Source of the DNA: Synechococcales cyanobacterium GL140_1_metabat_312
Lineage (GTDB): Bacteria; Cyanobacteriota; Cyanobacteriia; Leptolyngbyales; Leptolyngbyaceae
Assembly (NCBI GenBank): GCA_025351345.1
Contig: JANXWB010000083.1
Location: 1-33,650 of the forward strand
Length of the DNA: 33,650 nucleotides
Direction of reading: 5' to 3'
Each line of letters opens with the position of its first letter. Position 1 is the stretch's first letter. Shown here one piece after another: positions 1 to 33,650 of the stretch. Both the position numbers and the translations under genes were made by a program. The notes under the pieces were generated by a model. That model did not search any database, was not told the DNA's origin, and worked only from the letters and a program-made list of their open reading frames with translations.

Positions 1-67
1 CCATCAAATCATCAACATTTTTATAATCTTTCAACAACTCGTCAATTAGTTCAGGTCGGAAGGTCAT
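1..67 (-). CDS. IS256-family transposase, N-terminal fragment (left copy)
   Basis: The start codon is at 65-67 and 22 codons follow before the window ends. The translation begins MTFRPELIDELLKDYKN, matching the usual opening of IS256 (MULE-type, DDE) transposases, where a LLKDYKNPEDL-like stretch is common. The catalytic DDE residues would lie far downstream and are not visible. The gene reads in the same direction as the invertase gene that ends 82 bases before this start codon, with no obvious terminator between them, so readthrough into the transposase is possible (inference). Truncation is due to the window edge, not necessarily to decay. Confidence 0.8.
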   Translation of the reverse strand, partial: MTFRPELIDELLKDYKNVDDLM

Positions 68-141
68 TATTCAGCGCCTCGGTTCACTAGTTTATTAGAT
101 CATCTCTTTTGACCTTTGACACAAACTATTTTACAGTCCCA
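1..141 (-). mobile_element. End of an IS256-family insertion sequence (left copy)
   Basis: This stretch is identical to the reverse complement of 33510-33650. The inner end begins GGGACTGTAAAATAG, which resembles the terminal inverted repeats of IS256-family elements (family resemblance recalled, not searched). It contains the start of a transposase gene that reads out of the window to the left. Only the end of the element is present, so neither the other terminal repeat nor a target-site duplication can be checked. The base at 141 matches in both copies and may be chance, making the true boundary 140 or 141. Confidence 0.85.
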
Positions 142-148
142 ATCCAAA

Positions 149-1537
149 CTACAACCCCAAATCCAAAACCCGACTTTCACCCTCCGGCGCATTCACAAAG
201 TGTTGCATCAACAAAAGCCCCACAATCGTCCACGTTTGATACGTCCGAGCCTGTTGTCCAATCCAATACGCCGTCGGACCATCGTGATACTCCGCCCATT
301 GTTGATCCGGCAACTGACGCAGCATCAGATCATAACAATTGTTCAAAAACGACTTCACTGTATATTGCAAATCCTCCGGCAAACTATGATTTTGACGTTG
401 CATCGCAATACATAAAAACCAAGTCAAAGAAGCCCAATGACCCCCATTGTGATAACACCACGGCAAATTCTTCCGATCGTACCCCGTCTTCTTCCGCCAA
501 TCCGTATCTTCAAGCGGTGGATGACAAATCCGCAACGGCATCTGCGCCACCAAATGCTGTTGATTCTGCATCACCAACCTAAACAACGATTGCTGTTGAT
601 TTGGACTAATCACATCAAAAATCGCACCCAAACAATTGCCCAGTGAAAAGAAGCGAAAATCAGGTCTCCCCGTCCGAATATTCCCAATCAAATAGCCACC
701 CCGATCGCCCAACCATTCCTGAAGCCAATGGGGAATCGTCTCCGTTTGAATATTAAACTCATTCTGAATGCCAGTACCATATTGCTCCGTTGGTCTGCGC
801 CGCAACACCTGCACCGTCTTACTCGTCACCCAATAATGCTTCAACAAATGCCGCCGCAACACCCGCGCATAACTCAAACAATCGTGGGGTGTATGAGGCT
901 GCGAATGACTGCCCGCAAACGTTAACAACGCCGCCGCACTCCGCAATGCCCCATACAACAACGCTTGAATCTCCAAAGGCGCACCCCACACATCCAAAGG
1001 ACGATCGATCATAAATGCCCCATCCGGCACATACAACGTCGGAGCTTCTCGAAACGAAGGCCGCAAAATCAAATCCAAAAACTTCTGAATCCCACTTTGA
1101 ACATTCGGTTGTGCCGCCCAATCCCTATCGCCACTATGCTTCACATACGCATTCGCCAACACCACCCACCACAGCGTCGCATCCACCGAAATCACCCGAC
1201 CGATCGCCCGTTGCCCATAATCCGCCACCAACACCCCATCATGCTCCACAAAACTGGTTGGAAAAATGCCTCGGGTTTGCGGCGTTTGGCTTTGCAACGA
1301 TAGACAAGTTGTTAAAAAATTCTTAACAGCAGCATATTTTTTCTGCAATAGCAAATACACCATTACCGGGACATTATCGCGAATAAAGATCTCAGAATAG
1401 TTAAGATCCCCTTGTCCCTCACTCACTGAAGCCTTAGGAATAGCTGCTATTGCCCCCACCCACTCACCATTCCAAGACACCATGGCCCGATCGTATAAAA
1501 GTGATTGCGCTAATTTAAGAATATCGGCTTCTTGCAT
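149..1537 (-). CDS. GH100 alkaline/neutral invertase
   Basis: Glycoside hydrolase family 100 enzymes cleave sucrose to glucose and fructose in the cytoplasm. Landmarks of the family are visible in order: NYSEIFIRDNVPV, DYGQRAIGRVISVDATLWW, the DGAFMIDRPLDVWGAP-LEIQALLYGALR region, and a C-terminal AYWIGQQARTYQTWTIVG. Length is about 462 residues, normal for cyanobacterial InvA/InvB proteins. I prefer the ATG at 1535-1537 (MQEADILKL); a GTG at 1576 would add 13 residues and overlap the divergent gene. No strong ribosome binding site is seen at either. The stop codon lies only 7-8 bases from the end of the left IS, so the element sits just behind the gene. It is paired divergently with sucrose-phosphate phosphatase. 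InvA versus InvB was not decided. Confidence 0.9.
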   Translation of the reverse strand: MQEADILKLAQSLLYDRAMVSWNGEWVGAIAAIPKASVSEGQGDLNYSEIFIRDNVPVMVYLLLQKKYAAVKNFLTTCLSLQSQTPQTRGIFPTSFVEHDGVLVADYGQRAIGRVISVDATLWWVVLANAYVKHSGDRDWAAQPNVQSGIQKFLDLILRPSFREAPTLYVPDGAFMIDRPLDVWGAPLEIQALLYGALRSAAALLTFAGSHSQPHTPHDCLSYARVLRRHLLKHYWVTSKTVQVLRRRPTEQYGTGIQNEFNIQTETIPHWLQEWLGDRGGYLIGNIRTGRPDFRFFSLGNCLGAIFDVISPNQQQSLFRLVMQNQQHLVAQMPLRICHPPLEDTDWRKKTGYDRKNLPWCYHNGGHWASLTWFLCIAMQRQNHSLPEDLQYTVKSFLNNCYDLMLRQLPDQQWAEYHDGPTAYWIGQQARTYQTWTIVGLLLMQHFVNAPEGESRVLDLGL

Positions 1538-1600
1538 TTGATATACTGATATACAGCTATTAGAGTTGTAATGCACAATCGGTCATCAACCGCAATTGAA

Positions 1601-2356
1601 ATGAATACTCAAACAAAATGCTACATTGTGACAGACCTCGATAATACTTTAGTGGGAAATACGATCGCAACGCAGGAATTTAATCAAAAGATCTTAAACT
1701 GCGGCGATCGAGTCGGATTAATCTACGCTACTGGACGATCGTACGAATCCGCCAAACAATTGCAAATCACTGAAGGCTTACTTGAACCTCAGTATTGGAT
1801 CACCGGAGTCGGTAGCGAAATCTACCAAAATGGCATTCTTGTCAGCAGTTGGTCCGAGCATCTCAAAGCCCAATGGCACCGCGAAAAAATTCATGCCCTA
1901 GCGCTCGAATTCCCAGAACTTCTTCCCCAGCCAAATGCCAGTCAAAATGAATTTAAAATTAGTTTTTACTTACATGATGACAAGGCAAATGAAGTCCTAA
2001 CTCAATTACGCGATCGGATCGCAACCGCCGGATTCGCCGCCCAAGTGATCTACAGTAGTAAGGGAGATCTCGACATTCTCCCCGTCCGTTGTGATAAAGG
2101 ATTAGCGATGCGTCATCTAATGACAGCATTAAAAACCAACAATGCAAATACTATTGTTTGTGGCGACTCTGGGAATGATATTGGACTATTTGAACAAGAC
2201 ACCCTTGGAATTATTGTCAACAATGCTCAATCAGAACTATTGAATTGGTATAACGATCGCGGGGGCGACATGATCTACTGCGCAGAGAATAATCATGCAG
2301 CCGGAATCTTAGAAGGACTCGATCGTTTAAAACCAGGATTTTTTGCCATACACTAA
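1601..2356 (+). CDS. spp: Sucrose-phosphate phosphatase (HAD superfamily)
   Basis: This enzyme removes phosphate from sucrose-6-phosphate, the last step of sucrose synthesis. HAD motif I is VTDLDNTLVG (nucleophile Asp12, general acid Asp14 from the chosen start), motif II is YATGRSYES, motif III includes the Lys in RCDKGLAMRHL, and motif IV is CGDSGNDIGLFE. The length of 251 residues fits the stand-alone cyanobacterial SPP class, with no fused sucrose-phosphate synthase domain. The ATG at 1601 puts the DLDNT motif at the usual distance from the N-terminus; an in-frame ATG at 1571 would add 10 residues and overlap the longer form of the invertase gene. The divergent arrangement with a sucrose-cleaving enzyme supports the assignment over a generic Cof-type phosphatase. 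Confidence 0.88.
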   Translation: MNTQTKCYIVTDLDNTLVGNTIATQEFNQKILNCGDRVGLIYATGRSYESAKQLQITEGLLEPQYWITGVGSEIYQNGILVSSWSEHLKAQWHREKIHALALEFPELLPQPNASQNEFKISFYLHDDKANEVLTQLRDRIATAGFAAQVIYSSKGDLDILPVRCDKGLAMRHLMTALKTNNANTIVCGDSGNDIGLFEQDTLGIIVNNAQSELLNWYNDRGGDMIYCAENNHAAGILEGLDRLKPGFFAIH

Positions 2357-2460
2357 CCCTAGACTAATTTAATCCCGACTAATTAAGTCTGCTTTACGAA
2401 ATCCATTGCACCAAGGATCCCAATCCCATCTTAGAATGGATATCTGGTTTGCGCCCCGTC

Positions 2461-2484
2461 TCGTGATTTGTCTCATGATTTGTC
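2461..2484. repeat. Two tandem 12-bp repeats upstream of moeB
   Basis: Two adjacent copies, TCGTGATTTGTC and TCATGATTTGTC, differ at one base. They lie 57 bases before the moeB start, downstream of a possible -10 element (TAGAAT near 2433). This could be a regulator site or chance slippage; nothing else in the sequence decides. Confidence 0.5.
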
Positions 2485-2541
2485 GGGCTGCTCGCCGTCA
2501 TAACTCCATTCTTCGATCGAGCCAGGTCTAATAAGCAAATT

Positions 2542-3816
2542 ATGTTGAACCCGAATCTAGATGAAATCCAACTGTCAAAAGACGATTACGAGCGCTATTC
2601 ACGGCACATCATTCTGCCTCAAGTTGGGGTAGACGGTCAGAAAAAACTCAAAGCCGCTAGCGTCCTCTGCATCGGAACCGGTGGCCTTGGATCTCCGCTG
2701 CTGCTGTACTTAGCGGCGGCTGGTGTGGGTCGCATTGGCATCGTAGACTTTGATGTGGTTGATACTTCAAATCTCCATCGCCAGGTCATTCACGGCACAT
2801 CTAGCGTTGGCAAACCCAAAATTCTATCCGCCAAAGAACGCATTCTCGAAATCAATCCCTTCTGCCAAATCGATCTTTACGAAACCCGGATCAGCGCTGA
2901 AAATGCCCTAGATATTGTGCGGCCCTACGATGTAGTGGTTGACGGAACCGACAATTTTCCAACGCGCTATCTGATTAATGACGCATGTGTTTTGCTCAAC
3001 AAACCTAACGTCTACGGTTCGATTTTCTTCTTTGAAGGTCAAGCAACCGTTTTCAACTACAAAGGGGGCTGGGTCCGACCTGACGGCTGGGATGCCCTGA
3101 CAGCACTCGAAAAAACCGCCGCTCGCAAATCTGGCAAAGACTGGAACTACGACGAAAATGCCCCCAGTCCAAACTATCGCGATCTTTACCCTGAGCCACC
3201 ACCACCCGGTTTGGTTCCATCCTGTGCGGAAGGCGGAGTATTAGGGATTCTCCCCGGCGTAATCGGGACATTGCAAGCGACTGAAACCGTCAAAATCATT
3301 TTGGGTGTGGGCACAACATTAAGTGGGCGCTTGATGCTTTACGATGCCTTGAATATGAAGTTCCGTGAACTCAAACTCAATCCAAATCCCGATCGTCCCG
3401 TAATTGATAAGCTGATTGATTACGAAGAATTTTGTGGAATTCCGCAAGCTGCCGCTGCCGAAGCAGAGGCTCAAAAAGAAATGACTGAAATGACCGTTAC
3501 GGATTTGAAAAAGCTGATTGATAGTGGTGCAACGGATTATCTTTTAGTAGATGTTCGTAATACCCATGAGTTTGATATTGGTAAGATTCCCGGTGCCGTA
3601 TTGATTCCATTGCCTGACATTGAAAATGCAGATGGTATCGATCGGATCAAAGCATTGTTGGGCGACAAAAAGCTGATTGTGCATTGCAAAGCGGGTGGTC
3701 GATCGGCAAAAGCGATCGGAATAATCAACGAAAAAACCGGAATCAAAGGCACAAATATTATTGGTGGTATTTTGGCTTGGAGCCGTGACGTTGATCCATC
3801 TGTGCCTGAATACTAA
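2542..3816 (+). CDS. moeB: MoeB/ThiF-type adenylyltransferase fused to a rhodanese domain
   Basis: The N-terminal E1-like domain adenylates the C-terminus of a ubiquitin-like sulfur carrier (MoaD and possibly ThiS), and the rhodanese domain can supply persulfide sulfur; both act in molybdopterin or thiamine sulfur transfer. Visible features are YSRHIILPQVG near the start, the nucleotide loop GTGGLGSP, NLHRQVIH, DGTDNFPTRYLIND, the PSCAEGGVLG segment with Cys228 (the position of the catalytic Cys in Uba4/MOCS3-like E1s), and a rhodanese loop HCKAGGRS with Cys382. No CxxC zinc pairs like those of E. coli MoeB are seen. Between FNYKGG and PNYRDLYPEP there are about 33 extra residues (roughly 176-208) that I do not expect in cyanobacterial relatives. 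At 424 residues the protein is longer than the ~390 usual for this fusion. Confidence 0.9.
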   Translation: MLNPNLDEIQLSKDDYERYSRHIILPQVGVDGQKKLKAASVLCIGTGGLGSPLLLYLAAAGVGRIGIVDFDVVDTSNLHRQVIHGTSSVGKPKILSAKERILEINPFCQIDLYETRISAENALDIVRPYDVVVDGTDNFPTRYLINDACVLLNKPNVYGSIFFFEGQATVFNYKGGWVRPDGWDALTALEKTAARKSGKDWNYDENAPSPNYRDLYPEPPPPGLVPSCAEGGVLGILPGVIGTLQATETVKIILGVGTTLSGRLMLYDALNMKFRELKLNPNPDRPVIDKLIDYEEFCGIPQAAAAEAEAQKEMTEMTVTDLKKLIDSGATDYLLVDVRNTHEFDIGKIPGAVLIPLPDIENADGIDRIKALLGDKKLIVHCKAGGRSAKAIGIINEKTGIKGTNIIGGILAWSRDVDPSVPEY

Positions 3817-3837
3817 ATTCCAAATTTTAATATCTTT

Positions 3838-3878
3838 AAATCCTTTGATTGTGCGATCGCAGAGTCAGAGGATTTTTT
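3838..3878 (+). terminator. Rho-independent terminator after moeB
   Basis: AAATCCTTTGA pairs with TCAGAGGATTT (one G-U pair) across a loop that contains a HIP1 octamer, and is followed by a T run. It separates moeB from the toxin-antitoxin pair. Confidence 0.7.
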
Positions 3879-3937
3879 CATTTTGAGCTACGATGAATAC
3901 ATAGGCTTAATGCGATCGCGCACAGTAAAACTTCACC

Positions 3938-4141
3938 ATGAAAATAAAAGCAATTATTCATCCAGCCGAAGAAGGTGGATATTGGGCAGAAGTTCCGGCA
4001 CTTCCTGGATGTTTTACCGATGGGGAAACCATGGAAGAAATCATGGCAAATTTACAAGAGGCCATTCAAGGATGGCTAGAAGTTGCCAATAGTCGCACTC
4101 ATCTTAGTCCTAATGTTCAGATGGTTGAAATTGCAGTATGA
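3938..4141 (+). CDS. hicB: HicB-family antitoxin
   Basis: HicB antitoxins neutralise the HicA mRNA interferase and often autoregulate the operon. The 67-residue product shows the classic partial RNase H-like HicB fold signature: MKIKAIIHPAEEGGYWAE, then VPALPGCFTDGETMEEIMANLQEAI. There is no C-terminal ribbon-helix-helix or helix-turn-helix extension, so this is the short HicB form and DNA binding is uncertain. The stop codon overlaps the hicA start (ATGA at 4138-4141), which implies translational coupling, with the antitoxin encoded first. A HIP1 site lies about 20 bases upstream of the start. Confidence 0.9.
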   Translation: MKIKAIIHPAEEGGYWAEVPALPGCFTDGETMEEIMANLQEAIQGWLEVANSRTHLSPNVQMVEIAV

Positions 4142-4347
4142 AGTCGATTTCTGGCAAACAGTTTTGCAAAATTGTAGAGCGTAAAGGTTGGAAATTACAA
4201 CGTATTGCAGGAAGTCATTATATCTATGACAATCCGAATTGTGAGCAAATTTTATCAATTCCAGTCCATCGCAATCGAGATTTAAAAACAGGGTTGTTGC
4301 GCGCATTGATGAAAATCGCCGAACTCTCAGAAGATGATTTGTTCTAG
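4138..4347 (+). CDS. hicA: HicA-family toxin (mRNA interferase)
   Basis: HicA toxins have a double-stranded RNA-binding fold and cleave mRNA using a conserved histidine. The 69-residue product contains SGKQFCKIVERKGWKLQRI followed by AGSHYIY, with the catalytic histidine at residue 27 in the Gly-Ser-His motif, and the expected C-terminal LKTGLLRALMKIAELSEDD helix. Reading frame and key residues are intact, so the module looks functional. It overlaps hicB by four bases and precedes the aminopeptidase gene by 21 bases. Confidence 0.9.
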   Translation: MKSISGKQFCKIVERKGWKLQRIAGSHYIYDNPNCEQILSIPVHRNRDLKTGLLRALMKIAELSEDDLF

Positions 4348-4368
4348 TTCTCTACTTTGGATTCACTC

Positions 4369-5637
4369 ATGCTGATTCAATCACTCAAGACCCGTCGTGA
4401 AAAACTAACGAAATTAACGGATAAACCTGTCTTTATTGCTGCTGGCAAACGCCCAAGTCGTAACTTTCCAGCAAACAAATATCCCTTTCGTGCCAGTAGT
4501 CATTTTCTTTACTTTGCAGGCACCCCAATTGAATCAGCCGTCATTCAACTCGCCCAAGGCAAACTCACACTCTACATGGACAATCCGCATCCCGGTAGCG
4601 CTCTATGGCATGGCGAATCTTCAACACGAGATGATCTAGCCGCCACGATCGGAGCCGATTATACCCATCCACTATCAGAACTTCCCACCGTAATTACTAA
4701 TCAATTTGATAGCGAAATTGTAAATGCGATCGTCACCCTTCGACTACAGCATGATGAGTATGCAATTAGTGAAATTAGAAAGGCTGTAGAAGTCACAACC
4801 CGATCGCATCTTGCCGGAATGAACGCTTCAAAAACTGCAAAAACTGAAGCAGAAGTACGATCGGCCATGGAAGCGGTAATCCTAAGCCACAATATGACTA
4901 CCGCATACAACAGCATCGTCACGGTTCATGGTGAAGTTCTACATAATGAGCATTATCATCACGCAATTCAACCGACTGATTTAATCCTTGCCGATGTTGG
5001 TGCGGAAACTCAAAATGGCTGGGCCGCAGATGTCACCCGCACTTGGAATGCTTCTGGCAAATTCTCGTCCACTCAGCGAGATTTGTATAACGTCGTTTTA
5101 GCTGCCCATGATGCTGCGATCGCGGCCATAAAACCAGGCGTAGAATACAAAGATTTGCATTTGCTAGCTTGTCTCAAACTCGCAGAAGGGTTCGTTGATC
5201 TCGGAATTCTCAAGGGTGATGCTCAAACATTGGTCGATCGCGATGCTCATGCATTATTCTTTCCCCACGGCGTTGGCCATTTACTCGGTTTAGATGTGCA
5301 TGACATGGAAGACTTAGGCGATGCAGCAGGCTATGCAGAGGGTCGAACCCGCAGCGATCGGTTTGGTTTAGGATTTTTACGGCTCGATCGGCCATTACAA
5401 ACGGGAATGGTGGTGACAATAGAACCCGGATTTTATCAAGTGCCTGCAATTTTGAATGATCCCAAAAATCGTGAAAAATATAATGATGTCGTAAATTGGG
5501 AATGCCTCAAACAATATAATGATGTCCGAGGCATTCGGATTGAAGATGATATACTCGTCACCGATCGTGGCTTTGAAGTATTAACTCAAAATATTCCAGT
5601 GACCCTAGATCAATTAGAATCTATTGTTGGTGATTAA
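4369..5637 (+). CDS. pepP: M24 metallopeptidase, Xaa-Pro aminopeptidase type (PepP-like)
   Basis: Aminopeptidase P enzymes remove an N-terminal residue that precedes proline, using two metal ions. The N-terminal half holds the creatinase-like domain (FRASSHFLYFAGTP). The catalytic half has the metal ligands in order: Asp209 in LADVGAE, Asp221 in AADVTRTW, the histidine in HGVGHLLGLDVHD, Glu in TIEPGFY and Glu in GIRIEDD. Length is 422 residues from the ATG at 4369; a TTG at 4357 would add only four. It starts 21 bases after hicA and could be co-transcribed with it, although the functions are unrelated. Its last four bases overlap the convergent gene on the other strand. Confidence 0.88.
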   Translation: MLIQSLKTRREKLTKLTDKPVFIAAGKRPSRNFPANKYPFRASSHFLYFAGTPIESAVIQLAQGKLTLYMDNPHPGSALWHGESSTRDDLAATIGADYTHPLSELPTVITNQFDSEIVNAIVTLRLQHDEYAISEIRKAVEVTTRSHLAGMNASKTAKTEAEVRSAMEAVILSHNMTTAYNSIVTVHGEVLHNEHYHHAIQPTDLILADVGAETQNGWAADVTRTWNASGKFSSTQRDLYNVVLAAHDAAIAAIKPGVEYKDLHLLACLKLAEGFVDLGILKGDAQTLVDRDAHALFFPHGVGHLLGLDVHDMEDLGDAAGYAEGRTRSDRFGLGFLRLDRPLQTGMVVTIEPGFYQVPAILNDPKNREKYNDVVNWECLKQYNDVRGIRIEDDILVTDRGFEVLTQNIPVTLDQLESIVGD

Positions 5638-6317
5638 TTCGGGTCTTTTGGATTCCAGGGCAACCCCGCGTGCCAGTGGAGTTTTTGCAGCTCAAAATCA
5701 CATCTAATCGGAATCCCATAGCCCGTACTAGGGGTACCATCATTCACCACGCGTAGCATCAAGTTGAGGCTAAATTTCAATCGACCCTGTAAACTCATAA
5801 ATGCTAAATAACGATTCAATCCATCCCCCGGCTTTTTAGGTTTAGATAAGTCTTGAAGAGGCTTGTCTATCTCCAGTGGCCCATCATCACCTTTACGCTT
5901 CAGCATATCTTCAGCAACAATTTTTTCTTTTAAAATATTGTTGGCAGCGACCGGACTGAGGGCTTGCTGTTGAAATAGATCAATAGAATTCCCTGGAATC
6001 AAACGCGTCACTCTGCGTGCCTTGCCATCCAAATCCGTCAGACTGCTCGTATTCCAATCCACATACAACGGATATTCACTGGATTTATTTTTAACATTGA
6101 CCCCAAATTCCTTAAGGGTATCAAACTCGTATCGGCCCTTAAATACAAACGAAATATCCACCCGATCGTCCAACTTCATGCCTTCAAGTTGTTTGTTCAA
6201 TTCACCTTTGTCCACAATGACGTAAAACTCATCATTAAATGAATCGATGACGCGAGCCAACACTATAGTCACACACAAAAAATAAATCGTTAATAGAAGA
6301 AAATCGAAGCTAGTCAT
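5634..6317 (-). CDS. Conserved-looking protein of unknown function with an N-terminal membrane anchor
   Basis: I do not recognise a named family. The 227-residue product begins with a single hydrophobic helix (about residues 5-22, FDFLLLTIYFLCVTIVLA) and continues as a polar domain. This looks like a bitopic membrane protein or an uncleaved signal anchor. The soluble part contains LDDRVDISFVFKGRYEFDTLKEFGV, a lysine-rich linker (DLSKPKKPGDG) and a C-terminal stretch ending in HWHAGLPWNPKDPN. Only one cysteine is present, in the helix, apart from one near the C-terminus (IRCDFEL). It follows hemB on the same strand after about 140 bases and converges with pepP. Codon use and HIP1 content match the neighbours, so it is probably native to the lineage. 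Confidence 0.7.
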   Translation of the reverse strand: MTSFDFLLLTIYFLCVTIVLARVIDSFNDEFYVIVDKGELNKQLEGMKLDDRVDISFVFKGRYEFDTLKEFGVNVKNKSSEYPLYVDWNTSSLTDLDGKARRVTRLIPGNSIDLFQQQALSPVAANNILKEKIVAEDMLKRKGDDGPLEIDKPLQDLSKPKKPGDGLNRYLAFMSLQGRLKFSLNLMLRVVNDGTPSTGYGIPIRCDFELQKLHWHAGLPWNPKDPN

Positions 6318-6423
6318 ATAGACAACAGGGGCAAGGTTGGGAAATGAACAAAAACAAGGAATCAGAGACGATCGTATTCCTTATAGCATTCACATCCCAA
6401 CTCGCACGAAAAGTTTGATACAA

Positions 6424-6445
6424 AATCTAAGTCAAGTCTCAGATT
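6424..6445 (-). terminator. Possible terminator after hemB
   Basis: On the minus strand, AATCTGAG and CTTAGATT form an 8-bp stem (one G-U pair) with a 6-base loop and a short TTTTG tail. It is AU-rich and lacks a long U tract, so it is a weak candidate. Confidence 0.35.
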
Positions 6446-6457
6446 AAATATCGTCAA

Positions 6458-7438
6458 TTATCCGATCCAACGTGCCGCATCCTTAGCATGATAGGTCAAG
6501 ATCATATTTGCCCCCGCCCGTTTAAAGCTCGTCAGGGTTTCCAATACAATCCGCTCCTCATCAACCCAGCCATTCAGCGCCGCCGCCTTAACCATGGCAT
6601 ATTCACCCGAAACATTGTAGGCCGCCACCGGAACGTTACTCGCCTCCTTGACCCGATGAATAATATCCATATAGGACAGCGCAGGCTTCACCATCAACAT
6701 ATCCGCCCCTTCTTCGAGATCCAGCAAAATCTCCTTCACCGCCTCGCGAGCATTGCCGGGATCCATCTGATAGGTCCGCCGATCGCCAAACTGCGGAGTA
6801 GACTCAGCCGCATCTCGAAACGGACCATAATAGGCAGACGAATATTTTGCGGCATAGGACATGATGGGAATATCTTCAAACCCAGCACCGTCCAACGCCT
6901 CCCGAATCGCCCCGACGAAGCCATCCATCATCCCCGACGGCGCGATAATATCAGCCCCCGCTTGAGCTTGAGCGATCGCTACTTTTTTCAGTAGCTCCAA
7001 CGTCGGATCATTCAACACCCGGCCCGTCAAATCGCTCTCTCCCAAATAACCACAATGGCCATGGGGCGTATACTCACAGAGGCAAGTGTCATTAATTACG
7101 ACTAGGTTAGGCACTGCTTTTTTCACAGCCGCCGTCGCCTTTTGGACAATGCCGCAATCATGCCAAGCATCCGTCGCATCCACATCCTTATCCGCCGGAA
7201 TCCCAAACAGAATAATAGCGGGAATCCCTAAGTCGTAAGCCTCTTGGGCTTCATCCACAATTTTGTCCACCGAAAGCTGATAGACACCGGGCATAGAAAC
7301 GACTTCCTTCGCAAAGCCCTCTCCCGGTACCGCAAACAATGGATAAATCAAGTCATTAGGCGTTAACACGGTTTCGCGCACCATACGGCGCAAGGTGTCA
7401 TTCGATCGCAGACGGCGAGGACGGTGATTTGGAAACAT
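6458..7438 (-). CDS. hemB: Delta-aminolevulinic acid dehydratase (porphobilinogen synthase)
   Basis: HemB condenses two 5-aminolevulinate molecules into porphobilinogen, the shared precursor of heme, chlorophyll, bilins and corrinoids. The N-terminus [18 protein letters not shown] is typical. Cysteines 119, 121 and 129 in [14 protein letters not shown] form the zinc-site pattern found in cysteine-type enzymes. The two Schiff-base lysines are Lys198 ([14 protein letters not shown]) and Lys251 ([11 protein letters not shown]). Length of 326 residues is normal. The start ATG at 7436-7438 directly precedes the family-typical [11 protein letters not shown]. It links to cobA-hemD and chlG elsewhere in the window, which draw on the same pathway. 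Confidence 0.97.
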
Positions 7439-7773
7439 GGAGACAATCCTAAGAATGTGGGCACGGAAGATTTGGTAAGGGAAGAAAATATAAATGCAGT
7501 CTTACTCAAAAAAGTCTAGATCAGACTAGGCAAGCATTTCAGTTCCTTAAAGATCTGTAAAGCTGAGACTAAAGATTTACTTTTTGTACCGTATTCAATA
7601 GTAGTGACTCAAGGTAAATCAGTATTTTCGTGGAAAAAATTTATGGGACACTGACCCAACCGATTCATTAAGTAATCATCGCTAATGAGAAATATCTCTT
7701 AGATCTGGGATCTTCCTGTAAGGTCTGGGCACTATTAGATACCCAGAGACGTGCGAGACGTGACGAAAGCGCT
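7439..7773. promoter_or_regulatory. Divergent intergenic region between hemB and the TPR gene
   Basis: These 335 bases contain no plausible gene and should hold both promoters. I see one short inverted repeat, AGTCT-N5-AGACT at 7513-7527, about 75 bases before the hemB start. No convincing -35/-10 pair or riboswitch could be identified by eye. Confidence 0.4.
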
Positions 7774-8883
7774 ATGTTGCAAACCAAGATTATAAATTCG
7801 GTTGATTCCCTTGATGCTGACTTGAATCAGGTCTCCAAACTTTGTCAAATGGGTGATTATTCCAGTGCGATCGTAGCCTTGAGCGCTATTTTAGAACAGC
7901 GGCCTGATTCCCTCGCGGCCTGGAGCGAAAAGGCGAATGCCTATGTCAAGCTAGGTCAACATGAAAACGCGTTGGCTTGCTTAGAGAAAGCGCTCATGGT
8001 CCATCCAACTTCCCCCTTTTTATTTTATCAGCGGGGCTGGACAGAGCATGTCTTCGAGCGTTACGAAGAGGCAGGCAGTAGCTTTCAGCGGGTGATTGAA
8101 CTTCAGCCCAATTACCCAAATGCTCACTACAGTTTGGGGCTTGCGCTTTATACCTTAAACCGCTACGAAGATGCGATCGCTTACTTGGCCAAAGCCTTAG
8201 ACTTGGATTCGTCTTTGGCCGATACTTGGTATCTACAGGGGGCAGCGCTCTATGCGACAGGACGTTATGAAGGGGCGGTGACTCACTTCAATCGATCGCT
8301 CGAAATCCGACCCGATCATGCCGAGGGTCTGAGTAGTCGAGGTAATGCCTTACTTTGTTTAGGAGACTATGAAGCGGCTTCCAGTAGCTATGCTCAGTCG
8401 TTAGCGATGCAGGTGGAAGATCCCCAAGTTTGGTATCAGCGCGGTGTCGCATTAAAAAATCTCAATCGTCATCAAGATGCGATCGGATGTTATCAAAAAA
8501 CGTTGAAATTCGATCCAAGTTTTGCAATGGCTTGGTATGGCCAAGCTCTGTCATTTGTAAAATTAGAGAACTGGGAAAAGGCGCTAATCAGCTACGATCG
8601 GGCACTCGCTCTTCAAGCTGACTACTACGAAGCCTGGTATAACCGCGCTATTTTATTAAAAAATCTCAACCGTCTAGAGGACGCATTAAAAAGCTATGAC
8701 CGCGCTTTAGAATTACGCCCCAATGATTTCCGGGCCTGGAATAATCGTGGCAGCCTATTAGTAACAATGGGGCAATGGGAAGTGGCATTAGAGAGTTTTG
8801 ATAAAGTGCTTCAGTTGCGACCGAATGATCCCAATGCCATGCGAAATCGTGAAGCAGTTATTAAAAAAATAAAATCCCTCTAA
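7774..8883 (+). CDS. Tetratricopeptide repeat protein (about ten TPRs)
   Basis: The 369-residue protein is almost entirely TPR units with 34-residue spacing; I count about ten, starting near residues 14, 48, 82, 116, 150, 184, 218, 252, 286 and 320. Typical units read AWYNRAILLKNLNRLEDAL or AWNNRGSLLVTMGQWEVAL, each ending in a LELRPNDF-like turn. No signal peptide, membrane segment or catalytic domain is fused, so it is probably a soluble scaffold; the partner cannot be told from the sequence. There is no strong ribosome binding site before the ATG. The histidine kinase gene follows after 161 bases on the same strand. Confidence 0.85.
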   Translation: MLQTKIINSVDSLDADLNQVSKLCQMGDYSSAIVALSAILEQRPDSLAAWSEKANAYVKLGQHENALACLEKALMVHPTSPFLFYQRGWTEHVFERYEEAGSSFQRVIELQPNYPNAHYSLGLALYTLNRYEDAIAYLAKALDLDSSLADTWYLQGAALYATGRYEGAVTHFNRSLEIRPDHAEGLSSRGNALLCLGDYEAASSSYAQSLAMQVEDPQVWYQRGVALKNLNRHQDAIGCYQKTLKFDPSFAMAWYGQALSFVKLENWEKALISYDRALALQADYYEAWYNRAILLKNLNRLEDALKSYDRALELRPNDFRAWNNRGSLLVTMGQWEVALESFDKVLQLRPNDPNAMRNREAVIKKIKSL

Positions 8884-8914
8884 TTAACTGGATGGTAGGG
8901 GCTGAAGGTTACTG

Positions 8915-8950
8915 TGTAAACGTCATAGTGCAAACGTCATAGTGTAAACG
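8915..8950. repeat. 14-bp direct repeats upstream of the histidine kinase
   Basis: Two full copies, TGTAAACGTCATAG and TGCAAACGTCATAG, sit head to tail, followed by the first eight bases of a third (TGTAAACG). They end about 95 bases before the kinase start codon. Such phased repeats are common binding sites for OmpR/PhoB-type response regulators; that role here is inference. Confidence 0.6.
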
Positions 8951-9044
8951 GACTTGCCTGACAAGAAGTTTCTTAGAAATCAGCTAACAAATTAGATCTC
9001 TACAAAAGAGTAGAATAAATGCTAATTGCTAAGTTCCTAGGACT

Positions 9045-10334
9045 ATGTTCCAAACCACGCGTAGACGACTCGCCCTTTGGTACACGTCTGTCACTGCCAT
9101 TCTCTTGCTTTTATTTGCTACAGGCGTTTATTTTTACGTTCGTAGCACCCTGATTGAACGTATTGATGACACCCTAGAACATGTTGTTGAAGTCGTAAGT
9201 CGATCGATCGTTATTGAACCCATCGCTCCAAAATCGCGGTTACTACAGGTTAATATTGAATCTAGTTTTAGGGATAATTTTCTGGAACAAGGAGACGACC
9301 ATATCGATTTGGAATGGTTTACGGCGCGGGGTTCTTTAGAGTGGTCTACTTTACCAAGCCCGATCGCTGCGCCACTTATAATGAATAGCAATCGTACTCA
9401 TACCGAAACCGTCCGACTTGATACAACGCGGCTTTTGCGACAAGTAACTCAGCGAATTCAGCTTGGATCGCAGGTTTTGGGATATCTACGGGTTAGTCAT
9501 CCCTGGTTTGAAGTCACTAAGCCAATTCGAGAACTTTTTTTAGATTTAACACTCGGCATTAGCGGCATGATTGGTATTGTTGCGGCAGTGGGTTGGTTCT
9601 TATCGGGACTTGCCATGCAGCCGATTCGTGATTCATATCAAACCTTGCGGCAATTTACCGCCGATGCCTCTCATGAATTGCGAAATCCGATCGCTATTAT
9701 CCAAACCAATGTTCAAGTTGCCCTCAGCGATCCAGATCCAAATCCAATCCAAACCAGATCGCATCTTCAAGTGGTCGAGCGTCTCACCCGTCGTCTTGGC
9801 AAACTTGTGGACGATCTTCTATTTCTAGCCCGTCAGGATAGCGGTATTGTGCAGCCGCAATGGGGCGAAGTTGAGTTGCGTGACTTGGTTGAAGAAGTTC
9901 TAGAAGAGCAAGGTATTAGTGCGGCTGAAAAAGATATTCAATTGAAGCTTGTGAGTGATGTTCAAGAAGCAAAACTCATGGGCGATCGGTCTGCACTCGC
10001 ACGACTTTTGACCAATTTGGTCAGCAACGCCATCTCCTACACGCCCAACGAAGGCAGCGTCAAACTTGAACTTCAATCGACCAAGCGGAGTAATCACGCC
10101 ATTTGGACTATCCGAGTTATTGATACGGGTATTGGGATTCCTGAACTTGCTTTGCCTCAATTGTTCGATAGGTTTTATCGTGTCGATCCTGCTCGATCGA
10201 AAGCCTCAGGGGGCACGGGACTCGGGCTAGCCATTGTTCAAACAATAGTCACCAATCACCAGGGCACCATAACGGTTGAAAGTCAGGAAAATCAAGGTAC
10301 AACATTCACGATCGTATTACCTCAAAGCTTTTAA
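9045..10334 (+). CDS. Membrane-bound sensor histidine kinase
   Basis: A two-component kinase of the HisKA/HATPase class. It has one transmembrane helix near residues 13-31, an extracytoplasmic segment of about 130 residues, and a second helix near 167-189. The HisKA box is ASHELRNP with the phosphoacceptor His210. The ATP-binding boxes follow in order: N box LLTNLVSNAISYT, G1 VIDTGIGI, F box LFDRFYR, and G2 GGTGLGLAIV. The linker between helix 2 and His210 is short and resembles only a partial HAMP. No response regulator gene is adjacent, so it is an orphan in this window. The stimulus is unknown; relatives of this architecture include metal and stress sensors. Confidence 0.92.
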   Translation: MFQTTRRRLALWYTSVTAILLLLFATGVYFYVRSTLIERIDDTLEHVVEVVSRSIVIEPIAPKSRLLQVNIESSFRDNFLEQGDDHIDLEWFTARGSLEWSTLPSPIAAPLIMNSNRTHTETVRLDTTRLLRQVTQRIQLGSQVLGYLRVSHPWFEVTKPIRELFLDLTLGISGMIGIVAAVGWFLSGLAMQPIRDSYQTLRQFTADASHELRNPIAIIQTNVQVALSDPDPNPIQTRSHLQVVERLTRRLGKLVDDLLFLARQDSGIVQPQWGEVELRDLVEEVLEEQGISAAEKDIQLKLVSDVQEAKLMGDRSALARLLTNLVSNAISYTPNEGSVKLELQSTKRSNHAIWTIRVIDTGIGIPELALPQLFDRFYRVDPARSKASGGTGLGLAIVQTIVTNHQGTITVESQENQGTTFTIVLPQSF

Positions 10335-10399
10335 TATTGTAGTGACGGCGAGGCTATGTCCTTAATATCTTCCGAGAATTTACGGATAAATTGCAATAT

Positions 10400-10582
10400 G
10401 AAGTAAGTGTAGACTTCTCACAATCTGAGTTCATAGAATGAAGCTCTTGATTAGCTTTCTGTCCCGATCGCCCTCCCAATTCAAGCTCGTAATAAATTCT
10501 GATTCAGATCAATTCATATTAAGCACTTTAAGAAAACTACTGCGTTAATTACGGACGACTCTATGAAGTAGTCATAAACTTC
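10400..10582. promoter_or_regulatory. Two GAAGT-N8-ACTTC inverted repeats upstream of the PEP-CTERM gene
   Basis: Within the 447-base gap between the kinase and the PEP-CTERM gene, GAAGT and ACTTC arms with an 8-base spacer occur at 10400-10417 and again at 10565-10582. In both, a T precedes the left arm. A 12-bp palindrome, AGATCTAGATCT, follows at 10610-10621. These may be sites for a dimeric regulator; no other gene is visible in this gap. Confidence 0.45.
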
Positions 10583-10703
10583 AGACCTAGATTCTACTTG
10601 ATTTTACAGAGATCTAGATCTTCTCCAGATTTGTGTAATCTCTCCCAAATCAAGCCCACTCTCAATTTTGCATAATAGAAATCTTGCAACTCTTCCAAGA
10701 CAA

Positions 10704-10728
10704 AAAATACCAACTTACTCGGTATTTT
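10704..10728 (+). promoter_or_regulatory. Leader hairpin before the PEP-CTERM gene
   Basis: AAAATACC and GGTATTTT form an 8-bp stem with a 9-base loop about 55 bases before the start codon. A strong GGAGGA follows at about 10732 but has no ATG at a suitable distance; the ATG used at 10782 has its own weaker AGGA. The hairpin could stabilise or attenuate the leader (inference). Confidence 0.35.
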
Positions 10729-10781
10729 GCTGGAGGAAGTTGAACATTCATTTTCTTAATTTATTAGGAACCCATTTCATC

Positions 10782-11498
10782 ATGACATTCACACGTAATT
10801 TAGTTTCGATCGCAGTCCTAAGCGCAGCAGCCATCGTCGGACAAGTCGGTAGTGCCCAAGCGTTTTCTTTCGACATGACCACGGGTATCGCAGGCCCAGG
10901 TGGGGTGACCGACCAAGGTGCATATTCAGATTTTTCTGGAAAAAGCACTGTTAAAACAATAGACTTCAATTCTGGTGTACTCCCGACCACTGGATTTGCG
11001 AAGTACTCGTTCGTAGGAAGTGGATCAAGCAGTGTTCTCAGTGACAGATGGGCACCCGCTGGCGCAAATGCTGAGGTGAACAACAGTAAGTATTTGGCTG
11101 TGTTTGAAGGCAAGAGTCTCGAAATCAAACTTGACTCGACCGCAAACTACTTCGGGATGGATTTGGGTGCGATTAGCAGTGGGAATACTCTGTCTTTCTA
11201 TCGGGGCACTACGTTGATCAAGACCTACAACACGGCTGATATGAATTCACGAGCTAAAGTTTCAGCCAGTCAGCACGGTGGTGAAGAGAATGGCTATGGT
11301 CATTTCTACGCTGACAATGCAAATGAGCGCTTCGATCGTCTGGTAATCAGCCAAGTTGGTGGTGGTGGGTTTGAAACCGACAACCATTCATTCAACATGG
11401 GTGAGAATGATGTTAGAAAAACACCTGAACCCGGCATTATGCTTGGTTTGGTTGCGATCGGTGGTTCGGTCTGGGCAAAGCGCAAACAACGCGGCTAA
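10782..11498 (+). CDS. PEP-CTERM sorting-signal protein, exported
   Basis: The 238-residue product has a signal peptide (residues 1-27, ending GSAQA before FSFDM). Its C-terminal tail is a PEP-CTERM signal: TPEPGIMLGLVAIGG, a short hydrophobic helix, then KRKQRG. Such tails are recognised by exosortase/EpsH systems and the proteins are usually surface or matrix components; exosortase is not in this window. The middle is a beta-rich domain with few charged clusters and repeated Gly/Ser, with no catalytic motif that I recognise. I chose the ATG at 10782, preceded by AGGA, because it gives a clean signal peptide; an open frame extends to 10668 but would bury it. A strong terminator follows. Confidence 0.85.
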   Translation: MTFTRNLVSIAVLSAAAIVGQVGSAQAFSFDMTTGIAGPGGVTDQGAYSDFSGKSTVKTIDFNSGVLPTTGFAKYSFVGSGSSSVLSDRWAPAGANAEVNNSKYLAVFEGKSLEIKLDSTANYFGMDLGAISSGNTLSFYRGTTLIKTYNTADMNSRAKVSASQHGGEENGYGHFYADNANERFDRLVISQVGGGGFETDNHSFNMGENDVRKTPEPGIMLGLVAIGGSVWAKRKQRG

Positions 11499-11549
11499 CC
11501 CTCAAGTCTAAGCTGCTATAGAGCTGGATTGTTAATTAAAAAGCCAATT

Positions 11550-11586
11550 AAAAGCCCCAGTCCTCGATCGAGGTTTGGGGCTTTTT
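11550..11586 (+). terminator. Rho-independent terminator after the PEP-CTERM gene
   Basis: AAAAGCCCC pairs with GGGGCTTTT around an inner self-complementary CCTCGATCGAGG, and a T run closes it. It lies about 50 bases after the stop codon. Confidence 0.85.
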
Positions 11587-11800
11587 GGTGAAATGATTGA
11601 ATTAATAAGCTAACGCAAGTGACCATTAGGGAACTCAGGGTATTGGTATACTCATGCTTATAGAACCCATTTGACATCCTAATCAGAGGCTGAAAGCCGC
11701 TTTATCATTAGCCTATCGATCGTAAACTGTAAAAGTAAATCCTGTAATTCCAAATCTAAAAGCACACCTTGATCCAGCGTACTGGCTAATGTGAAATTCT

Positions 11801-11988
11801 CTATTCCATGGGGCGATTGGCCGTGCTAGAGATGTTGGTATATCCCATCACTTCGGGAACACCTAGTGCCGCAAGAGAGGATACCAGCTACGATATCACT
11901 GCCCAGAGTCGAGTTAGTCCACGGCAATTTTTCCCGACTTTACGGTGGCAGCCAGTAGTTGATAATTGAGTTCGGTTTGACCTGGCAT
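11801..11988 (-). pseudogene. Possible decayed gene remnant between the PEP-CTERM gene and secA
   Basis: The 578-base gap 11499-12076 has no intact gene. On the minus strand, an ATG at 11986-11988 opens a protein-like MPGQTELNYQLLAATVKSG that stops after 24 codons. Shifting frame gives STLGSDIVAGIL, and shifting again gives AALGVPEVMGYTNISSTAN, which ends at 11801. The three pieces together look like one short coding sequence broken by frameshifts, but no family is recognised and chance cannot be excluded. Confidence 0.25.
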
Positions 11989-12018
11989 CGCTAAATTTAA
12001 CAGATTAGCAACACTATA

Positions 12019-12055
12019 AAAAAGGCGATCGCATTCAAATTACGATCGCCTTTTT
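12019..12055 (-). terminator. Bidirectional terminator after secA
   Basis: A 13-bp perfect stem (AAAAAGGCGATCG with CGATCGCCTTTTT) and an 11-base loop, with A and T runs on either side so that it can work on both strands. It lies about 20 bases beyond the secA stop codon and its stem is built on a HIP1-like core. Confidence 0.82.
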
Positions 12056-12076
12056 AAAATCTAACTCAACAAATCC

Positions 12077-14905
12077 CTATGCAACAGTTGAAAGATCATT
12101 CTCTTCCTCAGTTTGCGACTGCGGGCTAAATTGAAAAATCGAATACACCACATCACGGCGAATATTCACCATCATATCGAGGAAGATTTCATACCCTTCA
12201 CTCTTGTATTCAATCAACGGATCTTTCTGACCATATCCACGCAAACCGACCGTTTCGCGCAAGCCCTCCATGCTTTGAAGGTGTTCACGCCACAAGGTAT
12301 CAATGCGTTGCAGAATGAAATAACGTTCCACCTGTCGCATCAATCCAGGTTGCAACTGTTCAATTTCAGTCTCTTTCATGTCATAGGCCGTTCGGACTTG
12401 TTCATGCATAAACTCTTTGACTTCAGATAATGATAAGTTGCTGAGCTGATCCGGTGTTAAGTCAGCCAAAAGATAAACAAATTGCTGAACCTTTGACACC
12501 AACTTTGCTAAATCCCATTCTTCCGATGGCAAATCAGGATCAATATACGCTTCAACCACATCATCCATCGTTCGTTCAGCGTATTCAATCACCAATTCAC
12601 GTAAGTCTTGCTGCTCTAAGACTCGGCGACGAACAGCATAAATTGCTTTACGCTGATTGTTCATCACTTCGTCATATTCAAAAACCTGTTTACGAATGTC
12701 GTAATAGTAAGTTTCGACTTTTCGCTGAGCATTCTCCAATGATTTAGTCAGCATCCCCGATTCAATGGGCATATCCTCTTCAACCCGGAACGCATTCATC
12801 AGGCCCGCTACCCGATCGCCCCCAAAAATCCGCAGTAAATTATCCTGCAAACTCAAGAAGAACTTTGTGGTTCCCGGATCGCCTTGTCGCCCTGCCCGAC
12901 CCCGCAACTGGTTATCAATTCGACGGGACTCGTGGCGTTCTGTCCCAATGACGTGCAGTCCACCATCGCGCACCACTTCCTCATGTTCCCTGTCCGTGAA
13001 GGCATCGTATTCCTTCCGAATCATGCGATAGGCGGCACGAAGCTTTTGAATGGCAGGGTCTTCAGTGGGTGCTTTTTCGGCAGCGGTGGCAATTTTATCT
13101 TCCGCATCAAGTTCACTGAGGGATTGTTCGCCATACTGAACGATCGCCGCCGAAACCGCATCACGAATGGTAGTCTCAGCCGATTCTGACAGTGCTGTTG
13201 GATAGATTTCAGGACTGGCATTCCAGGTTTTTATTTTGCGAACTTTGCCGCCAAACCCTTGCGCTGGAGGCCGATCGCCTTGGAATGGCATCAACGTAGT
13301 GGCTGATTCAAACATGGTTTCGTCGTCCTCTGGGCGGACCAAACGAGGCATCAGATATTCCCGCAGTTTCAGGCGCGCCATGTAATCAGAGTTGCCGCCG
13401 AGAATGATGTCGGTTCCTCGTCCGGCCATGTTGGTCGCAATCGTCACCTGGCCTTTGCGTCCGGCTTGGGCAACGATTTCCGATTCCCGTTCGACGTTTT
13501 CGGGCTTGGCATTGAGCAAGTTGTGGGGAATATTGCGTTCCGACAGTAACCTAGACAGTACTTCAGATTTACTGACACTGGTAGTCCCGACCAAAACTGG
13601 ACGCGCTGTATTGGTGTTCATCGCTGCACATTCGTCCGCGATCGCCGTCCATTTTGCATCCTCGGTTTTATACACCACATCCGACACATCCTTCCGGGAA
13701 ATGGTTTGATTGGTGGGAATAGTCGTGACTTCGAGATTGTAGATTTTTCCAAACTCAGCTTCTTCAGTCTTTGCCGTTCCCGTCATGCCGCCCAGCTTCG
13801 GATAGATCAAGAAGAAGTTCTGATAGGTGATGCTGGCCAGGGTTTGAGTTTCGTTTTGAATCTCTACATTTTCCTTCGCCTCGATCGCTTGATGCAGTCC
13901 ATCACTCCAACGACGACCGGGCATCCGACGACCCGATGACTCATCGACAATGACGACCTCGCCGTCCATCACAATGTAGTTAACATCGGTCAGGAACAAT
14001 TCTTTAGCCTTGATGGCATTGAATACGTAGTGCGCCCAAGGATCTTGCGGATCAAACAAATCCGTTACGCCCAACGCCCCTTCAGCCTTAATAAATCCTT
14101 CATCCGTCATCAAGACATTACGTTGCTTCTCATCCACTTCGTAATGTTCGTCCCGGATTAAGTCTTTGGCAATTTGGGATGCGCCTTTGTACTTCTCGGC
14201 TGGACGATCGAGCGGTCCTGAAATAATCAGCGGTGTACGAGCTTCGTCAATTAAAACTGAATCTACTTCGTCAATCACACAATAGTTGAAGGGCCGCTGC
14301 ACCACTTCCTGCATGGAACTCGCCATGTTGTCGCGCAGATAGTCAAAGCCCAACTCGCTGTTGGTTGCGTAGGTAATGTCGCAGGCATAGTTGCGCTGAC
14401 GATCGTCTGGAGTCATATCCTGTTGGATTAGCCCGACACTCAAGCCTAGAAATCGGTGAACCTGGCCCATCCATTCAGCATCACGACGCGCCAGATAATC
14501 GTTGACCGTGACGACATGAACCCCGCGACCTGCGATCGCGTTCAAATAAGACGGTAAAGTGGCCACCAGGGTTTTTCCTTCCCCAGTTTTCATCTCAGCA
14601 ATCTGACCTGAGTGCAGGACAATCCCACCTAACATTTGCACATCAAAATGACGCATTCCTAAGACCCGCTGTCCAGCTTCACGGACGACGGCGTAGGCTT
14701 CGGGTAACAAGTCCGAAAGCAGATTTTTCATCTCATTGTCATTACGCACCTTATCGAGCTGGCTGCGAAACTCGAAGGTCTTGCTCCTCAATTCGTCGTC
14801 AGAGAGTTTTAAAATGTCTTCTTCAAACGCATTGATATCCGAAACGATCGGCAGAAATTTCTTAACTTTACGTGCGTTTGGATCACCGAAGAGGGCTTTA
14901 AACAT
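12077..14905 (-). CDS. secA: Preprotein translocase ATPase SecA
   Basis: SecA is the motor that pushes unfolded preproteins through SecYEG; in cyanobacteria it serves both plasma and thylakoid membranes. The N-terminus [13 protein letters not shown] is typical. Walker A is MKTGEGKT (about 105-112) and the DEAD-type Walker B region reads [15 protein letters not shown]. The preprotein cross-linking region, the second helicase domain ([11 protein letters not shown] and [10 protein letters not shown]) and the scaffold/wing regions are all present in one uninterrupted 942-residue frame. There is no C-terminal cysteine-rich zinc tail, as expected for cyanobacterial SecA. I chose the ATG at 14903-14905; an upstream TTG would add five residues. 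Confidence 0.98.
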
Positions 14906-15232
14906 GGCGTAGGGCGACAATTACGACGAGAATTGGGCAAGTTGCGCATTGAGGAATTTAGGACAAATTAAATCTGCTGCATGGCCCTCAAAGCTTGATA
15001 ATTCTATCACTTCGGTCAGAGATAGCACGACGAGGATGACCGATCGCTCTCAGGGCGGATGTCTAGACTGCTTGATCAGCATAGTTATCTACAGTTCCTG
15101 CCTTAAAAGTCTTGCTAAGTCTCTGACCATCTCGCGAACTGGCTTAGGATCAGTTTTATAGATCAATTCTTAAGTCAATCTATCGGATCAACTTCTGTTA
15201 AAATTTAAACGGTCTGTATCTGTGTTGTAACA
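14906..15232. promoter_or_regulatory. Divergent control region of secA and petP
   Basis: 327 bases with no plausible gene. Before petP, TTCTGTTAAAATTT around 15191-15206 could provide a -10 element about 30 bases ahead of the start codon. No known cyanobacterial small RNA motif was recognised. Confidence 0.35.
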
Positions 15233-15427
15233 ATGGAAATCGGAGATAAGGTACGAGTTCGTCGTCTGCGCGATCGTGTTCCTCAACAAGTAATTGAGAA
15301 GCTTGGGAAAATCGGTACCGTGTCTGGCTACAAGATGGTGGATGGTAAAGGGCTTGGTCGTTTGGTCGAGTTTGATGATAAGTATGCCACTTGGTTTTTT
15401 GAAGATGAGTTAGAGACAGCGGGTTAG
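15233..15427 (+). CDS. petP: PetP, small cytochrome b6f-associated protein (DUF2862)
   Basis: PetP is a small peripheral protein of the cyanobacterial cytochrome b6f complex that influences electron flow around photosystem I. The 64-residue product matches the DUF2862 pattern: MEIGDKVRVRRLRDRVPQ, KLGKIGTVSGYKM, and a C-terminal VEFDDKYATWFFEDEL, an SH3-like fold. No signal peptide or membrane helix is present, as expected for a cytoplasm-side subunit. A stem-loop with a T run follows and the next gene begins 123 bases downstream. The family assignment is by recognition, not by search. Confidence 0.88.
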   Translation: MEIGDKVRVRRLRDRVPQQVIEKLGKIGTVSGYKMVDGKGLGRLVEFDDKYATWFFEDELETAG

Positions 15428-15487
15428 AACTTCTTTGTCTGTAATCCAGAGATCTGATATTTTTAGAACTCTAAAATTCGTTAGATT

Positions 15488-15516
15488 AGGGCAGGGGATG
15501 AGAATTTCACTGCCTT
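15488..15516 (+). terminator. Probable terminator after petP
   Basis: AGGGCAG and CTGCCTT form a 7-bp stem (one G-U pair) with a 15-base loop, followed by ATTTTTATTTT. Confidence 0.55.
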
Positions 15517-15550
15517 ATTTTTATTTTGAAATCTCTTTAGTGTATTTTCT

Positions 15551-16651
15551 ATGGCTTTTCTTCTCACATTTCTAGGTAAAGGCGGCGTAGGCTGCACAAC
15601 GATTGCAATAGCCGCCGCCCGCCGTCTAGCCTCTCAAGGCAAGCGAGTACTGTTAGCGTCTCAAGATGCTAGTCCTGCGCTGGGGTTGATGTTGGGTGTG
15701 ACAACCGGGCCGGATCCGATGACGATCGCTCCTAACCTTCAAGTGGTGCAATTACAGACGACGGTATTGCTAGAACGGGCTTGGGAAGATCTGAAAACCC
15801 TAGAGTCGAAATATTTGCGGACCCCGTTTTTCAAAAATGTCTATGGTCAAGAATTAGGCGTGCTGGCGGGGATGGATAGTGCCATGGCCCTGAATGCGAT
15901 TCGCCAATGGGACAGCGCCTACGATGTGATTGTTTACGACAGCCCAAGTAGCCCAGAAATCTTGCGGATGTTGGGGATGCCAGAAATTGTGAGCTGGTAT
16001 ATCCGGAGATTTCGACAGGTGTTTATTGATTCGGATTTAGGCAAAACCCTATCGCCCTTTATTCCGCCTATGGTCGCTGCGGTGATGAATATTAATCTGC
16101 TGGCTGATAATTTTGCACAGCCCACAGCCGATATGAATGGGTTGCTTGATCAAGGGATTCAGAAGCTGTCCGATCCCAATCAAACGATCGCTTACCTTGT
16201 TACTACAAGCGATTCATTCTCCATTGCAACCGCTCAATATCTGTGGGGCAGCGCTCAACAAGTCGGGCTAAATGTTGGCGGTGTGATTGTAAATCCGATG
16301 TTAAATCCCACGGGGACTTCTGATATTTCTTTAGATGATGCGTTCAATCCCTTGACCATTACAACGCTGCCCCATGGGGCAGAAAACAGGGATACAATCG
16401 CCGCTAGCTTGCCAGACTTTACCCAAAGCAGCAATGCACCGCGTCCAGTGACGATCGATAAAGCTGCTCGTACCGTCACGTTATTCTTACCTAGCTTTGA
16501 TAAAAAACAGGTTAAATTGACTCAGTATGGCCCTGAAATTACAATAGAAGCGGGCGATCAACGGCGAAATGTATTTTTGCCCGCCGGATTAAGTGGATTG
16601 CCTGTCGCAGGTGCTAAATTCCAAGACGGCTGCTTGATTATTTCGTTCTAA
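15551..16651 (+). CDS. Get3/ArsA-like ATPase with a C-terminal HSP20-like domain
   Basis: A SIMIBI-class P-loop protein related to ArsA and Get3/TRC40, the tail-anchored protein targeting ATPase. The first 17 residues include GKGGVGCTT: the signature lysine (Lys10) of the deviant Walker A is present, but the usual P-loop lysine position is Cys15. Switch-like segments are VIVYDSPSSPEILRM and the SQDASPALGLMLG region after the P loop. The last ~80 residues (VTIDKAARTVTLFLPSF onward) look like the ArsA HSP20-like domain found in cyanobacterial homologs. Length of 366 residues is normal. It lies 21 bases upstream of chlG and is probably co-transcribed, which suggests a role in membrane or photosynthetic biogenesis (inference). 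Whether it still hydrolyses ATP is uncertain. Confidence 0.82.
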   Translation: MAFLLTFLGKGGVGCTTIAIAAARRLASQGKRVLLASQDASPALGLMLGVTTGPDPMTIAPNLQVVQLQTTVLLERAWEDLKTLESKYLRTPFFKNVYGQELGVLAGMDSAMALNAIRQWDSAYDVIVYDSPSSPEILRMLGMPEIVSWYIRRFRQVFIDSDLGKTLSPFIPPMVAAVMNINLLADNFAQPTADMNGLLDQGIQKLSDPNQTIAYLVTTSDSFSIATAQYLWGSAQQVGLNVGGVIVNPMLNPTGTSDISLDDAFNPLTITTLPHGAENRDTIAASLPDFTQSSNAPRPVTIDKAARTVTLFLPSFDKKQVKLTQYGPEITIEAGDQRRNVFLPAGLSGLPVAGAKFQDGCLIISF

Positions 16652-16672
16652 ACCCACTCACCTATTAATTCT

Positions 16673-17686
16673 ATGACAGACGCAAAACCAGAACCCCAGA
16701 CCTCAGATGTGCCAGATGGAACGGAGGCAAAAGACAACAGATCGGCCCGTGCCCGCCAAATGATGGGCATGAAAGGTGCTGACGTGAAGGAAACGTCAAT
16801 TTGGAAAATCCGGCTACAACTGATGAAACCCGTGACCTGGATCCCGCTGATGTGGGGCGTGTTGTGTGGGGCGGCTTCGTCGGGCGGCTTCACTTGGACC
16901 TTTGAAAATGTCGCGATTTCCTTGGCTTGTATGCTGATGTCTGGGCCACTTTTGACAGGCTATACCCAAACTATCAATGACTATTACGATCGGGAAATTG
17001 ACGCAATCAACGAACCCTACCGTCCCATTCCATCCGGGGCCATTTCGTTGAAACAAGTCCAAGCGCAGTTTTGGGTGTTGTTATTGGCCGGAAATACGGT
17101 TGCCGGGTTACTAGATTTGTGGGCCGGGCACACCTTCCCAACGCTATTACTAATGTCCCTAGGCGGATCACTGGTGTCCTATATCTACTCCGCGCCGCCG
17201 CTAAAATTGAAACAAAATGGCTGGTTAGGAAATTATGCGCTGGGTGCGAGTTATATCGCGCTGCCTTGGTGGGCAGGTCATGCGTTGTTTGGGCAGTTGA
17301 ACTGGACCATTGTTATTCTGACGCTGTTCTATAGTCTAGCGGGTTTGGGAATTGCTATTGTCAACGATTTTAAAAGTGTTGAAGGCGATCGGGCCTTGGG
17401 TCTCGACTCCTTGCCTGTGATGTTCGGCATTCAGAAAGCCTCGTGGATTTGCGTGTTGATGATTGACGTATTTCAGGCATTGATGGCGGTCTATTTAATT
17501 AGCGTCCACCAAAACCTATACGCCACTATTTTGATCCTATTTATCATTCCGCAGATTACCTTTCAGGACATGTATTTTCTCCGCGACCCCGTTAAAAATG
17601 ACGTGAAATATCAAGCCAGTGCGCAGCCGTTTTTAGTGTTGGGTATGTTAGTAACGGGGATTGCGTTGGGCCATTCTGTTATCTAA
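16673..17686 (+). CDS. chlG: Chlorophyll synthase (UbiA-type prenyltransferase)
   Basis: ChlG attaches geranylgeranyl or phytyl diphosphate to chlorophyllide a in the membrane, the last step of chlorophyll a synthesis. The first Asp-rich motif is NDYYDREIDAINEPYRPIP (about residues 101-120) and the second region reads NDFKSVEGDRALGLDSLPV. About eight to nine hydrophobic helices follow a polar N-terminal segment of ~45 residues. The phrase EPYRPIPSGAIS distinguishes ChlG from other UbiA enzymes. Length of 337 residues is usual. It is 21 bases behind the Get3-like gene and is followed by a strong terminator. Confidence 0.96.
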   Translation: MTDAKPEPQTSDVPDGTEAKDNRSARARQMMGMKGADVKETSIWKIRLQLMKPVTWIPLMWGVLCGAASSGGFTWTFENVAISLACMLMSGPLLTGYTQTINDYYDREIDAINEPYRPIPSGAISLKQVQAQFWVLLLAGNTVAGLLDLWAGHTFPTLLLMSLGGSLVSYIYSAPPLKLKQNGWLGNYALGASYIALPWWAGHALFGQLNWTIVILTLFYSLAGLGIAIVNDFKSVEGDRALGLDSLPVMFGIQKASWICVLMIDVFQALMAVYLISVHQNLYATILILFIIPQITFQDMYFLRDPVKNDVKYQASAQPFLVLGMLVTGIALGHSVI

Positions 17687-17712
17687 GCCTCACATTTAGA
17701 TGCTTGTTTAAG

Positions 17713-17762
17713 AATGATGAGTCCGATCGGACCAAGACCACCGACAGGACTCATTATTTTTT
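17713..17762 (+). terminator. Rho-independent terminator after chlG
   Basis: AATGATGAGTCC pairs with GGACTCATTATT (one G-U pair) around a loop of about 22 bases, with a T run immediately after. Confidence 0.82.
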
Positions 17763-17876
17763 AGCTTTTAATTCTTAGAGGGCTTTGACAAAACGTCCTT
17801 TGTCCTTAATACTTCCAATTACTGTTTGTGTTACGACGATTAGTTATTTGAATCACTATTTATTAGGAATCCCCGC

Positions 17877-20246
17877 GTGGTCAAGTTCGGCTTTAATCGC
17901 TTTAAGAATTCATCTAATACAGACTCTCCCGATCAGACAGAGACTGTGGGCCGTCGATCGCGGCGTACCCGGCGCAGTTCAGAATCTCAGGAGTCGGACT
18001 TGAAATATAGGGCGCTCGATCGTTGGGAACAGATCCGACATAGATTCCCTTCTCCGCTTAAGAAGACGCGAAACCAGATAGTATTGGCGACTTTGTTTGT
18101 TGGGTTAGGCGGTTTGACCTATGGCTACTGGAAAATTGAAGGCGAGCTACCGGAGATTAGTACTCTTAGTGCATTTGTTCGTCCTGGAACGCTGACGGTC
18201 AAGGCGATGGACGGAACAGCAATTTTGCAAACTGGGCCTGTAACTCGCGATAAGTTGCCCCTTGATAAGCTTCCAAAACAAGTCATTAATGCTTTTATTG
18301 CCGCAGAAGATCGTCGGTTTTATCAGCACAATGGCGTGGATTATTTGGGACTAACGCGGGCGATTGGACGAAATATATCCAAAGGAGAAATGCTTGAAGG
18401 CGCCAGTACCTTGACGCAGCAACTTGCCCGGATGGTCTTCCTGAACCAAGATCGCAGCTTGATTCGGAAGATTCGCGAGGCAATGTTGGCTCAGAAGCTA
18501 GAGCGTGAAGTCAGCAAAGATCAGATCCTAGAAAAATATCTGAACATGGTTTACCTAGGTTCTGAAGCCTATGGTGTGGGGGATGCAGCTTGGGTCTATT
18601 TCAGCAAACCCGTCAGTGACTTGACCTTGGGTGAGTCCGCGATGATTGCGGGATTACCGCCAGCGCCAAGTGATTATTCGCCCCTTGTGAATCCCGATAT
18701 CGCTAAAATTCGTCGAGATATTGTACTTGAACGAATGGAAGAGCAAGGCTTTATTACCGCTGATCAAAAGAGTAAAGCCCGATCGGAAGCCATTACCCTA
18801 AAACCTGAAACCCCCAAACATCTCTATAGCACCAGCCCTTATTTCACCTCTTATGTTCAGCAAGAACTTTCCAAATATGTCTCTAAAGATATTTTGGAGT
18901 ATGGCGGCTTGACTGTCGAGACAACGTTGAATCCTGAATGGCAAAAAGCAGCGGAAGACGCAGTTCAGGAAACGATTAAATTGGATGGCCCAGGACAAGG
19001 GTTTGAGCAGGCGGCATTAGTGGCGATCGATCCGAGTAATGGTGAAATTCGGGCCTTAGTGGGCGGCTATGACTATTACAAAGAAAGTCAGTTTAACCGG
19101 GCAACCCAAGCTCAACGTCAACCGGGTTCCACCTTCAAAGCCTTTGTTTATGGCGCGGGGATTGCCGCAGGGTTTTCGCCTTATCGCAGCTATGTTGATG
19201 CGCCTTATGTTGTGGACGGTTACGAACCCAAGAACTACGGCGGAAAATATTCTGGTGCGATGCTGGATATGCGATCGGCCCTGACTAAATCCGTTAATGT
19301 TGTTGCGGTAAAAATTTTGCTAGATGTGGGATTTGAACCTGTGATGGATCTCGCAAAGAGAGCGGGCATTGAATCTCCTATGCACGACACCTATTCTCTG
19401 GCGTTGGGAGCCTATGAGGTCAATCTTTTAGAACTCACCAGCGGCTACGGAACGTTCGCGGCCAAAGGCCAACATACGAAATCTCATGCAATCACGCGTA
19501 TTGTCGATAACAAGGGCAAAGAGATTTATAAAGCAAAATATGACTCGGAACAGGTGATGGATGTAGAGTCGGCGGCGATTACGACTTGGATGATGGAAAG
19601 CGTAGTTAATAACGGTACCGGATCACCAGCAGCCTTGCCCGATCGAGCGGTAGCTGGGAAAACTGGCACTTCAGAACAGGCTAGAGACCTATGGTTTGTC
19701 GGCTACATTCCTCAAGTGGTTGCAGGGGTGTGGTTAGGAAACGACGACAGCGCCCCAACGGCAGGCAGCAGCAGCACGGCGGCGGCGACTTGGGGGCAGT
19801 TTATGCGGAAAGTGATTAAGGGAATGCCCCAGGAGAAGTTCGCTGAACTACCGAAGGATCTGGACGATCGTAAAGGCACAATCAAAGCCAAAAAAGTTAC
19901 GCCCAACAATGCCTACTCGAAGAGCTTTCAGTCCACGCCTGAGAAAAGTAATTGGCGCGATCGTGCGGTGGAGGAACCCCGAGAAGTCAAACGCGACAGG
20001 GAACCGGAACCCGAATCGCCTCGCAGTTCGGAACGCCATCGTGACTATGAGCCAGCGCCTCCTATCAAAGATGTTGCGCCACCTGAACGCTCCAAGCCCG
20101 ACCCTGCACCTGTTAAACCCGCTCTCCCCTCCCGCTCCCCAGACCCCTATATTCCCCCAGCCATCCGAGATCCAGACCCGATTGCCCCGGAGCCATCCCC
20201 TGCCCCCGTTCCAACTGTTGCGGCTCCACCCGTTCCAAAAAAGTAG
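17877..20246 (+). CDS. Class A penicillin-binding protein (PBP1A family)
   Basis: A bifunctional peptidoglycan synthase. After a basic cytoplasmic tail (RRSRRTRRSS) there is one transmembrane helix near residues 66-82. The GT51 glycosyltransferase domain shows AAEDRRFYQHNGVD and GASTLTQQLARM. The transpeptidase domain has Ser418 and Lys421 in GSTFK, the SxN motif in KSVNVV, and KTG at Lys595 (VAGKTGTSEQ). The last ~130 residues are low-complexity, rich in Pro, Glu, Arg and Asp. The start is GTG at 17877, with AGGAA seven bases upstream. Length of 789 residues is at the large end because of the proline-rich tail. Confidence 0.94.
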   Translation: MVKFGFNRFKNSSNTDSPDQTETVGRRSRRTRRSSESQESDLKYRALDRWEQIRHRFPSPLKKTRNQIVLATLFVGLGGLTYGYWKIEGELPEISTLSAFVRPGTLTVKAMDGTAILQTGPVTRDKLPLDKLPKQVINAFIAAEDRRFYQHNGVDYLGLTRAIGRNISKGEMLEGASTLTQQLARMVFLNQDRSLIRKIREAMLAQKLEREVSKDQILEKYLNMVYLGSEAYGVGDAAWVYFSKPVSDLTLGESAMIAGLPPAPSDYSPLVNPDIAKIRRDIVLERMEEQGFITADQKSKARSEAITLKPETPKHLYSTSPYFTSYVQQELSKYVSKDILEYGGLTVETTLNPEWQKAAEDAVQETIKLDGPGQGFEQAALVAIDPSNGEIRALVGGYDYYKESQFNRATQAQRQPGSTFKAFVYGAGIAAGFSPYRSYVDAPYVVDGYEPKNYGGKYSGAMLDMRSALTKSVNVVAVKILLDVGFEPVMDLAKRAGIESPMHDTYSLALGAYEVNLLELTSGYGTFAAKGQHTKSHAITRIVDNKGKEIYKAKYDSEQVMDVESAAITTWMMESVVNNGTGSPAALPDRAVAGKTGTSEQARDLWFVGYIPQVVAGVWLGNDDSAPTAGSSSTAAATWGQFMRKVIKGMPQEKFAELPKDLDDRKGTIKAKKVTPNNAYSKSFQSTPEKSNWRDRAVEEPREVKRDREPEPESPRSSERHRDYEPAPPIKDVAPPERSKPDPAPVKPALPSRSPDPYIPPAIRDPDPIAPEPSPAPVPTVAAPPVPKK

Positions 20247-20307
20247 ATGTCAACGAAAAACTTCTCAGGCATCCTTTAAATAGATTAGCTAGTATTCTGG
20301 GACTTAA

Positions 20308-21909
20308 ATGGAAAAGATTAGGGACTCTATTGTTTATCTCCTAGGTTGCGGGTGCGGAACTGTTGACTACTTAACAGTTCGAGGCTATGAGTTACTTAAA
20401 CGGGCGGATGTTGTTGTCTTTGATGCCCTAATAGACCAAGATCTATTGGATTTATTGCCCCTAAATTGCGATCGGATTAATGTGGGGAAACGGGGTGGTC
20501 AACCTAGTCTTAAACAGTCAGAAATCGATCGAATTTTAGTTAATGCTTGTAATGGTAAAGCTTGTGTAATTCGGTTAAAAACAGGCGATCCGTTTATCTT
20601 TGGGCGGACAACCTCTGAAATTCAAGCGCTAAGAAATGCAGGCATTAACTATGAAGTGATTCCAGGAATTTCATCTGCAATAGCGGCTCCATTATTTGCC
20701 AGCATTCCTTTAACAGATGCCGTATTAAGTCGAAGTTTTACAGTATTGAGTGCCCATGAACCAGACACAATTGATTGGGCAATATTCGCACCCTTGGATA
20801 CATTAGTCATTTTAATGGGCGCACGATCGTTGCCTCAAATTGTTAGTGCGTTAGTGAATCAAAGCCGATCGACCGAGACTGCGATCGCGATTATTCGGTG
20901 GGCAGGTCAGCCAGAACAACAAGTTTGGGTCGGAACGTTGGGAAACATTGTACAGATTACAAAAGGGGAATCGTTGTCGCCTTGCATTATCGTCATCGGT
21001 GAAGTTGTGCGGCTACGGGAGTTCTTGTTGCCTTTGAATCCAGTGCAAGATTCCTCACTCTTGTCTAGTGCAATATACAATTTAGATTCTTCTGACCTAT
21101 ATCTAAGTGATGAACCAACATCATTAATGACCAAACCTTTGAGCGCTCATACTGTTCTTGTGACCCGATCGGCAGAGCAATCGCCTACATTTTCAAACCT
21201 ACTAATTGAACAAGATGCAAAAATAGTTGAAATGCCAACCTTAGAAATTTTTCCGCCGTCAGATTGGGGTGAATTAGATCAGGCGATCGCACAGATTAAG
21301 ACCTATGACTGGTTAATTTTAACGTCAGCTAATGCCGTAGATTATTTTTTCGATCGATTCATCTCACAAGGCCAAGACTTACGAACATTGGCAAACTGTA
21401 AAATTGCAGTTGTGGGTAAGAAAACCGCTAGATTCTTAAAAGCACGCGGATTCATTCCAGATTTTATGCCGCCTGAGTTTGTTGCAGATTCATTAATTGA
21501 TCATTTCCCAACTTCGATCGTAGGCTTGAAACTCCTTTTTCCCCGCGTCGAATCGGGTGGACGGGACGTATTAGTCAAATCATTCCTTGCTGCCGGAGCA
21601 ATAGTGAATGAAGTTGCCGCTTATCAATCTAGCTGTCCTACAACGGCAGACCCAAAAGCGATCGCGGCTTTAAAGTCAGGCCAAATTACGATCGTTACCT
21701 TTGCTAGTTCCAAAACAGTGCAGAATTTTTATCAATTGGTTCAGTCAGCGATCGGGCCAGATTTGAATGCGATTTTGAATAATATTTCTATTGCGTCGAT
21801 CGGTCCCCAAACGTCAAAAACCTGCCAAGAATTGTTTGGGCGAGTTGATGTAGAGGCATCAGAATATACCTTAGAAGGATTGGTTGACGCGATTGTTCGA
21901 TCGGTTTAA
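20308..21909 (+). CDS. Uroporphyrinogen-III C-methyltransferase / uroporphyrinogen-III synthase fusion
   Basis: The N-terminal ~245 residues form a CobA/SUMT domain, which methylates uroporphyrinogen III towards siroheme and cobalamin; family signatures are DVVVFDALID, VGKRGGQPSLKQ, RLKTGDPFIFGR and PGISSAIAAP. The C-terminal half (about 280-533) is a HemD domain that cyclises hydroxymethylbilane (LILTSANAVDYFF, VVGKKTARFLKARG, LLFPRVESGGRDVL). Such CobA-HemD fusions occur in several bacterial groups. The SAM-loop near the N-terminus reads GCGCGTVD where GAGPGDPD is usual, keeping the glycine pattern but changing Pro and Asp. It begins 61 bases after the PBP gene. Confidence 0.88.
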   Translation: MEKIRDSIVYLLGCGCGTVDYLTVRGYELLKRADVVVFDALIDQDLLDLLPLNCDRINVGKRGGQPSLKQSEIDRILVNACNGKACVIRLKTGDPFIFGRTTSEIQALRNAGINYEVIPGISSAIAAPLFASIPLTDAVLSRSFTVLSAHEPDTIDWAIFAPLDTLVILMGARSLPQIVSALVNQSRSTETAIAIIRWAGQPEQQVWVGTLGNIVQITKGESLSPCIIVIGEVVRLREFLLPLNPVQDSSLLSSAIYNLDSSDLYLSDEPTSLMTKPLSAHTVLVTRSAEQSPTFSNLLIEQDAKIVEMPTLEIFPPSDWGELDQAIAQIKTYDWLILTSANAVDYFFDRFISQGQDLRTLANCKIAVVGKKTARFLKARGFIPDFMPPEFVADSLIDHFPTSIVGLKLLFPRVESGGRDVLVKSFLAAGAIVNEVAAYQSSCPTTADPKAIAALKSGQITIVTFASSKTVQNFYQLVQSAIGPDLNAILNNISIASIGPQTSKTCQELFGRVDVEASEYTLEGLVDAIVRSV

Positions 21910-21995
21910 TCCTAATATTGGTGATGAACATCTCAAATTGCGGCTAGAATAAGTATGTTTCATACTAAAGAATAAGCATTTATCGATCGATTGCC

Positions 21996-22925
21996 ATGTA
22001 TCTCCAAGACAAATACATCAGTCTACTCACAGATTTTGGCTTTAAACGTGTCTTCGGGACTGAGCCAAATAAAGACTTGTTGATCGATTTTCTCAATACA
22101 CTTCTCCCCCCTCACCATCAAATTAAAGATCTCTCGTTCAAAAATAATGAGAATTTAGGAAGCACCCCAATTGACCGTAAAGCAATTTTTGATATTTATT
22201 GTCAAGCGCAAAATGGTGAACGGTTCATTGTAGAAATCCAGAAAGCAAAGCAGAATTTTTTCAAGGACCGAAGCGTTTATTATTCAACCTTTCCGATTCA
22301 GGAGCAGGCGCTTAAAGGTGAGTGGAATTTTAAGCTGAGTCCGGTTTATACCGTGGGCATTTTAGATTTTGTCTTTGATGATCACAAGCATGACGAGACA
22401 ATTGTTCATGTTGTTGAACTCAAAAATCAACATTGTGACGTGTTTTATGAAAAACTTAAATTTATTTATATTGAGCTACCTAAATTCACTAAATCTGTCA
22501 ATGAGTTAGAAAGTCGTCGCGATAAGTGGCTTTTTCTTCTTAAACATTTGGCTGAGTTAACCGATCGGCCTGATCTGCTCCAAGACAGTATTTTTAGCCA
22601 ACTATTTGAAGTCGCAGAGATTGCTAATTTTTCACGCGTTGAACAAGATGGCTACCAAAATAGTCTTAAGTACTACCGTGATATGAATAATGTTGTAGAC
22701 ACTTCTAGAGAGGAAGGAAAAAAAGAAGGACGAGAAGAAGGACAACGATCGCTTATTCTCCGCCAATTGACTCGCTGTGTGGGAATCCTGCCTGACAACT
22801 TCAGCGATCGCATTCAAGTACTACCGATCGCTGAGATTGGAATTTTAGCTGAGACGTTGTTAGATTTTAACAATTTAGATGATTTGAGAGATTGGCTAGA
22901 TAGGAATGAAGATGGACGATCGTGA
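21996..22925 (+). CDS. Rpn-family PD-(D/E)XK nuclease-like protein with C-terminal DUF4351
   Basis: Rpn/YhgA-like proteins carry a PD-(D/E)XK nuclease core and are abundant, multi-copy and often annotated as putative transposases in cyanobacteria. The opening YISLLTDFGFKRVFGTEPNK is typical. The nuclease core is visible as Asp in AIFDIYCQAQNGERF followed by VEIQKAK (the ExK element). A charged EEGKKEGREEGQ linker leads to a DUF4351-like C-terminus (LPDNFSDRIQVLPIAEI to LDDLRDWL). The frame of 309 residues is intact. Real activity is unclear: relatives promote RecA-independent recombination in E. coli, but many copies have unknown roles. It sits alone between cobA-hemD and a convergent gene. 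Confidence 0.85.
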   Translation: MYLQDKYISLLTDFGFKRVFGTEPNKDLLIDFLNTLLPPHHQIKDLSFKNNENLGSTPIDRKAIFDIYCQAQNGERFIVEIQKAKQNFFKDRSVYYSTFPIQEQALKGEWNFKLSPVYTVGILDFVFDDHKHDETIVHVVELKNQHCDVFYEKLKFIYIELPKFTKSVNELESRRDKWLFLLKHLAELTDRPDLLQDSIFSQLFEVAEIANFSRVEQDGYQNSLKYYRDMNNVVDTSREEGKKEGREEGQRSLILRQLTRCVGILPDNFSDRIQVLPIAEIGILAETLLDFNNLDDLRDWLDRNEDGRS

Positions 22926-22994
22926 GGCTACGGTCTAATTAACTCTCAATAATTGATTGGGGGAGTGCGAATCCTAACGACCATCTCAAAAATC

Positions 22995-23390
22995 TCAACT
23001 ATCGATCGCAAATCCCTTCAAATCATCTAAATTCACAACTTCCAAAGCCTTCTCATGACAAGCTTCTAACATCACCAAGGGCGCAACTCCCGCTAAAAAT
23101 GCTTCTTGCCATCTGGAAACACAAAGACACCAGCGATCGCCCGCTTTTAAGCCTGGAAACTGATAGGCCGGAATCGCCGTAGACAAATCATTGCCGCGCG
23201 ACTTTGAAAAGGCCAAAAACTCAGATGTCACCTGGGCACAAACGGTATGACTGCCATGGTCCATTGGTCCGGTTTGACAAAAGCCATCTCGATAAAAACC
23301 CGTCACAGGAGCAGTACAGCAACAGCGTAACTCAGTTCCTAAAACGTTTTTTGGCCGTGAACTAATCTCGCCACCCATATCACTACCCAT
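22995..23390 (-). CDS. DUF2237 family protein
   Basis: The 131-residue product matches the DUF2237 pattern: NVLGTELRCCCTAPVTGFYR, TGPMDHGSHTVCAQVTSEFL, FSKSRGNDLSTAIP, FPGLKAGDRWCLCVSRWQEA and APLVMLEACHEKALE. The many conserved cysteines suggest a metal site or redox chemistry, but the function is unknown. The ATG at 23388-23390 has AAAGG eight bases upstream; an upstream GTG would add three residues. It is the last gene of a minus-strand row that begins with plsY, 66 bases after tatC. Confidence 0.85.
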   Translation of the reverse strand: MGSDMGGEISSRPKNVLGTELRCCCTAPVTGFYRDGFCQTGPMDHGSHTVCAQVTSEFLAFSKSRGNDLSTAIPAYQFPGLKAGDRWCLCVSRWQEAFLAGVAPLVMLEACHEKALEVVNLDDLKGFAIDS

Positions 23391-23456
23391 AAATATCACC
23401 TTTATCCTATTTAAAAAATCATAAACTGAGTTTCAGCATCCTGAACAGTATCCAAG

Positions 23457-24281
23457 TTATTTGCCAAGCAACTTAACTAAAACTACGCCGCCCATATACA
23501 GCGCCAACACGGCCCCTCCTAACAAACTCTGGGTCAACGGATCCGTAGATGGCGTAATCACCGCACCTAAGATCGCCGCACCGACTAAGACATAACGCCA
23601 AGCTGACAACATTTGCTTCGAGGAGACCACACCCAAAAATCCCAACAGCGCCTGTACGATCGGAATCTGAAATGCTAACCCCGTACTAAACATTAACAAC
23701 AATACAAACTCAAAATATTTATCAATTGACCAAGCCTGCTCCACCACATCTTCGCCATAGGAAACAAAGAAATTCAAAGCGGCGGGGATTAAGGCGAAGT
23801 ATGAGAACGCCAATCCAGCTAAAAACAAAAAGCTCGATCCAAACATTACCGGAGCAATAAACCGCTTCTCTTTTCGAGTTAGTCCCGGTGTGACATAGGC
23901 CACAATTTGATAAAGAATAAACGGGGCCGAAAGCGTCAACCCAGCGTAGCCCGCTGTTTTAATAGAAACAAAAAAGAATTCCCCTGGTGATAATTGCAAA
24001 AATTTAACGCCCTGCGCGGGGACTTCCAAAAGTTTGACAATCGGTTTGACCTGAGTAAAGCAACCTGCAATACAAACGCCCACGGCACCCAACGAGTAGA
24101 AAATCCGTTGACGTAATTCTTCCAAATGATCAAACACTGACATTTCCACATCGTTTGAATCATCATCAAACGTGGAATCTTGCATCAGATTCGAGTTGTT
24201 ATCGAGTGCCATAATTGCCGCATTCCGATCGGCGATTGTCGCGTCGTCAATATTTGATTCCAGATTGGAAGGGGCCGTCAT
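23457..24281 (-). CDS. tatC: Twin-arginine translocase subunit TatC
   Basis: TatC is the multi-spanning receptor of the Tat pathway, which exports folded proteins with RR signal peptides across plasma and thylakoid membranes. After an acidic N-terminal extension of about 45 residues comes the conserved [14 protein letters not shown], followed by six hydrophobic helices including [23 protein letters not shown] and the periplasmic FNMSP-type region ([21 protein letters not shown]). The ending [23 protein letters not shown] is characteristic. Length of 274 residues is near normal. TatA/B genes are not in the window. Confidence 0.95.
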
Positions 24282-24333
24282 GTCTAGTCAATCCCGATAC
24301 TAGAGTTATTTTATGTCATACCTTAGACGATCG

Positions 24334-24789
24334 TCATGCCAAGGTTGTTAAACCATTAAAATAATCTTGCAATTGTCGATCGTGGTCGTGGGAAAGATTC
24401 CCCAAGGGTATCGCCGCCGGATAAAAGGCTTTCAGTTCCATCACTTCTAATGGATCAGTAATTTTCATCGAACCCGTAGCCTCCACTTCCACCACCACAC
24501 AAATCGAGTGCATTCGAGGATCCCGATCGAAGTCTGAATACACACCCACCAAGCGAGAAATCTTCGTCACCTCCAAGCCCGTCTCTTCCCTTAATTCACG
24601 TTCTACAGCGGTCGGAAGATCCTCGCCCCAATCCACAATTCCACCGGGTAGACTCCATAAGCCATTGTCCCGACGGCGTAACATGGCGATACGTCCATCG
24701 GGGAGTTTTGCGATGATGCTAGTTCCAGTAACGGGATGTCGGAAAACCACACCCATCGCATTTTTTAGAAAGTGCAAAACTCGTTTCAT
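24334..24789 (-). CDS. Nudix hydrolase
   Basis: Nudix enzymes hydrolyse nucleoside diphosphates linked to another group. The Nudix box is complete and falls at residues 50-72: Gly50, Glu56, then RELREETGL with the metal-binding glutamates. The preceding LRRRDNGLWSLPGG is typical of the class that acts on nucleotide sugars or oxidised nucleotides; the substrate cannot be told. Length of 151 residues is standard. It lies between prxQ and tatC with gaps of 30 and 52 bases. Confidence 0.9.
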   Translation of the reverse strand: MKRVLHFLKNAMGVVFRHPVTGTSIIAKLPDGRIAMLRRRDNGLWSLPGGIVDWGEDLPTAVERELREETGLEVTKISRLVGVYSDFDRDPRMHSICVVVEVEATGSMKITDPLEVMELKAFYPAAIPLGNLSHDHDRQLQDYFNGLTTLA

Positions 24790-24819
24790 GGGTAGAAGGA
24801 GAGGTTATTTCTCCCTAGC

Positions 24820-25278
24820 TTAAGGAATATCTTGCAAAACAAGGGCCGGATGCAGTTCGGGTTTTACTTTTTTATAGAACTTCGCAATAGTTCCATCGGG
24901 CGCAATCAGGACAGTATTGCGGATAATGCCCATAAATTCCTTACCCATAAATTTCTTAAGTCCATAACTTTCGTAGCCAACAGACATTTCACCGCCTTCA
25001 TCAATTAGAAGCTGAAACGGTAGGCTGAGCTTGGTGATGAACTTATTATGAGATGCGGCATCATCAGTACTAACGCCATAGATAACGGCGTTTTTGGCGG
25101 TAAACTCAGCTTGTAAATCGCGGAATCCGACAGCTTCTTTAATGCAGCCAGGAGTATTATCGCGTGGATAAAAATATAGAACAACCCATTTTCCCTGAAG
25201 CGATTCTAATGAAATAGGATTGCCATTTGAATCGGGCAATGTGAACAGCGGGGCGGGACTACCGATCGTCAAAGTCAT
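24820..25278 (-). CDS. Peroxiredoxin, Bcp/PrxQ type, single cysteine
   Basis: Thiol peroxidases of this class reduce hydrogen peroxide and organic peroxides. The active-site motif is FYPRDNTPGC with the peroxidatic Cys45, and the partner arginine is in IIRNTVLIAPDG. The residue five positions later, often the resolving cysteine of PrxQ, is Val here, and no other cysteine exists in the 152 residues, so it must work as a 1-Cys enzyme with an external thiol. The ending is VLQDIP. It begins 24 bases after the preceding gene in a probable operon. Confidence 0.92.
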   Translation of the reverse strand: MTLTIGSPAPLFTLPDSNGNPISLESLQGKWVVLYFYPRDNTPGCIKEAVGFRDLQAEFTAKNAVIYGVSTDDAASHNKFITKLSLPFQLLIDEGGEMSVGYESYGLKKFMGKEFMGIIRNTVLIAPDGTIAKFYKKVKPELHPALVLQDIP

Positions 25279-25302
25279 AGGAATTTTTAGGAGATTAGGA
25301 AT

Positions 25303-26376
25303 TTACGCGGTTAGATTTAGGGCGGTGAGAAGCCGATCGCTGTCTAGATGAGCCGCATACATTTCGCGGACACAGTGGACTTTAACGGGTTCATGGAGGC
25401 GAACTTTATTGAAGGACTGTTCGACGATTTCGACGGTGGTTAAGGTATCGAGATCGACGGAAAGAATCGGGACTTCCATTTCTTCAGCACGACGCAAAAT
25501 CCGATCGCTGGGAGCCAAGTGCCCCGTCAGAATCAGACATTGGGTTGAGGTTTCGAGGGCCGCTAGTTGCAGATCTTCCCGATCGCCGCCCGTGACAACT
25601 GCTTTATTATGCCGCTTACGGAAATAACGCAACGCAGAACTAACATTCATCGCCCCGATCACCAAGCTTTCGACCAGTAGATCTAACCGATCGGTCCGGC
25701 ACAACACCTCGGCCTTAAGCTGCTGTGCCAGTTCCGCGACCGTGACACTGCGCAGAAGGGTGCTGCTGGGCAAAAACCCAAAGACTTGAATGCCTTGAGA
25801 TTCTAAAAAGGGCTTGATTTCATCCTGAATCGAGGTAAGTTGAGACGAACTGACATCATTAAGAATCACCCCTAAGAGCCGATCGCCTAGCCGAAGTTTG
25901 GCCGCCAATAGCCCATCTAATACCTGGATTGAATGGTATCGCGCCACCAACAGCACCGAGGCATCGATCGCCTCCGCCATTTCTACAATAGACAACCCGA
26001 ACAATCGGCCATCTTCCAACGTTCCTGCACCTTCCAGGATAATTAGATCGCCAGATTGGTGGGCGATGACTTCCTGGAGTTGGGCCAAGTAATCTGTTGT
26101 ATCGACTTTACTAATCCGCTTACGAATGGTCTTGCCGCCGTCCAATCGTAGAACAGTGGGCAGAATCCGATCGGCGGGTAGGTTGAGGGTCTCGCCTAAG
26201 AAGGAGACATCCTTATCGTGAGCATTGGGGTTACTGCTATCTCCGCTGATAGGTTTACCGTAACCAATATCCAGCCCTTTGCGAGTAAGCTGATCAGTGA
26301 CTCCAATGATGGCGGCAGATTTGCCACTGTAGGCTTCCAGTGATCCAATGACTAGATATTTTGCGGGCTTTGCCAC
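25303..26376 (-). CDS. BioD-like P-loop protein with DRTGG domain (phosphotransacetylase-like N-terminal region)
   Basis: The first ~220 residues are a dethiobiotin-synthetase-like NTPase domain, as found at the N-terminus of long bacterial phosphotransacetylases: GSLEAYSGKSAAIIG is the P loop and LIILEGAGTLEDG the Walker B-like part. The rest is a DRTGG domain (VIGAMNVSSALRYF, AVVTGGDREDLQLAAL). The catalytic phosphotransacetylase domain itself is absent, so this is a stand-alone regulatory-type protein of 357 residues, a form common in cyanobacteria; 'phosphotransacetylase' names would be misleading. The start is GTG at 26374-26376 with GGGAGCG upstream. Confidence 0.82.
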   Translation of the reverse strand: MAKPAKYLVIGSLEAYSGKSAAIIGVTDQLTRKGLDIGYGKPISGDSSNPNAHDKDVSFLGETLNLPADRILPTVLRLDGGKTIRKRISKVDTTDYLAQLQEVIAHQSGDLIILEGAGTLEDGRLFGLSIVEMAEAIDASVLLVARYHSIQVLDGLLAAKLRLGDRLLGVILNDVSSSQLTSIQDEIKPFLESQGIQVFGFLPSSTLLRSVTVAELAQQLKAEVLCRTDRLDLLVESLVIGAMNVSSALRYFRKRHNKAVVTGGDREDLQLAALETSTQCLILTGHLAPSDRILRRAEEMEVPILSVDLDTLTTVEIVEQSFNKVRLHEPVKVHCVREMYAAHLDSDRLLTALNLTA

Positions 26377-26502
26377 GAGTATCGCTCCCGATATTGATGA
26401 TTCATTCGCCCATATCCATGGGTACCTGTTTAGTATACGGGAGGACGATCGCTCCGATGAGTTGGATTGACGATCGTCTTATTTAGATTTAACAAAAATG
26501 AA

Positions 26503-27276
26503 TTAGGACGGATTGATTTTTTTACCAATTTTAGGTTCGCTGCCGTTGCGCAATCGTGTAATGTTCGCCCGGTGCAACCAAATAACGTAGGCTCCACCCA
26601 CGAAGGCTAGAAGCAGATAGGCCATGGGTTGCCGTAATAGCACCATCAGAACCATGGTGGCGATCGCACCCGCAATTGAGCTGATGGAGACAATTTTAGT
26701 AATCGCTGCCGTCAGCGCAAAAACAAGTAAGGTTCCCAGACCTACGATCGGGTTTAGGGCCAACAGCACCCCTAGACTGGTCGCCACGGATTTGCCGCCT
26801 TTAAAGCCAAGCCACACGGATTTACTGTGGCCCAGAATCGCGAAAATGGCGGCACCAACGGCAATCCAAGGCTGATAGAGCGCTAGATCACGGCAGAAGG
26901 TGGCTTGGGGATTATTGAAGAAGGTGTCGATGGAGCTGCTATCTCCGGTTCGGGCGGCATTCGCGATATCGGCGATCGCGGTCCGGGTGCCCTCGTCTAA
27001 GCGACAAATGGTTTCCCAAAAGAACGATATGTAGAGCCAATACACGGCATATACGGCCAGCACGCCCTTTAGAATGTCTAATAGCATGACGGCAATTCCG
27101 GCCTTTTTGCCGAGGGTGCGGAGAATATTAGTCGCACCGATCGAGCCTGACCCGACTTGGCGAATGTCAATTCCTTTAGATTTTGCAACGAGGTAGCCTG
27201 TCGGAAAGGATCCCAACAGATAGGCCACCACCATTGTCGCGGCAATCATCAACCATGCGATCGTCGTCCCAGTCAT
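26503..27276 (-). CDS. plsY: Acyl-phosphate:glycerol-3-phosphate acyltransferase PlsY
   Basis: PlsY makes lysophosphatidic acid from acyl-phosphate and glycerol-3-phosphate, the first step of membrane lipid synthesis. The three conserved motifs are visible: GSFPTGYLVAKSKGIDIRQVGSGSIGATN near the N-terminus (motif 1 region), GHSKSVWLGFKGGKSVAT (motif 2) and the later loop near ALNPIVG (motif 3 region), among about five to six hydrophobic helices. The ATG at 27274-27276 has a perfect GGAGG six to seven bases upstream. The protein has 257 residues against about 200-225 usual, because of an extra polar segment at roughly residues 86-135 (RLDEGTRTAIADIANAAR and onward). Confidence 0.92.
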   Translation of the reverse strand: MTGTTIAWLMIAATMVVAYLLGSFPTGYLVAKSKGIDIRQVGSGSIGATNILRTLGKKAGIAVMLLDILKGVLAVYAVYWLYISFFWETICRLDEGTRTAIADIANAARTGDSSSIDTFFNNPQATFCRDLALYQPWIAVGAAIFAILGHSKSVWLGFKGGKSVATSLGVLLALNPIVGLGTLLVFALTAAITKIVSISSIAGAIATMVLMVLLRQPMAYLLLAFVGGAYVIWLHRANITRLRNGSEPKIGKKINPS

Positions 27277-27535
27277 CTTATTTCCTCCTCAAGTCTGCCT
27301 ATCTCATTTCCACGCCCTCATCATAGGGCACCGATTGGTCAGCGGCGCTTGAATAGTAATGCCAAAATGCCTGTAAGCATCGTAGAAAAAGTTGTTTTGC
27401 TTTGTCCAAGTTCTCTCGACTACGTTCAACATCACCCACTAAGCCCCAAGACGAAGCTATACCCGACCGATCGCCTAATTATTTTTTGTCATTCAAAGTT
27501 GCATTCAAAAAATCTGTAATCAAAAACTATAGTTT

Positions 27536-29449
27536 CTATTTCAAATACGATCGGTATCGTCCCAGCGCTGTCAATGGAAAATGTTGACAATACAAATTAT
27601 ATTTTAAATAGAAATGCTGCGGAAATCCCGTTCCCGTATGCCATTCCTCCGACCATTCACCATTCACATTCTGCGTGGAAATCAAATACGAAGCCGATCG
27701 CGCCATCGCTTCATTCACCCGATCGCGCAATGACCCATCAACCACCGCCGCCGCCCCCGCTATTAACCCCATCAACCCCCAAGCCGTTTGCGACGGAGTA
27801 CTATCACCTTTACCCATAAGAGACCGATCGGCATAGCTCCCACAAGTCTCACCCCAACCTCCATCCACATTCTGACAATTCACCAACCATTCAACCGCCC
27901 GCACCATTGACAATTTAAACTTCTGAATCAATCCCAGCGAATCAAATGCTGTTAATACGCCACAAGTTCCATAAACATAGTTAACCCCCCAACGCCCAAA
28001 CCAACAGCCTTCCGGTTCTTGTTCTTGAAGTAAATATACGATCGCTTTTTCAATCTGATCTATTGACAATGCAGAACCCACTCTCAACCCCCCAACCATT
28101 TCCAGAACTCTCGCCGTCACATCCGCCGTATTCGGGTCAATCATTGCCCGCACATCACCGTAGGGCAAATCATTCAACCAATCTTGATCATTATCTAAAT
28201 CAAACGCAGCCCAACCGCCAGGGCGACATTGCATTGTTTCAATCCACCGCACCGCCCGATCGATCGCTTGTGCTTTTAATACCTCATTTGACGACTCAAC
28301 TCGGGCCAATGCCATCACCACCACCGCCGTATCATCGACATCCGGATAAAAGCGATTATCAAATTCAAATGCCCAAGCTCCTGGCGCACCTTTCTTGTTT
28401 TTTACCGCCCAATCGCCATAATCAAGAATCTGCATTTTCACTAACCAATCCGCGCCCTGTCTTAAAGCTGGGTGATTAGAACCCAAACCCGATTCAGAAA
28501 GCGATCGCATCACCAATGCTGTATCCCATACAGGGGAAACACATGGCTGAATCCAATACTCATTGTCAGTCTCAACACCAAAGCGATCGAGAGCTGCAAT
28601 ACCACGGGCTACGACAGAATCATTCACATCATACTTTAATGTTTTCATCGCCAACAATGAATTCAACATGGCTGGAATGATTCCGGCCCAATCTCCCGTT
28701 TCTTCCTGACGATCTAATATCCACTGTTCAGCCGTCGCTAATCCTTCTGTTCGGAATGGAACTAAATTCAATTCTTCCGCAATCTTAAACGCAAAATCTA
28801 ATTCAATAAACCCATCGGTCCAGTTCCCTTTTTTCGGTAATTCATAGCGTCCCCGATCGTCTCCCTTCACATACAATTCATCTAATGTAATCCTAGGCTC
28901 TGTCAACCACACGGGTTTACGATCGAACACCACCATTAACGGTACCGTACTGCCCCGCGCCCAACTCGACAATTCATAAATAGTAAACGGCGAAATCTGA
29001 TCTGGCAGCAACATAATCCACGGCGGAATCGATGGTAACCCACGCCAGTCATAGCAACCAATTACAGCTAGATGAAATTTAGTAAAAATTCGGGCTTTAG
29101 CAATGCCCCCCTGAGACAAAATAAACTCGCGGGCATTGACTAAACATGGGTGATCGATCGCTATTCCTAGCAATCGTAATCCCATATAGGCTTCTATTGA
29201 AACACTAAGATTTCCGCCATCACCCTTATAGAGTTCCCAACTTCCATTTTCGCATTGGTAATTACATAGATAATTCAATGCTTTTTGCATAGGACGATCG
29301 ACATCAGTACCGTAAAGCTTATGTAACAAAACAGCTTCTGCCGTCATGGTCACATTCGATTCTAGGGTTGCCCACCAGTAGCCATCCTGGGTTTGTTGTT
29401 TTAGCAGAACTGCCTGTGCTTTTTCGATCGCCCTATCTAATAAACTCAT
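27536..29449 (-). CDS. shc: Squalene-hopene cyclase
   Basis: This membrane-associated cyclase turns squalene into hopene/diplopterol, the base of hopanoids that stiffen membranes. The catalytic Asp-rich motif is DVDD at residues 370-373 (FYPDVDDTAVVVMAL). Multiple QW repeats are visible: QTQDGYWWATLESN near the start, then CENGSWELYKG, CRPGGWAAFD, QEPEGCWFGRWG, NVDGGWGE and NVNGEWSEEW. The 637-residue frame is full length. It lies 16 bases behind the small four-cysteine gene on the same strand, so the two are probably co-transcribed. No clear terminator follows in the 259-base gap to plsY's far side, where I saw no other gene. Confidence 0.95.
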   Translation of the reverse strand: MSLLDRAIEKAQAVLLKQQTQDGYWWATLESNVTMTAEAVLLHKLYGTDVDRPMQKALNYLCNYQCENGSWELYKGDGGNLSVSIEAYMGLRLLGIAIDHPCLVNAREFILSQGGIAKARIFTKFHLAVIGCYDWRGLPSIPPWIMLLPDQISPFTIYELSSWARGSTVPLMVVFDRKPVWLTEPRITLDELYVKGDDRGRYELPKKGNWTDGFIELDFAFKIAEELNLVPFRTEGLATAEQWILDRQEETGDWAGIIPAMLNSLLAMKTLKYDVNDSVVARGIAALDRFGVETDNEYWIQPCVSPVWDTALVMRSLSESGLGSNHPALRQGADWLVKMQILDYGDWAVKNKKGAPGAWAFEFDNRFYPDVDDTAVVVMALARVESSNEVLKAQAIDRAVRWIETMQCRPGGWAAFDLDNDQDWLNDLPYGDVRAMIDPNTADVTARVLEMVGGLRVGSALSIDQIEKAIVYLLQEQEPEGCWFGRWGVNYVYGTCGVLTAFDSLGLIQKFKLSMVRAVEWLVNCQNVDGGWGETCGSYADRSLMGKGDSTPSQTAWGLMGLIAGAAAVVDGSLRDRVNEAMARSASYLISTQNVNGEWSEEWHTGTGFPQHFYLKYNLYCQHFPLTALGRYRSYLK

Positions 29450-29465
29450 GGCTCAATCCTTGCCA

Positions 29466-29663
29466 TTACTTAGCTTTGTTAATACAACCCGGTCGGTCTT
29501 TGACATGTCGGCAAACCCGTTGAGTCAAAACATCTCGTGTAGACTTAGCTCCCGTTGCAAAAATGACAATATCTCGCCCGATCGCTTTTACAATCTGAAC
29601 TCCACAAATATCACAAACTAATGGTACTAATGGTGTTGGTAATACATTTTTATCTTCGCTCAT
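29466..29663 (-). CDS. Small four-cysteine protein of unknown function upstream of shc
   Basis: A 65-residue protein with cysteines at 17, 20, 51 and 60: a CDIC pair and a CRHVKDRPGC pair, with an Arg/Lys-rich C-terminus. The spacing suggests a zinc-ribbon-like metal site, but no family is recognised. The ATG at 29661-29663 is supported by CAGGAG about nine bases upstream; an earlier alternative start would add 12 residues. The gene ends 16 bases before shc, implying one transcript. Confidence 0.7.
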   Translation of the reverse strand: MSEDKNVLPTPLVPLVCDICGVQIVKAIGRDIVIFATGAKSTRDVLTQRVCRHVKDRPGCINKAK

Positions 29664-29847
29664 AAATGATGACTCCTGAGAGTAGAACAGTAAAGTCAAT
29701 TTATACCCCGATCGGCCCTAAAACGTAAAGCAATACGCTCATTGAGATGTTTGCGAAACGCTGATAAAACAAATGAACTACCAAAACACTTGAACTATCG
29801 ACCTGAGAGAGCTATCGTTAGTCTAACCGCTGTTTACCCCGATCGTA

Positions 29848-31044
29848 ATGCCGCTTAAGCCCAGCCAAATCATAAGTCAGCTCAATGCACGTCGATCGGA
29901 GTTTTCTCGGTTTGATGAAGAAACCTTTAGATTGATTGAAATCTATCAAAAAGCATTGGCCGAAGCGATTACACTCTCGACGGATGAACTTCAGACTCGG
30001 CTGGCCGCCAAACCGGGCTGCGGTGCTATTCCGCTAGAAGTGTTGGATGATCTTAAAAGTTGGATTTTGGTCTGTGGTTTAAAGTGGGAGACGCGGGAGC
30101 AGAGTAATGCTTGGGTTAGAGAGCAGCTTTCAGGGGTTTCGACTTTTGCGGTGGACGGATCGCAGATTTATCCGGGAAAGGATTTGTCCATTCCGGTGGC
30201 GCTGGTGCAAATTGGCTGGTTTGAAAATTTGCATACTGAAGCCGGACAATATTTTAAAGATATTGAATCCTACATCATGACTCCCCAGGATCTTAAAGTC
30301 GATCGGTTAGGCGGGGAACTGGCCGATCGTAAGGTTAATATGCGCCGCTTTGAGATGGAGACGCAAAGAATTATTGATTACTTTGAAGAACATGAAGGCA
30401 TGGAAGATGCACTAGCGTTTTTTGATGGTTCATTGGTGGCTAGTTTTGCAGAGGCATTTGATCAAGAAACCCAAGCGACCTATGTGCGTTGTGTATTGAA
30501 TCTTTTGGATGCAAGTGAACATTTTAAAGTTCCGATCGTTGCTTACATCGATACGAGTACGGCTCGTGATTTGACGGGGATGTTACAAAGTTTGTTTGCA
30601 TTACCCGATAATAAATCCATTCACGATGCGAAGTTATTAGATAAGTTTTATGCAAATAAGAAATGTATTCAATCTATGGAATGGGGCGATCGTACCCCTA
30701 TTTTTCGCTGTGCACGATCGGGGATTTTAGAGGTGTATGGTAAACATTCCGATCGAATCGCATTCACTTATTTAAAAACCAATCGCGATGGGCTTCCCGC
30801 AAGGCTTGAATTGCCAATGTGGACGTATGAGGTGGGACGTGCAGACCAAATCATTAATTGGGTGCGGGGCGAAGTGGCGATCGGCGGGGGGTATCCCTAT
30901 GTGATTGAAACAGCGGATCAGGTGGCGGTGGTGCAAGAACGCGATCGGCAAGCGTTTTTTCGCATTTTGCAAGATTGGGCAAAAAAAGAAAACCTCAAAC
31001 TTCGCTTGTCTCGGAAAATGGTAAGCAAAGCACGACGACGGTGA
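29848..31044 (+). CDS. NurA-domain nuclease
   Basis: NurA-domain proteins are RNase H-like nucleases; archaeal NurA resects DNA ends with the HerA helicase. The metal-binding motifs are visible: Asp103 in FAVDGSQIYPG and Asp193 in LAFFDGSLVAS, with a later acidic/aromatic region IVAYIDTSTARDL. Length is 398 residues. The HerA partner is not in this window, and the role of cyanobacterial stand-alone NurA proteins is not established. The gene is monocistronic, converging with hflX after 72 bases, a gap that includes a perfect 9-bp tandem (CTAGTTTAC twice, 31080-31097). Confidence 0.85.
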   Translation: MPLKPSQIISQLNARRSEFSRFDEETFRLIEIYQKALAEAITLSTDELQTRLAAKPGCGAIPLEVLDDLKSWILVCGLKWETREQSNAWVREQLSGVSTFAVDGSQIYPGKDLSIPVALVQIGWFENLHTEAGQYFKDIESYIMTPQDLKVDRLGGELADRKVNMRRFEMETQRIIDYFEEHEGMEDALAFFDGSLVASFAEAFDQETQATYVRCVLNLLDASEHFKVPIVAYIDTSTARDLTGMLQSLFALPDNKSIHDAKLLDKFYANKKCIQSMEWGDRTPIFRCARSGILEVYGKHSDRIAFTYLKTNRDGLPARLELPMWTYEVGRADQIINWVRGEVAIGGGYPYVIETADQVAVVQERDRQAFFRILQDWAKKENLKLRLSRKMVSKARRR

Positions 31045-31116
31045 GGAATTCAGAATTAGACTATAGATTACATTCGCAACTAGTTTACCTAGTTTACAAT
31101 CCCTATCTTAGACCAT

Positions 31117-32721
31117 CTATTCACAAGCATATCGAATCAATTGACACAATCGTTGACGTAAGGTTTCCAAACCTAATCGATCGTATGCAGAGATAAACAA
31201 TGCCTGAGGATATTCGTCCTTTGCTTCCATCAGCCGATCGCCATCCACTTGATCCATTTTGTTGAATGCAATGATCGCCGGACCCGGTGAAATTGGTAAT
31301 TTTGACAACACATCCATCACCGATCGGATTTGACTTAACCATGCCGGATGAGACAGGTCCACAACATGCAACATCGCATCCGCTTCAGACACTTCCTCCA
31401 AAGTAGCGCGGAAGGCATCCATCAACGGCGGTGGCAATTCGTGAATGAATCCAACGGTATCGGTGAGTAGAATTTGACGATTTTCTTCAGTTTCAGCATC
31501 TTGAATTACTAATCGTCTTGTTGTTGGGTCTAGCGTTGCAAAGAGTTGATCTGCAGCGTAGATTTCGGAGTTAGTTAATGCGTTTACTAAGGTGGATTTG
31601 CCAGCATTGGTATAACCAACGATCGCAACACTTGGAACGCGCTCATGCTGCCGTTTTTGTCGGAGCCTCGTGCGGTGTTCTTGCAGGGAACTCACTTCGC
31701 GTTGCAGATTACTAATGCGTTGTTGAATCACCCGGCGTTCGGTCTCTAGTTTAGTTTCGCCCGGTCCTCTAGTTCCGATACCGCCCCCAAGTTTAGACAT
31801 GGATTTCCCGCGCCCAACCAATCTCGGCAACATATATTGCATTTGTGCGAGTTCAACTTGTAGTTTCCCGGCTCCCGATTGGGCGCGCTGGGCGAAGATA
31901 TCAAGAATGACTTCAGTTCGATCGATCACCCGAATGCCGATATTGTCTTCAAGATTACGACGTTGAATGGGAGCGAGATCTCGATCGAAAACAATTAGGT
32001 TTGCTCCAATAGTTTGGGCTACTAATGAAATTTCTTGGACTTTCCCTTCACCCACAACAGTCCGAGGATGAGGCCGCGATCGTTTTTGTCGCAACACTTC
32101 TAAAACTTCACCGCCTGCTGTTTCTACCAATCGTTTAATTTCTTCAATGCCATCTTGATAGCGTTGTTTGGTAACTTGATCAGTCTCTAATCCAACCACT
32201 AAAACCCGATCCCGATCGTCATCAACCGCCCGTGCAACAAATTGTCTTTGAAAGTCGGCCTCTAATTCTTCAACAAATTCAGTAAAGTGCTGGTCGAGCA
32301 TTTCCTCTAAACCCATCGGATTCGAGATTTGCCACGCGATTTCTGGGTGCGGCAGTAAATGACACCAGTAAGCTTCTTTGACATAGCCCGCGCCACCACC
32401 ACCTCGCTTTTGAAACCCACTGCCTGTCAATGTCAATACAACAAGTGAGTCGAGTCGCTGTACGGCCATAGCGGTAAGTGCGGCTTCGTTAGGCGGTTCC
32501 AGTTTGAGGTGGGTGGCGATGCAACGGATACCGCTGAGACGATCGGCTCCATAACGAGGCAGTTCTTTCGGTGGAATTTGGGTTTGACGCGGCGTACCGA
32601 CTCCGACTCGAATCACTTGGCCACGGCGGTTTACATAGGCGCAGATGGGTTCACCAATGTCGGTGCTGACGCTAGCAAGACGCTGGGCAAACTCGGGCGT
32701 GGTGACGCTATCGATCGGCAA
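31117..32721 (-). CDS. hflX: GTPase HflX
   Basis: HflX is a ribosome-associated GTPase that splits stalled or stressed 70S ribosomes. The N-terminal HflX subdomain (RQKRSRPHPRTVVGEGKVQEI, FDRDLAPIQRRNLE, VELAQMQYMLPRL, GGGIGTRGPGETKLE) and the G domain motifs (GYTNAGKST, DPTTRR, DTVGFI, FNKMD) are intact. The first canonical start is TTG at 32719-32721 and has no good ribosome binding site. The same frame stays open upstream to a stop at 32833 and reads ETIYGRPQGLKTSQIKKIQR directly before this point, which looks like the normal HflX N-terminus in cyanobacteria. The true start is therefore uncertain, probably an ATC or ATT codon near 32797, or a lost ATG. Confidence 0.93.
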   Translation of the reverse strand: MPIDSVTTPEFAQRLASVSTDIGEPICAYVNRRGQVIRVGVGTPRQTQIPPKELPRYGADRLSGIRCIATHLKLEPPNEAALTAMAVQRLDSLVVLTLTGSGFQKRGGGGAGYVKEAYWCHLLPHPEIAWQISNPMGLEEMLDQHFTEFVEELEADFQRQFVARAVDDDRDRVLVVGLETDQVTKQRYQDGIEEIKRLVETAGGEVLEVLRQKRSRPHPRTVVGEGKVQEISLVAQTIGANLIVFDRDLAPIQRRNLEDNIGIRVIDRTEVILDIFAQRAQSGAGKLQVELAQMQYMLPRLVGRGKSMSKLGGGIGTRGPGETKLETERRVIQQRISNLQREVSSLQEHRTRLRQKRQHERVPSVAIVGYTNAGKSTLVNALTNSEIYAADQLFATLDPTTRRLVIQDAETEENRQILLTDTVGFIHELPPPLMDAFRATLEEVSEADAMLHVVDLSHPAWLSQIRSVMDVLSKLPISPGPAIIAFNKMDQVDGDRLMEAKDEYPQALFISAYDRLGLETLRQRLCQLIRYACE

Positions 32722-32887
32722 TCGATCGTGATAAATCCGTTGAATCTTCTTAATTTGACTGGTTTTGAGTCCTTGGGGACGACCATAAATGGTTTCGATA
32801 CGCGACCTTTGCCTAATGCTACAGACCTCATTTTAGACGAAAATCTAAGCACTTCACCTCATAAGCATCAAGAATAATGAATGCCTT

Positions 32888-33286
32888 CTATTCAACCTTC
32901 TCCATTTTTACCCAGCGCCGTAATTGAAGCACCCAAGCCCAGCCGACCAAACTGCCCAACATATACAGCGGAAAATCTTCCCAAGTAAATCCATTGCCCA
33001 AAATCAGTCGGCCTAATAGGTTCGATCGGGCGGCCACTAAAATTGGATCGTGAGAGCGTTGGGAGAACTCGATAATAAAGGAGAACAAACAAACAGAAAT
33101 AGCCGCAGCGATCGGCTTCATTTTCGGCACAATTAAGAGTAATAATAAAATTAATAATGTTTCATAGGCCACATTGCCAAATAGATTACGAAACCATTCG
33201 GGTAATGTGGGCGAAAATCTCACAGCATAGCCGATCGGAATGATCAGAATTGCATTGATCGCTAAAACAACTTGATAGTTCATCAT
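32888..33286 (-). CDS. DUF2809 membrane protein
   Basis: A 132-residue protein with about four hydrophobic helices. The pattern matches the DUF2809 family: LPEWFRNLFGNVAYETLLILLL, PKMKPIAAAISVCLFSFIIEFSQ, ARSNLLGRLILGNGFTWEDFPLYMLGSLVGW. Function is unknown. The ATG at 33284-33286 is used; a TTG at 33293-33295 would add three residues and there is a second ATG one codon later. It lies on the same strand as hflX with 166 bases between the canonical starts and stops. Confidence 0.82.
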   Translation of the reverse strand: MMNYQVVLAINAILIIPIGYAVRFSPTLPEWFRNLFGNVAYETLLILLLLLIVPKMKPIAAAISVCLFSFIIEFSQRSHDPILVAARSNLLGRLILGNGFTWEDFPLYMLGSLVGWAWVLQLRRWVKMEKVE

Positions 33287-33320
33287 ACGTTTCAAGTTTG
33301 ATTGGGATAACTCTTATGAT

Positions 33321-33485
33321 CTACGGGAATTGATCTCCTGGTAATAGTTCAACATTGGGAACTCTTGCCAGAATAGCGTTAAATTGATTGAAGTCAGCCT
33401 TAGCAGCATATTCTTGAAAGACACATTATGTATTTTCGATCTCTGTTAGAGACTGAATCAATAGCTCTAAATAGTAAAAGCTCAT
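33321..33485 (-). pseudogene. Small reading frame interrupted by one in-frame stop
   Basis: On the minus strand an ATG at 33483-33485 begins MSFYYLELLIQSLTEIENT, then a TAA, then the same frame continues CVFQEYAAKADFNQFNAI and ends LLPGDQFP followed by TAG at 33321-33323. The 54 sense codons are in one frame and look protein-like on both sides of the stop, suggesting a nonsense mutation in a small gene. It lies 25 bases inside the right IS end. The family is unknown. Confidence 0.4.
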
Positions 33486-33509
33486 GATCACACCAAAATA
33501 ACAGTGGCA

Positions 33510-33650
33510 TGGGACTGTAAAATAGTTTGTGTCAAAGGTCAAAAGAGATGATCTAATAAACTAGTGAACCGAGGCGCTGAATAATGACCTTCCGACCTGA
33601 ACTAATTGACGAGTTGTTGAAAGATTATAAAAATGTTGATGATTTGATGG
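33510..33650 (+). mobile_element. End of an IS256-family insertion sequence (right copy)
   Basis: Exact reverse complement of bases 1-141. The inner terminus GGGACTGTAAAATAG faces the window interior, and the transposase gene reads outward to the right. The two copies are thus in inverted orientation with the same ends facing inward. The inner flanks, AATCCAAA on the left and AGTGGCAT on the right, belong to different insertion sites and cannot be compared as a target duplication. Confidence 0.85.
33584..33650 (+). CDS. IS256-family transposase, N-terminal fragment (right copy)
   Basis: Identical 22-codon start, MTFRPELIDELLKDYKN and onward, cut by the window end. It should continue into a DDE transposase of about 400 residues outside the window. 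The left copy is its mirror image. Confidence 0.8.
   Translation, partial: MTFRPELIDELLKDYKNVDDLM

Follow-up and report, generated by a model that had tools for sequence, protein, structure and literature searches.

The hflX locus

The window, by which we mean the whole stretch of 33,650 nucleotides that was analysed, lies on contig 67 of its source genome (3.85 Mb). Its minus strand carries an hflX gene whose frame opens without a canonical start codon. The features that are needed for the following discussion are:

31117 to 32799, minus strand: hflX coding sequence from the proposed AUC start, 560 codons plus stop, assigned from its translation and from TIGR03156, PF13167, PF16360 and PF01926
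32215 to 32799, minus strand: N-terminal domain of about 195 amino acids ahead of the HflX core, without Pfam match at E 0.001 or better; sequence matches in the PDB set in at residue 197
32719 to 32721, minus strand: TTG, first canonical codon in frame, rejected as start (TTA in congener G001, CTC in congener G003)
32797 to 32799, minus strand: ATC, proposed start codon; ATC or ATA stands here in 210 of 214 aligned unique genes of the class
32806 to 32810, minus strand: AAAGG, weak Shine-Dalgarno-like sequence 6 nt 5' of the ATC, not kept in two congeners
32811 to 32822, minus strand: GTAGCATTAGGC, leader block kept within the genus; many members of the own family show a related GTYGCRTTWGGC
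32815 to 32817, minus strand: ATT, six codons 5' of the ATC, rejected alternative start; a one-base indel lies between ATT and ATC in G001
32830 to 32835, minus strand: TAAAAT, kept within the genus; it would give a leader of roughly 25 nt if it is a -10 box
32833 to 32835, minus strand: in-frame TAA stop, 12 codons 5' of the ATC, as read from the sequence

On the minus strand the frame reads TAA (32835-32833) AAT GAG GTC TGT AGC ATT AGG CAA AGG TCG CGT ATC (32799-32797) GAA ACC ATT TAT GGT, and the ATC is located directly 5' of the codons for ETIYGR. From the stop at 32833-32835 onwards, ATG, GTG and TTG are absent until the TTG at 32721-32719, which is the first canonical codon in the frame and codon 27 if the ATC is counted as codon 1. 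A previous sequence-only reading of this DNA had pointed out the frame lacking ATG, GTG and TTG up to this TTG as well as the ATC in front of ETIYG, and the sequence confirms both. Taken alone, the missing canonical start of the window is unremarkable, since a stretch of 37 codons is free of such codons by chance with a probability of (58/61)^37, about 0.16. What goes beyond chance is the conservation of ATC or ATA across the class and the coding constraint that begins at exactly this codon.

The product is HflX. TIGR03156 matches with 463.7 bits at a cut-off of 216.75, and PF13167, PF16360 and PF01926, representing the HflX N-terminal, middle and G domains, score above their cut-offs. In the predicted structure, residues 195-556 resemble ribosome-bound HflXr (8a57_D) with Z 33.2 and rmsd 3.0 over 343 aligned residues. 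For the N-terminal part of about 195 amino acids, we could detect neither a Pfam match at E 0.001 or better nor a PDB sequence match. Modelled alone, residues 1-195 reach a pLDDT of 84.1, while the full-length model is of moderate quality (pLDDT 71.8); a first helix at residues 13-23 is predicted in both. A fold search with residues 1-195 returned mostly JAMM/MPN (JAB1) proteins in its top rows, a weak resemblance with 5ld9_A as best row (Z 6.7, which is below 8, rmsd 3.8, 113 aligned). We saw no HxH metal motif in the HflX N-terminal domain. On the plus strand, a gene with a NurA domain (PF09376, 29848-31044) is convergent with hflX and ends 72 bases from the hflX stop. A DUF2809 gene (PF10990, 32888-33295) lies on the same strand as hflX, 88 bases 5' of the ATC.

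The ATC is kept in congeners

Among three congeners searched, full hflX genes were found in G001, with a 99% identical protein, and in G003, with a 94% identical protein; G002, a 69% complete genome, gave no full hflX match. Both full genes have ATC at the same place, which answers the comparison of sister strains that the sequence-only reading had proposed. The first 30 HflX residues are identical in the window, G001 and G003, although the DNA differs.

The competing start codons of the window do not share this conservation. The TTG at 32721, which the list of open reading frames gives as first canonical codon, is TTA in G001 and CTC in G003. In G001 one base is missing 7-8 bases 5' of the ATC, by which the upstream ATT is thrown out of frame. 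Hence neither the TTG at 32721 nor the ATT at 32817 is the start, the former because it is not kept in the congeners and the latter because it is out of frame in G001. The sequence-only reading had considered initiation at AUC or AUU, a start-codon mutation that shortens the protein, and a sequencing error. Of these, initiation at a non-AUG codon stands, at the ATC that it had named (32797-32799). The AUU option (32817-32815) fails on the indel in G001, the closest relative. Orthologs that begin at the position of the TTG, which it had named as a refutation of its observation, are contradicted by the TTA and CTC at this position in the congeners. An error or a strain-specific mutation of an ATG, for which we see no argument beyond the rarity of such starts, is practically negligible as an explanation, because the ATC occurs in both congeners with full hflX and ATC or ATA in 210 of 214 aligned genes of the class.

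Class-wide survey of the hflX start

Start regions were collected from 58 relatives, from 388 genomes of the class (308 matched at 1e-100), from 292 genomes of the phylum (134 matched at 1e-60) and from 80 named loci that were kept from 524 relatives in a scan of a genome collection. They were fetched for part of the 308 matching class genomes, and the total came to 269 rows. We dropped five rows with a paralogue or second copy (L064, L079-L082), five from outside the class (L138-L142) and five of family f2 with diverged N-termini (L143-L147). Of the remaining 254 rows, 28 were repeats. This leaves 226 distinct Cyanobacteriia hflX genes, 12 of which lack an alignment to residue 1 and are dealt with further below.

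In the 214 aligned genes, the codon aligned to the ATC of the window is ATC in 136, ATA in 74, GTC in three and GTT in one. ATG, GTG, TTG and ATT were found at this codon in none of the 214. All four GTC/GTT genes have GTG, TTG or ATC one or two codons upstream, as expected if a lost start was compensated. ATC or ATA is present in 38 of the 41 families tallied, or in 37 if we leave aside f36, whose two ATC genes have an ATG just upstream; family f2 is not among these 41. The 80 named loci, largely Nostocales, contribute 55 ATA and 25 ATC. The counts overstate the independent evidence, owing to common descent among the genes and to a bias of the named loci towards Nostocales. In a tree of 106 N-termini the ATC rows are spread throughout, and the ATG rows, two out of seven of which come from outside the class, need five changes. 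Given the few columns and 53 of 103 inner branches left open, this tree shows only that ATC rows occur across its whole extent. We conclude from these alignments that the main hflX orthologue of the sampled Cyanobacteriia as a rule has an apparent AUC or AUA start, and that this start is probably ancestral in the class.

Start codon or conserved isoleucine

A codon that is nearly always ATC or ATA could also be a conserved isoleucine codon inside a longer protein. In 146 of the 210 ATC/ATA genes, there is no ATG, GTG or TTG back to the in-frame stop. This stop lies within five codons in 66 of them and within two codons in five. The next canonical codon downstream follows in this set after a median of 40 codons. 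ATT makes up most of the isoleucine codons at residues 2-93 of these genes (839 ATT, 531 ATC and 120 ATA, total 1490), while codon 1 is never ATT. With genes related by descent, the absence of ATT at codon 1 does not amount to 214 independent draws.

Selection on the protein sequence begins at the ATC. In 101 genes, no canonical start occurs between the upstream stop and the end of codon 25. Their pN/pS is 0.134 at codons 2-25 and 0.162 at codons 26-90, compared to 1.08 for the eleven codons upstream, and the shifted frames give 1.76 and 3.41. The mean amino-acid identity rises from 0.39 at codon -1 to 0.81 at codon 2 and 0.89 at codon 3; codons 2 and 3 serve for this comparison, since the identity of codon 1 is 1.00 by construction in a set chosen for ATC/ATA.

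These data bear on the remaining readings of the window. A shortened HflX from the TTG at 32721 or from a canonical codon further in is hardly conceivable. It has in its favour the place of this TTG in the frame, and would require that codons under protein-type selection (2-25) are not translated, that the starts of the 146-gene set are displaced downstream by a median of 40 codons, and that the first predicted helix (residues 13-23) is lost. The same selection, together with the lack of conservation of the TTG, argues against the shortened protein of the sequence-only reading. Very improbable, too, is translation that enters from upstream and reads the ATC as an ordinary isoleucine codon, be it from the ATT at 32817-32815 or by a frameshift from an upstream AUG. 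In favour of such entry are a GAGG 8 nt 5' of the ATT and, opening a different frame of the window, an ATG at 32831-32829. This ATG is present in G003 but absent in G001, where the indel also falls between ATT and ATC. Five genes have a stop no more than two codons from the ATC/ATA, and the upstream codons evolve with a pN/pS of 1.08. The congeners, the class counts and pN/pS reject all five alternatives: a start at TTG 32721 or at ATT 32817, an error of sequencing, a local mutation, and entry by frameshift.

Control genes behave differently. All 120 loci of infC, obg, lepA and der (30 each, same genome set) have a canonical codon no further than 20 codons upstream of the conserved N-terminus. 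Under the same rule, 92 of the 269 hflX rows have such a codon and 177 have none. As a base-rate control, we compared reciprocal best hits over 400 kb of two genomes, which yielded only 24 orthologous pairs. The crude rule flagged eight of the 24: three shadow frames of longer open reading frames, four genes with a canonical codon 4-10 residues in, and hflX. In the hflX pair there is no canonical codon for 54 residues, of which 53 are identical. Shadow frames aside, hflX is the sole pair of the 24 in which the conserved N-terminus has no canonical codon close by. An hflX paralogue begins with ATG at four loci; the second HflX copies of four own-family genomes (L079-L082), 57-59% identical, open with ATG GCN ACN in place of ATC GAN ACN.

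Some genes provide counter-evidence. A canonical codon is present upstream and in frame in 64 of the 210 ATC/ATA genes, in 31 of them at codon -2 (for example GTG CCT ATC), and these upstream codons could be the used start there. Also on this side stands the window's own leader, in which neither a good Shine-Dalgarno sequence nor a stable hairpin is present. Taking all of this together, we consider the assignment of the hflX start to AUC/AUA very likely to be correct. Initiation would then actually take place at AUC or AUA, with methionine as residue 1.

Lineages with other starts and genes outside the class

Canonical starts do occur in individual lineages. ATG is found in f21, in one f34 gene and in four f36 genes, two of which still have the ATC right behind it. 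L122 has a GTG before a retained ATC. Both f16 genes have TTG, and the five f2 genes that were looked at have GTG or TTG. ATT starts are found in two f22 genes and perhaps in L129. The use of ATG, GTG, TTG or ATT by some lineages indicates that the weak start is dispensable. L047, L114 and L176 show no clear start. In L114 (genome G371), the 5' region of hflX contains an in-frame TAA near the expected HflX N-terminus.

In other parts of the phylum, only five hflX genes were found that match from the first residues. L138 has AGGAGG and ATC, and L139 has GAGGAGG and ATT. L141 has GGAGG before ATT, with ATG and GTG just upstream, and L140 and L142 have ATG. Judging from these few sequences, hflX may already have had a non-AUG start at the root of the phylum.

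Leader sequence and initiator tRNA

AUC and AUA are weak starts, because the CAU anticodon of the initiator tRNA mismatches their third base. The bases around the start suggest how this weakness may be compensated. The consensus directly before the hflX start is GCCU. U at position -1 is present in 189 of 210 genes (107 of 127 non-redundant), compared to 27% in the leaders as a whole and to 57 of the 120 starts of the control genes. This U could form a pair with A37 of the initiator tRNA. A search with one loop pattern found the initiator tRNA loop CTCATAA in 48 of 58 genomes, and all 51 matches have the CAU anticodon and A37; ARAGORN called tRNA-Met (cat) in four of four loci checked. None of the 51 loop-pattern matches is a variant initiator tRNA reading AUC; as 10 of the 58 genomes gave no match, a divergent second initiator tRNA may still exist.

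Two arrangements of the Shine-Dalgarno sequence are found in the class. In non-redundant leaders without a called hairpin, Shine-Dalgarno cores begin at -18 to -9 in 44 of 79, with a peak at -15 to -10, whereas shuffled leaders give a mean of 9.2 and a maximum of 14. The other arrangement has a stem between core and start. A five-pair stem, G-U allowed, that ends 9-11 nt before the start occurs in 46 of 125 leaders. Swapping the arms between genes gives 23.1 (sd 3.8, max 34), so about half of these 46 hairpin-type leaders may be due to chance. Within the 46, a core is located 5' of the hairpin at -36 to -24 in 21 (shuffled mean 8.2, max 15) and at the normal -18 to -9 in seven. The signal becomes clearer with stems of five Watson-Crick pairs: they are found in 20 of 125 leaders and in 4.0 after arm swapping (sd 2.0, max 10.2, 300 trials). 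When the stem was placed at five other distances, fewer leaders had one (1, 6, 6, 2 and 2). Compensatory changes are seen in the arm pairs GGCCA/TGGTC, GATCA/TGATC, GACTC/GAGTC and GACCC/GGGTC. We tested covariation by arm swapping because the MAFFT alignment of the leaders is poor owing to variable loop lengths. Folding of single leaders gives weak values for most, with z < -2 in two of eight. Rfam models at gathering thresholds had no match in ten loci.

The simplest reading of these patterns is that the hairpin brings an upstream Shine-Dalgarno sequence to working distance of the start in some lineages. T4 gene 38 has a hairpin that brings its Shine-Dalgarno sequence and start effectively closer together. 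Several hflX leaders are built in a similar way; they differ in that the hairpins precede a non-AUG start and carry compensatory changes across genera. The window leader does not contain this element. Its minimum free energy is -4.1 kcal/mol (z 0.56), and no stable hairpin ends 9-11 nt before the start. The only Shine-Dalgarno-like sequence there is AAAGG at 32810-32806, which is absent from the congeners; the enrichment of Shine-Dalgarno cores is seen in other lineages.

The leaders of the own family show a further pattern. Many of them (L001-L030) contain TAAAAT or TAGAAT followed by GTYGCRTTWGGC at about -25 to -14 before the ATC. In the window, TAAAAT at 32830-32835 resembles a -10 promoter box. 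A sigma-70 scan of the window returned zero promoter-like sites. The motif and GTYGCRTTWGGC are possibly a promoter together with the 5' end of a very short leader.

A probable weak start and a possible role of IF3

The explanation that we favour, and hold to be highly probable, is that hflX of the window is translated from the AUC at 32799-32797, that such a start is the rule in the class, and that it is a weak start which seems to be compensated. Compensation would come from the conserved GCCU context with its U at -1, and in many lineages from a Shine-Dalgarno sequence at normal spacing, in others from an upstream one bridged by the hairpin. The weak AUC/AUA start would hold HflX at a low level. 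This suggests that the AUC/AUA start is an old and overlooked brake on HflX production.

How this brake is operated is less clear. HflX splits stalled 70S ribosomes, as described for E. coli HflX, and IF3 keeps the subunits apart (PMC9067457). By rejecting codons such as AUC and AUA, IF3 could control hflX, and HflX output would rise when IF3 on 30S subunits becomes limiting. By analogy to known IF3 targets, we give this step of hflX control a chance that is close to even and slightly below it.

The analogy is drawn from a few systems. The infC start is ATT in E. coli and ATC in Streptomyces, and IF3 autoregulates infC (PMC5472188); in S. aureus the infC start is AUA (PMC13009471). infC encodes a translation factor and starts at a codon of the AUU/AUC/AUA class, which we propose for hflX too. 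The difference is that the gene here is hflX, for which regulation by IF3 is a proposal. Streptomyces sigR, with a GTC start repressed by IF3, is a stress-response gene held down by a non-canonical start, as we propose for hflX, and had been misannotated to a nearby canonical codon (PMC5472188). It is a different gene with a different codon, and GTC or GTT is found in only four of 214 hflX genes. Staphylococcal ccpN (AUA) and cvfC1 (AUU) are described as conserved non-canonical starts with extended Shine-Dalgarno pairing (PMC13009471); they differ from hflX, whose conservation spans a class and which has in some lineages a hairpin between Shine-Dalgarno sequence and start.

A simpler possibility is that the AUC/AUA start, though used, does no more than limit HflX to a scarce level as a fixed throttle, with the level of IF3 or free 30S carrying no signal. 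We regard this as a real though minority possibility. Weak starts cut the yield: AUU or AUA reporters of S. aureus reached about 10% of the AUG level in poor medium, and ccpN up to 30% in rich medium, in the experiments reported there (PMC13009471). A pure throttle also permits the replacement by GTG, TTG or ATG that is seen in some lineages. The absence of ATT in 214 genes, however, suggests a specific requirement. In addition, repression of such codons by IF3 is described as established in E. coli and Streptomyces (PMC5472188), so an hflX without IF3 sensitivity would be surprising.

The IF3 reading can be extended to a translational sensor that is common to the class, a proposal that we put forward tentatively and would rate as somewhat less than evenly likely. 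Here, 30S subunits without IF3 would raise HflX via AUC/AUA, and ribosome splitting by HflX and anti-association by IF3 would be kept in balance. The job that infC autocontrol does in E. coli would have moved to hflX, the arrangement of Shine-Dalgarno sequence, hairpin and start would add extra control in some lineages, and the AUC/AUA start of hflX may date back to the ancestor of the phylum.

If the start assignment is true, cyanobacterial HflX annotations are likely misplaced and gene finders must allow AUC and AUA; if the IF3 step is true as well, IF3 links ribosome rescue to the fidelity of initiation. Only a few genes with a start kept non-canonical over long evolution are known. Among the open-licence PMC papers listed by our searches, none reported a non-AUG hflX start. 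The proteogenomic study of Nostoc sp. PCC 7120 lists eight revised genes with ATA or ATT starts, and the word hflX is absent from its main text (PMC8557916).

Cyanobacterial infC itself has an ATG, GTG or TTG available within 20 codons in 30 of 30 loci (L310-L339), in contrast to the AUU/AUC infC of other bacteria. The autocontrol of infC through its start codon may therefore be absent in these organisms, which would leave hflX as the gene that responds to IF3. In 13 of 58 genomes, IF3 has a second, weaker match.
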